Below, one piece after another: positions 1 through 52,956 of a stretch of 52,956 nt of DNA (its first letter is position 1; each line of letters starts with the position of its first letter). A program made the position numbers and the translations under genes. Origin of the DNA: Aliarcobacter sp. Its GTDB lineage: Bacteria > Campylobacterota > Campylobacteria > Campylobacterales > Arcobacteraceae. The notes below the pieces were generated by a model that saw only the letters and a list, made by a program, of their open reading frames with translations, did no database searches and was not told where the DNA came from. The stretch spans positions 1 through 52,956 of the forward strand of contig JAGOIF010000004.1 in assembly GCA_017995775.1 (NCBI GenBank), given 5' to 3'.

Positions 1-1685
1 AAATGGTTGTAGAATCATTACATCAAGAAGGGGTTGAAGTAGTATTTGGATACCCTGGAGGCGCTATTATGAACGTCTATGATGAAATATATAAACAAAA
101 CTATTTTCAACACATTCTAAATAGACACGAACAAGCCTCAATAATTGCAGCAGAAGGATATGCAAGAGCAACGGGGAAAGTTGGAGTTTCAATAGTAACT
201 TCAGGACCTGGATTTACAAATGCAGTAACAGGTTTAGCTGATGCTTACATGGACTCTATTCCTTTAGTTGTAATATCAGGACAAGTTCCAACTACAATTA
301 TTGGTTCTGATGGTTTTCAAGAAATTGATGCTGTTGGAATTTCAAGACCTTGTACAAAGCACAATTATTTAGTAAATAAAATTGAAGATTTACCAAGAAT
401 TATAAAAGAGGCTTTTCACATAGCAAGTACTGGAAGACCAGGACCTGTACATGTTGATATCCCTAAAGATATTACAGCTCAAATAGCTGAGTTTGTATAT
501 CCAAGCGAAGTTAATATGCCAACTTATAAACCAACTGTTAATTACAATAAAAGACAATTAAAAAAAGCAATGGAAGCAATTGCATGTGCTAAAAAACCTC
601 TTTTATATGTTGGTGGTGGAGCAGTTTTATCAAATTGTGCATTTGAAATTAGAGAATTAGCAAGAAAATTAAATATTCCAGCAGTTGAAACTTTAATGGC
701 AAGAGGTGTAATGGGTGATGAAAATCCATTATTCTTTGGAATGTTAGGAATGCATGGTGAGTTTGCAGCAAATATGGCAACACATGAAACAGACTTATTA
801 ATCTCTTTAGGAGCTAGATTTGATGATAGGGTAACAGGAAGACTTGATGAATTTGCTTCTAAAGCAAAAGTAATTCATGTTGATATTGATCCTACATCAA
901 TTGCTAAATTAGTTGTTCCAGATTATCCAATTGTTGGAGATTTAAAAATAACAGTAAAAGCTATGATTGAAGCTATTAATAGTGGTGAACATGAATTTAA
1001 TGATTATACAAATTGGGTTGAATTATTAAGAGATTATAGAGAAAAAGAGCCATTAAGATATATTGATTCAAATGAAATAATTAAACCTCAATGGCCAATT
1101 GAAAGAGTTGGAAAATTATTAGGTGCAAGAGCGGTTGTTTCCACAGATGTTGGTCAACATCAAATGTGGACGGCACAATTTTATCCATTTTCATATCCAA
1201 GACAATGGATTACAAGTGGTGGTTTAGGGACTATGGGGTTTGGACTTCCAGCTGCTATGGGAGTTGCAAGAGCTTTAAAAGGAACAGATAAAGTTTCTAT
1301 TAACTTCACAGGTGATGGATCTATTTTAATGAATATCCAAGAACTTATGACTTGTGTTGAGTATGAATTACCAGTTATTAATATTATTTTAAATAATAAC
1401 TATTTAGGAATGGTAAGACAATGGCAAACAATGTTTTATGACAATAGATTATCAGAAACAGATTTAAGTGCACAACCAAATTTTAAAATGTTAATGGAAG
1501 CTTTTGGAGGACTTGGATATAGAGTTACTACAAAAGAAGAATTTGATGCAGCATTAAGAGATGCAGTTGAAAAGAAAAGACCTGCAATGATTGAAGTTGT
1601 AGTTGCTAGAAATGAAGAGGTTTTACCAATGGTTCCAAATGGACATGCATTAAATGAAATGACATTAATCGAAGGAGGAAAATAA
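1..1685 (+). CDS. ilvB: Acetolactate synthase, large (catalytic) subunit, 5' truncated
   Basis: This subunit condenses two pyruvates (or pyruvate and 2-ketobutyrate) with ThDP and FAD, the first common step of branched-chain amino acid synthesis, in the cytoplasm. The window opens inside the gene. The first visible Met (base 3) is probably internal, because homologues have a few residues before the GYPGGAI motif. The ThDP activating glutamate lies in RHEQAS near visible residue 43. The central domain carries the RFDDRVTGRLDEFA signature. The ThDP/Mg motif runs from GDGS (about residue 437) to NNNYLGM about 30 residues on. About 560 residues are visible, so only a handful are missing. The stop overlaps the ilvN start (TAATG), so the two subunits are translationally coupled. 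Campylobacter annotations often call this pair ilvI/ilvH; the sequence does not decide between names. Confidence 0.97.
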   Translation, partial: MVVESLHQEGVEVVFGYPGGAIMNVYDEIYKQNYFQHILNRHEQASIIAAEGYARATGKVGVSIVTSGPGFTNAVTGLADAYMDSIPLVVISGQVPTTIIGSDGFQEIDAVGISRPCTKHNYLVNKIEDLPRIIKEAFHIASTGRPGPVHVDIPKDITAQIAEFVYPSEVNMPTYKPTVNYNKRQLKKAMEAIACAKKPLLYVGGGAVLSNCAFEIRELARKLNIPAVETLMARGVMGDENPLFFGMLGMHGEFAANMATHETDLLISLGARFDDRVTGRLDEFASKAKVIHVDIDPTSIAKLVVPDYPIVGDLKITVKAMIEAINSGEHEFNDYTNWVELLRDYREKEPLRYIDSNEIIKPQWPIERVGKLLGARAVVSTDVGQHQMWTAQFYPFSYPRQWITSGGLGTMGFGLPAAMGVARALKGTDKVSINFTGDGSILMNIQELMTCVEYELPVINIILNNNYLGMVRQWQTMFYDNRLSETDLSAQPNFKMLMEAFGGLGYRVTTKEEFDAALRDAVEKKRPAMIEVVVARNEEVLPMVPNGHALNEMTLIEGGK

Positions 1686-2182
1686 TGAACAATTTTAACC
1701 ATTATTATGACAGTGAAACTACAAGACAAGTTATCTCTGTAGTTGTATTAAACGAACATAACGTATTATCAAGAATTGTTGGATTATTTTCAGCTCGTGG
1801 TTATAATATTGACTCTTTAACAGTAGCTCCTATAATGGAAAGTCAATATTCAAGAATGACAATTGTAACAACTGGAGATAAAAGAGTAATTGATCAAATT
1901 GTTAAACAATTAAATAAGTTAATACCAGTACTAAAAGTAAATGAACATAAAAATGTTATTGAAAAAGATACAGTTTTAATGAAATTTTCAATTGATAATA
2001 ATTTATCAGATATTGATGTAATTGCAAGGGCATATCATGGAAGTATCCAAAATGTTACAGATGAAGCAATCATCGTTTCAGCAACGGATTCAAGTGATAG
2101 AATCTTAAATTTTATTAAAGTTATGCAAAAATTTAATCCGCAAGAAGTTGTACGAAGTGGTATTGTAGCAATGGAAAGATAA
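1685..2182 (+). CDS. ilvN: Acetolactate synthase, small (regulatory) subunit
   Basis: This is the regulatory partner of the upstream catalytic subunit. It activates the enzyme and confers valine feedback inhibition. The 165 residues match the usual family length. An N-terminal ACT domain (about residues 15-90, containing VLNEHNVLSRIVGLFSARGY) binds the effector, and a C-terminal ALS small-subunit domain follows. The ATG overlaps the last base of the ilvB stop. There is no separate promoter, so it is the second gene of the ilvBN operon. The stop codon lies inside a strong inverted repeat (separate entry). Confidence 0.97.
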   Translation: MNNFNHYYDSETTRQVISVVVLNEHNVLSRIVGLFSARGYNIDSLTVAPIMESQYSRMTIVTTGDKRVIDQIVKQLNKLIPVLKVNEHKNVIEKDTVLMKFSIDNNLSDIDVIARAYHGSIQNVTDEAIIVSATDSSDRILNFIKVMQKFNPQEVVRSGIVAMER

Positions 2183-2201
2183 GAGAATTTTTCTTATCTT
2201 T
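2175..2201 (+). terminator. Hairpin over the ilvN stop codon, possible terminator or mRNA end
   Basis: AAAGATAAGA (2175-2184) and TCTTATCTTT (2192-2201) form a perfect 10-bp stem with a 7-base loop, and the ilvN stop is inside the left arm. No real T-run follows (TGCTC comes next). It may be a weak terminator or an RNA-stabilising 3' stem rather than a classic intrinsic terminator. lpxD starts only 22 bases later. Confidence 0.4.
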
Positions 2202-2223
2202 TGCTCTAAATAAAGGACAAAAA

Positions 2224-3171
2224 ATGACTATTGAAGAAATTGCTGAATATATTGGTTTAGATTACCAAAATGATAAAGAGATAATAGGGTTAAACACTTT
2301 AACAGACTCAAATGAAAATGAACTTACTTTTTTAGAAAATAAAAAATATATATCAGATTTAAAAAATACAAAAGCAGCAGCTGTTTTAATAACTAAAGAA
2401 AATATAAGTGAAGTTCCATCTGGTACTATTGCATTAATTTGTGAAGAACCTTATTTGATGCTTGCTAGAATCTCTAAACTTTTCGCTCCAAATGTTGTTG
2501 AAGTTGATGGAGAAAAACCATTAGTTGGTGGTGGAACAAAAGTTATGCCAAATGTATATATCGGTAAAAATTCAGTTGTTGGAAGCGATTGCACTATAAT
2601 GGCTGGAGCTTTTATTGGTGATAATGTAATAATTGGAAATAACACTATTATTTATCCCAATGTAACAGTTTATAGGGATTGTACAATTGGAAATGATTGT
2701 ATTATTCATGCAGGTTCTGTTATTGGAAGTGATGGTTTTGGATTTGCAAATACTAAAGATGGTAAATATATAAAAATTTATCAAAATGGAAATGTAGCAA
2801 TTGGAAATGATGTTGAAATAGGTGCAAATACAACTATTGATAGAGCTGTATTTAAATCAACAATTATAGAAGATGGTGTAAGAATCGATAATCTTGTACA
2901 TATTGGACATAACTGTAAAATAGGGCGAGGCTCTATTTTAGTTGCACAAGTTGGAATTTCCGGATCAACGATATTAAACGCATATGTTGTAATGGGTGGT
3001 CAAAGTGCAACAGCAGGCCACTTAGAAATAGCTCCTTTTACAACAATTGCTGCTCGTGGTGGAGTTACTAAGTCTATAACCGAGTCTAAAAAATCATGGG
3101 CAGGTTTTCCTTTATTTGAGCATAGAGAATGGCTTAAATTACAAGGTAAAATATCAAAATTATTAAAATAA
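2224..3171 (+). CDS. lpxD: UDP-3-O-(3-hydroxyacyl)glucosamine N-acyltransferase LpxD
   Basis: LpxD adds the second, N-linked 3-hydroxyacyl chain (from acyl-ACP) to UDP-3-O-acyl-glucosamine, the third step of lipid A synthesis. Its 315 residues fit the family. The N-terminal LpxD-specific uridine-binding domain covers about residues 1-100. A left-handed beta-helix of hexapeptide repeats follows (VYIGKNSVVGSDCTIMAG and onward) to about residue 260, with a short helical C-terminus. The catalytic His is in DNLVHIGHNCKIG, about residue 229. The ATG follows an AAAGGA ribosome site. It sits alone between ilvN and ftsK, 10 bases before the presumed ftsK start, so it is probably co-transcribed with ftsK. 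Confidence 0.97.
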   Translation: MTIEEIAEYIGLDYQNDKEIIGLNTLTDSNENELTFLENKKYISDLKNTKAAAVLITKENISEVPSGTIALICEEPYLMLARISKLFAPNVVEVDGEKPLVGGGTKVMPNVYIGKNSVVGSDCTIMAGAFIGDNVIIGNNTIIYPNVTVYRDCTIGNDCIIHAGSVIGSDGFGFANTKDGKYIKIYQNGNVAIGNDVEIGANTTIDRAVFKSTIIEDGVRIDNLVHIGHNCKIGRGSILVAQVGISGSTILNAYVVMGGQSATAGHLEIAPFTTIAARGGVTKSITESKKSWAGFPLFEHREWLKLQGKISKLLK

Positions 3172-3181
3172 AGGCTTTATC

Positions 3182-5362
3182 ATAGCAAAAAAAATCATAT
3201 CGTTAATTGTACTATTTATTATTATTTATTTTCAATTTACTATTTTTGAAAGTGAAAGAGATGTTGTTGGAAACATTGGAACAATATTCTCTAATTTTTC
3301 ATTAAAATATTTTGGATATTTATCATATGTATATTTATTATTATTTATTTACCCAATTTACGTACTTAACTTTAAAAGAAATGTTCATCAAAAAGATTTA
3401 ATTTTAGATTTTTTAGTTGTTTTTCTATTTTTATTTGTATGTTTGATTTTTCAAGCTTTAATTATTGAAAATCCTTATTTAAAAGGTGAAATCGGAAATA
3501 TTTTAGTAGATTCTCTAAGTCCATTAATTGGTCGTGCGGGACTTTATATTTTTGTATTAGTTGGTTTTATAATATGTTCTTTAGTTTTATTTGAAAATTC
3601 TGATTTTGAAGTGAAAGATTTAATAAATTTAAAAAATAAAATAAAATTAAGAAATAATTTAGACATAAAAAAAATCGAAAATAAACAAAGAGAAAAAAGA
3701 GTAGAAAAAAATACAGAAGAAATTTTAAGAACAATAGATAAAAACTTAAATAAAACAGTTGTAAACAATACAAAAATTGATGAAAAACCTATTAAAATAG
3801 AACAAGATGTTGAAGAATACGAAGATATAATAGAAATCACTACTAATAAAATAACACCTGTATTTGAATCTCAAACAATAATTGTTGAAGAATTAGAAGA
3901 AAATAGAAAACTTCTTGATCAAATGGAACTAGGAAAAGTTGAAAAACCAAAAAATTTTCAACTTCCTCCGAGTTCTTTTTTTCAAACTCCTCCAAAAGAG
4001 CCAAAAACAAAAGTAAATGAAGCTTTTATTGATCAGAAAATTGCAGATTTACTTGATAAACTGGCTATGTTTAAAATAGATGGAGATGTTGTAAGAACTT
4101 ATACAGGTCCTGTTGTTACAACTTTTGAGTTTAAACCAGCACCAAATGTAAAAGTTTCAAAGATACTAGGTCTTCAAGATGATTTAGCAATGGCATTAAA
4201 AGCACAAACAATAAGAATCCAAGCTCCAATTCCTGGAAAAGATGTGGTAGGAATTGAAGTTCCAAATGAAGATACTCAAACTATTTATTTAAAAGAATTA
4301 CTAGATAGTGAGATTTTTCAAAATTCAAAATCTCCATTAACAATGATTTTAGGAAAAGATATAGTTGGAAAACCATTTATTACAGATCTTAAAAAACTTC
4401 CACACTTGTTAATAGCTGGGACTACTGGAAGTGGTAAATCTGTTGGATTAAACTCAATGATTTTGTCATTGCTTTATAAAAACTCACCAGATAATTTAAG
4501 ACTTGTAATGATAGATCCAAAAATGCTTGAGTTTTCAATGTACAACGATATTCCACACCTTTTAACTCCTGTTATTACAAAAGCAGTTGATGCAATTAAC
4601 GCTTTAGCAAATATGGTAAGTGAGATGGAAAGACGTTATACTTTAATGTCAAAAACAAAAACTAAAAACATAGAAAACTACAATGATAAAGCAAAAGTTG
4701 AAGGCTATGAAACAATGCCTTATATTGTTATTGTAATTGATGAGCTTGCAGATTTAATGATGACAAGTGGAAAAGATGTTGAATATTCAATTGCACGTCT
4801 TGCACAAATGGCAAGAGCTTCTGGAATTCACTTAATTGTAGCCACTCAAAGACCATCTGTTGATGTTGTAACAGGACTTATTAAAGCAAATCTTCCAAGT
4901 AGATTATCTTATAAAGTAGGACAAAGAATAGATTCTAAAATTATTCTTGATTCTATGGGTGCTGAATCACTTCTTGGTCGAGGAGATATGTTATTTACAC
5001 CTCCAGGAATGTCAGGACTTGTACGAATCCATGCTCCTTGGTCAACAGAAACAGAAATAGAAAAAGTTGTAGATTTTTTAAAGGCTCAAAGAGAAGTTAT
5101 TTATGATATGAATTTTATAAAAGATAGGAATTTATCTGGAAATTCATCAGGATCTTCAAGTAGTACTGAAATAATAGAATTTGATGAACTTTACGAGGAT
5201 GCAAAACAAATTGTTTTAAGTGAGAAAAAAACATCAATTTCATATATTCAAAGAAGACTTAGAATTGGATATAATAGAGCAGCTACAATTGTAGAGCAAT
5301 TGGAACAATCTGGAATATTATCAGAAGTTAATGCTAAAGGAAATAGAGAAATACTTATTTAA
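3182..5362 (+). CDS. ftsK: DNA translocase FtsK, probable non-canonical (ATA) start
   Basis: FtsK is the septal DNA pump that clears and aligns the terminus region during division and activates Xer recombination. From the first canonical start (TTG, 3443) the protein would be 639 aa and would begin inside a hydrophobic stretch. The same frame stays open upstream to 3167 and encodes further hydrophobic segments (for example ISLIVLFIIIYFQF, then YGYLSYVYLLLF-like sequence) typical of the FtsK membrane domain. No ATG, GTG or TTG occurs there. An AAAGG ribosome site (3170-3174) is 7 bases before ATA at 3182, giving about 726 aa. A charged linker follows, then the motor with Walker A GTTGSGKS and Walker B IVIVIDELADLMM, and a C-terminal winged-helix gamma domain (SYIQRRLRIGYNRAATIVEQLE). 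ATC at 3179 is a less likely alternative. The gene identity is certain; the start is inferred. Confidence 0.93.
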   Translation: MAKKIISLIVLFIIIYFQFTIFESERDVVGNIGTIFSNFSLKYFGYLSYVYLLLFIYPIYVLNFKRNVHQKDLILDFLVVFLFLFVCLIFQALIIENPYLKGEIGNILVDSLSPLIGRAGLYIFVLVGFIICSLVLFENSDFEVKDLINLKNKIKLRNNLDIKKIENKQREKRVEKNTEEILRTIDKNLNKTVVNNTKIDEKPIKIEQDVEEYEDIIEITTNKITPVFESQTIIVEELEENRKLLDQMELGKVEKPKNFQLPPSSFFQTPPKEPKTKVNEAFIDQKIADLLDKLAMFKIDGDVVRTYTGPVVTTFEFKPAPNVKVSKILGLQDDLAMALKAQTIRIQAPIPGKDVVGIEVPNEDTQTIYLKELLDSEIFQNSKSPLTMILGKDIVGKPFITDLKKLPHLLIAGTTGSGKSVGLNSMILSLLYKNSPDNLRLVMIDPKMLEFSMYNDIPHLLTPVITKAVDAINALANMVSEMERRYTLMSKTKTKNIENYNDKAKVEGYETMPYIVIVIDELADLMMTSGKDVEYSIARLAQMARASGIHLIVATQRPSVDVVTGLIKANLPSRLSYKVGQRIDSKIILDSMGAESLLGRGDMLFTPPGMSGLVRIHAPWSTETEIEKVVDFLKAQREVIYDMNFIKDRNLSGNSSGSSSSTEIIEFDELYEDAKQIVLSEKKTSISYIQRRLRIGYNRAATIVEQLEQSGILSEVNAKGNREILI

Positions 5363-5449
5363 TAATATTTAAAAGATTTTGTAACATAATTTAAGGGATA
5401 AACTATAATTAAAAAAATAGAAAATAAAAACATTTTATTAGCACAAAAA

Positions 5450-7126
5450 ATGAATTACATAAATCAAGTAAATAAAGTATTTGATGATAATAATATTATC
5501 AAAGATAAATTTATAGATAAAGATAAGTTTCTTGATACATTATTTTTATTAAATGAGTACAAAACTGCAATTGATGAAAGTTCTATTGTTTCTAAAGCAG
5601 ACAAAAAAGGTATTATTACATTTGTAAATGATAAATTTTGTGAAATATCAGGTTATTCAAGGGATGAATTAATAGGTAAGAATCATAATATTATAAGACA
5701 CCCAAGTATGACCCAAGAATTTTTTAAAAATCTATGGAAAACAATATTAAAAAAAGAGATATTCAGAGGAGTATTGGTAAATAAAAGAAAAGATGGTGCC
5801 TTGTATTACGTTGATACGACAATTGTACCTATTATTGATAAAAACGATAGGATAGTTGAATTCATTGCAATAAGACATGATATTACTCAAATTTATGAAC
5901 AAGAAAGAATCATAAAAGAGCAATACATTGATTCACTTACTAAACTTAATAATAGACAAAAATTACTTAAAGACTTAGAAAAATCAATTGAACCAAAAAT
6001 TGCGCTTATTGATATTAAGAACTTTCGTAATATTAATGATTTTTATGGATTAGAAACAGGCGATTTAGTGCTGCAAAAATTTACAGAATTTCTTTTAACA
6101 TTTCAAAAATCCAATATACATATTTATAGAATTGCAAATGATGTATTTGCAATTCTTTCATCTGCAACTTTTACACTTGATGAATTCAAAATACTTTGTA
6201 ACTCTATAGTAAAAGAGTTGTCCTCATATCTAATTAAGATATCTAATCAAGAATTTTTTTTAAAAATTACTATTGGATTAGCAAATACAATGAAATCTAT
6301 TTCGACAAATATTTTAACAATGGCTGAATTATCTTTAAGAATTGCAAAAGAACAAAATAAAAGTATAATATTTTTAGATGAAAATATGGATATTTATACA
6401 AAACTTGAAGAAAATAAAGAAATAGTTAAAGTTTTAAAAAATGCCATATTAAATGACAATCTATTAGTTTATGGACAAAAAATTGTAAATAATAAAACGG
6501 GTGTTTTTAAATATGAAACTTTAATGAGAATAAAACTTGAAGATGGAACTATTCTTTCACCATTTAAATTTTTAGAACAAGCAAAAAAATCAAAAAATTA
6601 CCTTACTTTAACAAGAATTTTGGTTAAAAAAGCTTGTGAATATTTCAAAGATAAAGATATTGAATTTTCAATAAATCTTACACTTGAAGATTTAAAAGAT
6701 AGTGATACAATGGATTATATTTTTGAGACTATGTTAAAAACAAAAACAGCAAATAAAATTACATTTGAAATAGTTGAATCAGAAGGTATTGAACAATTTG
6801 AAGATGTAGCAAATTTTATTAAAAAAGCAAAATTACTTGATTGTAAAATTGCAATTGATGATTTTGGAACAGGATACTCAAACTTTGAATATATAATAAA
6901 ATTAAATGTTGATTATATTAAAATCGATGGCACATTAATCAAAAATATAACTCAAGATAAAAATATAAAATTAACAGTTCAAACGATAGTGAACTTTGCA
7001 AAAGCTCTAAATATTAAGACGGTTGCAGAATTTGTTCATAATAGTGAAGTTTTTGAAGCTGTAAAAGATATTCAAATTGATTACTCTCAAGGTTTCTTTC
7101 TACATGAACCAAAAGAATTAATTTAA
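5450..7126 (+). CDS. PAS-GGDEF(degenerate)-EAL c-di-GMP signalling protein
   Basis: This is a probable cytoplasmic c-di-GMP phosphodiesterase with a sensory PAS domain. The PAS domain (about residues 40-150) carries the NIIRHPSM and FFKNLW signature of Aer-like redox or energy-sensing PAS domains. The GGDEF domain (about 160-310) is degenerate, with ANDVF where GGDEF should be, so diguanylate cyclase activity is unlikely. The EAL domain (about 325-555) keeps the metal and catalytic residues: E in YETLMR, N in SINLT, E in FEIVES, DDFGTGYS, K in DYIKIDG, E in VAEFV, and Q in YSQGFF. The ATG given here has no ribosome site. A TAAGGG (5392-5397) lies 7 bases before an in-frame ATA at 5405, which would add 15 residues, so the true start may be there. 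Confidence 0.88.
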   Translation: MNYINQVNKVFDDNNIIKDKFIDKDKFLDTLFLLNEYKTAIDESSIVSKADKKGIITFVNDKFCEISGYSRDELIGKNHNIIRHPSMTQEFFKNLWKTILKKEIFRGVLVNKRKDGALYYVDTTIVPIIDKNDRIVEFIAIRHDITQIYEQERIIKEQYIDSLTKLNNRQKLLKDLEKSIEPKIALIDIKNFRNINDFYGLETGDLVLQKFTEFLLTFQKSNIHIYRIANDVFAILSSATFTLDEFKILCNSIVKELSSYLIKISNQEFFLKITIGLANTMKSISTNILTMAELSLRIAKEQNKSIIFLDENMDIYTKLEENKEIVKVLKNAILNDNLLVYGQKIVNNKTGVFKYETLMRIKLEDGTILSPFKFLEQAKKSKNYLTLTRILVKKACEYFKDKDIEFSINLTLEDLKDSDTMDYIFETMLKTKTANKITFEIVESEGIEQFEDVANFIKKAKLLDCKIAIDDFGTGYSNFEYIIKLNVDYIKIDGTLIKNITQDKNIKLTVQTIVNFAKALNIKTVAEFVHNSEVFEAVKDIQIDYSQGFFLHEPKELI

Positions 7127-7200
7127 AAAGATAAAATCTATTAAATATTGATAATTCTTATTAATTAAAAGCTCTTTTCTATTTCTCTTTATCCCTATTG

Positions 7201-7209
7201 TGCTATACT
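7201..7209 (+). promoter_or_regulatory. Extended -10 promoter element of cstA
   Basis: TGCTATACT (7201-7209) is an extended -10 box about 33 bases before the TTG start of cstA. It lies downstream of a T-rich stretch (ttttctatttctcttt), the usual substitute for a -35 box in Campylobacterota. The rest of the 115-base gap holds nothing else I can identify. Confidence 0.5.
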
Positions 7210-7241
7210 AAGACTTAATTTAATTTTAGGAAGGTCGTATT

Positions 7242-9341
7242 TTGGACAAAATTATATGGGTTTTTGTGGCTCTTATTGGAGCTGTTTGTTTTGGTTATCT
7301 AGCCTTACAAAATGGTGAAACAGTTTCAGCTATGTATTTAGTTGTTGCAGCTGTTTGTATTTATGCTATTGGATATAGATTTTATGGAAGGTTTATTGCT
7401 TATAAAGTTTTAGAACTAGATAAAAACAGAGCAACTCCTGCTATGGTTCATGATGATGGAAGAGATTTTGTTCCTACGAACAGATCTGTTTTATTTGGTC
7501 ATCACTTCGCTGCAATTGCAGGAGCTGGTCCTTTAGTTGGTCCTATTTTAGCTGCGCAAATGGGATATTTACCATCAATGTTATGGATTTTAGTTGGTGG
7601 AGTTTTTGCAGGTGCAGTTCATGACTTTGTCGTTTTATTTATATCTTCAAGAAGAGATGGAAGATCTCTTGGTGAAATAATAAAAGATGAATTAGGAACT
7701 TTTACAGGTTCAGTTGCTATGATTGCTATTTTTGGGATTATGCTTATTATTATTGCTATTTTATCAATGGTTGTTGTAAAAGCTCTTGCTCATTCTCCTT
7801 GGGGTTTATTTACTATTTCTATGACTATTCCTATTGCTATTTTTATGGGAATCTATATGAGATATTTAAGACCTGGTAGAGTTGGAGAAGCTTCTGTTAT
7901 AGGTTTTGTACTTTTAATTTTAGCTATTCATTATGGAAGTATAATTGCAGCTGATCCTATTTGGGCTGCTAGATTTACTTTTGAAGCTACAACTTTAGCA
8001 ATTATTATGATGGCATATGGATTTATTGCTGCTATTTTACCTGTTTGGTTTTTATTAGCACCTAGAGATTATTTATCAACATTCTTAAAAATCGGTGTTA
8101 TTTTACTTATGGCAATTGCTATTATTATAGTTGCACCTGATCTTCAAATGCCAAAAATGAATAGTCAATATTTTGATGGTTCAGGTCCAGTGTTTGCTGG
8201 TGGAATATTTCCATTTTTATTTATTACAATTGCTTGTGGTGCTATTAGTGGGTTCCATGCTTTAATTTCAAGTGGAACAACTCCAAAAATGCTTGAAAAT
8301 GAAACTCATGCTCTTCCTGTTGGATATGGTTCTATGTTAATGGAAAGTGCTGTTGCTATTATGGCTTTAATCACTGCTACTATTTTACATCCAGGACTTT
8401 ATTTTGCAATTAACTCTTCACCTGCAATTATAGGTACAGATGTAGTTACTGTTGCTCAAACTATTTCAACTTGGGGATTTAGTATCTCTCCTGATGAAAT
8501 TATTAATCTTACTAAAAATATTGGTGAGGAAACTATTTTATCAAGAACAGGAGGAGCTCCAACATTTGCAATTGGAGTTGCTTTAATTCTACATGAACTT
8601 TTTGGTGGAATTGAAATGATGGGATTTTGGTATCACTTTGCTATTTTATTTGAAGCTTTATTTATTTTAACTGCTGTTGATGCAGGAACAAGAGCTTGCA
8701 GATTTATGGTTCAAGATATTTTAGGAAATGTTTATAAACCTTTAGGAAATACTAACAACTATTTAGCAGGAATTATTGCAACTGCAATTAGTGTTATTGG
8801 TTGGGGATATTTCTTGTATCAAGGAACGATAGATCCACGAGGTGGGATTTATTCTCTTTGGCCACTATTTGGTGTAAGTAATCAAATGTTAGCTGGTATG
8901 GCACTGTTATTAGGTACTGCTGTATTATTTAAAATGGGTAAACAAAAATATGCTTGGGTTACAATTGCCCCTGCTGTATTTGTATTAACAGCAACACTTT
9001 ATGGTGGAGTATTAAAGATATTACCATACAAAGAGGGTGATAGAGTTCATAATGCTGTAAGTCACGTGGCAGTTGCACAAATTCAATCTAAAAAGATAAT
9101 TGAACTTGAAGCAAAAATTTTAACACTTACTCAAGAAGATGAGATTACTAAAGCAAATAAAGATTTAAGTCTTGCACAGCAAATCAAATTCTCAAATATT
9201 CTTAATGCAATTTTATGTGTATTCTTTATGATTAGTACGATTTTAGTAATTATTGCAACTATTGGAATTTGTATTGGAAGAATAAAAATTCCATTAAAAG
9301 AATCTGCTTACATTCATGTGGATAGTCTAAAAAAGGCTTAA
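7242..9341 (+). CDS. cstA: Carbon starvation protein CstA (pyruvate/peptide transporter)
   Basis: CstA is a large inner-membrane permease linked to uptake of peptides or pyruvate when preferred carbon is scarce. The 699 residues and roughly 16-18 hydrophobic segments fit the family. The signatures AIAGAGPLVGPILAAQ and GAISGFHALISSGTTPKM are intact. It starts at TTG, preceded by a good AGGAAGG ribosome site (7228-7234); no ATG lies nearby in frame. The C-terminal region holds a soluble charged insert between the last two membrane segments. A DUF466 small protein follows one base after the stop, the usual cstA partner. Whether the substrate here is pyruvate or peptides cannot be read from sequence. 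Confidence 0.96.
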   Translation: MDKIIWVFVALIGAVCFGYLALQNGETVSAMYLVVAAVCIYAIGYRFYGRFIAYKVLELDKNRATPAMVHDDGRDFVPTNRSVLFGHHFAAIAGAGPLVGPILAAQMGYLPSMLWILVGGVFAGAVHDFVVLFISSRRDGRSLGEIIKDELGTFTGSVAMIAIFGIMLIIIAILSMVVVKALAHSPWGLFTISMTIPIAIFMGIYMRYLRPGRVGEASVIGFVLLILAIHYGSIIAADPIWAARFTFEATTLAIIMMAYGFIAAILPVWFLLAPRDYLSTFLKIGVILLMAIAIIIVAPDLQMPKMNSQYFDGSGPVFAGGIFPFLFITIACGAISGFHALISSGTTPKMLENETHALPVGYGSMLMESAVAIMALITATILHPGLYFAINSSPAIIGTDVVTVAQTISTWGFSISPDEIINLTKNIGEETILSRTGGAPTFAIGVALILHELFGGIEMMGFWYHFAILFEALFILTAVDAGTRACRFMVQDILGNVYKPLGNTNNYLAGIIATAISVIGWGYFLYQGTIDPRGGIYSLWPLFGVSNQMLAGMALLLGTAVLFKMGKQKYAWVTIAPAVFVLTATLYGGVLKILPYKEGDRVHNAVSHVAVAQIQSKKIIELEAKILTLTQEDEITKANKDLSLAQQIKFSNILNAILCVFFMISTILVIIATIGICIGRIKIPLKESAYIHVDSLKKA

Positions 9342-9342
9342 A

Positions 9343-9537
9343 ATGTTTAGTAAAATAAAAGCTTTTTATGAAAAATCCGAAAGGTTTTTTCATCCCCTTG
9401 TGGGACTATCAAGCTATGATAAATATCTTGAACACATGCAAAAAAATCATCCCGATAAAAAAGTACAAAATAGGGGTGATTTTTTTAAAGAATGTCTAGA
9501 GAGAAAATATAATAGCTCTGGAATAAATAAATGTTGA
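9343..9537 (+). CDS. DUF466 (YbdD/YjiX family) small protein, CstA partner
   Basis: This 64-aa soluble basic protein is of the YbdD/YjiX (DUF466) type. The family is almost always encoded directly after cstA or its paralogue btsT and is thought to be needed for transporter function. The recognisable core is VGLSSYDKYLEHMQKNHPD, with a few basic residues and a C-terminal Cys. It begins one base after the cstA stop and is followed by a strong terminator, so cstA and this gene form a complete two-gene operon. The biochemical role is not established. Confidence 0.9.
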   Translation: MFSKIKAFYEKSERFFHPLVGLSSYDKYLEHMQKNHPDKKVQNRGDFFKECLERKYNSSGINKC

Positions 9538-9583
9538 TAAGTCTATTAGAATAAAGTTTTTATTATACATCATGACTTATTTT

Positions 9584-9612
9584 AACTGAGGCAAAAGCCT
9601 CAGTTTTCTTCT
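9584..9612 (+). terminator. Intrinsic terminator of the cstA operon
   Basis: AACTGAGGC (9584-9592) and GCCTCAGTT (9597-9605) form a perfect 9-bp stem with an AAAA tetraloop, followed by TTCTTCTT. This is the most GC-rich hairpin in the region and a textbook rho-independent terminator. Confidence 0.92.
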
Positions 9613-9723
9613 TATTCTTTCTTTTTTAATAATCTATAAAAAATACCATTTTATTTTATTTTGTAATTTTTAAATAATAAAAATATTTATAGCAAAACAA
9701 TCATAAAACCTATCATTATTATG

Positions 9724-9792
9724 TAATTATTAGATAATTAAGGATAAATTTTATAAATAATAATAAAATACAATAAGAATTACCTAATTCTT
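9724..9792. promoter_or_regulatory. Two palindromes upstream of the catalase-like gene
   Basis: TAATTAT-TAG-ATAATTA (9724-9740) and AAGAATTA-CC-TAATTCTT (9775-9792) are both perfect inverted repeats in the about 210-base leader of the catalase-like gene. The first has the size and AT-rich dyad shape of Fur/PerR-type boxes. The second lies close to the likely transcription start and about 30 bases before the ATG. Their role as operators is inferred. The rest of the leader is featureless A/T sequence. Confidence 0.35.
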
Positions 9793-9824
9793 TTATAAAA
9801 ATTCAATAAAATTAAAGGGAAAAA

Positions 9825-10802
9825 ATGAAAAAAAATTATTTAAGTTTATTATTATCAGCTTACTTATTCACAAATATAGCATCAGCAAATGAAAAAACTA
9901 CGACAAATGTATATGATGCGCAAAGAATTGCAGATATTTTTACTACATTAAATGCAGATCCAAAAGATCCAAAGAAAAAAGTAAACCACGCTGTAGGTTT
10001 TTGTGGAAATGGATCTTTTCTTCCATCATCTGAAATTACATCAGTATTAGATATTCCATTTTTAAAACAAAAAGAAATAAACGCACAAGTTAGATACTCA
10101 CTTGGTGGTGCACTTTCAAGTGATAAAACTAAACCAAGAGGAATGGCCATAAAAATAGCAGGCGCAGATGAAACTTGGACTATGGTTATGCTTAATACTG
10201 AAATTAACTTTGCTAAAAATCCTGAAGAGTTTGGGCAATTTTTTGAAATGAATATTCCAGTTGATGGAAAACAAGATCGTGAAAAAATTTCAAAACTTAT
10301 GAAAGAAGTAGATTCATACAGAAATTTTATAGAATACAATAGTAAAAGAGGAATCACTGGAAGTGTTTCAAATATGGAGTTTTACAGTATTCATACTTTT
10401 ATGTTCAAAAACAAAAAAAGTGGTGATATGATTCCTGCTAGATGGAAGTTTGTTCCAGTTGATGGATTAAAGTATTTAAGTAAAGAAGAATTAGAGAAAA
10501 AAAGTGATTATTTTTTAGAAGATGACTTTAGTAACTATGTTAAAAAAGCACCAGTTGCATATAAAATGTATTTAGTTTATGCAAATAAAAATGATGTAAT
10601 AAATGATACAACAGCACTTTGGAGTGGTGAGCATAAAGAAGAGTATGTGGGAACTTTAAATGTAACAAAGCATTCAGGAAATGTATGTAATTCTGATGTA
10701 TATTTTCCATCTGATTTACCAACAGGTGTAGGAGCTCCAACGGATCCTTTATTTGATATAAGAAATCAAGCTTATGGAATCACTTTTGGAAATCGTCAAT
10801 AA
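9825..10802 (+). CDS. Periplasmic catalase-like haem peroxidase
   Basis: This 325-aa member of the catalase-related peroxidase family is much shorter than true catalase (about 480-550 aa) and has an N-terminal signal peptide (residues 1-21, ending ASA). The distal haem His is in KVNHAVGF (His55), followed by the family's PRGMAIK motif. The proximal haem Tyr is in IRNQAYGITFGNR at the C-terminus (Tyr317). It is expected to act in the periplasm against peroxides. H. pylori has a similar catalase-like protein. The gene stands alone between terminators, with a good AAAGGGA ribosome site and palindromes upstream that suggest Fur/PerR-like control. The signal peptide prediction and haem ligands support the call; the actual substrate is unknown. 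Confidence 0.88.
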   Translation: MKKNYLSLLLSAYLFTNIASANEKTTTNVYDAQRIADIFTTLNADPKDPKKKVNHAVGFCGNGSFLPSSEITSVLDIPFLKQKEINAQVRYSLGGALSSDKTKPRGMAIKIAGADETWTMVMLNTEINFAKNPEEFGQFFEMNIPVDGKQDREKISKLMKEVDSYRNFIEYNSKRGITGSVSNMEFYSIHTFMFKNKKSGDMIPARWKFVPVDGLKYLSKEELEKKSDYFLEDDFSNYVKKAPVAYKMYLVYANKNDVINDTTALWSGEHKEEYVGTLNVTKHSGNVCNSDVYFPSDLPTGVGAPTDPLFDIRNQAYGITFGNRQ

Positions 10803-10872
10803 TATTTAGTTTTATTTATGGGTGATTAAAAGTCAATTTTTTAGAATTTATTGTATTTTATCTTTTTTATGG

Positions 10873-10898
10873 TAGAATTATAAATAACAACTAAGGAG
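10873..10898 (+). promoter_or_regulatory. Promoter -10 and ribosome site of hpf
   Basis: A -10 like TAGAAT (10873-10878) sits behind a T-rich stretch, and the strong AAGGAG ribosome site (10893-10898) is six bases before the ATG. A strong own promoter fits a stress-induced single gene. Confidence 0.5.
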
Positions 10899-10904
10899 AA
10901 TAGT

Positions 10905-11447
10905 ATGAATACAGGTATTGTAGGAAGACACGTAGATTTAACAGATTCAATAAAAGAACACATCAATAGCTCGATAGAAGTATTTAAAAAATATAATTTA
11001 GATATTATTTCTGTAAATGCAATTATTTCTCAAGAAGAAAAGCATGGTAAAAAAGCTTTTTCTTTTGAATTTACTTTAAATATTGCACATTTAGATACAA
11101 TTGTTGTAAAACAAAAAGATAAAGATTTATACGCTGCTATTGATATTGCAGTTGATAGAGTTTCAAAAGTATTAAGAAGACATCACGATAAAATTGCAGC
11201 TCACAAAGCTACAAAATTAACTGAAGTTGTTGCAAATGAGATTCAGGATAATATTGCTCTTGAGTTAGAAAAATTTGAAGATGAAATCACTCCAGTAAGA
11301 TTAACATCTTATAAACCAATAGATATTGAAGAAGCGTTAGAAGATTTAAAAGCATCTGAAGCACAATTCAAAGTATTTATTGATAAAGATGATAATATGA
11401 GAGTTCTTTACAAAAGCTCTGTTCAAGGTAAATTTGGATTATATTAA
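10905..11447 (+). CDS. hpf: Ribosome hibernation promoting factor, long form
   Basis: Long HPF binds the 30S decoding region and dimerises ribosomes into inactive 100S particles in starved cells. The N-terminal HPF/RaiA domain covers about residues 1-100 (MNTGIVGRHVDLTDSIKEHI and the basic RVSKVLRRHHDK segment). The C-terminal dimerisation domain starts near residue 125 (VRLTSYKPIDIEEALEDLK). At 180 residues it is the long type, so no separate RMF is needed. It is monocistronic, with its own promoter, a strong ribosome site and a strong terminator. Confidence 0.95.
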   Translation: MNTGIVGRHVDLTDSIKEHINSSIEVFKKYNLDIISVNAIISQEEKHGKKAFSFEFTLNIAHLDTIVVKQKDKDLYAAIDIAVDRVSKVLRRHHDKIAAHKATKLTEVVANEIQDNIALELEKFEDEITPVRLTSYKPIDIEEALEDLKASEAQFKVFIDKDDNMRVLYKSSVQGKFGLY

Positions 11448-11463
11448 AAAAAGCTTTTGTTAA

Positions 11464-11500
11464 AAAAAAGGTATTAGCATTAATGGCTAATACCTTTTTT
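11464..11500 (+). terminator. Intrinsic terminator after hpf
   Basis: AAAAAAGGTATTAGC (11464-11478) pairs with GCTAATACCTTTTTT (11486-11500) over 15 bp, with a 7-base loop and a T-run forming the 3' arm. The symmetric A/T flanks mean it could also work in the reverse direction. der begins 31 bases later, behind its own weak GATAAAA element. Confidence 0.93.
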
Positions 11501-11531
11501 ACGTTATGATAAAAAATAGGATTAAAAATTT

Positions 11532-13001
11532 ATGGATAAAACATTAAAAAAAATTGCATTAATTGGGCAACCAAATGTAGGAAAATCTTCACTATTCAAT
11601 AGAATTGCAAATAAAAGAATTGCAATTGTTTCTGATATGGCTGGAACTACTAGAGATATTAGAAAACACGAAATTGAAATATTGGATAGAAAAGCATTAA
11701 TGCTTGATACAGGTGGTATTGATGATACAAATGATGCTATATTTTCAAATGTAAAAAGAAAAGCTATTGAGACGGCAAAAGAGGCTGATATAATACTTTT
11801 TATGGTTGATGGTAAAAATATACCTGATGATAAGGATAAAGAATTATTTTATGAGCTTCAAAGATTAGGGAAAGAATTAGCCTTAGTTGTAAATAAAATT
11901 GATAATGACAAAGAATTAGAAAGACTTTGGGAATTTTTTGAATTTGGAATAGGAGATGAAAACCTTTTTGGTGTTTCTGTTTCTCATAATCGTGGAACAA
12001 AAAATCTATTCGAATGGATTTATCAACATCTTCCTGTTAATCTTGAAACTGTTGCACTTGAAGCTGCAGAAGCTTTAAAAAAAGAAAGAGAAGCTAATTT
12101 TGACTTCGATGATGACTTTGATTATTCAAAAGACAATAATGGTGCTTTTGATAAGACAGAAGAAAAAGAAGTTGATGATAATAAAATCAAAGTTGCAATA
12201 ATTGGAAGAGTTAATGTTGGAAAATCTTCAATTCTTAATGCAATTTTAGGAGAAGAAAGATCAGTTGTTTCCCCAATCGCTGGAACAACAATCGATCCTG
12301 TAGATGAATCTTTTGATTATAAAGATAAAGAGATTACATTCGTTGATACAGCAGGACTTAGAAGAAGAGGAAGTATTGAAGGAATCGAAAAATATGCTTT
12401 AATGAGAACTAAAGAGATGCTTGAAAAAGCAAATATGGCTTTAGTTATTTTAGATGCTTCAAGTGAACTTACTGATTTAGATGAAAAAATTGCTGGTTTA
12501 GTTGATGAATACGGATTAGGTACTATTATCGTTTTAAATAAATGGGACGAAAATATGGATACTTTCCAAAAAATGGAAGAAGAAATAAGAAGAAGATTTA
12601 GATTTTTAGCTTATGCTCCTATTATGGCAGTTTCTGCAAAAACAGGAAGAAGTATTGAAAAACTAAAAGATAGAATTATTGAAATTCACAATAACTATAC
12701 TCAAAGAATTCCAACTTCTCAACTTAATAAAGTTATTGAAGAAGCAGTTATTAGACATTCACTTCCAAGTCCAAATGGTGCGTATTTAAGAATTTATTAT
12801 ACAACACAATTTGAAACTAGACCTCCAAGAATTGCTCTTGTAATGAATAAACCAAATCTTTTACACTTCTCATATAAGAGATATTTAATTAATTTCTTAA
12901 GGGATAATTTTAATTTTGAAGGTACTCCAATTCACGTAATTGCACGTGGGAAAAATGACAAAATGGGTGATGAAGAATATTTAGAAAGAGATACTAAATA
13001 A
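11532..13001 (+). CDS. der: Ribosome assembly GTPase Der (EngA)
   Basis: Der is an essential double-GTPase that acts in 50S subunit maturation. Two G domains are visible in tandem: the first has G1 GQPNVGKS near residue 12, with DTGG and NKID; the second has G1 GRVNVGKS near residue 224, with DTAG and NKWD. They are separated by an acidic linker rich in D and E (residues about 190-215). A C-terminal KH-like domain follows (IEEAVIRHSLPSPNGAYLRIYY). The 489 residues fit the family. The last gene before it ends in a terminator, and sulP follows 20 bases after the stop, so der is probably the first gene of a transcript that includes sulP and hemD. Confidence 0.97.
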   Translation: MDKTLKKIALIGQPNVGKSSLFNRIANKRIAIVSDMAGTTRDIRKHEIEILDRKALMLDTGGIDDTNDAIFSNVKRKAIETAKEADIILFMVDGKNIPDDKDKELFYELQRLGKELALVVNKIDNDKELERLWEFFEFGIGDENLFGVSVSHNRGTKNLFEWIYQHLPVNLETVALEAAEALKKEREANFDFDDDFDYSKDNNGAFDKTEEKEVDDNKIKVAIIGRVNVGKSSILNAILGEERSVVSPIAGTTIDPVDESFDYKDKEITFVDTAGLRRRGSIEGIEKYALMRTKEMLEKANMALVILDASSELTDLDEKIAGLVDEYGLGTIIVLNKWDENMDTFQKMEEEIRRRFRFLAYAPIMAVSAKTGRSIEKLKDRIIEIHNNYTQRIPTSQLNKVIEEAVIRHSLPSPNGAYLRIYYTTQFETRPPRIALVMNKPNLLHFSYKRYLINFLRDNFNFEGTPIHVIARGKNDKMGDEEYLERDTK

Positions 13002-13021
13002 CATAACTTCTAGGAGTTTTC

Positions 13022-14596
13022 TTGAATAATGTAAAAAACAATATATTTGCAGGTATAACAGCAGCAGTAGTTGCTTTACCCTTGGCATTAGCTTTTGGAG
13101 TGGCAAGTGGCGCTGGAGCAATTGCTGGTTTATATGGTGCAATTATATTAGGTTTTTTTGCTGCTCTTTTTGGAGGGACTCCTACTCAAATTTCAGGTCC
13201 AACAGGACCTATGACAGTTGTATTTGCTGCAACTGTAGCTGCTTTTCCTAATGATTTTTCAACTGTTATGACTGTTGTTTTTCTAGCAGGTATTATGCAG
13301 ATTTCATTTGGAATTATTGGAATTGGAAAATGGATAAAATATATTCCATATCCAGTAATATCAGGTTTTATGTGTGGAATTGGAGTTATTATAATAATTC
13401 TACAAATAAATCCTTTTTTAGGTGTTGAATCTTATAGTTCAATAATTTATACATTAACACATCTTTTAGACACCATATCAAAAGCAAATTTTCAAGCAAT
13501 AATATTAGCTGTAATTACACTTTTTATTATGTTTTTCACACCACAAAAAATCTCAAAAATTATTCCATCTGCCTTAATAGCATTAGTATTTGTTAGTTTT
13601 TTCTCAATTTTAATGAATTTTAATGTTATGAGTATTGGTGAAATTCCCATGGGATTGCCACAATTTGTTTTACCAATATCTTTTGATATTTTAAAATTAA
13701 GCTCTATTTTGACATTAGCTATTACTTTGGCACTTTTAGGTTCAATTGATTCGCTATTAACTTCTGTTGTTGCTGATTCTAAAACTAAAACAAAACATGA
13801 TTCAAAAAAAGAATTAATAGGTCAAGGTCTTGGAAATATGGTTTGTTCTTTTTTTGGAGCAATTCCAGGTGCTGGTGCTACAATGAGAACTGTAATAAAT
13901 ATAAATAGTGGTGCAACATCAAAATTATCAGGAATGATTCACTCAATTACTCTTTTGCTAATAGTTCTATTTTTTGCTCCATTGGCGTCTAAAATCCCAT
14001 TAGCTGTATTATCGGGAATATTAATAAAAGTTGGTTTTGATATTTTAGATTATAGATTTTTAAAAATCTTGAATAAAATATCAAGAAAAAATCAAATTAT
14101 TATGATTACAGTATTTTTATTAACAATTTTTGTAGATTTAATAATGGCAGTAGGAGTAGGGATTACCATTTCTTCAATAATTGCTGTTTACCAAGTCTCA
14201 CGAAATACACAAATAAAAACAGCACGTTCTAAAGTAGCTTTTGATATAGATATTGAAAATGATGATATCAAAATACTAAAAGTAAATGGGTCTTTATTTT
14301 TTGGAACAGCTTCAAGTTTAGAAGAAAAAATAGATAAATTAAAAAATTGCAAGAAAATAATTATTGATTGCAAAGGTGCATCTTTTTTTGATATTTCAGC
14401 AATTTTCACCCTTGAAGAAATTATAGAAAAATACAAAAGTAAAGATTTAGAAATTATTCTAGTTCTAAGATATAGACATAAAAGAAAAATACTATCAGTT
14501 GATACATTAAATATTTTTAAAAAAATAAAAATCTATTCAAATCTGGATGATGCAATAAATTACACACAAAGAATCGAGTTAATAAACAATGGCTAA
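13022..14596 (+). CDS. SulP-family anion transporter with C-terminal STAS domain
   Basis: This is an inner-membrane SLC26/SulP permease. About 10-12 hydrophobic segments fill residues 8-390, including the family signature GLYGAIILGFFAALFGGTPTQISGPTGPM. A cytoplasmic STAS domain follows at about 410-515 (ILKVNGSLFFGTASSLEEKI, IIIDCKGASFFDISA). Substrates of this family include sulfate, bicarbonate and C4-dicarboxylates; the sequence does not decide which. It starts at TTG behind TAGGAG (13011-13016). Its end overlaps the hemD start by 8 bases, so the two are coupled. Bicarbonate or sulfate uptake would both be plausible, but that is speculation. Confidence 0.9.
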   Translation: MNNVKNNIFAGITAAVVALPLALAFGVASGAGAIAGLYGAIILGFFAALFGGTPTQISGPTGPMTVVFAATVAAFPNDFSTVMTVVFLAGIMQISFGIIGIGKWIKYIPYPVISGFMCGIGVIIIILQINPFLGVESYSSIIYTLTHLLDTISKANFQAIILAVITLFIMFFTPQKISKIIPSALIALVFVSFFSILMNFNVMSIGEIPMGLPQFVLPISFDILKLSSILTLAITLALLGSIDSLLTSVVADSKTKTKHDSKKELIGQGLGNMVCSFFGAIPGAGATMRTVININSGATSKLSGMIHSITLLLIVLFFAPLASKIPLAVLSGILIKVGFDILDYRFLKILNKISRKNQIIMITVFLLTIFVDLIMAVGVGITISSIIAVYQVSRNTQIKTARSKVAFDIDIENDDIKILKVNGSLFFGTASSLEEKIDKLKNCKKIIIDCKGASFFDISAIFTLEEIIEKYKSKDLEIILVLRYRHKRKILSVDTLNIFKKIKIYSNLDDAINYTQRIELINNG

Positions 14597-15221
14597 AATA
14601 TATCTATTAAATAATCAAAAATATTCAAATGTAGAAAACTTAGAAGTTTTTCAAATAAAACATATTAAATCAGAAGTAAATGTATTAAATTATGATGCAT
14701 TAGTTTTTACTTCAAAAAATGCAGTTTATTCTTTAGACTCTTTTAATAAAGATTGGAAAAAAATTCCATCTTATGTTATAGCCCCTAAAACGGCAGAGGT
14801 AATAGAAAGTTTAGGTGGAAATATAGCTTTTATAGGGATAACTTCCCATGGAAACGAATTTGCACAAGAGCTTATAAATGAATTAAAAGATAAAAAAGTT
14901 TTATATATAAAAGCTTTAAAAACGGTTTCAAATTTAGTGGGAATATTAAAAGATAATAAAATAAATCTAGATGAAGTAGTAGCTTACGAAACTTCTTGTA
15001 AAGAGACAAATATTGATTTAGAGGAAGATTCTATATTTATTTTTACATCTCCTTCAAGTGTTGAATGTTTCTTCAAACAATACAGCTGGAAAGATTCATA
15101 TAAAGCCGTAGTTATTGGAAAAACAACAGCTGATTATTTACCAAAAAATGTAGATTTTATAATGAGTTCTGAAACATCGGTTGACGAGTGTGTAAATCTT
15201 GCAAAGCAATTTTTAATTTAA
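14589..15221 (+). CDS. hemD: Uroporphyrinogen-III synthase
   Basis: HemD cyclises hydroxymethylbilane to uroporphyrinogen III, the branch point to haem and sirohaem, in the cytoplasm. The family is poorly conserved. The call rests on the two-domain HemD pattern: YDALVFTSKNAVYSL early, GKKTAEVIESLGG-like sequence in the first domain, VVAYETSCK at the hinge, and FIFTSPSSVECFF and VVIGKTTADYL in the second domain. The length of 210 aa is close to the usual 220-250. The ATG overlaps the end of the SulP gene, and the gene is followed by the structured RNA. Confidence 0.88.
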   Translation: MAKIYLLNNQKYSNVENLEVFQIKHIKSEVNVLNYDALVFTSKNAVYSLDSFNKDWKKIPSYVIAPKTAEVIESLGGNIAFIGITSHGNEFAQELINELKDKKVLYIKALKTVSNLVGILKDNKINLDEVVAYETSCKETNIDLEEDSIFIFTSPSSVECFFKQYSWKDSYKAVVIGKTTADYLPKNVDFIMSSETSVDECVNLAKQFLI

Positions 15222-15240
15222 ACTCAATTTTAAACATCTT

Positions 15241-15250
15241 TAGATAAAAT
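15241..15250 (+). promoter_or_regulatory. Promoter -10 of the 6S-like RNA
   Basis: TAGATAAAAT (15241-15250) matches the Campylobacterota GnTAnAAT -10 pattern and lies about 10 bases before the first base-paired position of the RNA. The same GATAAAAT core occurs before cbiX and mobB in this window. Confidence 0.5.
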
Positions 15251-15261
15251 ATTAAAATCTA

Positions 15262-15420
15262 AGTAGTTCGGGATTTCCATTGTTGTGGGTCCGATAATAA
15301 ATTTTAGTGCATGGTTGTAGACATACGGTGTGTAGCGATTCAATACGTTCTTGCTCCTAAAATATGTCTCCCGTGTGCGAATTGTGGCTTTTAGGGCCAT
15401 TTTGATGGTTAACGGCTACT
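15262..15420 (+). ncRNA. ssrS: Structured RNA, probable 6S RNA upstream of purD
   Basis: The hemD-purD gap is visibly richer in G+C than its surroundings and has no open frame of note. The helices I can draw by eye are all nested into one long irregular rod: 15262-15268 with 15414-15420, 15277-15281 with 15404-15408, 15288-15292 with 15394-15398, 15308-15313 with 15374-15379, and 15320-15325 with 15363-15368. The large near-symmetric internal loop (15293-15307 opposite 15380-15393) is the hallmark central bubble of 6S RNA, which mimics an open promoter and traps sigma-70 RNA polymerase. About 160-175 nt is the expected size. A position next to purD agrees with my recollection of 6S RNA in related epsilonproteobacteria. 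Exact ends are approximate. The purD ribosome site lies just downstream, so read-through into purD is possible. Confidence 0.7.
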
Positions 15421-15451
15421 CGGGTGTTTAAATTTTATACAAGGAATTATC

Positions 15452-16717
15452 GTGAATATATTGATACTTGGTAATGGTGGTAGAGAATATTCTATTGGAT
15501 TAGCAATATACAAAGAAAATGATCATAATTTATATTTTATGCCAGGAAATGGTGCAACTGATAAATTAGGAACAAATATAAATATTAAAGATTATAATCA
15601 ATTAGCTCTTTGGGCAAAAGATAATTCTATTGATTTAACAATTGTAGGACCAGAAGCTCCATTAGTAGATGGTGTTGTTGATATATTTAAAGAAAATAAT
15701 TTAACTATTTTTGGACCAAGTGCAGCTGCTGCTAGACTTGAAGGTTCAAAAGCTTATATGAAAAATATACTAAAAAAATATAACATACCAACAGCAGCGT
15801 TTATAGAAACTTCAAATGAAAAAGATGCTCATGATTTTATAGATACTATGACTGTTCCAATTGTTGTAAAAGCAGATGGATTATGTGGTGGTAAAGGTGT
15901 AATAATTGCACAAAGTGTAGAAGAAGCTAAAGAAGCAGTTACTGATATGCTTTCAGGTGCTTCTTTTGGTGATGCTGGAAATTCTGTTGTAGTTGAAGAA
16001 TATTTAGATGGATATGAATTATCTATCTTTGCTATTTGTGATGGAGAAAACTATAAAATATTACCAGCAGCTCAAGATCACAAAAGAATAGGTGATAATG
16101 ACACAGGACCAAATACAGGTGGAATGGGCGCATATGCTCCAACTCCTTTGGTAAATGATGAGATTTATAGAAAAGTTGAAGAAAGAGTAATTATTCCAAC
16201 TTTAGAAGGAATGAAAAAAGAAGGAGCACCTTATGAAGGTGTTCTATTTATTGGAGTAATGGTTGTAAAAGGTGAACCTATAATATTAGAATACAATGTT
16301 AGATTTGGTGATCCTGAGTGTGAAATTTTAATGCCATTACTTGAAACTCCTGTTTCTGAACTATTCTATAAAGGTGCTACAAAACAACTAGATAAATTAG
16401 ATATCAAAATCAAAAATGAATTTTGTGTTGGAGTTGTAATGGCAAGTGCAAACTATCCATATAGCTCAAGTACAGCAGCTGAAATTATTGTTGATAAAAT
16501 TGTAGATGAAGATTTATTAAATAATTCTCATATATCTTATGCAGGTGTTGAAAAAATTGATGATAAATTAATGGCAACAGGTGGAAGAGTTTTAGTTTGT
16601 GTTGGATTTGGAAAAAGTATAAAAGAAGCAAGAGATAGAGCTTATGCATTATGTGGGCAAGTACATTTTGCTGGTAAGAAATGTAGATCTGATATTGCTT
16701 ATCAAGCTTTAAAGTAA
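15452..16717 (+). CDS. purD: Phosphoribosylamine-glycine ligase (GAR synthetase)
   Basis: PurD joins glycine to phosphoribosylamine with ATP in the second step of purine synthesis. It starts at GTG, preceded by AAGGAA. The N-domain starts with [15 protein letters not shown]. The ATP-grasp core contains [13 protein letters not shown] and the [22 protein letters not shown] signature, then [11 protein letters not shown] for metal binding. The 421 residues match the family. The preceding structured RNA ends about 30 bases upstream. An RDD membrane protein gene follows 6 bases later, beginning a purD-RDD-lptD-PRTase-pnp run. Confidence 0.97.
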
Positions 16718-16723
16718 TAATTA

Positions 16724-17161
16724 ATGCAAAGTAATAGTACAGATCTTCAACTAGCGTCAATGCGTTCAAGAGCATATGCATATATAGTTGATGATTTATT
16801 ATTAACTGTGATAGTTATAGCTATATTTTGGGGAAATATATCATCTCTTAGTGATAATATGGAAGCTATGATGTTTTTTATAAAAACTGATTTAGTAATG
16901 CCTTTTATAGTATTAAAAGTTGTATATCATACTTTTTTCGTTTGGTATTTTGGAGCTACAATTGGTAAAATAGTAGCAAAAATAAGAGTTATTGATGTAA
17001 ATTCATGGGATAGAGTATCTTTATTTTCATCATTTTTAAGAGCTGTTGGAAGAATTTTTTCAGAAATGTTTTTTTATGTTGGTTTTTTAATAGGATTTTT
17101 TAATGAAGGTAGAAAAACTTTTCATGATATAACTGGAAGAACGCTGGTGGTTAATGCATAA
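16724..17161 (+). CDS. RDD family inner-membrane protein
   Basis: This 145-aa protein has an RDD domain: the first segment starts SMRSRAYAYIVDDLLLTVIVIAIFW, carrying the R-D-D residues. Two further hydrophobic segments follow (MPFIVLKVVYHTFFVWYF and MFFYVGFLIGFF), with a conserved GKIVAKIRVID between them. RDD proteins are poorly characterised; some have been linked to ion antiport. It lies between purD and lptD, and its last 8 bases overlap the lptD start, suggesting co-translation with an envelope gene. Confidence 0.88.
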   Translation: MQSNSTDLQLASMRSRAYAYIVDDLLLTVIVIAIFWGNISSLSDNMEAMMFFIKTDLVMPFIVLKVVYHTFFVWYFGATIGKIVAKIRVIDVNSWDRVSLFSSFLRAVGRIFSEMFFYVGFLIGFFNEGRKTFHDITGRTLVVNA

Positions 17162-19274
17162 AAAAATTATACTTTCATTATTGCTTGCTAGTACCTTACT
17201 TTGTTCGCAAGAAATTAAAAATGAGAAGTTTCAGTTAATATCAAAAGATATAGATACAAAAGAAAATATTGTAACGGCAACAGGAAGCGTAGTTGTTTTC
17301 TCTCCTACTTATTATTTAAGTGCTGATAAAATAATTTATGACAAAGATAATGAGACATTTGAACTATTTGATAATGTTTTAATAATCAAAGATAATAATA
17401 TTCAAACACAAAGTAATTATGCTTTTGTTGATTTGAAAAATGATGTTTCTAATCAAAATCCTATGTTTTTATATGCAAATGACAATAAAATTTGGGTGAA
17501 TTCAAAAACATCATTAAAAGAAAAAGATGTAATTGAATTAGATAGTTCTATTATTTCATCTTGTGATTGTTTAGATCCATTATGGAGTATACGAGCTTCT
17601 TCTGCTGATTATGATATTGAAGATAAGTGGATAAATGCTTATAATCCAAGATTATATATTAAAAACGTTCCTATTTTATATAGTCCATATTTAGGTTTTC
17701 CAACTGATACAACAAGAAGAACAGGACTTTTGCTTCCAACAATAGGATATTCTAAATACGAAGGTTTCCACTATTCACAACCAATATTTTTTGCACCTGC
17801 TGTAAATTATGACTTTGAATTAATACCTCAAGTTAGAACTAAAAGAGGTTATGGTTCATATTTATATTATAGATATGCGGATTCAAGAGATTCCATTTTA
17901 GAGATGAAAACAGGTGCTTTTAAAGAAGAAAATGATTATGTTAAAAAGAATAGCTTAGAAAATGATTTACATTATGGTATTAATCTTGATTACCAAAGAA
18001 GAAATATTTTCTCAAATACAAAACATGATGATGGATTATATGCATCTTTAAATTATTTAAATGATGTTGAATATATTACTTTAGAAGAAGATGATTATAT
18101 TTTTTCAACCGATAAAAAAGTTGAATCAAAAATTAATTATTTTTACAATACACCTGATTATTATGCAGGAACATATGCAAGATATTATATAGATACATCT
18201 AGAAAATCTAATAATGAAACTTTACAAGAACTTCCTCAGGTACAATTTCATGCATATAACAAAGAATCATTTATAGATAATTTAATTTATTCAGCTGATA
18301 CAAAAATGATGAATTATACAAGACCAAAAGGCTTAAATGCAAAAGTTTATGAATTAAGCGTACCAATTAGTTATAGTAAATATTTTGCTGATGATTTTAT
18401 GTATTTAGCTTTTGAAAATAAAACCATATTAAGTAAATATGATTATGATAATTTTACAAATTCTGATTATAAAGATGGTACTTTACTTCAAAATAGAAGT
18501 TCAGTATCAGTGGGAAGTGATTTAATTAAACCTTATACAAATTATTTACATACTCTTAATTTAAATGCTGAATATGTAATTCCTAAGAACCTAAAAGATG
18601 ATGGTGATTTATTTGGAATAACTGTTAAAAAAGAAGATAGTGTAAAATATGAAAATTTAAAAGCTTTTCCCATAATAGAAGAGAAAAAAGAAATAATTTT
18701 ATCAGCAAATCAATCTTTATATAATAAAGGTAGTTTAAAACAATTTATAAATCATAAAATTTCACAATCAATTCTTTATGATGAAGTAGACAACCCAAGA
18801 CTACAAAATTTAGAAAATTATGTAAAATTAAATCATGATTATGGAAGTGTTTCCGGTAAAATCATTTATAATGTTGAAGATAAAGAATATGTTGAAAATT
18901 CTGCAAATACGACTTTTACCTATGAAGATTTCTCAATTGGTTTAGGGTATTTTAAATCAAAAAAATCTGAAAACAACCCAAGTAGAGAAGATTTAGAATC
19001 ATATAGAGCTAGTACTTCATATAAAATAGCAAAAGATTATAGAGTTTCTTACTATGAAAATTATAATATTATTGAAAAAATTAGAAGCAAACAAGGTATT
19101 AGTTTTAATATGGATGATAATTGTTGGAATTTAGACCTAAGATATGAAAACGAAGTTGTTCCTTCATCTTCTTCTGATCCTAAAGGAGTCGAGCAACAAA
19201 TAGTTTTTGTTAACTTAATATTAAAGCCAATAGGTGGACTTAAACAAAAATATAAAATGGAAAACAATAACTAA
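17154..19274 (+). CDS. lptD: LPS-assembly outer membrane protein LptD
   Basis: LptD, with the lipoprotein LptE, inserts lipopolysaccharide into the outer leaflet of the outer membrane. It has a signal peptide of about 18 residues (MHKKIILSLLLASTLLCSQ). An N-terminal OstA/LptA-like jellyroll follows (LISKDIDTKENIVTATGSVVVFSPTYYLSADKIIYD pattern), then a long beta-barrel rich in aromatic strands. The 706 residues are typical of epsilonproteobacteria. Cysteines occur as an SSCDC motif near the end of the jellyroll and a single Cys in DDNCWNL near the C-terminus, fewer than the two Cys pairs of E. coli. No lptE is visible in the window. The stop overlaps the start of the next gene (TAATG). Confidence 0.93.
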   Translation: MHKKIILSLLLASTLLCSQEIKNEKFQLISKDIDTKENIVTATGSVVVFSPTYYLSADKIIYDKDNETFELFDNVLIIKDNNIQTQSNYAFVDLKNDVSNQNPMFLYANDNKIWVNSKTSLKEKDVIELDSSIISSCDCLDPLWSIRASSADYDIEDKWINAYNPRLYIKNVPILYSPYLGFPTDTTRRTGLLLPTIGYSKYEGFHYSQPIFFAPAVNYDFELIPQVRTKRGYGSYLYYRYADSRDSILEMKTGAFKEENDYVKKNSLENDLHYGINLDYQRRNIFSNTKHDDGLYASLNYLNDVEYITLEEDDYIFSTDKKVESKINYFYNTPDYYAGTYARYYIDTSRKSNNETLQELPQVQFHAYNKESFIDNLIYSADTKMMNYTRPKGLNAKVYELSVPISYSKYFADDFMYLAFENKTILSKYDYDNFTNSDYKDGTLLQNRSSVSVGSDLIKPYTNYLHTLNLNAEYVIPKNLKDDGDLFGITVKKEDSVKYENLKAFPIIEEKKEIILSANQSLYNKGSLKQFINHKISQSILYDEVDNPRLQNLENYVKLNHDYGSVSGKIIYNVEDKEYVENSANTTFTYEDFSIGLGYFKSKKSENNPSREDLESYRASTSYKIAKDYRVSYYENYNIIEKIRSKQGISFNMDDNCWNLDLRYENEVVPSSSSDPKGVEQQIVFVNLILKPIGGLKQKYKMENNN

Positions 19275-19924
19275 TGAATCCAGATAAAGTATTTTTTAAA
19301 AATAGAGAAGTTGCGGCTTACAGATTATTAGATGTTTTGCCAATTGATAGTATGAAGTTAGAAGATTGGACTGTAATTGCAAGTTCATATGGTGGCTTTG
19401 AAATTGCAAAAATAATAGCAAGAGCCTTAAATGGTAAATTTGATATTATGTTTTCAGAAAAAATTTATGCTCCAAATAATGAAGATTGTGAGATAGCTGT
19501 AGTAACAGAACATGAAGAAGTTTTAATCCATGAAGAGTTAGTTAAATCTTTTGATATAAGTTTAGATTATGTCTATTCAAAATCTAAACAAATTTTTGAT
19601 GATACCCTTACTCAAAAAGTAAAAAGATTTAGACATGGTGAAAAAATTAAAAGATTAGAGGGAAAAAACGTGTTAATTGTTGATGAAGGAATTAACACAG
19701 GTTTGACGATGATGGCCTGCATAAAAACAGCTATAAATTTGAAAGCAAAATCTATTTCAGTAGCAACTCCAGTTTTACCAACTGCTAGTATTCCTACAAT
19801 AGATTCAATTGCCGATGATTTATATTTTGTAAAAAAATTAGATCATTTTGTATCTATTAATTTTTACTATGATAGTTTAGAAGATGTAAGTTTCGAAGAT
19901 ATAGAGATAATAAATAAAGGATAA
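19274..19924 (+). CDS. Phosphoribosyltransferase-family protein
   Basis: This 216-aa type I PRTase-fold protein has its PRPP-binding loop at KNVLIVDEGINTGLTM (about residues 131-146), preceded by acidic pairs. The hood region does not match hypoxanthine, orotate or adenine PRTases closely enough for me to name a base. Related proteins in this order, between lptD and pnp, occur in H. pylori and C. jejuni by my recollection. The ATG overlaps the lptD stop, and pnp starts 5 bases after its end. Nucleotide salvage is plausible but not shown. Confidence 0.82.
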   Translation: MNPDKVFFKNREVAAYRLLDVLPIDSMKLEDWTVIASSYGGFEIAKIIARALNGKFDIMFSEKIYAPNNEDCEIAVVTEHEEVLIHEELVKSFDISLDYVYSKSKQIFDDTLTQKVKRFRHGEKIKRLEGKNVLIVDEGINTGLTMMACIKTAINLKAKSISVATPVLPTASIPTIDSIADDLYFVKKLDHFVSINFYYDSLEDVSFEDIEIINKG

Positions 19925-19929
19925 AAAAA

Positions 19930-22113
19930 ATGTCAACAGTTTGTGAATTTGAATTAAATAAAAAACAAGAGATTTTTGAGTTTGAAAAAGTAGCTAAACA
20001 AGCTAATGGTTCTGTGTTAGCAAGAATAGGTAATGCAGTTGTAATTGCAACAGTTGTAAGTGAATTTGACAATCCAGGAAGTGAAGATTTTACTCCTTTA
20101 ACTGTACAGTATATTGAAAAAACATATGCAGCAGCAAAATTACCAGGTGGATTTATTAAAAGAGAAGGAAAACCAAGTGATTTTGAAACATTAACTTCAA
20201 GAGTTATTGATAGAAGTTTAAGACCACTTTTCCCTAAAGGTTATGCTTATCCTACAACAATTACAGTTATGGTTTTAAGTGCTGATAAAAATGTAGATTT
20301 ACAAACTTTAGCTTTAAATGCTGCAAATGCTGCTTTATATACTTCAAATTTACCAATTAAAAAATCTGTTTGTGGTGTTAGAGTTGGAAAAGTTGAAGGA
20401 AATTATGTAATTAATCCAACACCAAAAGAACTAGAAGATTCTGTATTAGATTTATATGTTGCTGGATCTAAAGATGAGTTATTAATGATTGAAATGAAAA
20501 CTATCTCTTCAGGAGAATTAGTTGAAGTTGATATTGAAGCATTTACAAAAATTCATAATGCAAATGAAATGAATGAAGAGATGCTTGTTGAAGCAATTGA
20601 ATTTGCACAAAATGCATTAAAAGAAGCTAACTTAACTTATGAAAAAGGTTTTGAAGCAGTTTGTAAAGAAAAAGTTGAAGTTGAACTTATTGAATTTACA
20701 ATTGAAGAATCTGTAATAAATTATGTTAGAGATAATTTCTCAAGTGATATCAAAGAAGCTATTAAAAAATTAGCAAAAAGTGAAAGAGCAACTCAGTTAA
20801 AAGATGTTGCTAAAATGATTTCTAAAAATGATCATTGTGTTGCTAAGGAATTAGCATTTGCTACTATTTATGAAGCTGTTAGTATTGTAAAAAGAGAAAT
20901 CGTAAGAAATATGATTGTTACAGATAAAGTAAGAGCAGATGGAAGAGGGCTTAAAGATGTAAGACCTATTAATATTGAAACAAATATTTTACCATCTACT
21001 CACTCATCTTGTTTATTTACAAGAGGAGAAACACAAGCTTTAGTTATTGGAACAATCGCAGGTGCAAAAGATGGTCAAATGTATGAAGTATTAACTGATA
21101 AAGGAACTTCAGTTGACAGATTCATGGTTCATTATAACTTCCCTGGTTTCTCAGTTGGAGAAGCAAAACCGATGTTTGGTGTAGGAAGAAGAGAATTAGG
21201 ACATGGAAATTTAGCTAAAAAAGCACTTGAGCCTACAATTGATGATGATTATAGTGAAACAGTAAGATTAGTTTCTGAAATTCTGGAATCAAATGGTTCT
21301 TCATCAATGGCAACAGTTTGTGGAGGTTCTCTTGCTCTTAAAGCAGCTGGCGTTCCAATCTCTGATTTAGTTGCTGGAGTTGCTATGGGAATGGTAGTTG
21401 AAGGAAATAACTATTCAATTCTTACAGATATTATGGGTCTTGAAGATCATGATGGAGATATGGACTTTAAAGTAGCAGGTACAACAAAAGGTATTACAGC
21501 TCTTCAAATGGATATCAAACTTGGTGGAATTGAGTTATCTGTTTTAAAAGAAGCATTACTTCAAGCAAAAGAAGGAAGAGAACATATTTTAAAACTAATG
21601 GAAGAAGCTGCTCTTGAAATAGTTCCAAGTAATGCATTACCTTTAGTTGAACAATTTGCAATTGATCCTAGTAAAATAATGGTTATTATTGGAAAAGCAG
21701 GGGCAACTATTAAAGAAATTATCGAGAAATTTACAGTTTCAATAGACTTAGATAGAGATAATGGAATGGTAAAAGTAAGTGGTGGAAACAAACAAAATAT
21801 TTTAGATGCTTGTGAGCATATTAAAACTATTTCAAATAATGCACCTGCAAGAAAAGATAGTCCTAAAAATATAGATTTTGAAAAATTATATTCTATTGAT
21901 GAAGTAGTTTCTGGAAAAGTTGAAAGAGTTGTTGATTTTGGTGCATTTATTCTTTTATCAAAGGGTGGAGAAGGACTTTTACATATCTCTAAAATTTCAA
22001 AAGAAAGAGTAACTAATGTATCTGATATATTATCTGTTGGTCAAGAAATTGAAGTAAAAGTTTTAAAAGTTACAAAAGATAGAATAGAATTATCTGCTAA
22101 CGAAACTAAGTAA
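19930..22113 (+). CDS. pnp: Polyribonucleotide nucleotidyltransferase (PNPase)
   Basis: PNPase is a phosphorolytic 3'-to-5' exoribonuclease of mRNA turnover. Two RNase PH-like domains are visible: the first starts at the N-terminus (KLPGGFIKREGKPSDFETLTSRVIDRSLRPLFP-type sequence) and the second near residue 335 (VRADGRGLKDVRPI). The helical linker lies between them. A KH domain occupies about 580-640 (IMVIIGKAGATIKEII) and an S1 domain about 655-725 (GKVERVVDFGAFILL). The length of 727 aa is normal. It is the last gene of the purD-pnp run and ends in a terminator. Confidence 0.97.
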   Translation: MSTVCEFELNKKQEIFEFEKVAKQANGSVLARIGNAVVIATVVSEFDNPGSEDFTPLTVQYIEKTYAAAKLPGGFIKREGKPSDFETLTSRVIDRSLRPLFPKGYAYPTTITVMVLSADKNVDLQTLALNAANAALYTSNLPIKKSVCGVRVGKVEGNYVINPTPKELEDSVLDLYVAGSKDELLMIEMKTISSGELVEVDIEAFTKIHNANEMNEEMLVEAIEFAQNALKEANLTYEKGFEAVCKEKVEVELIEFTIEESVINYVRDNFSSDIKEAIKKLAKSERATQLKDVAKMISKNDHCVAKELAFATIYEAVSIVKREIVRNMIVTDKVRADGRGLKDVRPINIETNILPSTHSSCLFTRGETQALVIGTIAGAKDGQMYEVLTDKGTSVDRFMVHYNFPGFSVGEAKPMFGVGRRELGHGNLAKKALEPTIDDDYSETVRLVSEILESNGSSSMATVCGGSLALKAAGVPISDLVAGVAMGMVVEGNNYSILTDIMGLEDHDGDMDFKVAGTTKGITALQMDIKLGGIELSVLKEALLQAKEGREHILKLMEEAALEIVPSNALPLVEQFAIDPSKIMVIIGKAGATIKEIIEKFTVSIDLDRDNGMVKVSGGNKQNILDACEHIKTISNNAPARKDSPKNIDFEKLYSIDEVVSGKVERVVDFGAFILLSKGGEGLLHISKISKERVTNVSDILSVGQEIEVKVLKVTKDRIELSANETK

Positions 22114-22122
22114 ATAAATATT

Positions 22123-22151
22123 AAAAAGTAGGGTAACTCCTTACTTTTTTT
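22123..22151 (+). terminator. Intrinsic terminator after pnp
   Basis: AAAAAGTA (22123-22130) pairs with TACTTTTT (22142-22149). The stem extends inward as GGG with CTCC around one bulged T, closing a TAAC loop, and ends in a seven-T run. It closes the purD-pnp transcript. The following 160 bases to cheY are A/T-rich with no further structure. Confidence 0.8.
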
Positions 22152-22270
22152 CCTAAAATAACTTTATATTATCCTTTAAAAACACTCTAAAATAAGCCTT
22201 TATCTATTTTAATAACTTATAAACAAATTTAATTTCTATCATTTTATAACCCTAATTTAATATTTCTTAC

Positions 22271-22286
22271 GATAGTATATATAAAT
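22271..22286 (+). promoter_or_regulatory. Probable promoter of the chemotaxis operon
   Basis: GATAGTATATATAAAT (22271-22286) contains overlapping -10-like boxes and lies about 33-48 bases before the cheY ATG. The ribosome site is TTAAGGGG (22305-22312). I see no sigma-28 or sigma-54 motif here, so sigma-70 control is inferred. Confidence 0.4.
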
Positions 22287-22318
22287 AATTTTTTAAACAA
22301 AACTTAAGGGGTTTTAAT

Positions 22319-22687
22319 ATGGCTAAGCTTTTAATAGTAGACGACTCTACAATGCTAAGAGATATGCTAAACTATGCACTAAACGAGGGTGGTTATACAG
22401 ATGTAACCGAAGCTGTCGATGGTGTTGATGGTTTAGCAAAAGCAAAGTCTGCTGATTTTGATTTAATAATCACTGATGTTAATATGCCAAATATGGATGG
22501 ATTAACACTTATTGGTGAATTAAGAAAGATATCATTATATTCTAAAAAACCGATTTTAGTACTTACGACTGAAAGAAGCGATGAGATGAAAGCAAGAGGA
22601 AAGGCTGCTGGTGCGACAGGATGGATTGTAAAACCATTTGTTCCTGATCAATTGTTAAAAGCAGTAAATATAGTTTTAAGTAGATAA
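22319..22687 (+). CDS. cheY: Chemotaxis response regulator CheY
   Basis: This 122-aa single receiver domain takes phosphate from CheA and binds the flagellar switch. The acidic pocket is D8-D9, the phospho-acceptor is D53 (IITDVNMPNMDG), the switch Thr is T83 (VLTTE) and the conserved Lys is K105 (IVKPF). It is a complete, stand-alone regulator and the first gene of cheY-cheA-cheR-cheD-cheB. It is preceded by TTAAGGGG and followed by cheA after 14 bases. Confidence 0.95.
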   Translation: MAKLLIVDDSTMLRDMLNYALNEGGYTDVTEAVDGVDGLAKAKSADFDLIITDVNMPNMDGLTLIGELRKISLYSKKPILVLTTERSDEMKARGKAAGATGWIVKPFVPDQLLKAVNIVLSR

Positions 22688-22701
22688 ATAAAGGAGCTCT
22701 A

Positions 22702-24792
22702 ATGTCGTTTGATATTTCTAAATATAGAGAAATGTTTCTTGAAGAAGCAGAGGAATTATTTGAATCAGCAGATAATGTTCTTTTGGAAGCTGAGAATAAT
22801 GGTTCATTAACAGATGAAGAGATGGGACAACTTTTTAGAGATGTACATACTTTAAAAGGAAGTGGAGCATCTGTTGAGTTAGTTTTCTTTGCTGAATTTA
22901 CTCATGATGTTGAAAGTTTAATGGATAAACTAAGAAATCATAAAATAGAATATATTCCAGAAATGGCTGAAACATTAATAGATGGTTTAGATGTTATGAA
23001 AGAAATTCTAGATTTAGAAGTTTCAAATACACTAACTAGAGAAATCTTTACAAGTATGACAACTGCTTTGTTACAAGAAATCAGAGCTTATTCAAGCGGA
23101 GATACTGTAAAAAAAGAACCTATTATAGAAGTGAAAAAGTCTGAAGTGAAGAAAGCTATTGTAAAAGAAGAAGTAACTCATAATGAAAACTTCGGTTTCT
23201 TTGATGATGATTTAAATGATCAAAGAGACAGTAGTGTTAAAGCATATGGAATTTTTGCTGATGATGATATGGATGAAGAGCAAAAGAACTATGGTTTTTA
23301 TGATAATGATTTAGAAAAGTTATCTAATGATATTGGTGATGAGCCAAGTGTAATAGATTTAGATAGAGAGAACTTTGGATTTTTTGATGAAATGCCTGAT
23401 ATTAATCCCGATTCAGTTATGCAAATGAATGACGATGATGAAATTGAAGAAAAGTTTGAAGATGAAAAACAAACAAGAAATATAGCTCCTAAAGAAGAAG
23501 TTGTTGCAAGAAAACAAAGACCAACTGCTGGTGAAGATGGTGAGAATGAAACAGGTGGTAAAAAATCTGTTTCAAATAATAATAACAGTATTAGAGTAAA
23601 TCTAGATAAAATTGATTTACTTATGAATAATGTTGGGGATTTGGTTATTACAAATGCTATGTTAACTCAATTTTCTTCTACTATTGAAGAGTCAAAAACA
23701 AGAAATTCTGTTTTAGAAAGATTAGAATTACTTGAAAGACATATTAGAGATATGCAAGATTCAATTATGAGTATTAGAATGGTTCCTATGGATTCTATTT
23801 ATTCTAAATTTCCAAAAGTTGTAAGAGATATTTCTAAAAAACTTGGTAAAAAAGTTGAGTTCAAGCATTATGGAGATAATGTTGAAATTGATAAAGCAAT
23901 GATTGAAGGTTTAACAGATCCTTTAATGCATATTATTAGAAATTCACTAGATCATGGTATTGAAATGCCAGAAGATAGAGCATTAACAGGAAAACCAGAA
24001 GTTGGTTCAATAAGTATTTCAGCTGAACAAGCAAATGGACAAATGATTATTACAATTGAAGATGATGGAAAAGGTATTAACTCAGAAAAAGTTGCATTAA
24101 AAGCATTAGAACAAGGTCAAATTGATGAAAATCAATATAACTCAATGACTCAAAATGAAAAAGCTTTATTGATTTTTGGAGCAGGAGTTTCAACAGCAGA
24201 CGAAATTACAGATATTTCAGGTCGAGGTGTTGGGATGGATGTTGTTAAAACAAATATCCATAAATTAGGTGGCGCAATTAAATTAGATACTCATATAGGT
24301 GAAGGAACAACTATTACAATTATGTTACCTTTAACACTTGCAATATTAGATGGTTTAGATATTAGAGTTGGTAATCAAAAATATATTTTACCTTTAAGTT
24401 CAATTGTAGAATCTTTACAGCCAAGTTCTGAAATGATTAAAAAAATTGGAGATGGTACTCAAGATTTATTAATGTTAAGAGAAGAATTTATTCCAGTTGT
24501 TAAATTACATCAACTGTTTGGTTTAGAAAAGAGCTTTAATAAACTAGAAGAGGGTATGTTAATAGTTGTTAAATCTGGAAATACAAAAGTCGCTTTATCA
24601 ATAGATGAATTCTTAAATCAACATCAAGTTGTTGTAAAACCTCTAGATAAAAACTTTAGAAGCGTTCAAGGAATTGGTGCTGCAACTGTTAGAGGTGATG
24701 GAAGTATTGGTTTAATTTTAGATGTTATTGGTATTATTAATGCTCAAATTAAAATAGAAAAAGATATGAGCAGCGTAAAAAGGGCTTCTTAA
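22702..24792 (+). CDS. cheA: Chemotaxis histidine kinase CheA
   Basis: CheA is the receptor-coupled kinase that phosphorylates CheY and CheB. The P1 HPt domain holds the phospho-His in RDVHTLKGSG (His49). The P3 dimer helices are near residues 295-350. The P4 ATPase has HIIRNSLDHGIE (N box), DDGKGIN (G1) and GRGVGMD (G2). The P5 CheW-like domain covers about 540-690. There is no C-terminal receiver, unlike H. pylori and C. jejuni CheA. The P1-P3 linker is unusual: it carries four copies of an [NA][FY]G[FI][FY] motif followed by acidic residues at about 163, 181, 196 and 224, in place of an ordinary P2 domain. At 696 aa the gene is intact and 5 bases upstream of cheR. Confidence 0.97.
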   Translation: MSFDISKYREMFLEEAEELFESADNVLLEAENNGSLTDEEMGQLFRDVHTLKGSGASVELVFFAEFTHDVESLMDKLRNHKIEYIPEMAETLIDGLDVMKEILDLEVSNTLTREIFTSMTTALLQEIRAYSSGDTVKKEPIIEVKKSEVKKAIVKEEVTHNENFGFFDDDLNDQRDSSVKAYGIFADDDMDEEQKNYGFYDNDLEKLSNDIGDEPSVIDLDRENFGFFDEMPDINPDSVMQMNDDDEIEEKFEDEKQTRNIAPKEEVVARKQRPTAGEDGENETGGKKSVSNNNNSIRVNLDKIDLLMNNVGDLVITNAMLTQFSSTIEESKTRNSVLERLELLERHIRDMQDSIMSIRMVPMDSIYSKFPKVVRDISKKLGKKVEFKHYGDNVEIDKAMIEGLTDPLMHIIRNSLDHGIEMPEDRALTGKPEVGSISISAEQANGQMIITIEDDGKGINSEKVALKALEQGQIDENQYNSMTQNEKALLIFGAGVSTADEITDISGRGVGMDVVKTNIHKLGGAIKLDTHIGEGTTITIMLPLTLAILDGLDIRVGNQKYILPLSSIVESLQPSSEMIKKIGDGTQDLLMLREEFIPVVKLHQLFGLEKSFNKLEEGMLIVVKSGNTKVALSIDEFLNQHQVVVKPLDKNFRSVQGIGAATVRGDGSIGLILDVIGIINAQIKIEKDMSSVKRAS

Positions 24793-24797
24793 CTAAT

Positions 24798-25646
24798 ATG
24801 AGTTACACAGTAGATGATGTTCATAACAAAGTAAAAAAGATTCTTTATTCTTTAACGGGTATAACCCTTGCTGATAATAAAGACATAATGATTTCAAATA
24901 GAATTGATAAATTAAAAAGAAATTGTAGATTTTCAGGTGATATAATGGATTTGTTAAAATCTATTGAACAAGGAAATAATGTTACAGAATTTATCAATTC
25001 ATTTACAACAAATAAAACACATTTTTTTAGAGAAGATTTCCATTTTTTAGATTTAAAAAATAGAGTTCTTCCTCTTTTTGCAAGTAATGGTGGAAGTAAA
25101 ATAGAAATGTATTGTTCTGCTTCTTCTACAGGAGAAGAACCATATTCTATGGCAATGACGGTTTTAGAAGCAAAAGATGAATTAAATAAAAATATTAGTG
25201 CATCTATCATTGCAAGTGATATTGATACAAATGTTTTACAATATGCAGCAGATGGTATTTATAGATTTTCAAAATCATCAAAAGAGTTTCCCTCTTGGAT
25301 AAAACCACAAAAATATTTTAAAAGAAGAGTTCAAAAGAATTTATCAGGTGAAGAAGTTTTAATAAAAGTAAATGACGAATTAAAAAAAATGATTACATTT
25401 AAAATCATGAACTTAAATGATGATTCATATCCTTTTTCTAAAAACCAATTTGATGTGGTTTTTTGTAGAAACGTATTGATTTATTTTTCTTCTGAAGACC
25501 AAAATGCGATTTTAAAAAAACTATTTAAACACCTAAAAATTGGTGGGACTTTATACCTAGGACATTCTGAAAATCCTCAAGATTTAGTTCACTATGTAAA
25601 AAGAGTAGGACAAAACATTTTTGTAAAAGAAAAGGAAATAGTTTGA
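24798..25646 (+). CDS. cheR: Chemoreceptor methyltransferase CheR
   Basis: CheR uses S-adenosylmethionine to methylate glutamates on chemoreceptors during adaptation. It has an N-terminal helical CheR domain (about residues 1-75, ending TTNKTHFFREDFHF). The Rossmann-like methyltransferase domain follows, with SAM motif MYCSASSTGEEPYSMAM and the VVFCRNVLIYFSSEDQ motif. At 282 aa it is a standard CheR without TPR extension. Its stop overlaps the TTG start of cheD by four bases. Confidence 0.96.
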   Translation: MSYTVDDVHNKVKKILYSLTGITLADNKDIMISNRIDKLKRNCRFSGDIMDLLKSIEQGNNVTEFINSFTTNKTHFFREDFHFLDLKNRVLPLFASNGGSKIEMYCSASSTGEEPYSMAMTVLEAKDELNKNISASIIASDIDTNVLQYAADGIYRFSKSSKEFPSWIKPQKYFKRRVQKNLSGEEVLIKVNDELKKMITFKIMNLNDDSYPFSKNQFDVVFCRNVLIYFSSEDQNAILKKLFKHLKIGGTLYLGHSENPQDLVHYVKRVGQNIFVKEKEIV

Positions 25647-26320
25647 TTGTTATAGGTCATAAAGATGGAAGTATTGAAAAAACTTCGTCAGTTAGATTTA
25701 CTCAAAAAACAAAAGGTTATTTAACACATACTGTAATTGGTGGCGAATTTGCTGTTGGAAATGATGTTGAAGAAATCGCATTTAAAACATTATTAGGCTC
25801 TTGTGTTGCTATTATGTTTTATGACAAAGTAACAAAAATAAAAGGAATGAATCACTTTTTATTACCAAAAACAAATAATACAAATGATGATATGAAATAT
25901 GGTCTTTATTCTGTTGAAGCCATGTTAAATGAGATGTATAAATTAGGTTGTAGTAAGAAAAATATGTTTGCAAAAATATCAGGTGGTGCAGATATTATGC
26001 AAATCAGCCTATCTTCTCAATCAATTGGTTCAAGAAACGTTGAATTTGCAAAAGATTTTTGTAAATCTGAGGGTTTTAAACTTCTAAGTGAACACACGCG
26101 TGGTGAACATGGAAGATTAATACTATTAGCAAATGATTTTGAAACATATATAAAAGTTACACAAAAATCTGAAACAGACAGTAAAATCGTATCTGAAGAG
26201 AAATCACTTCAACAAGAAATTACAAAAGCACCGGTTATCAAAGAATATGTTGGTGCTGTTGAGTTATTTGGTTATGATTCTAAAGAAACTGAACCTCAAA
26301 TGGAAATAGAACTTTTCTAA
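25643..26320 (+). CDS. cheD: Chemoreceptor glutamine deamidase CheD
   Basis: CheD deamidates specific receptor glutamines and can link to CheC/CheY-type adaptation. The catalytic Cys is in TLLGSCVAIMFYD (Cys54) and the catalytic His in GMNHFLLP (His71). The remainder of the fold follows, including YGLYSVEAMLNEMYKLGC and FAKISGGADIM. The 225 residues include about 55 extra at the C-terminus compared with the minimal family; that tail is acidic and ends in VGAVELFGYD. It starts at TTG overlapping the cheR stop. No cheC is visible in the window. Confidence 0.94.
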   Translation: MIVIGHKDGSIEKTSSVRFTQKTKGYLTHTVIGGEFAVGNDVEEIAFKTLLGSCVAIMFYDKVTKIKGMNHFLLPKTNNTNDDMKYGLYSVEAMLNEMYKLGCSKKNMFAKISGGADIMQISLSSQSIGSRNVEFAKDFCKSEGFKLLSEHTRGEHGRLILLANDFETYIKVTQKSETDSKIVSEEKSLQQEITKAPVIKEYVGAVELFGYDSKETEPQMEIELF

Positions 26321-26366
26321 GCTTAAAAATTAGAAAAAAAAGAATTGAAATAGGCTGGTAATAGAT

Positions 26367-27440
26367 GTGTATACGGTTTTAGTAATAGATGATTCTGCAT
26401 CAATGAGAAGAATTATAAAAGATATGATTAATTCCATCGATGAATTTGAAGTTATTTGTGTTGCAACTGATGCTTATGATGCAAGAGAAAAAATAAAAGA
26501 ATATGAACCTGATTTAGTTACAATTGATATAAATATGCCAAAAATGGATGGAGTAACTTTTTTAAGAAATTTAATGAGACTTCATCCAATGCCTGCGGTT
26601 GTTATTTCAGGAGAAAGCGTAAGAGGAAATGATATTTTTGATGATGGTGCTGTTGGTTTTATTCCAAAACCAGAAGCAGGTGAATCAATGGATTCATTTC
26701 AAAGTAGGGTTAAAGATACTTTATTAAATTTAACTTTTTTACTAAAAAGATATACATTAAAAAAACCACCAGCATCAAAAGCATCTGAGATTAAAACTCA
26801 AACTATTGAGTATAAAGTACATCCAGATGAAGTTATTTTATCAAAACCTGCAATGCTTCCAGGGATGAAATTAGTAGCAATTGGTTCTTCAACAGGTGGA
26901 GTTGAATCACTATTAAGAGTATTTAAAAAGTTACCAAGCAATTTACCTCCAATTATAATAACACAACATATTCCATATGGTTTTTCAAACTCATTTGCAC
27001 AAAGATTAAATGATCATTCAGATGTAACAGTATGTGAAGCTAAAGATGGAATGATTTTACAAAAAGGTCATGGATATTTAGCTCCTGGAAATATGCATTT
27101 AACTATTGAAAAAGTAGGAAATGACTATAGAACAAAATTACTAGATACAAAAAAAGTTAGTCAACATAAACCTAGCGTTGATGTAATGTTTAGATCTGTA
27201 AATAACAATATTGGTTCATCAGCAATGGCAATTATGATGACTGGTATGGGCGATGATGGAATGATTGCCATGAAAGAATTACATGATAACGGTGCTTATA
27301 CAGTTGCACAAAATGAAGAGAGTTGTGTCGTTTTTGGAATGCCTATGAAAGCAATTCAAGCTGGGGCTGTAAAAGATATTATTCATTTAGATGATATTGC
27401 AGAATACATAATTGAGTTTGCTAAAGGAAGAAGAAAATAG
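26367..27440 (+). CDS. cheB: Chemotaxis methylesterase/deamidase CheB
   Basis: CheB removes methyl groups from receptors after phosphorylation by CheA. The N-terminal receiver domain has phospho-acceptor D54 (VTIDINMPKMDG). The C-terminal esterase has its triad at Ser175 (IGSSTGG), His201 (ITQHIP) and Asp297 (MTGMGDDG). At 357 aa it is the full two-domain form. It starts at GTG; a nearby ATG two bases earlier is in another frame. It closes the che operon. The stop is only 21 bases before the probable dif site. Confidence 0.96.
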   Translation: MYTVLVIDDSASMRRIIKDMINSIDEFEVICVATDAYDAREKIKEYEPDLVTIDINMPKMDGVTFLRNLMRLHPMPAVVISGESVRGNDIFDDGAVGFIPKPEAGESMDSFQSRVKDTLLNLTFLLKRYTLKKPPASKASEIKTQTIEYKVHPDEVILSKPAMLPGMKLVAIGSSTGGVESLLRVFKKLPSNLPPIIITQHIPYGFSNSFAQRLNDHSDVTVCEAKDGMILQKGHGYLAPGNMHLTIEKVGNDYRTKLLDTKKVSQHKPSVDVMFRSVNNNIGSSAMAIMMTGMGDDGMIAMKELHDNGAYTVAQNEESCVVFGMPMKAIQAGAVKDIIHLDDIAEYIIEFAKGRRK

Positions 27441-27460
27441 ACTCTTCTCCTTACATAGTT

Positions 27461-27493
27461 ATTAGTTTGAAAATTATAGTTTTCAATACTAAT
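27461..27493. other. dif: Candidate chromosome-dimer resolution site (dif, XerH type)
   Basis: A near-perfect inverted repeat: left arm ATTAGTTTGAAAA (27461-27473), six-base spacer TTATAG (27474-27479), right arm TTTTCAATACTAAT (27480-27493), with one extra base in the right arm. The GAAAA-N6-TTTTC core with 11-13 bp arms is the layout expected for the dif sites of single-recombinase XerH systems. It lies 30 bases before the probable xerH start, and an ORF start called at TTG 27467 would fall inside it. Function is inferred from structure and position. Confidence 0.6.
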
Positions 27494-27523
27494 TATAATT
27501 TTATATTAATATATGGACGTGAA

Positions 27524-28579
27524 ATGAGATATGATTTAGACATTATGAGTAGTTTTGATAAAACACTCTTATTTTGGATTGAAAGATTAATTAGATACAA
27601 ACTTACATCCCTTTCAAATAAACAAGTTACAGATAAAGATAAACTTGCTGCCATAATTCAATCTTTGATTAAAGGTACAAATAATATTGATGAATTAGCA
27701 ATGACTGTTAAAGATGCCAGAAATATAGGACTTAGTGGAATAAACACATATTTTAATCCTCTTTTTAAACTATACAATTTTTGTATTAATCTTGGACTTG
27801 CTTCCATGAAAGAAATTGATGAAGAACTTCTTAGTGATTTTTTAGCAAGTCAAACAAGTTCATTATCGGATGCTTCTAAAAAAAACCATCGTATTGCCCT
27901 ACTTGCTTTGTTTTCTTACATAGATAAACAAAATGAAAATGAAGATGGAAGTTCATATTTATATAAAATTGAACTTAAAAATTGGGGTGGTTTAAGTGGT
28001 AAAAGTGGTTCAAAACTTCCTTCATATATGAATAAAGAAGAAATTGATAGATTTTTACAAGCTATTGATGATTTTGAATTTACTGATAATATTGCCAATA
28101 GAAATAGACTTATTTTAAAAATTATAATCTATACAGGAATACGAGTTAGTGAAATTTTAAATCTAAGACAAAAAGATATGTTTAAAGAAGATGATGTTTA
28201 TGTTTTACAAATCAAAGGAAAAGGAAATAAACCTAGAATTGTAATGATAAAATCCTCGATAATACAAAATGATTTAAATAATTGGCTTGATATTAGAGTT
28301 TGCAATAGTGATTTACTTGTTTGTAATAAATCAGGAAATAGGCTTACCCAAGCATATGTGAGTAGAATCGTTGAAAATATATTGATAAGTGCTGGAATTA
28401 GAAAAGAAAAAAATGGTGCACATATGTTAAGACATAGTTTTGCAACCCTACTTTATTCTAAACATCGAGATTTGATTCTTGTTCAAGAAGCTTTAGGTCA
28501 TGCAGATATTAATACTTCAAGAATTTACACCCATTTTGATAAGGAAAGATTAAGAGCAACAATTGATTTAATGAGTTAA
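27524..28579 (+). CDS. xerH: XerH tyrosine recombinase
   Basis: XerH is the single-protein Xer recombinase of epsilonproteobacteria, which resolves chromosome dimers at dif with FtsK. The catalytic residues of tyrosine recombinases are present: Arg in YTGIRVSEIL, Lys in IKGKGNKPR, His and Arg in GAHMLRHSFATL, His in LGHADINTSR, and the Tyr nucleophile in RIYTHFDKER. The N-domain matches H. pylori XerH closely (LLFWIERLIRYKLTSLSN). I choose ATG 27524 (351 aa), because the number of residues before LLFW then matches H. pylori XerH and a GGA lies upstream. The longer frame from TTG 27467 begins inside the dif-like repeat. This is a housekeeping recombinase, not a phage integrase. Confidence 0.9.
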   Translation: MRYDLDIMSSFDKTLLFWIERLIRYKLTSLSNKQVTDKDKLAAIIQSLIKGTNNIDELAMTVKDARNIGLSGINTYFNPLFKLYNFCINLGLASMKEIDEELLSDFLASQTSSLSDASKKNHRIALLALFSYIDKQNENEDGSSYLYKIELKNWGGLSGKSGSKLPSYMNKEEIDRFLQAIDDFEFTDNIANRNRLILKIIIYTGIRVSEILNLRQKDMFKEDDVYVLQIKGKGNKPRIVMIKSSIIQNDLNNWLDIRVCNSDLLVCNKSGNRLTQAYVSRIVENILISAGIRKEKNGAHMLRHSFATLLYSKHRDLILVQEALGHADINTSRIYTHFDKERLRATIDLMS

Positions 28580-28609
28580 CAAATATTGAATATTAAACTG
28601 CTCTAAATC

Positions 28610-28619
28610 TAGATAAAAT
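28610..28619 (+). promoter_or_regulatory. Promoter -10 before the CbiX gene
   Basis: TAGATAAAAT (28610-28619) is identical to the element before the 6S-like RNA and lies 20 bases before the ATG. A ribosome site AAAGGA follows at 28629-28634. Confidence 0.45.
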
Positions 28620-28639
28620 AGTAAAAATAAAGGATAAAT

Positions 28640-28996
28640 ATGAAAGCTTTAATAATAGTAGCTCATGGAAGTAAATTACAATCTTCCAATGATGAGATCA
28701 GAAATATTGTATTTAAAATAAAAGAAAGTTTACAAGATGATAAGTTGATAGTTCTTTCTTCATTTTTAGAATTAGCAGAACCATCTATTTCTTTTTCTGC
28801 AATTGAAGCTATTAATCAAGGGTGTAAAAATATTAAATTTTTCCCATATTTTCTAGCTGCTGGAAAACACGTAAAAGTAGATATTCCTGATGAAATAAAT
28901 CAATTAAAACAACAATATCCACAAATAAGTTTTGAACTACTTCCTCATATTGGAGAGTGCAAAGGTATAGAAAAACTAATATTATCTAATATTTAG
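28640..28996 (+). CDS. cbiX: Short CbiX-type sirohydrochlorin chelatase
   Basis: This 118-aa single-domain (CbiX-S) chelatase inserts Co2+ or Fe2+ into sirohydrochlorin for sirohaem or cobalamin. The metal-binding histidines are His9 (IIVAHGS) and His77 (AAGKHVKVDIP), with the PYFLAAGKH signature intact. It is half the size of the two-domain family, as expected for a homodimer. It is transcribed from its own promoter and converges with the minus-strand cluster. Cobalt versus iron cannot be decided from sequence. Confidence 0.88.
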   Translation: MKALIIVAHGSKLQSSNDEIRNIVFKIKESLQDDKLIVLSSFLELAEPSISFSAIEAINQGCKNIKFFPYFLAAGKHVKVDIPDEINQLKQQYPQISFELLPHIGECKGIEKLILSNI

Positions 28997-29024
28997 TTTT
29001 TTTATACAAAATAAATCTAAGCTA

Positions 29025-29297
29025 TTACCAAAAGCCTTGAGTATAATTATCATCGCTTGAATTAAACTCTAAATATACATTTTCACTATAATCTATGTAT
29101 AAGTTATAATCCCCTACTGATATTGAATTTTCGATATCTCTTTTATTAAAATAAGCTTCATCTGAATACTCACTAAGAGCATTCAGATGGTACTCTACTA
29201 ATGAAGGTGCCATTGTATCAACAGCATCTTCTAATAGTTTGAAATTTTCAATTCCAAATGTCTTATACAAAGAATCTTTATTTACTAAAATAAACAT
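29025..29297 (-). CDS. Uncharacterised acidic 90-aa protein
   Basis: I do not recognise this family. The 90-aa product is soluble and acidic, with no signal peptide, membrane segment or cysteine. It is mixed alpha/beta by appearance: a helical first half (IENFKLLEDAVDTMAPSLVEYHL) and a strand-rich second half (SISVGDYNLYIDYSENVYLEF). It begins 16 bases after the stop of the coiled-coil gene, so the two are probably co-transcribed and may work together. The ribosome site is weak. It is likely real because frame and spacing fit the operon. Confidence 0.65.
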   Translation of the reverse strand: MFILVNKDSLYKTFGIENFKLLEDAVDTMAPSLVEYHLNALSEYSDEAYFNKRDIENSISVGDYNLYIDYSENVYLEFNSSDDNYTQGFW

Positions 29298-29313
29298 AAT
29301 TTAGAATTTATTT

Positions 29314-29784
29314 CTAATGATTAAAACCATTTAATAATGATGCCATTCTATTTAAATCAATTTTATTGCTACTACCATTTGATGATTCTTCATCTTTTGT
29401 TTCATCTTTTTTTAGAACATTTAATGGATTGTTTTCTGAATTAGTATTTGTATTCGTGTTTGAAGTGCTTTCTAAATTAAGAATATTTTCTTTTTTTTCT
29501 TCTGTTTTAACACCAGTACTAACATCTGATACTTTTCTATTTAAAATACTTTCAATTTTTCCTAACATTGTACTAATATTTGATTTATCTTCTTCTGTAT
29601 GATTTTTAAACTCATCAACATTTTTCTCTAAATCTTCTTTTGCTGATTCTAATTCTAATACTTCGTCTTCTAATTCAACTATTCTTAATTCTAAGTTATT
29701 ATTTTCTTCTTGAAGTTCTTCATATGCCTTAATTAGAGTACTTAAAGCGTTATTTAATTTTGAAATTGTTTCTGCGTTTGTCAT
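29314..29784 (-). CDS. Uncharacterised coiled-coil protein
   Basis: Function unknown. The 156-aa product has an N-terminal coiled coil (about residues 5-75, heptads in LNNALSTLIKAYEELQEE and LRIVELEDEVLELESAKEDL). A low-complexity tail rich in Asn, Thr, Ser and Glu follows (STSNTNTNTNSENN), then a short C-terminal segment NRMASLLNGF that may be a docking peptide. There is no signal or membrane segment. It resembles small cytoskeletal or division adaptors such as ZapB only in general architecture. It is the upstream partner of the acidic 90-aa gene and lies downstream of the oligopeptidase gene. Confidence 0.75.
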   Translation of the reverse strand: MTNAETISKLNNALSTLIKAYEELQEENNNLELRIVELEDEVLELESAKEDLEKNVDEFKNHTEEDKSNISTMLGKIESILNRKVSDVSTGVKTEEKKENILNLESTSNTNTNTNSENNPLNVLKKDETKDEESSNGSSNKIDLNRMASLLNGFNH

Positions 29785-29835
29785 TTTATTAAATCCTTGT
29801 TGGTATAGTTATTAAGAGTGTTATTATTGCAAAAT

Positions 29836-31803
29836 TTAGCTAATAATTCCATCAATTTTTAGTAAAGAATCAACACTTGGCTCTCTTTGTGCAAAATTGA
29901 AAAATAATTTGTCCATATCTGATGAACCACCTTGACTTAATATAGTCTCTTTATACTTTATACCAAGTTCTTTATTAAACACATTATCTGAATCAATAAA
30001 CATATAAAAAGCATCAGCACTTAGTACTTCTGCCCACTTATATGAATAGTATCCAGCTGCATATCCACCTGAAAAAATATGTGAAAATCCATTTTGGAAT
30101 TTATTATATCTAGGAGGTACCATAACAGCGAATTCTTTTCTAAGTGAATCTAATAAATCCTGTATTTCATCTTCCGTTTTGTATAACTTTTGATATACTT
30201 TAAAATCAAACAATGCAAATTCCACTTGTCTTAAAGTTGCAAGTGATGATTGGAAGTTTTTAGCTTTGATTATCTTATTGATAGCCTCATCATCTAAAAC
30301 TTCTCCTGTAATATAATGTTTTGCAAATAGTTTTAAAACTTCTTTATCGTAAGAAAAATATTCTAAAAATTGTGATGGGAACTCAACAGTATCCCAAGCA
30401 ACTCCAGAAATACCACTTACAAATGGTTCTTCTATTTTACTTAATAAGTGATGTAATGCATGTCCCATTTCATGAAATAATGTAACAACATCTGAGTGTC
30501 TTAAAAGTGATGGTGTTTCTTCTGTAGATTGTGGAAAATTTCCTACAATATATGCAGTTGGAAGATTTAGCTCACCTTTTGAATCTTTGTAGTAACTATG
30601 CCAGTTATTCATCCAAGCGCCACCACGCTTCTCTTTTCTAGCTTCTAAATCAATATAAATTCTAGCAATTGTTTTTCCATCTTCGCTTAAATCATAAACT
30701 TTTACTTTTTCATCCCAAGCAGGTGTATTCGCTTTAGTAAACTTAATATTAAACATTTGATGTAAGAAATCAAAAAAACCATTTAAAACAGATTGTTGCT
30801 CAAAATATGGTCTGTAATACTCTTCATCTAAATCATACTGCTCTTTTTTAAGCTTTTCAGAGTAGTAAGACATATCACTTGATCTAAAATCAGTGATACC
30901 ATCTTTAAATGCCATTGCTTTTATATCTTCAAGCTCTTCTTTTGCTTTATTTTTAGCTTTATGACCTAATTCTTCTAAGAATTTAATAACATCTTCTTCT
31001 TTTGAAGCCATTTTTGTAGCAAGTGAATATTGTGCATAGTTTTCAAAACCAAGAATTTTAACTTTTTCGTTTTTTAAAGCTAGAATTTCTTCAATTATTT
31101 TTCCATTTTCAGGAGCTCTTGTACAATATGCCTTGTAAATCTCTTCTCTTTTTTCTCTTGATGTTCCATATGTAATATATGCTAAATAAGATGGCATTTG
31201 AAGTGTAAATTTATATTTAGTAACTCCAGCTTCTTCAAACTTTGCTAATTGTAAATCAGAACTTGGGATTTCTTTTACATCTTCAAAATCATCAATTATC
31301 ATTTCAAACTTATTTGTAGCATTTAAAAGATTTTGAGAAAACTTATGAGATAGTTCACTAAGTCTTAAACTTATCTCTTCTAATCTTTTCTTTTGCTTCT
31401 TTTCAAGATGACAACCTGATAGTGTAAAGTCTCTTATCTCATTTTCTAAAACTTTATTTTGTATATTATTTAAACTACTATTTTCATTAGACTGTATAGT
31501 TTTTAAAGATATATAAATATCTTCATTTTGAGAAATATCTGTCTCGTACTTTGAGATAAGTGGTATGCACTCTTCATATACTTTTGTAGTTATTTCTGAA
31601 TTTTTTACAGAGTCTATATGAAAAATAGGAGTAAGAAAATTATTGATATTCTCCCCTATTTCTTGAAATGGCAAAACAAAATTTTTGTATGTTTTATTTT
31701 CTATTTTTAATAAATCATCAATTTCATTTCTACTTTTATCTAATAATTTTTCTAATATCTCTTTTGAGTTTTCTAAATTTTCTAAATTAAATTCTTTAAA
31801 CAT
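29836..31803 (-). CDS. prlC: M3-family oligopeptidase (PrlC/OpdA type)
   Basis: This cytoplasmic zinc oligopeptidase degrades short peptides and cleaved signal peptides. The zinc motif HExxH is at TLFHEMGHALHHLL (His444, Glu445, His448), and the third ligand is in the downstream EFPSQFLEYF helix. The substrate-closing loop GGYAAGYYSYKWAEVLSAD is intact. The 655 residues are close to E. coli PrlC (680). It is preceded by prmC with a 13-base gap (31804-31816), so it is co-transcribed with hemW and prmC. Confidence 0.93.
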   Translation of the reverse strand: MFKEFNLENLENSKEILEKLLDKSRNEIDDLLKIENKTYKNFVLPFQEIGENINNFLTPIFHIDSVKNSEITTKVYEECIPLISKYETDISQNEDIYISLKTIQSNENSSLNNIQNKVLENEIRDFTLSGCHLEKKQKKRLEEISLRLSELSHKFSQNLLNATNKFEMIIDDFEDVKEIPSSDLQLAKFEEAGVTKYKFTLQMPSYLAYITYGTSREKREEIYKAYCTRAPENGKIIEEILALKNEKVKILGFENYAQYSLATKMASKEEDVIKFLEELGHKAKNKAKEELEDIKAMAFKDGITDFRSSDMSYYSEKLKKEQYDLDEEYYRPYFEQQSVLNGFFDFLHQMFNIKFTKANTPAWDEKVKVYDLSEDGKTIARIYIDLEARKEKRGGAWMNNWHSYYKDSKGELNLPTAYIVGNFPQSTEETPSLLRHSDVVTLFHEMGHALHHLLSKIEEPFVSGISGVAWDTVEFPSQFLEYFSYDKEVLKLFAKHYITGEVLDDEAINKIIKAKNFQSSLATLRQVEFALFDFKVYQKLYKTEDEIQDLLDSLRKEFAVMVPPRYNKFQNGFSHIFSGGYAAGYYSYKWAEVLSADAFYMFIDSDNVFNKELGIKYKETILSQGGSSDMDKLFFNFAQREPSVDSLLKIDGIIS

Positions 31804-31816
31804 TTTATTCCTTCTT

Positions 31817-32644
31817 TTATATTTTAAATTTTAGAGTAAATCCTCTATCAAAACTTTCATAATCTTTATAAAAACTATAAGAATCCACATTAAACTCTTT
31901 AAAGTAGTTTTCTAAAGGATTCTTTTGATCATAACCCATTTCACAAAGTAAATAAGGTATTTTTCGCTCACTTGTGTTTTTAATGATATCTTTTAATAAC
32001 TCATCTCCAATATTTCCACCAAATAACGCATTTGAAGGCTCATATTTTACATTTGTTGATAACTTATAATCATTTGCAATATATGGAGGATTTGAAATAC
32101 AAAGAAAAATATCATCTTCATTCACATTTTCATACAAATTACTTAATCTAAATTCAATTTTATTTTGCACATTGTGCTTTATGGCGTTCTCTTTTGCTAA
32201 GGCTAATGCCTTTTCATTTATATCAACTGCTATTATTTTTATGTTTGGAACTAAAAGCGCTAGCATCACAGAGATAATTCCACTTCCTGTGCCTATTTCT
32301 AGGATTGTTTGTGTTTCTTTCTTATCTTTTAAAATCTCAAGGGCATTTTCAAGAAGAAATTCTGTTTCTGGTCTTGGTATTAAAACACCCTCTTTTACAA
32401 TGAACATTTCCCCATAAAAAGAGGCTTTGTTAATTATATATTCTAAAGGATAGTTTGTAGCTCTTTTTTTAACTAAATTAGCTAATTCTTTTTCTTTTAA
32501 AAATTCGTTATTATAGTTTAGATGTAACCATATTGTGTTTTTTTCTAAAAGATGTAACATCAATATTTCCACTTCTTTGGCTGGTATATGTGTTACTTGC
32601 TTTAATTCATTTGTGTATTTTTTTACTGTATCTTTTATAGTCAT
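31817..32644 (-). CDS. prmC: Release-factor glutamine methyltransferase PrmC
   Basis: PrmC methylates the GGQ glutamine of peptide release factors RF1 and RF2 using SAM. The SAM motif is TILEIGTGSGIISVML, and the catalytic NPPY is in CISNPPYIAND, about residue 184. The N-terminal helical release-factor-binding domain is present (residues 1-80). At 275 aa it is normal. It lies downstream of hemW on the minus strand and directly upstream of the oligopeptidase. Confidence 0.95.
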   Translation of the reverse strand: MTIKDTVKKYTNELKQVTHIPAKEVEILMLHLLEKNTIWLHLNYNNEFLKEKELANLVKKRATNYPLEYIINKASFYGEMFIVKEGVLIPRPETEFLLENALEILKDKKETQTILEIGTGSGIISVMLALLVPNIKIIAVDINEKALALAKENAIKHNVQNKIEFRLSNLYENVNEDDIFLCISNPPYIANDYKLSTNVKYEPSNALFGGNIGDELLKDIIKNTSERKIPYLLCEMGYDQKNPLENYFKEFNVDSYSFYKDYESFDRGFTLKFKI

Positions 32645-32694
32645 TTATTTTTACCTTTTAAAAGCTTCGATTATATTATAAATTTGTTAACAAA

Positions 32695-33762
32695 CTAATC
32701 TAGTATATATAAGGCTAATTCATCAGAAAGTAAGAAATTTTTGTTAAAAACTTTATTATCTTCTATATAAACTTTGTCATATTTGATTAAATCATCAATT
32801 TTTTCTAATTCCTGTTCATTAAATAATGAAATTTCTATCCCATTTGAACATCTTAATCCAAGTAGTATTTTTTCTGTTTTTACATCACTTTCATCTATAT
32901 CTTCAAAGTCATAAAAAAGTGGATTTTCTATATATTCTTCAATCCCTTTTAAAGGATATTGTCTTTGTTTATTTACATATCCAACAGCTCCAGCTCCAAC
33001 TCCTAAATACTCTTTATGTTGCCAATATCCATAGTTATGTTTTGATTCAGATTCTTTGTTTATTGCAAAATTTGATATCTCATATTGATGAAAACCTTTA
33101 GTATTTATGTAATCAAAAATTTCATATGATAACTCTTCATCATCAATCTTTACACTTGATGTATCAAAAAATTTTGTTCCTTCTTCAATGATTAAAGAAT
33201 AAGCACTTAAATGGGTTATTGGAAGTGAGAAAGCTGTATCGAAATCCATCTTTAGACTTTCCAATGTATCATTTTTAACACCATATATTATATCGCAGTT
33301 AATACCTTTAAAACCTATACTGTGAGCATTTTGTATAGCCTTTATAGCACTATTACTATTATGTGAGCGGCCAAGGAATTTTAGTTTATTATTTTCAAAA
33401 CTTTGAACACCAAAACTAACACGATTAACCCCTAAATTATACATACCTTTTAGCCACTCATACGAGGCTGAATTAGGATTTGCTTCTGTTGTTATCTCAG
33501 CATTTTCTTCTAGATATGGCTTTATCATTTTGAATATTTCTTCATATTCAAAAGCCTTAATTGTAGAAGGAGTTCCTCCTCCTATAAATACTGTTTCTAT
33601 TTTTTTATTATCTTTTATAAGATAATTATCGAGATTATTTCTTAGTTGTTTTTTTAATGCATTCATATACTCATGTTTTAAATGAAATCTATCTGTGTAT
33701 GAATTAAAAGCGCAGTAAAAACATTTACTATCGCAAAAGGGTATGTGTATATATAAAAGCAA
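32695..33762 (-). CDS. hemW: Radical SAM haem chaperone HemW
   Basis: HemW is a radical SAM protein of the coproporphyrinogen dehydrogenase-like family that delivers haem to respiratory enzymes. The [4Fe-4S] cysteines are C10, C14 and C17 (FCDSKCFYC). HemW lacks the extra N-terminal residues of true HemN. Other motifs are FIGGGTPS, ITTEANP, GVNRVSFGVQSF and the C-terminal winged helix. At 355 aa it fits HemW rather than HemN (about 450). It is divergent from rppH with a 55-base shared control region, and is the first gene of the hemW-prmC-prlC cluster. Confidence 0.92.
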   Translation of the reverse strand: MLLYIHIPFCDSKCFYCAFNSYTDRFHLKHEYMNALKKQLRNNLDNYLIKDNKKIETVFIGGGTPSTIKAFEYEEIFKMIKPYLEENAEITTEANPNSASYEWLKGMYNLGVNRVSFGVQSFENNKLKFLGRSHNSNSAIKAIQNAHSIGFKGINCDIIYGVKNDTLESLKMDFDTAFSLPITHLSAYSLIIEEGTKFFDTSSVKIDDEELSYEIFDYINTKGFHQYEISNFAINKESESKHNYGYWQHKEYLGVGAGAVGYVNKQRQYPLKGIEEYIENPLFYDFEDIDESDVKTEKILLGLRCSNGIEISLFNEQELEKIDDLIKYDKVYIEDNKVFNKNFLLSDELALYILD

Positions 33763-33817
33763 TTTTTAATCCTAGTTTTTGTAAAATATCTGGCTAATTA
33801 TAAGGGAAAAGATATTT

Positions 33818-34315
33818 ATGACTGATAAAACGAAAATAACAATTAATAACGAAACAAAAAAATACAGACCAAACGTAGCGGCAATTGTATTATCAGCAAA
33901 ATATCCTCACACGTGCGAAATATTTATAGCCTCAAGAACCGATGTGGAAAATGCTTGGCAATTTCCACAAGGTGGGATTGATGAAGGCGAATCATCAAAA
34001 GAGGCTTTATTTAGGGAATTAGAAGAAGAAATTGGTACAGATCAAGTTGAGATAATTGCAGAATATCCAACTTGGGTTTCTTACGAATTTCCTCCTTCTA
34101 TCGCTAAAAAAATGTACCCATTTGATGGTCAAATTCAAAAATATTACTTAGTTAAACTAAAAAAAGGTGCTAAAATAAATATAAATACACAAATTCCTGA
34201 ATTTAGCGAATATAAGTTTGTGCCTACTAGAAATATTTATGATTATATAACTTTTTTTAAAAGAACTGTTTATAAACAAGTTCTACAATATTTTAAAACT
34301 GAAGGTTATATTTAA
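33818..34315 (+). CDS. rppH: RNA pyrophosphohydrolase RppH (Nudix)
   Basis: RppH removes pyrophosphate from 5'-triphosphate mRNA and so starts decay. The Nudix box is GGIDEGESSKEALFRELEEEIG (residues 52-73), with the catalytic REx2EE glutamates present. The QFPQGG segment and the YEFPPSIAKKMYPFDGQIQKYYLV core match the RppH subgroup. At 165 aa it is typical. It starts a plus-strand run rppH-lysC-hobA-holB-folP that matches the H. pylori order by my recollection. Confidence 0.94.
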   Translation: MTDKTKITINNETKKYRPNVAAIVLSAKYPHTCEIFIASRTDVENAWQFPQGGIDEGESSKEALFRELEEEIGTDQVEIIAEYPTWVSYEFPPSIAKKMYPFDGQIQKYYLVKLKKGAKININTQIPEFSEYKFVPTRNIYDYITFFKRTVYKQVLQYFKTEGYI

Positions 34316-34332
34316 AAAGGATAAAAAATTAG

Positions 34333-35544
34333 ATGTTAAAAGTACTTAAGTTTGGTGGAACAAGTGTTGGTACACTTGATAGAATTCAAAATGTTGCAAA
34401 TATCATTAAAAAGATTAAAGACGAAGGTCATGATGTAATTGCTGTTGTTTCTGCTATGAGTGGTGAAACTAATAAATTAATTGAGTATGCTGAATATTAT
34501 TCAAAAACTCCAAAGTTAGATGAAATTGACATGCTTTTAAGTTCAGGGGAAAGAGTAACTTCAGCTTTATTATCAATAGCATTAAATGAAATGGGATATA
34601 AAGCTACTTCTATGAGTGGAAGAGAAGCTGGTATTGTAACTGATGGTGCTCATACAAAAGCTAGAATTGAGCATATTGATACAACTGGAATGAAAAAAGC
34701 TATTGCTGATGGAAATATTATTATTGTTGCTGGTTTCCAAGGTGTTGTACAAGATACTTTAAGAGTTTCAACTTTAGGACGTGGTGGAAGTGATTTAACT
34801 GCTGTTGCAATTGCTGGAGCTATTAAAGCAGATGTTTGTGAAATATACACAGATGTTGATGGTATTTATACAACAGATCCACGAATTGAGCCAAAAGCAA
34901 AAAAATTAGAAAAAATATCTTATGATGAAATGTTAGAATTAGCATCATTGGGTGCAAAAGTTTTACAAAATAGATCAGTAGAAATGGCAAAAAAACTAGA
35001 TGTAAATTTAGTATCAAGAAGTAGCTTCACGCCAGAAGTTGAAGGTACATTAATAACAAAGGAAGAAAATATCATGGAAAAACCAGTTGTAAGTGGAATT
35101 GCTTTAGATAAAAATCAAGTAAGAGTAGGAATGTATGGAGTAAATGACAGACCAGGAATTGCTTCTTCTATTTTTACAGCCCTTGCAGATGCTGATATTA
35201 ATGTTGATATGATTGTTCAAACAGTTGGTGTTGATTCTAAAACAGATTTAGATTTTACTATTCCAAAAACTGATTGGGAAATGTGTAAAAAAGTAATGGA
35301 TAAATTCAAAAGTGAAACTGAAAACATCGATTATAATGAAAAAATTTGTAAAGTATCAATAGTTGGTGTTGGAATGAAATCTCACACAGGTGTTGCATCA
35401 AAAGCATTTACAGCAATGGCAAATGAAAATATAAATATCAGAATCATTTCAACAAGTGAAATCAAAATATCTATGATTATTGATGAAAAATATGCAGAAC
35501 TAGCAGTTCGAGCATTACACGAAGCTTACGACTTGGATAAATAA
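34333..35544 (+). CDS. lysC: Aspartate kinase
   Basis: LysC phosphorylates aspartate, the entry to lysine, threonine, methionine and diaminopimelate synthesis, and so also serves peptidoglycan. The N-terminal kinase domain has KFGGTSVG (residues 6-13), SGERVTSALLS and TLGRGGSDLTAVA. Two C-terminal ACT domains (from about residue 260) indicate feedback control by lysine, threonine or both. The 403 residues fit a stand-alone aspartokinase. rppH is 17 bases upstream. hobA starts at GTG two bases after the stop. Confidence 0.96.
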   Translation: MLKVLKFGGTSVGTLDRIQNVANIIKKIKDEGHDVIAVVSAMSGETNKLIEYAEYYSKTPKLDEIDMLLSSGERVTSALLSIALNEMGYKATSMSGREAGIVTDGAHTKARIEHIDTTGMKKAIADGNIIIVAGFQGVVQDTLRVSTLGRGGSDLTAVAIAGAIKADVCEIYTDVDGIYTTDPRIEPKAKKLEKISYDEMLELASLGAKVLQNRSVEMAKKLDVNLVSRSSFTPEVEGTLITKEENIMEKPVVSGIALDKNQVRVGMYGVNDRPGIASSIFTALADADINVDMIVQTVGVDSKTDLDFTIPKTDWEMCKKVMDKFKSETENIDYNEKICKVSIVGVGMKSHTGVASKAFTAMANENINIRIISTSEIKISMIIDEKYAELAVRALHEAYDLDK

Positions 35545-35546
35545 GA

Positions 35547-36098
35547 GTGCAAGAATTCTTAAATTGGACAGTTGATACAATCAGGGAAGATAGATTAATA
35601 TCTCCTTGGTTGGAAGAAAAAAAATATGAATGGACACCACTAGTTTCTAAAAATATTAACAATTTATTAGAAAGAGGTTTTTCTATAATTGTAGTAACAG
35701 ATAAAGAAAGAGAATGGTTTTTAGAGTATATTTTAGGAAATATCAATTCAACAAAATTAAATCGACCATTTCTTCCATATTATGATTTTAAATCATTTTA
35801 TAGATACATCGATACTGTAAAATCTGATGAAGATATTTCATACATTAAAGATATGCTTAGTATTTCTTTTCCAAATGGTTATTGTTTTTGGTACATTGGG
35901 AAAAGTCAAGATGTACGAGCTACTATTCCAAAAGTATTAAAACACTCATTTCTATGGCTATTTGATGAAGAAAAACAAGATGCTTTTAATATGAAATCAA
36001 ATGATGAAGCTTTAGATATGAAACTTTTACAAATGTTTAGATTGTATAATAAATCAGTAAGTGCCGCCTTATTTGCTGAAATAAACGTGGAAAATTAA
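35547..36098 (+). CDS. hobA: Replication initiation regulator HobA
   Basis: HobA is the epsilonproteobacterial protein that binds DnaA domain I and promotes orderly assembly at the origin. It is the functional counterpart of DiaA. The 183 residues match H. pylori HobA (about 180). The call is supported by the N-terminal LNWTVDTIREDRLISPWLEEKKYEWTPL segment and by its place between lysC and holB. It starts at GTG (35547) after a short gap. The two genes that follow are also replication- and folate-related. Confidence 0.88.
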   Translation: MQEFLNWTVDTIREDRLISPWLEEKKYEWTPLVSKNINNLLERGFSIIVVTDKEREWFLEYILGNINSTKLNRPFLPYYDFKSFYRYIDTVKSDEDISYIKDMLSISFPNGYCFWYIGKSQDVRATIPKVLKHSFLWLFDEEKQDAFNMKSNDEALDMKLLQMFRLYNKSVSAALFAEINVEN

Positions 36099-36099
36099 C

Positions 36100-36729
36100 T
36101 TGATAGAGTTTATAAATCATTCTTCTATTTTAATTGTAAATGATATTGAAGCAACAGTAAATGAACTTGTTTCAAAATATCCCCTGCACTCAACAAGAAT
36201 TATAAAAAATGAAGAAAAAGAAGAGTTTTTAACAGCTCAAGCAGTACAAGCAATAAAAGAAGCATATATAGCTTCAAATGAGACAAAATATATTTTTTTA
36301 TGTGGAAGTACATTTAGAAAAGAAGCACAAAATTCTTTATTAAAAGTATTAGAAGAACCACCAAGAAATGTAGTGTTTATAATAATTACAAATTCAAAAA
36401 CATCGCTTTTACCAACAATTTATTCAAGATTACCATACAAATATCTAAAAACATCTATTTTAAAAGATGAATCAGCATTAAATTTAAATAAATTAGATCT
36501 AAAAGATATTTATAATTTTTTAAAAGAAAATCAAAAAATATCTAAAAATGAAGCAAAACAAATAGTTGAATCTATTTTATTAAAAGTGAATAGTCAAAAA
36601 ATCAAATTAAGTGCAAAAGAGTTAGATTTTTTTTCAAAATCAATAAAGTTATTAGAGTTAAACTCAAGACCAATAAATATATTAACTACCCTACTTTTAT
36701 CTTTGGCAAACCAAAAAAATAAACACTAA
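36100..36729 (+). CDS. holB: DNA polymerase III delta-prime subunit (short form)
   Basis: HolB is the clamp-loader delta-prime subunit. The 209 residues are much shorter than the usual about 330. The retained core has KEAQNSLLKVLEEPPRNVVFIIITNS and YSRLPYKYLKT, the SRC-equivalent region, with SRL in place of SRC. No P-loop and no zinc cysteines are seen; delta-prime does not need ATPase activity, but the typical C-terminal collar domain is reduced. It starts at TTG right after hobA. The family assignment is good; the reduced size is likely a lineage feature. Confidence 0.85.
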   Translation: MIEFINHSSILIVNDIEATVNELVSKYPLHSTRIIKNEEKEEFLTAQAVQAIKEAYIASNETKYIFLCGSTFRKEAQNSLLKVLEEPPRNVVFIIITNSKTSLLPTIYSRLPYKYLKTSILKDESALNLNKLDLKDIYNFLKENQKISKNEAKQIVESILLKVNSQKIKLSAKELDFFSKSIKLLELNSRPINILTTLLLSLANQKNKH

Positions 36730-36740
36730 AAAGGTTTTAT

Positions 36741-37880
36741 ATGCAAACATATAAAATATCTATAAATGATACAAAAGAATTTTATAAAAACTTAGATTGT
36801 GATATCTCAGGTGCAACTATTCTTTCAAAAAAATCTAAAATTCACACTTTATATATAAAAAATATTCATGTTGGTGCTGCAAATATTTTAAAACAAGATG
36901 CCTTATCAATTGGAGCTGATTTAGCAGTCCCAAGTGGTGTAATAATTGCAAAAGATAAATATGTAGATGCTGTATTAATAGGAACTACAAAGCATTTTGA
37001 AACCCTTGCAAGAAAAGAACTAGCTCAACCTTTTGGACTTAAAAACCTTGCAAAAGCTTTAAAAGATTATGTAAAAGAGCATGATTTTAAAACAAAAATA
37101 ATGGGTGTTTTAAATGCAAATGAAGATTCTTTTTATAAAAATAGTAGATTTGATAATTCACAAGCTTCTTTTTTAATTGAAAAAATGATTGAAGATGGTG
37201 CAAATATTATAGATATTGGTGCAGTTTCATCAAAACCTGGCAGTATTGCAGTATCTGCTGATATAGAATTAGAGCGAATAAAAGAGATAGTTGATACTAT
37301 TTATAAAAGTAAATATTATGAAAAAGTTGATTTTTCAATAGATTCTTATAGTCCAAAAGTTATTGATTATGTTTTAAATCATGGCTTTAAAATTGTAAAT
37401 GATATTACTGGTTTACAAGATGATGAAGTTTGCAAGATAACAGCCTCATATAATGCAACAGTCGTAATAATGCATATGCAAAACAATCCATCAAATATGC
37501 AAGAAGAGCCTTTTTATGAAAATGTAATTTTAGAAATAGATGATTTTTTTGTAAATCAAATCAATAAAGCAAAAGATTTTGGAATAAAAGATATTGTTTT
37601 AGATGTGGGAATTGGCTTTGGAAAAACTTTAGAGCATAATTTAATACTTTTAAAAAATCTAGAACATTTTTGCCACTTTGGACATGAATTATTAATAGGA
37701 GCTAGTAGAAAATCAATGATTGATAAAATAGTTCCAAGTTTAACAGAAGATAGACTTCCTGGAACTTTAGCTATTCATTTGGAGTCTATTAGAAATGGAG
37801 CTTCGATTATTAGAGCCCATGATGTAAAAGAGCACTTTCAAGCTATAAAAGTTTTTGAAGCAATAAATTCTATAAACTAA
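36741..37880 (+). CDS. folP: Dihydropteroate synthase (N-terminally extended)
   Basis: FolP condenses p-aminobenzoate with hydroxymethyl-dihydropterin pyrophosphate in folate synthesis. The TIM-barrel motifs are IMGVLNANEDSFYKNSRF (near residue 120), DIGAVSSKPGS, VNDITGLQ and LLIGASRKSMI. The normal family has about 280 residues. This protein has 379, with roughly 110 extra at the N-terminus; H. pylori FolP is similarly long. The extension has no motif I recognise. It is the last gene of the rppH run and converges with tyrA. Confidence 0.92.
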   Translation: MQTYKISINDTKEFYKNLDCDISGATILSKKSKIHTLYIKNIHVGAANILKQDALSIGADLAVPSGVIIAKDKYVDAVLIGTTKHFETLARKELAQPFGLKNLAKALKDYVKEHDFKTKIMGVLNANEDSFYKNSRFDNSQASFLIEKMIEDGANIIDIGAVSSKPGSIAVSADIELERIKEIVDTIYKSKYYEKVDFSIDSYSPKVIDYVLNHGFKIVNDITGLQDDEVCKITASYNATVVIMHMQNNPSNMQEEPFYENVILEIDDFFVNQINKAKDFGIKDIVLDVGIGFGKTLEHNLILLKNLEHFCHFGHELLIGASRKSMIDKIVPSLTEDRLPGTLAIHLESIRNGASIIRAHDVKEHFQAIKVFEAINSIN

Positions 37881-37883
37881 GAA

Positions 37884-37906
37884 GAGATACTATTTTATAG
37901 TATCTC
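37884..37906. terminator. Bidirectional hairpin between folP and tyrA
   Basis: GAGATACTA (37884-37892) and TAGTATCTC (37898-37906) form a perfect 9-bp stem with a TTTTA loop. It overlaps the last codons of tyrA (minus) and follows the folP stop by 3 bases. There is no long T-run on either side, so it is a weak shared terminator or RNA 3' end. Confidence 0.5.
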
Positions 37907-38725
37907 ATGTAAAGTATTTGCCTTTTTCATCCATTTTTCTAAATCTTCATAATTATCTTCTTCAACCATTTTTTTTGCATTTTGTAATTGATTTTCAAAT
38001 AAATCAATAGAAGCTAAAAGATTTTTTTTATTCTGTTTAAAAATATCTCCCCACATTCTAGGGCTCGATTTTGCAATTCTACTCATATCTTTAAATCCAC
38101 CAGCTGCTAGGGCTATTATAGATTTTGGATCTTCATTATTCATAACTGTATTAGCAAGTGAAAACGATAAGATATGTGGTAAATGTGACATATAACAAGC
38201 ATGTACATCGTGTTGTTCACTATCCATTACTACAATTCTCATTCCAATTGCTTGAAAGATTTTAAAAGCTCTATTTACATGTAAATTTGCATTATCTTCA
38301 AGATCGCAAAAAACCACTGATTTACCTTCATATAAATCATCAATTGCTGCTTTTGGACCTGATTTTTCGGTTCCTGTCATTGGATGAGCTGCAATAAAGT
38401 TTTTTCTAATTTCTTTTGGAATACTTTTTACAATATATTCTTTTGTAGAACCCATATCAATAATAGTTGTATTTTCATCAATATCCAAAAAATTTGGAAA
38501 CATTCCAATAATTGCATCAACTGGAATCGCCAATATTATAACATCTGAAACTTTTTTCAGTGTTTCTAAATCTACTAATTCATCTACTAAATTTAACTGT
38601 AAAATATCATTTTTATTTTTCTCACTATTCGTAAAACCATAAACTTTACTGGCTATTCCGTATCTTTTTACCGCTTTTGCTAAAGAACCTCCCATTAGTC
38701 CTAAACCAATAATACCTATATTCAA
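37895..38725 (-). CDS. tyrA: Prephenate dehydrogenase
   Basis: TyrA oxidatively decarboxylates prephenate (or arogenate) for tyrosine synthesis. The N-terminal NAD(P)-binding fold starts with GIIGLGLMGGSLAKAV. The middle contains STKEYI and AAHPMTGTEKSG, the catalytic His region. The C-terminal domain is helical. At 276 aa it is a monofunctional TyrA without chorismate mutase. It sits alone on the minus strand, divergent from bamA and convergent with folP. Confidence 0.93.
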   Translation of the reverse strand: MNIGIIGLGLMGGSLAKAVKRYGIASKVYGFTNSEKNKNDILQLNLVDELVDLETLKKVSDVIILAIPVDAIIGMFPNFLDIDENTTIIDMGSTKEYIVKSIPKEIRKNFIAAHPMTGTEKSGPKAAIDDLYEGKSVVFCDLEDNANLHVNRAFKIFQAIGMRIVVMDSEQHDVHACYMSHLPHILSFSLANTVMNNEDPKSIIALAAGGFKDMSRIAKSSPRMWGDIFKQNKKNLLASIDLFENQLQNAKKMVEEDNYEDLEKWMKKANTLHEIL

Positions 38726-38804
38726 AACACAACCTTTTATAATAAATTAATTTGTGATTATATCTTAATAATTATATAAACTGAATTTAGCTATATTATT
38801 GACC

Positions 38805-38821
38805 TATAATGAAATTAAGGA
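38805..38821 (+). promoter_or_regulatory. bamA -10 box and ribosome site
   Basis: TATAAT (38805-38810) lies behind a T/A-rich stretch, and AAGGA (38817-38821) is 5 bases before GTG 38827. If this is the -10 box, the ATG at 38809 is not transcribed and the GTG is the start. Confidence 0.5.
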
Positions 38822-38826
38822 TAGTT

Positions 38827-41103
38827 GTGAAAAACAAAGTCGTACTATTATCTTTGGCTTGTGCAGCAGCACTAAGTGCAAATACAATAAAATCTATAGA
38901 ATTTAATGATGTAAATAAGCTTTCACCACAAATTTTAAATGAAACTCTAAATATGAATGTTGGTGATAAACTAGATGAGAATAAATTAAATGATGCCATG
39001 GTTAACTTTTATAAGCAAGGTTATTTCGAAGATATCCAAGTAATAAATAACAATGGAAATTTAAAATTTATTTTTAAAGAAAAACCTTCAATAGCAAGTA
39101 TTGATATAAAGGGTTATAAATCAAGATCAGAAGATATTGATACTCTTAAAACCGTACTTAAGCTTAAAAAAGGGTCTATGTATACTCCTGCTAGAATAAA
39201 AGAAGCAAAAGAAAAACTTCTTACTATGCTTGAGAGTGAAGGATTTATAAACTCTGTTGTTGAAACAGAAGTTGAAAAAATAAATGAACAATCTTTAAAA
39301 GTTACATTTAACGTAAATAAAGGTGATGAGATTGTTATTAATAAAGCAAATTATCATGGTTCTAAAAAATTAGAACAAGATGATTTTGATCATATTACTG
39401 CAAATAAAGAAAAAGAATTCGCTTCATGGTGGTTTGGTCAAAATGACGGTGAAGTTAAAATTGATCAGTTAAAATATGATGCAAGAAGAATAAATGACCT
39501 GTATTTTGAAAAAGGTTATTTAGATGCTCAAGTAAAAGAACCTTTCTTAGATATTGACTTTGCATCAAATCAAGCAAAATTAGACTTTTTTATAACTGAG
39601 GGTGAAAAATATACAACTAATGATATAAAAATCTATTTAGATTCATCAATAGTTGATCCAGCAATAATCTATCCTGAATTAAAATTAATTGTTGGAAATA
39701 CTTTTAACATTAAAAAACTAAGACAAGATCAAGAATATATAAAAACTCAAGTTGCCAATAAAGGTTATGCTTTTGCAGATGTTAGATTTGATTTAAAAAA
39801 AGATGAAGCTAACTCAAAAGTAGATATCGTTTATAATGTAATTCCAGGTAAAAAAGTTTATATTAATGATGTGAAAGTTTCTGGAAATGCAAGAACACTA
39901 GATAGAGTAATTAGAAGAGATGTTTATTTAGCTCCAGGTGATTTATATAACTTAACAGATTTTAAAGACTCAACAAATAAATTAAAAAGATCAAGATTCT
40001 TTGAAGATGTAATTATTGAAGAAAAAAGAGTAAGTGATGATAAATTAGATATTATCGTTAAAGTAACAGAAGCTGCAACTGGTTCAATAATGCTAGGTGG
40101 AGGATATGGTTCTTACGATAAACTTATGGTAAATGGGTCTATTTCTGATGCAAACGTTTTTGGTTCTGGATTAGCGCTTGGATTAAGTGCTGATGTATCT
40201 GCTAGAAGTAATAGATTTGAATTAAGTTTAAAAAATCCTGCTATTAATGATAGTAAATATAATGGTGAAGTTGAAATTCATAACAGTCAAGCTGAAATTA
40301 ATAGAAGTAATTATGATTCAGATATTGATACAAAAGGTTTCTCTGTTGCTTTAGGAAGAGAAATATTTAGAGATTTATATGCAGGTGCTAGATATAGACT
40401 AGATTTTGTTACTGAAAATTATGATTATGATTCTACATTTACTCAAAATTATAATAACCAATCAGTTGCATTTAAAGAAAAAAATAAATTATATGAAAAT
40501 AATGATTATATTTCAAGTTCTATCACTCCATATTTAAATTTTGACAATACAGATGATTTCTACTTTCCAAGAGAAGGTATAAAACTTGGAACATCACTTG
40601 AGTATGCAGGGGTTGGTGGAGATTCTAAATACCTAAAATCAAGCTCTTATGCTAAATATTTCTACTCTTTAGAAGATTTAGCTGAACTTGACTGGGTTTT
40701 AAGATTAAAAACTCAAATGAAAATTTTAGTTGATAATGGTCAAATAAATCAAGGTGATTCTTTATACCTTGGAGGGGCTAGAACTTTAAGAGGATATAAA
40801 TCTTATGCTTTCCCTCAAAATGAATCAGGATATAAATCTGAACCTTATAAAAATATGTGGGCGAACTCAGTTGAAATGAGTTTCCCATTAATTCCAGCTG
40901 CAAAAATGAGATGGGGATTATTCTATGACTATGGTATGATTGGTCAAGATTCATTCTCAGATATACAAAGATCAGGAACAGGAGCATTACTTGAATGGAT
41001 TTCTCCTATGGGACCATTACAGTTAATTTTCTCAAAAGCTCTTAATGCTGAAGCTGGAGATGATACATCTTCATTTGAATTCTCTTTGGGTTCTAGTTTC
41101 TAA
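38827..41103 (+). CDS. bamA: Outer membrane protein assembly factor BamA
   Basis: BamA is the central barrel of the machinery that folds outer-membrane proteins. A signal peptide (KNKVVLLSLACAAALSAN) is followed by five POTRA domains (about residues 20-420) and a C-terminal 16-strand barrel. The LRGYKSY loop motif (VRGF/LRGY family) is present, and the protein ends in a strand with terminal Phe (FEFSLGSSF). I prefer GTG 38827 (758 aa) to ATG 38809, because AAGGA precedes it at the right spacing, the signal peptide then starts with MKNK, and the ATG overlaps a TATAAT box. It is followed closely by mqnC and an M16 homologue. Confidence 0.95.
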   Translation: MKNKVVLLSLACAAALSANTIKSIEFNDVNKLSPQILNETLNMNVGDKLDENKLNDAMVNFYKQGYFEDIQVINNNGNLKFIFKEKPSIASIDIKGYKSRSEDIDTLKTVLKLKKGSMYTPARIKEAKEKLLTMLESEGFINSVVETEVEKINEQSLKVTFNVNKGDEIVINKANYHGSKKLEQDDFDHITANKEKEFASWWFGQNDGEVKIDQLKYDARRINDLYFEKGYLDAQVKEPFLDIDFASNQAKLDFFITEGEKYTTNDIKIYLDSSIVDPAIIYPELKLIVGNTFNIKKLRQDQEYIKTQVANKGYAFADVRFDLKKDEANSKVDIVYNVIPGKKVYINDVKVSGNARTLDRVIRRDVYLAPGDLYNLTDFKDSTNKLKRSRFFEDVIIEEKRVSDDKLDIIVKVTEAATGSIMLGGGYGSYDKLMVNGSISDANVFGSGLALGLSADVSARSNRFELSLKNPAINDSKYNGEVEIHNSQAEINRSNYDSDIDTKGFSVALGREIFRDLYAGARYRLDFVTENYDYDSTFTQNYNNQSVAFKEKNKLYENNDYISSSITPYLNFDNTDDFYFPREGIKLGTSLEYAGVGGDSKYLKSSSYAKYFYSLEDLAELDWVLRLKTQMKILVDNGQINQGDSLYLGGARTLRGYKSYAFPQNESGYKSEPYKNMWANSVEMSFPLIPAAKMRWGLFYDYGMIGQDSFSDIQRSGTGALLEWISPMGPLQLIFSKALNAEAGDDTSSFEFSLGSSF

Positions 41104-41112
41104 AGGTTAAAA

Positions 41113-42186
41113 ATGACAAAAAAAATTGATGTAGATTTAAAAAAAAGATTAACAAATCAAGATGCATTAGATTTAATTAAAAATGCATCATTACTTGACT
41201 TAGGGAAAATGGCAAGTGCTAAAAAAGCAGAACTACATCCTGATAAAACAACCTCTTTTATAGTTGATAGAAATATCAACTATACAAATGTTTGTTGGGT
41301 TGATTGTAAGTTTTGTGCTTTTTTCAGACATGGGAAAGATGAAGATTCTTACGTTTTAAAATTTGAAGAGATTGATCAAAAAATTGATGAACTTTTAGAA
41401 ATTGGCGGAACACAAATCCTTTTTCAAGGTGGAGTTCATCCAAAACTTAAAATTGATTATTATGAAGAATTAGTAGGACATATTCATACAAAATATCCAC
41501 AAATTACAATTCACGGTTTTTCAGCAATTGAAATTAAATATATTGCAAAAGTTTCAAAAATTTCTATTTTAGAAGTCTTAAAAAGACTTCAAGATAAAGG
41601 TTTAAGTTCAGTTCCAGGAGCTGGTGCTGAAATTTTAAGTGATAGAGTAAGAGATATAATTGCTCCAAATAAAATGGATAGTGCTGAATGGATTGAAGTT
41701 CATGAACTTGCACACTCAATTGGAATGAAAACAACTGCTACAATGATGTTTGGAACAGTTGAAACAGATGAAGAGATTATTGAACATTGGGAACTTTTGC
41801 GAAAACTACAAGATAAAACAGGTGGATTTAGAGCCTTTATTATGTGGTCTTTTCAAGGTGCTAATACTTTATTAAAAGCTGAAATTCCAGATATCAAACC
41901 ACAATCTTCAAATAGATATTTAAGATTATTAGCAGTTTCAAGACTATATTTAGATAATTTTGTAAATATGCAAAGCTCTTGGGTAACTCAAGGATCATAT
42001 ATAGGACAACTTGCTTTAAATTTTGGAGCAAATGACCTTGGAAGCACAATGATGGAAGAAAATGTTGTAAAAGCAGCAGGTGCTGAAAATAGAATGAATC
42101 AAGAAGAGATGATTAGACTTATTAAAGATATAGGTGAAAACCCAGCAAAAAGAAATACGGCTTATGAGATTTTAGAAAGGTTCTAA
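41113..42186 (+). CDS. mqnC: Cyclic dehypoxanthinyl futalosine synthase MqnC
   Basis: MqnC is a radical SAM enzyme of the futalosine route to menaquinone, forming the cyclic dehypoxanthine futalosine. The [4Fe-4S] cysteines are C61, C65 and C68 (NVCWVDCKFCAFFRHG). The remaining MqnC signatures include LFQGGVHPKL, SSVPGAGAEILSDRVR and MWSFQGANTLL. At 357 aa it fits MqnC; MqnE is similar but has a different N-terminus, and the WVDCKFCAF context favours MqnC. It lies between bamA and the M16 homologue, as I remember for H. pylori. Confidence 0.92.
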   Translation: MTKKIDVDLKKRLTNQDALDLIKNASLLDLGKMASAKKAELHPDKTTSFIVDRNINYTNVCWVDCKFCAFFRHGKDEDSYVLKFEEIDQKIDELLEIGGTQILFQGGVHPKLKIDYYEELVGHIHTKYPQITIHGFSAIEIKYIAKVSKISILEVLKRLQDKGLSSVPGAGAEILSDRVRDIIAPNKMDSAEWIEVHELAHSIGMKTTATMMFGTVETDEEIIEHWELLRKLQDKTGGFRAFIMWSFQGANTLLKAEIPDIKPQSSNRYLRLLAVSRLYLDNFVNMQSSWVTQGSYIGQLALNFGANDLGSTMMEENVVKAAGAENRMNQEEMIRLIKDIGENPAKRNTAYEILERF

Positions 42187-42187
42187 T

Positions 42188-43483
42188 TTGTTTAAAATTA
42201 AATATAATTTTTTATTAATAATAGGAATATTACAAGGAAGTTTAATGGGTGTTACAATAAATCATATCGATGTAAAGGGTGTTCAAATACCTGTAATTTT
42301 TGAGGAACAAAAAAGTTTACCAATTTTAAATTTACAATTAGTTTTTAAAAATTCTGGATATATTCAAGATGGAAATAAAAGTGGATTAGTAAGTTTATCT
42401 TCAAAACTTTTAAATGAAGGAACAAAAGAATTAGGTTCAACTAAATTTGCACAAGAATTAGAAGAAAATGCAATTTCTTTAAGTACTTCAAATGGATTTG
42501 AAACATTTGTTATTGAATTATCAAGCCTAAAAGAGCAATCAAATAAAGGTATTACTCTTTTAACAAATTTAATTAAATCTCCAAATTTTACTCAAGATAC
42601 ATTAGATAAATTAAAAACTCTACAAACTGGTTCTTTAAAAAGAAAAGAAAATGATTTTGATTACGTTTCAAATAATCAATTAAAATCAATCCTTTTTAAA
42701 GATACAGCTTTAGAAAATCCATCAGCTGGGACAATTGAATCTATTTCTAAAATAGAACTAAAAGATATTGAAAGTTTTATATCAAAAACTATTAACTTAA
42801 ATAATTTAATTATTGTTGCTGGGGGAGATTATGATTTAAAAGAATTTGAAAAAGAAATCAAAGCTTTTCTAGAAACTTTAAATGTAGGACCTGAAGCAAA
42901 AGATTCTAAGATAAATTTAGTTTCTAAAAAAGAAGAAAAAACTTTAATAAAAGATACACAACAAGCATATATTTACTTTGGAAGTTCATTTAATATTGAC
43001 TCTAAAGATGAAGAAAACTATAAAGCAAAAGTTGCATCATTTATTTTAGGTGGTTCTGGTTTTGGTTCAAGATTAATGGAAGAAATTAGAGTAAAAAGAG
43101 GACTTGCATACAGTGCTTATGGTTCTATTTCTATAAATAAATCACATACATATTTTAATGGTTATTTACAAACAAAAAATGAAACATCAGATGAAGCAAA
43201 ACAATTAGTTTCACAAATAATTGAAACTTTTGTTGATAAAGGTGTTACACAAGAAGAACTAACAGCTGCGAAGAACTTTTTAACAGGAAGTGAGCCATTA
43301 AGAAGTGAAACTTTATCTCAAAGATTAAATAGAGCTTTTACTTTATATTATAGAGGATTAGCTCAAGATTATTCAGATAAAGAGTTAGAAAAAATTCAAA
43401 ATTTACAATTAGCAGATTTAAATGCTTATATAAAATCTCATAATGAGATAAATAATTTAACATTCTCAATAGTAAGGAAATAA
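42188..43483 (+). CDS. M16-family protein lacking the zinc motif
   Basis: This is a pitrilysin-type (M16) two-domain fold of 431 aa with an N-terminal hydrophobic segment ([16 protein letters not shown]) that may be a signal peptide. The expected HxxEH zinc motif is replaced by [13 protein letters not shown] around residue 70, so it should not be an active protease by itself. The glycine-rich substrate loop and Arg/Tyr pair are kept ([24 protein letters not shown]). It resembles the non-catalytic partner of M16 heterodimers, or a chaperone. It starts at TTG, one base after mqnC; the next gene (gltX) starts one base after its stop. Confidence 0.85.
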
Positions 43484-43484
43484 A

Positions 43485-44786
43485 TTGTTAAGATTTGCCC
43501 CAAGTCCAACAGGTGACATGCATATTGGAAATTTACGAGTTGCAATTTTTAATTATATTGTATCAAAACAATTAAATGAAGATTTAATAATCAGAATTGA
43601 AGATACAGATAAAGAAAGAAATATTGAAGGAAAAGACAAAGAGATTTTAGAAATTTTAAATCTTTTTTCAATAGAGTATAAAAGTGTTGTTCTACAAAGT
43701 GATTCTTTAAAATATCATCAAAAAATAGCTCTTCAATTAATGACTCAGAAAAAAGCATTTGCATGTTTTTGTAGTGATGAAAAATTAGATAAATTAAGAG
43801 AACAATCTATAAAAGATGGTAAGCCTTTTAGATATGATGGATTTTGCGAAACTTTAAGCGATGAAACAGTTTTAAATACAAATGCACCTTTTACAGTGAG
43901 ACTTAAAAAGCCTGATACAAATATTAAATTTACTGATTTATTAAAAGGTGACTTTGATTATGCTCCTTTTGATGTTGATTCATTTATTATTTTAAGACAA
44001 GATAAAACTCCTACATATAACTATGCTTGTGCGGTTGATGATATGATTATGGATATTTCAGTTGTAATTCGTGGAGAAGATCACATTTCAAATACTCCAA
44101 AACAAATCCATATTAGAAACTCTTTAGGTTACACAAAAGAGATAAAATATGTACATTTACCAATTATTTTAAATGCACAAACTGGTAAAAAAATGAGTAA
44201 AAGAGATGATGCAAGTTCAGTAAAATGGCTTATTGCAGAAGGTTTTTTACCAAGTGCAATTGCAAACTATTTAGTTTTAATGGGGAATAAAACACCTTAT
44301 GAAATCTTTACACTTGAAGATGCAATTTCATGGTTTAAAATTGAAAATGTTTCAAGAAGTGCAGCAAAATTTGATATTGATAAATTAAGATTTATAAATA
44401 GAAAACATCTTGAAATTATTGATGAAATGAGATTATCAAAAATTCTAGGATTTGCAGATGCTGATATTGGTAAACTTGGAAAAGTATATTTAGAAGAAGC
44501 AAGTACAATAAAAGAGATAAAAGAAAAAATTTCTTTAATTTTTGCACCAAAAACTACTTGTGAAGATTTTCAAGAAGAATTTTTACAATTAAAAGAGTGT
44601 TTACAAAAAGCTCCATTTTTTGATGATTTTGAAGAATTAAAAAAATATGTTGCAAATGAGACAAATTTAAAAGGTAAAAGTCTATTTAAACCATTAAGAT
44701 ATATCTTAACAGGTGCACATAATGGTCCAAATATTTCAGATGTTTATCCTTTAATTAAAAATTATTTAGGAGAAATTATAAAATGA
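43485..44786 (+). CDS. gltX: Glutamyl-tRNA synthetase
   Basis: This enzyme charges glutamate to tRNA. The class I signatures are [11 protein letters not shown] (HIGH motif) and [11 protein letters not shown] (KMSKS motif). At 433 aa it is a little shorter than E. coli GltX (471), with a reduced C-terminal anticodon domain. Epsilonproteobacteria carry two GltX enzymes, one specific for tRNA(Gln) used with GatCAB. The following yggT-slt order matches the neighbourhood of H. pylori GltX2 (HP0643, the tRNA(Gln) type) by my recollection, so this may be the non-discriminating or tRNA(Gln)-charging copy. Start TTG. Confidence 0.94.
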
Positions 44787-45055
44787 TAGATGCTTTAATA
44801 AGTTCTGTTTTAACAATAGTTCTAAGTGTTATATTTTTATATAAATGGGTTATTATTATTTCAGCAATTTTAACATGGGTTAAACCAGATCCTTATAATC
44901 CAATAGTTCAAATGTTATATAGATTAACAGAGCCTGCTTATGCATTTGTTAGAAAATATATTCCTACAGTATTTGGTGGAATGGATTTAGCTCCAATTAT
45001 TCTAATTTTTGCTTTAATATTCTTAGAAACATTCTTAAAAAATCTATTTTACTAA
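44783..45055 (+). CDS. YggT-family integral membrane protein
   Basis: The 90-aa product has two transmembrane hairpins typical of Ygg[26 protein letters not shown], then the conserved [27 protein letters not shown] loop and the second hydrophobic pair [17 protein letters not shown]. YggT/YlmG proteins are linked to membrane and division-related processes, with function not settled. It overlaps gltX by 4 bases and is 4 bases upstream of slt. Confidence 0.9.
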
Positions 45056-45059
45056 AATC

Positions 45060-46721
45060 ATGAAAAAAAAACTACTTAGCTTAACGGCTATTTTATTATT
45101 TAATATATCTGCTAGTGGAAATACAACTCCCACTACAGATTTTCTACAAAAAGATTTTAAAGTTACATTACAATGGCTTGAACAAAAACCAAAGTCTTAT
45201 AATAAAGATTTTTTTATTATTCAGTATTTAGAACAAGATAATCTAAGTTTTGAAAATGCAAAAATTGCTTTTGAAATGGGTAATGAAAGAAATGCAAATT
45301 TAAAAAAACTTTTTAATAAAAAATATAAAATATCAGCTCCCTTGGATCTTAGATGCTACAATGCAAGTATTGAAGAATTAAAAAATGAAGATTCAAAATG
45401 TATTGCATTAGGAGTATCTTTAAAAAGAGCTACAAAACTTTCAAAGAGTGATTTAGAATTTTTTATAAATAAACTAGATGGCTACCCTACTTTGAAAAGT
45501 GATTTACAAATTTTAGCTTCAAATGATCCTTTTACTTCATTAATAAATTCTGATATTAGTAAATTTTACAGATTATTTTTTGATTTAGGAAGTGAATATA
45601 GAATTAAGTTTTTAAATAGACCTATGAGTGAAGATTTTATAAATAAGCTTTCAAAAGAACAAGAATTTGAAAGATTTTTAAGATACGTTGTTCATGATAA
45701 TAACTTAAAAAATATACAAAAATCTTTAATTTCTTTAAAAAATGAAAAGCAACTTGCACCAAATTTACTTTTTTCACTAGGTATAAATGCTGTAAATAAC
45801 AATAATGACGATAGTGCATATTTGTTTTTTTACAATGCTTTTAATAAATCATATTTAAAAGTAGATAAAGATAAAGCCCTATTTTGGATATTTTTAGTAA
45901 CTCAAAATGAATCATTTCTTCAAGAACTCTCAAAAAGTTGGGATAATAGTATTTATACATTATATGCAAAAGAATTATTGGATGTAAATATCGATAATAT
46001 AGTATATGAGATACCTTTAAAAAATGAAAAAACTTCTTTTGATATATATGATGCATTTAAATGGTCGGATGTTGTTGAAGATACGAAAAAGAATTTAGAT
46101 GATGCTAAATTACAAAAGTATTACAATCTTTTTACTGATGAATCTACTTTATCACATTATGCTTTTGTTTTGCAAAGATATAATAAATATAAAGTTCAAT
46201 ATTTCATTACTCCATATAGAGATGAAATAAAAGATTATGACCTTTATAAACAATCACTTATCTATTCAATTGCAAGGCAAGAAAGTCAATTTATTCCCTC
46301 TTCTATATCTTTTTCAACAGCTCAAGGTGTGATGCAAATAATGCCATTTTTATCCCTTGATATTGCAAAGAAATTAAAAGAAGATTATAATATTTATGAG
46401 CAATTTATTCCAAGTCTAAATATCAGATATGGAAGTTATCATTTAGATACTTTAATGAAACAGTTTGATAACAATCCTTTATTTATAGCATATGCTTATA
46501 ATGGCGGGGCTGGTTATACAAAAAGTCAGTTAAAAAAGGGACTTTTTAAAGAAAAAACTAAATATGAACCATTTTTAAGTATGGAAATGATTTCATATAC
46601 AGAAACAAGAGAATATGGTAAAAAAGTTCTTGCAAATTATTATATTTATAATAATTATTTAAATAGTGAAAATAAAATTAATCTTTCCACTATTTTTCAA
46701 AGTTTAGTATCCCCTTACTAG
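45060..46721 (+). CDS. slt: Soluble lytic murein transglycosylase Slt
   Basis: Slt cleaves the glycan strand of peptidoglycan in the periplasm, forming 1,6-anhydro ends. It has a signal peptide (MKKKLLSLTAILLFNISASG), a long superhelical U-shaped N-domain, and the C-terminal goose-type SLT domain: catalytic Glu in ARQESQFIPSS, then GVMQIMP, YGSYHL and AYNGG. At 553 aa it is similar to H. pylori Slt. It converges with the lipoprotein gene and their 3' ends overlap by 32 bases. Confidence 0.94.
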   Translation: MKKKLLSLTAILLFNISASGNTTPTTDFLQKDFKVTLQWLEQKPKSYNKDFFIIQYLEQDNLSFENAKIAFEMGNERNANLKKLFNKKYKISAPLDLRCYNASIEELKNEDSKCIALGVSLKRATKLSKSDLEFFINKLDGYPTLKSDLQILASNDPFTSLINSDISKFYRLFFDLGSEYRIKFLNRPMSEDFINKLSKEQEFERFLRYVVHDNNLKNIQKSLISLKNEKQLAPNLLFSLGINAVNNNNDDSAYLFFYNAFNKSYLKVDKDKALFWIFLVTQNESFLQELSKSWDNSIYTLYAKELLDVNIDNIVYEIPLKNEKTSFDIYDAFKWSDVVEDTKKNLDDAKLQKYYNLFTDESTLSHYAFVLQRYNKYKVQYFITPYRDEIKDYDLYKQSLIYSIARQESQFIPSSISFSTAQGVMQIMPFLSLDIAKKLKEDYNIYEQFIPSLNIRYGSYHLDTLMKQFDNNPLFIAYAYNGGAGYTKSQLKKGLFKEKTKYEPFLSMEMISYTETREYGKKVLANYYIYNNYLNSENKINLSTIFQSLVSPY

Positions 46722-47172
46722 ACTTTTGATTTGTTAATTCTAATCTTAAGTTAGTAAGATTTTCTAAAGAATCAAATTTAACTAAATAATAATTTCCCCA
46801 ATGGTTTTTCAACATTAAGCTTTTAAAATTTTCATTATCTTTTTCTACTTTCTCAAGTAAAACAGACTCTTTATTATTTAACAATAATGTATATGCATTG
46901 TTTTCTAGGTCTTGTGAATCGCTATTTGCAAAATAAAGTGATACAAAAAACACTTCTTTGTTTTCAGCTGAAATATCTTTATCTATTTTATTTAAGTAAG
47001 TAGCCCAAAAAATAATATCAATTTCTTCATTTTTCACTATATCAATCTTCTTGGTATAATGTATACCTTTTGTTTCGATATCATCTTTCTCAAAATATTT
47101 AAATGCATTATTTTTAGAACTACATGAAGTAAAAAATAATGAAATAATTAGAAAAAATAAAATTTTTTTCAT
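46690..47172 (-). CDS. Putative lipoprotein of unknown function
   Basis: I cannot name this 160-aa protein. It has a lipoprotein signal: a hydrophobic stretch and lipobox FTSC with the lipidated Cys at 17. After that it is charged (FEKDDIETKGIHYTKKIDIVKNEEIDIIFWATYLNKIDKD) with alternating strand-like segments. C. jejuni has a putative lipoprotein (Cj0842) at the equivalent place beside slt and mobB, so it is probably the same conserved family. It is convergent with slt, and its 3' end lies inside the slt coding region. Confidence 0.8.
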   Translation of the reverse strand: MKKILFFLIISLFFTSCSSKNNAFKYFEKDDIETKGIHYTKKIDIVKNEEIDIIFWATYLNKIDKDISAENKEVFFVSLYFANSDSQDLENNAYTLLLNNKESVLLEKVEKDNENFKSLMLKNHWGNYYLVKFDSLENLTNLRLELTNQKSSKGILNFEK

Positions 47173-47300
47173 AAGATCCCCTAAATTTAATTACTAAGAT
47201 TGTACCTTATTCCAACTTTAACACTTATTTGCCAACTTTTTAGTCATATCTCTCAATATAAAAAATATTTACAAAGTGTAAATCAATTTTAACAATCATT

Positions 47301-47310
47301 TGGATAAAAT
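47301..47310 (+). promoter_or_regulatory. Promoter -10 of mobB
   Basis: TGGATAAAAT (47301-47310) is eight bases before the ATG at 47318. If used, the transcript would start almost at the start codon, so mobB may be leaderless or near-leaderless. The TTG at 47300 lies in this element and is therefore unlikely to be the translation start. Confidence 0.5.
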
Positions 47311-47317
47311 CCATTTT

Positions 47318-47815
47318 ATGAATAAAAAAAGATTAACAGTAGCCTTTTCTGGCCCTTCAAATAGTGGTAAAACAACACTTGTAGTAAAAGTTGCAAATAT
47401 ACTTCAAGATAATGGTTTTAAAGTATGTATTATTAAACATGATCCAAAAGATAAAGCAGTTTTTGATAAAGAAGGTAAAGATTCATTTAAATTCTCTCAA
47501 ACAGGTGCTGATGTAGCAGTGGTTAGTCCAAATAAAACAACTTTATTTAAAAAAAGTACATCTGATATTGATGATATGATTAGACTATTCCATGATTTTG
47601 ATTATTTGTTGGTTGAGGGTTTAAAAACTCTTGAATTACCAAGAATCTCTATTTTTAGAAATAAACTAGATGATAGTTATTTTAGTGTTACAAATGCAAT
47701 TGCTTGTGATGAAACTATTAATAAAGATGAAATTCCAAAGCATATTGATAAATTAGATTTAAATAATCCAGAAGAAGTAATTCTTTGGATAAACAAAAAT
47801 GCAAAGAGAGTATAA
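47318..47815 (+). CDS. mobB: Molybdopterin-guanine dinucleotide biosynthesis protein MobB
   Basis: MobB is a GTP-binding protein that assists molybdenum cofactor nucleotide attachment. The P-loop GPSNSGKTT is at residues 12-20, and the MobB core includes [27 protein letters not shown] and [10 protein letters not shown]. From ATG 47318 the protein has 165 aa. An in-frame TTG 18 bases upstream is inside the promoter. It begins a tight operon with fbp, the four-Cys protein and metG. Confidence 0.92.
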
Positions 47816-47817
47816 AA

Positions 47818-48660
47818 ATGCAAGAAATAATTAGAGCAATAGAAGAAGCTAGTATTGAAATAAAAGAGTTAATAGAATCAGGAGATACAGGTAAAAGTGA
47901 ACAAGAAAATTCTACAGGTGATACTCAATTAAAGCTTGATATTGCAAGTGATTTGATTATTGAAAGAATTTTTAAAACAATTCCGACAGTAAAAGCAATT
48001 GTTTCAGAAGAACAAGAACACGTAATTAATCTAAATGATGATGGTGAATATTTAATCGCTTATGATCCATTAGATGGTTCTTCTTTAGTTGATGTAAACT
48101 TATCGGTTGGTTCAATTTACGGAATATATAAAAATGAATTTAACGGACAAAATCTTGTTGCTTCTGTTTATGTAGTATTTGGTCCAAGGGTTGAAATGGT
48201 TGTTACTATTGATGATGTTAAGATGTATAGATTAAGACATGGGAAATTTGAATTTATTCAAAATATTGTTTTAAAACAAAAGGGTAATTTAAAAGCTCCA
48301 GGTTCTACTCAAAACTGCTGGACACCACATCACAAACAAATGATAGATGATATTTTCAATGATGGATATAGATTAAGATATTCAGGTGGAATGGTTCCTG
48401 ATTTACATCAAATTTTATTAAAAGGTGGTGGATTATTCTCATATCCTGAAACTTCTGATAGACCAAAAGGTAAATTGAGACAACTATTTGAAGTATTTCC
48501 TTTTGCTTTAACTTTTGAAAAAGCTGGTGGAGGAGCTATAACTGGATTTAAAAGAATTTTAGAAATAGAAACTACACACATTCATGATACATCTCCTTGT
48601 TTTTTTGGCTCAAATGAAGAAATAAAAAGAGTATTAGAAGTTTATAAACAACATGGATAA
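47818..48660 (+). CDS. fbp: Fructose-1,6-bisphosphatase class 1
   Basis: Fbp dephosphorylates fructose 1,6-bisphosphate in gluconeogenesis, which fits organisms growing on organic acids rather than sugars. The metal and substrate motifs are [21 protein letters not shown] and the C-terminal [13 protein letters not shown]. The length is 280 aa, shorter than E. coli Fbp (332) but normal for epsilonproteobacteria. I choose ATG 47818, two bases after the mobB stop, over an in-frame ATG at 47785 inside mobB. The stop overlaps the next start by 8 bases. Confidence 0.94.
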
Positions 48661-48859
48661 TCAAGAAACTATTGTTATTGATGAATGGGATATAAAACTA
48701 GATAATAAAATAGTTGAATTAAAAACTTGTCAAGAAACAAATAACTTAAAATCTTGTACTCCTTGTGGAGTATTTTTTGAGTGTGAATTAAGAAAAAAAT
48801 ACGTTATTGCCGTTTATGAATCAATGAACAAAGGTGCTGGCGGCGGATTTGAATTTTAA
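48653..48859 (+). CDS. Small four-cysteine protein of unknown function
   Basis: The 68-aa product overlaps the fbp end, and metG follows 25 bases later. Cysteines at 26, 35, 38 and 44 (TCx8CTPCx5C, in [18 protein letters not shown]) could bind zinc or an iron-sulfur cluster; the tail GAGGGFEF is glycine-rich. C. jejuni has a small hypothetical (Cj0839c) at the same position between fbp and metG, suggesting a conserved family. I do not recognise a named domain. Its coding overlap and operon position make it very likely real. Confidence 0.8.
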
Positions 48860-48884
48860 AAATATTATAAAAAAGAGGTAAAGA

Positions 48885-50840
48885 ATGGAAGAATCTTGTA
48901 AGAATGTTTATATAACAACCCCAATTTATTATGTAAATGATGTAGCTCATATTGGACATGCATACACAACAATCATAGCTGATATGTTAGCTAGATATTC
49001 AAGATTAACTGGATTAAATACATTTTTATTAACTGGAACTGATGAGCATGGTCAAAAAATTTCTCAAAGTGCAGAACTAAGAGGAAAAACTCCAAAAGAG
49101 TATGCTGACGAAATTTCTGGAAAATTTAAAGCATTATGGGACGATTTTGATATCTCTTATAACAAATTTATAAGAACAACAGATACAGAGCATAAACTTG
49201 GTGTTCAAAAAGCATTTGAAACAATGTTTAATAAAGGTGATATTTATAAAGGCGAATATGAAGGTTTTTATTGCGTATCATGTGAGACATTCTTTACTGA
49301 AAAACAACTAGTTGATGAACAGTTTTGCCCTGATTGTGGAAGACCTACTTCAATAGTAAAAGAAGAAAGTTACTTTTTTAAATTATCAAAATATGAAGAT
49401 AAGTTAATAAAGTGGTATGAAGAAAATGAAGATTGTATTCTACCAAGAGCTAAGAAAAATGAAATTCTTAACTTTGTAAAAGGTGGATTAAGAGATTTAT
49501 CAATTTCTAGAACATCTTTTGACTGGGGTGTAAAACTTCCTGAATCAATGAATGAACCAAGACACGTAATGTACGTTTGGCTTGATGCTTTAATGAACTA
49601 TATTACAGCACTTGGTTATGGAACAGATGATGCAAATATGCATTTTTGGCCAGCAAATATTCATCTTGTAGGAAAAGATATTTTAAGATTCCACGCTATT
49701 TATTGGCCCGCATTCTTAATGAGTTTAGAATTACCTCTTCCAAAACATATAGCTGCTCATGGTTGGTGGACAAGAGATGGTGAAAAAATGTCTAAATCAA
49801 AAGGAAATGTTGTAGATCCAAAACTAGTTGCTGATGCTTATGGTCTTGATGCATTTAGATACTTTTTATTAAGAGAAGTTCCTTTTGGACAAGATGGAGA
49901 TTTTTCACAAAAAGCTTTAATTGATAGAATTAACTCAGATTTAGGAAATGATTTAGGAAATTTATTAAATAGAATTTCTGGAATGAGTGGAAAATATTTT
50001 GATTATAAAGTTAGCTCAAAAGACGTTCAAAAATTCCATGCTAAAGAATTAGCAGAAGTGCATGCATTATTACAAAATCTTGAAAGTTATATTTATAATA
50101 TGCAAATAAATCGATATTTAGAAGATATTTGGAAAGTATTAACAATTGCAAATAAAGCTATAAATGATTATGAACCATGGAATTTAATGAAAGATGGAAA
50201 AACTGATGAAGCTATGGCATTGGTTGCATTAATTACAAATATTATGGCTAAAACTGCCCTACTTTTAGATTCAGTAATGCCTGAAAAAATTTCACAAATC
50301 GCTCATTCTTTAGGTATGAAAATAGATACAGCATCTTTTAATGCATTAATTAAAAATAAAGAATTATTAGCAGATACTACAATCACAAAAGTTGAGCAAC
50401 TTTTTCCAAGAATTGAAGAAGTTTTATTAGAACAACCAGCATCTTCTGATGTTTCAAAAAGTGAATGTGAAACAAAAAAAGATGATGAAAAAATAATAGA
50501 ATTAGAAGATGATAATTTAATTACAATTGGTCAATTTTTTGAAACAACATTAAAAATAGGAACAATAGTTGAAGCAGAAGAAGTTCCAAAATCTGCAAAA
50601 CTTCTAAAGCTTCAAGTTGATTTAGGTGAAGGAAGAAATAGACAAATTCTTGCGGGAATCAAAGAATATTATTCTGCTGAAGAACTGGTAGGAACACAAG
50701 CATGTGTTGTTGCAAACCTAAAACCTGCAAAATTAATGGGAATGATAAGTGAAGGTATGCTTATGGCTGCAAGGGATGAAAATGGTTTATCATTATTAAG
50801 ACCAGAAGCACCTAAAAAATCGGGAACAAAAATAAGCTAG
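48885..50840 (+). CDS. metG: Methionyl-tRNA synthetase
   Basis: This charges tRNA(Met) for initiation and elongation. The class I HIGH motif is YYVNDVAHIGHAYT. A zinc knuckle follows (FYCVSCETFF and FCPDCGRPT), then KMSKSKGNVVDP. A C-terminal tRNA-binding OB-fold domain starts near residue 545 (ITIGQFFETTLKIGTIVEAEEVPKSAKLLKLQVDLG). At 651 aa it is the long homodimeric type. The stop (TAG) overlaps the start of the next gene. Confidence 0.97.
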   Translation: MEESCKNVYITTPIYYVNDVAHIGHAYTTIIADMLARYSRLTGLNTFLLTGTDEHGQKISQSAELRGKTPKEYADEISGKFKALWDDFDISYNKFIRTTDTEHKLGVQKAFETMFNKGDIYKGEYEGFYCVSCETFFTEKQLVDEQFCPDCGRPTSIVKEESYFFKLSKYEDKLIKWYEENEDCILPRAKKNEILNFVKGGLRDLSISRTSFDWGVKLPESMNEPRHVMYVWLDALMNYITALGYGTDDANMHFWPANIHLVGKDILRFHAIYWPAFLMSLELPLPKHIAAHGWWTRDGEKMSKSKGNVVDPKLVADAYGLDAFRYFLLREVPFGQDGDFSQKALIDRINSDLGNDLGNLLNRISGMSGKYFDYKVSSKDVQKFHAKELAEVHALLQNLESYIYNMQINRYLEDIWKVLTIANKAINDYEPWNLMKDGKTDEAMALVALITNIMAKTALLLDSVMPEKISQIAHSLGMKIDTASFNALIKNKELLADTTITKVEQLFPRIEEVLLEQPASSDVSKSECETKKDDEKIIELEDDNLITIGQFFETTLKIGTIVEAEEVPKSAKLLKLQVDLGEGRNRQILAGIKEYYSAEELVGTQACVVANLKPAKLMGMISEGMLMAARDENGLSLLRPEAPKKSGTKIS

Positions 50841-51838
50841 TGCAAATCTCATCTATTTTAGATATTATTGATGGAAGTTTATTAAACTCTCCATCAATCT
50901 CTTTTATATATTCAATTAAAACAAATGTTTCAAAGGTAAAAGAAGGTGATTTATTTTTAGCTAGAAATTTGGATGAAATCCAACAAGCTATAAAAAATGG
51001 AGCATTTGCAATAATTATTGATACTAATACTGCAATTATAGATAATGAAATCGCTTGGATAAAAGTTCAAGATATGGATCTTTGTATTATAAAATTACTT
51101 AGATTTAAATTAGCAGTAAAAAATTTAGAAGCATATCACTGCGATAAAATTACATATAATTTATTAAGACTTTATTCTTCAAGTTTTACAAAAAACATTA
51201 AATTAATACCAAATAAATTGGAAAATTTATTTAAATATATTGATGAAATAAATGATAAAGATATTATTATTTCTTCAAATGAAAATATTTTATCAAAAAT
51301 TTATCCAAATAATAAAAATTTTAATGACATCCATAAAATATCAATGGTTGAAAATTTAATAGAACATTCTTTATTTGAAACATCATTTTCATATGGAAAT
51401 AAATTCTTTTCAAGAATTAAACTTTCTAGTTTATATATTTTGAATTTTTTAAATGTTTATAAATTCTTAAATGAAAATATAGATTTTTTAAAATTAAAAT
51501 CATTTAATAATTTCAAGCCTATATTTATTGATAAAAATTTAAATTTGATAGAATTTGGGAAAAGTGATAAATTTATAATTTGTCAAAATAATATTGAATT
51601 ATGTGAAGATGAAATTTTATATATTAAAGCAAAATATAAATATGCAAAAACTATTTTTATAAGTCTTTCTTATATTAACTATCTTTCAGAAAATGAACAA
51701 ATTCTTATAAATAATTTAGAAGAATTAAAACCAATATTACGAAAACTAAAATTTAATGCAGTTTACATAATAGGCTTTAATCATAATGTTGTATCAGAAT
51801 ATCTTTTAGAGTCTGAAAAACATCAAACTCTTTTTTAA
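50840..51838 (+). CDS. Mur-ligase-like protein without ATP-binding domain
   Basis: I cannot assign a function. The N-terminal about 85 residues resemble the UDP-binding N-domain of MurE/MurF: IKTNVSKVKEGDLFLARN, then EIQQAIKNGAFAIIID. The following part lacks the Mur ligase P-loop (GTNGKT/GSNGKT): at that place is YHCDKITYNLLRLYSS. No catalytic Mur domain follows. The rest is a lysine- and isoleucine-rich sequence with no motif I know. At 332 aa it starts at GTG overlapping metG. H. pylori and C. jejuni have a hypothetical next to metG; this may be the same family, a scaffold or a degenerate ligase. Confidence 0.7.
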   Translation: MQISSILDIIDGSLLNSPSISFIYSIKTNVSKVKEGDLFLARNLDEIQQAIKNGAFAIIIDTNTAIIDNEIAWIKVQDMDLCIIKLLRFKLAVKNLEAYHCDKITYNLLRLYSSSFTKNIKLIPNKLENLFKYIDEINDKDIIISSNENILSKIYPNNKNFNDIHKISMVENLIEHSLFETSFSYGNKFFSRIKLSSLYILNFLNVYKFLNENIDFLKLKSFNNFKPIFIDKNLNLIEFGKSDKFIICQNNIELCEDEILYIKAKYKYAKTIFISLSYINYLSENEQILINNLEELKPILRKLKFNAVYIIGFNHNVVSEYLLESEKHQTLF

Positions 51839-51849
51839 ATTTTATATTA

Positions 51850-52506
51850 TTAATAAACCATTCCAAAAGAGCTAATAACTCTTCCTAAAATCTCTAAATC
51901 ATTTTTATTTAAAACTTGAGCTGGGTAATCTTTATTATCAGAAATAATATCAAGCTTCCCATCAACTCTTCTTTGAATTCTTTTTACAAACAATCCATGT
52001 GTTGTAGTAAATGCATAAATTCCATCCCTTGATGCATCATTTTTTGTTTTATCAATAAATATTATATTATCATTATTAAGTGTGGGTTCCATAGAATCTC
52101 CTACTACATTGATTGCATCAATATTTTTAAGATTATCTTTTCCACCTAACATATTCACAAAATAAGGAGGTAATGCTAAAGATTCATAATTTTCATCAGC
52201 TTCATAAGCACCACCACCTGCACTAACAGAAACAGAAGGATAGTATTTAATCCAGTATTTATCAGTAGAATCAACTAATGATCCAGGATTTTGATCATAT
52301 AAAAGCCAATTTATTGATATTTTCTTTTTTGCACAAAAATTTAGTATATTTGAAAATGGTATTTTCCCTCTATTTTTCATAGTAGCAAAGTTTGCTTGAC
52401 TTAATTCAAGAGAATTTGCAACATCTTTATCAAAAACTTTTCCATATTTCCCATCAGCACTTAAAATATCTTTTAGTTTTTCAATAATTTCATCAACAAT
52501 TAACAT
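51850..52506 (-). CDS. S24-family (LexA/CI-like) transcriptional regulator
   Basis: The 218-aa protein has an N-terminal helix-turn-helix domain of the phage-CI type (about residues 20-72: VFDKDVANSLELSQANFATMKNRGKIP) and a C-terminal S24 peptidase domain. The self-cleavage site is probably Ala96-Gly97 (VSVSAGGGAY). The catalytic pair is Ser138 (GDSMEPT) and Lys175 (FVKRIQ). It should be an autocleaving repressor that responds to DNA damage or another inducer. It is preceded by AAAGGAAATATT and faces a divergent control region with palindromes. No phage genes surround it. Confidence 0.9.
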   Translation of the reverse strand: MLIVDEIIEKLKDILSADGKYGKVFDKDVANSLELSQANFATMKNRGKIPFSNILNFCAKKKISINWLLYDQNPGSLVDSTDKYWIKYYPSVSVSAGGGAYEADENYESLALPPYFVNMLGGKDNLKNIDAINVVGDSMEPTLNNDNIIFIDKTKNDASRDGIYAFTTTHGLFVKRIQRRVDGKLDIISDNKDYPAQVLNKNDLEILGRVISSFGMVY

Positions 52507-52536
52507 AATATTTCCTTTTGAATTATATATTTTTAA

Positions 52537-52596
52537 TTGTATTACAAATTGAAATATTTTTCAAGTATTTTCATAAAATATTATAGAATTTGTAAT
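52537..52596. promoter_or_regulatory. Putative operator region between the S24 repressor and the mini-ORF
   Basis: Several dyads are packed together. ATTACAAATT (52541-52550) and AATTTGTAAT (52587-52596) are a perfect 10-base inverted pair 36 bases apart. TTGTATTACAA (52537-52547) and TTGAAATATTTTTCAA (52549-52564) are palindromes. A -10-like TATAGAAT (52583-52590) overlaps the right dyad. This fits an autoregulated divergent promoter. The whole gap 52507-52829 (323 bases) holds these dyads, the small ORF and the pre-oadG hairpins, with no other gene seen. Confidence 0.45.
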
Positions 52597-52618
52597 AATT
52601 AAAATAAAAGGATACCTT

Positions 52619-52714
52619 TTGACAAATAAATTAATGAAAACAAGAAATAATATTAAAAATATCTTAAAAAAAATCGATATTTTTATTTATGAATTCGGTG
52701 ATAAAATCTTATAA
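52619..52714 (+). CDS. Possible 31-aa small ORF divergent from the S24 repressor
   Basis: A TTG at 52619 lies 7 bases after AAGG (52608-52611) and opens a 31-codon frame that ends at TAA 52712-52714. An internal ATG at 52634 is the alternative start. The product is very basic and hydrophobic-amphipathic (ILKKIDIFIYEFGDKIL at the C-terminus). Its place opposite a CI-like repressor, behind a shared operator, is what one sees for cro-like or small toxin-type genes. I have no homology evidence; it could be chance in AT-rich DNA. Confidence 0.3.
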   Translation: MTNKLMKTRNNIKNILKKIDIFIYEFGDKIL

Positions 52715-52784
52715 AAAGTTACTAAATTTGTAAATTCGTCAAAATCGACTAGAAATATAAATATTACTAAAGCAATTTTTTTAT

Positions 52785-52817
52785 ATGATTACCTCGATAA
52801 TTACAGCCTGTAATCAT
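52785..52817 (+). promoter_or_regulatory. Alternative hairpins in the oadG leader
   Basis: ATGATTAC (52785-52792) pairs with GTAATCAT (52810-52817), and ATTACA (52800-52805) pairs with TGTAAT (52809-52814). The two share the right arm and exclude each other. They end three bases before the GGAG ribosome site (52820-52823). Confidence 0.35.
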
Positions 52818-52829
52818 TTGGAGAATAAT

Positions 52830-52956
52830 ATGGAAGTAAACTTAATCGCAGAATCAATCAAGTTCATGTTTTTAGGGATGGGTGTAGTATTTGCCTTCTT
52901 AACAATCATGATATTTGTATTAAAAGCACAAGGTGCAATTTTAACTAAATATTTTC
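52830..52956 (+). CDS. oadG: Oxaloacetate decarboxylase gamma chain (OadG-like), 3' truncated
   Basis: Only the first 42 codons are in the window. MEVNLIAESIKFMFLGMGVVF shows a single N-terminal membrane helix (about residues 9-33) with the LGMGVVF signature of the small gamma subunits of sodium-pumping biotin-dependent decarboxylases. These anchor the alpha and beta subunits. GGAGAATAAT precedes the ATG. The alpha and beta genes, if present, lie beyond the window. The assignment rests on the N-terminus alone. Confidence 0.75.
   Translation, partial: MEVNLIAESIKFMFLGMGVVFAFLTIMIFVLKAQGAILTKYF

Follow-up and report, generated by a model that had tools for sequence, protein, structure and literature searches.

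A difH site directly upstream of xerH in an Aliarcobacter genome, very probably for dimer resolution, with apparent insertions of prophages and recombinase modules at difH in relatives

The window, the whole stretch of DNA that was analysed, comprises positions 1 to 52,956 (52,956 nucleotides) of contig JAGOIF010000004.1 from an Aliarcobacter draft genome. A palindrome lies between cheB and xerH, 20 bp past the cheB stop (27440) and 30 bp ahead of the xerH ATG (27524). The features of the locus are as follows, with the evidence in parentheses.

3443–5362, plus strand: ftsK, DNA translocase (PF01580, PF17854 and PF09397; FtsK_SpoIIIE, alpha and gamma domains)
26367–27440, plus strand: cheB, upstream flank of difH and end of a conserved che cluster (NF001965, 360 bits)
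27461–27493, minus strand in the canonical reading: difH, very probable XerH recombination site (sequence, single copy, conservation, match to Arcobacter nitrofigilis difH)
27461–27473, minus strand: difH right arm, TTTTCAAACTAAT (sequence)
27474–27479, minus strand: difH central region CTATAA between two predicted cleavage points (sequence; six-base centre as in PMC5241119 and PMC3325230)
27480–27493, minus strand: difH left arm with a one-base insertion, ATTAGTATTGAAAA (sequence)
27494–27499, plus strand: TATAAT box touching difH, possible −10 element of a xerH promoter (sequence)
27524–28579, plus strand: xerH, 351-aa tyrosine recombinase (phmmer 9.8e-104 to H. pylori XerH 5JJV/5JK0; PF18644 and PF00589)

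As the preliminary description stated, the palindrome is a near-perfect 33-base inverted repeat with a TTATAG spacer. On the plus strand it consists of ATTAGTTTGAAAA (27461–27473), TTATAG (27474–27479) and TTTTCAATACTAAT (27480–27493), and the arms are perfect inverted repeats apart from one additional base in the right-hand arm. The minus-strand reading of 27461–27493 is ATTAGTATTGAAAA-CTATAA-TTTTCAAACTAAT, and in this reading the site is oriented opposite to xerH. The product of 27524–28579 is a XerH-type tyrosine recombinase, closest to XerH of H. pylori, with an intact active site: the expected catalytic motifs TGIR, IKGKG, HMLRHS, LGHA and SRIYTH are present, and the 351-aa protein scores far under the model cut-offs for XerC, XerD, XerS and XerA. 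The residue aligned with K290 of H. pylori XerH was read from the alignment as Arg. The ORF lister started the xerH frame at a TTG at 27467, which we rejected as a mechanical over-extension; the gene starts at the ATG at 27524.

The GAAAA-N6-TTTTC core had been proposed to follow the XerH dif layout, and this was borne out both by published difH sequences and by the neighbouring XerH protein. The published difH of A. nitrofigilis includes ATTAGTATTGAAAACTATAATTTTCAAACTAA, and the minus strand of the window site is identical to it across 32 bases (PMC3325230 Table 2). Like other difH sites, the window site has inverted arms with GAAAA and TTTTC on the inner side, a 6-bp centre and a left arm one base longer. 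The preliminary description had named a better motif elsewhere, or loss of the dyad in related genomes, as what would speak against the site. In the window's own genome (2.51-Mb draft, 209 contigs, 95% completeness) a search at ≤3 mismatches found one copy of difH and no competitor. A second perfect core match in this genome (C54:306-325; L032 293-338, G000:C54), a perfect inverted repeat around TTGAAAA-TTGCCG-TTTTCAA, was rejected as difH; its outer arms are unrelated and it scored −5.8 versus 37–50 for true sites. It lies on a 6-kb plasmid-like contig with a gene resembling a mobilisation gene and could be a plasmid site.

On its own, dyad symmetry is a poor indicator of difH, because the window contains 18 perfect 7-6-7 inverted repeats when 13.1 are expected. 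The difH dyad is the best of these 18, with an arm match of 13/13 (one indel allowed), a quality reached only twice in 60 simulated windows. The abundance of 7-base inner-arm repeats in so A+T-rich a window would suit a chance palindrome, but the site is kept in 30 of the 31 genus genomes (own included) at ≤3 mismatches, the reversed-pattern control gave 0 matches in any genome, and the identity with published difH would be left unexplained; we consider the probability of coincidence negligible. The only congener that lacks an intact difH is G002, in which an insertion splits the site. In nearly all genus genomes with difH the distance to the xerH start is 30–71 bp, and cheB neighbours difH in most congeners too. 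It is thus the sequence match and the conservation, and not symmetry alone, that settle the identity as far as sequence comparison can, and the palindrome is almost certainly difH, at which a single-recombinase Xer system resolves chromosome dimers. The difH of A. butzleri was predicted in 2009 by Carnoy and Roten, 66 bp from xerH (PMC2731167), so the window difH is a kind of site already known. Linkage of difH to xerH is not unusual either, having been reported earlier for A. butzleri and most XerH bacteria.

An inverted repeat directly after a stop codon might instead terminate the cheB transcript or form a stem-loop in it. This is scarcely credible here, since a search for a terminator-like stem with a T-run found none, and sequence conservation extends to the centre and the one-base asymmetry, also where cheB is not the neighbour. 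Alternatively, XerH or another protein could bind the dyad as an operator and regulate xerH, recombination being secondary. The position between cheB and the xerH start, the adjoining TATAAT box and the promoter-like hexamers that overlap the dyad are compatible with an operator; the overlapping matches are weak (3 versus 1.3 in shuffles) and give no evidence of function. Set against this are the match to an experimentally studied difH, the position opposite dnaA, and the conservation of difH in genomes G029 and G031 even though it lies kilobases from xerH. We regard a primarily regulatory dyad as unlikely, and the operator and recombination-site roles are mutually compatible.

Orientation of difH relative to xerH varies between close relatives (L001-L030). 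The two read in opposite directions in three separate genus lineages (G000/G001/G018, G003/G013 and G025); most other genus genomes have them in one direction, and the cheB-xerH order is unchanged. The pseudo-palindromic centre (CTATAA/TTATAG) may permit occasional in-place flips or reversed integration. In several congeners a putative MFS transporter gene and/or a gene of ~200 aa lies between cheB and difH (L035, L037, L040, L042, L050), and this is another recurrent insertion at the cheB-difH spot. Genome G020 carries the whole locus, and hence difH, in two near-identical copies, probably two strains in one assembly. An extra TATTGAAAACTATAA match occurs inside ftsK in G011, G018 and G028. 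Pairs of TATTGAAAACTATAA ~16–17 kb apart in other genera were rejected as elements; they look like difH plus a match elsewhere.

The site had also been taken to mark the replication terminus, some 20 kb from ftsK. The distance was right: ftsK (3443–5362) is 22 kb away, and in most complete congeners it lies within about 12–37 kb of difH. The terminus was upheld with one refinement, namely that the GC-skew switch is not at difH. Since the window's own genome is a 209-contig draft, its terminus could not be mapped directly. In 16 congener chromosomes that start at dnaA, difH is located at 0.475–0.563 of the length (mean 0.507), close to the replication terminus. Within the window, GC skew tracks the direction of the genes, with no switch at difH. 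It is negative from ~28.5 to 33.7 kb (28640–33762), where most genes are on the minus strand, a pattern set by gene direction and not by the terminus. In G001, the nearest complete relative (XerH 89% identical), 20-kb skew blocks change from positive to negative at ~1.505 Mb, ~34 kb downstream of xerH, blocks further from the site being noisy. The difH of A. butzleri lies 34.7 kb from the GC-skew maximum (PMC2731167), an offset equal to that in G001. Transferred to window coordinates, the switch would fall at about 62,000, beyond the window end. The window difH is taken to mark the region of the terminus in an Arcobacter-type genome, together with its dimer-resolution module.

In such a module a circular dimer would arise by recombination between sister chromosomes. 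FtsK, which XerH/difH recombination requires in H. pylori, would gather two difH copies at the septum. Each copy would be bound by two XerH monomers, one per arm; the left arm would be cut first and strands exchanged across the six-base centre, converting the dimer into monomers. Both the XerH/FtsK dependence of recombination at the window difH and the roles of its left and right arms are predicted by homology with H. pylori, where the left arm of difH has one extra base pair and is preferentially bound and cleaved (PMC5241119).

The cheB-difH-xerH order is broken at difH in several congeners. Prophages of 8–12 kb, either inovirus-like or lysozyme-encoding, occupy difH in six relatives that belong to two genera. 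Type A insertions occur in G005, G015 and G029 and in the viral contigs L114 and L115. Besides a winged-helix protein they encode an M13 pIV-like secretin, a Zot/pI ATPase and a rolling-circle Rep, the last of which was not seen in L115, a truncated contig. The inovirus gene set is found in L114 (PF05840/PF23343, PF05707, PF00263, phrog_1012), with homologues in G005, G015, G029 and G043. Type A elements are inovirus-like by gene content and are candidate producers of filamentous particles. Type B is present in G011 and, as two inverted copies, in G012, at the locus that viral contig L116 also represents; it codes for an endonuclease-like protein, a phage lysozyme and a related winged-helix protein. 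Half-difH matches of 17 bases in viral contigs other than L114-L116 were rejected as probably coding or chance matches. Elements with a single full and a single half difH in direct orientation measure 8–11 kb. The elements are listed below.

G005, type A: difH sites 1243750/1254396, span 1243750–1254414 (L036/L155), direct orientation
G011, type B: difH sites 1419122/1408139, span 1408139–1419153 (L038/L156), direct orientation
G015, type A: difH sites 977339/967681, direct orientation
G029, type A: difH sites 1639338/1649417, span 1639338–1649435 (L045/L159), direct orientation
L041 184–9869: difH prophage-like element, full and half difH in direct orientation
L215 6128–14211: difH prophage-like element, full and half difH in direct orientation
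G012:C1:1083818–1107860 (L157, L039, L054): double insertion, full difH between inverted copies, half site at each outer end

Every insertion is bounded by an intact difH on its winged-helix side and by a half difH on the opposite side, the two being in direct orientation in five of the six cases (G005, G011, G015, G029, G043). At the same stringency, 3 Mb of simulated sequence gave one left and five right chance half-sites on both strands. In G043, which belongs to another genus, the order over 8.1 kb is half site, Rep, secretin, pI, winged-helix gene, full difH, xerH. The two inverted copies of the 12-kb lysozyme-encoding element in G012 are 95–99% identical in most aligned segments, and their winged-helix genes beside difH differ. 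When the flanks were joined, they matched the empty site of a related species (G011 versus G010, 90.8%; G015 versus G014, 84.1%). These alignments indicate that integration in the relatives is exactly at difH.

Of 104 Arcobacteraceae genomes, 8 gave a match to the winged-helix family, one of them weak and partial; the other seven matched strongly, and there each of the eight genes starts 30–90 bp from difH. Weak partial matches in G056 (far from difH) and G127 were left out of the counts. Phage and plasmid record collections held no relative of this difH-adjacent gene, and the phage collection none of the pI protein. No integrase-like protein was found among the element representatives scanned (part of their ORFs). 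In relatives difH thus also acts as the integration site of these prophages, which probably borrow XerH from the host. The prophages abutting difH raise the question of whether the window site is mainly an attachment site left by a prophage and not a host dimer-resolution site. This is very improbable: the winged-helix family is absent from the window's own genome, no second difH-like site lies near, and difH is present opposite dnaA in genomes that have no such prophage. The window difH is an empty target, unoccupied by any prophage.

Three SPECIFICITIES occur in Arcobacteraceae: in the sample of family genomes, three dif types recur ahead of xerH.

Class I dif: TTGAAAA (the class of the window)
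Class II dif: TTGGAAA
Class III dif: TGTGAAAA

These classes track the XerH tree closely, with the divergent G036 as an outlier, and they cross genus borders (for example I and II in g9 and g19; II and III in g8, g18 and g20). Sites with GGAAA arms, paired with an S-x-H-V XerH, are scattered over genera upstream of xerH (L176-L194, L213, L214), and the TTGGAAACTATAATTTCCAA form is also present in another family of the order. The N-terminal bundle of XerH (aa 12–88) makes most base-specific contacts, on the inner five base pairs (PMC5241119). The clearest differences between classes I and II in this DNA-reading bundle are G72/N74/T75 versus S72/H74/V75 (5JJV chain numbering). The S-x-H-V motif co-varies with GGAAA arms, and the main class split is one evolutionary event. 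In G031 and G032, XerH groups within class II and does not have S and H at those positions, and the genomes carry a GAAAA difH, which makes a second change that goes the way predicted. The pairing of GAAAA and GGAAA with G-x-N-T and S-x-H-V would represent a natural specificity switch, in which XerH site recognition can be tested by swapping two or three residues.

Class II modules appear to have entered class I difH sites twice. In G090 the module would have entered nearly alone (~1.2 kb), and the order within 2.4 kb (G090:C1:29727–32066, L196) is xerH-I, half class I difH, class II difH, xerH-II, full class I difH. In G002 a 20-kb defence island splits the class I difH; it carries a xerH/difH pair of class II together with a BrxC/D ATPase, a large integrase (Integrase_2) and TerB-type domains.

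G002:C1:1264652–1284941 (L051-L053): insertion splitting the class I difH

Joining the two difH halves of G002 gives a match of 93.4% to the empty G006 site. Insertion of GGAAA xerH-difH modules into GAAAA difH would mean that mobile recombinase/site cassettes take the place of chromosome-resolution systems. Taken together, we think it likely that the XerH/difH system of Arcobacteraceae is exploited both by recombinase-less inovirus-like and lysozyme prophages, with their winged-helix gene 30–90 bp from difH, and by GGAAA/S-x-H-V modules inserted into GAAAA difH.

Among known systems, integrative mobile elements exploiting Xer (IMEX), such as CTXphi, the gonococcal genomic island and Legionella LME-1 (PMC9765430), resemble the elements of the relatives in leaving one full and one altered dif. 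The closest precedent found for the difH prophages is LME-1 on Legionella XerL/dif (PMC9765430). The relatives differ in that their host system is XerH/difH, for which no IMEX description was found, and the window site is empty. The open-access literature searched likewise yielded no description of an inovirus combined with XerH, of difH prophages, of XerH/difH specificity classes or of class II modules inserted into class I difH. As a target of filamentous-phage-like prophages, difH would bring the XerH system into IMEX biology. XerS shares with the window system a single recombinase, a site beside its gene and a similar site sequence; however, XerH is phylogenetically separate, and the window protein scores ~82 bits to the XerS model against a cut-off of 267. 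The XerH/difH systems of H. pylori, Campylobacter and Arcobacter (PMC2731167; PMC3325230; PMC5241119) have the same GAAAA-N6-TTTTC arms with a one-base insertion in the left arm, and likewise a single recombinase of ~355 aa and a site near the terminus; the site adjoins xerH, as it does in A. butzleri (66 bp). From these the window system shows no defining difference; it is set apart by a site that reads opposite to xerH and by the Arg at the position of H. pylori K290.
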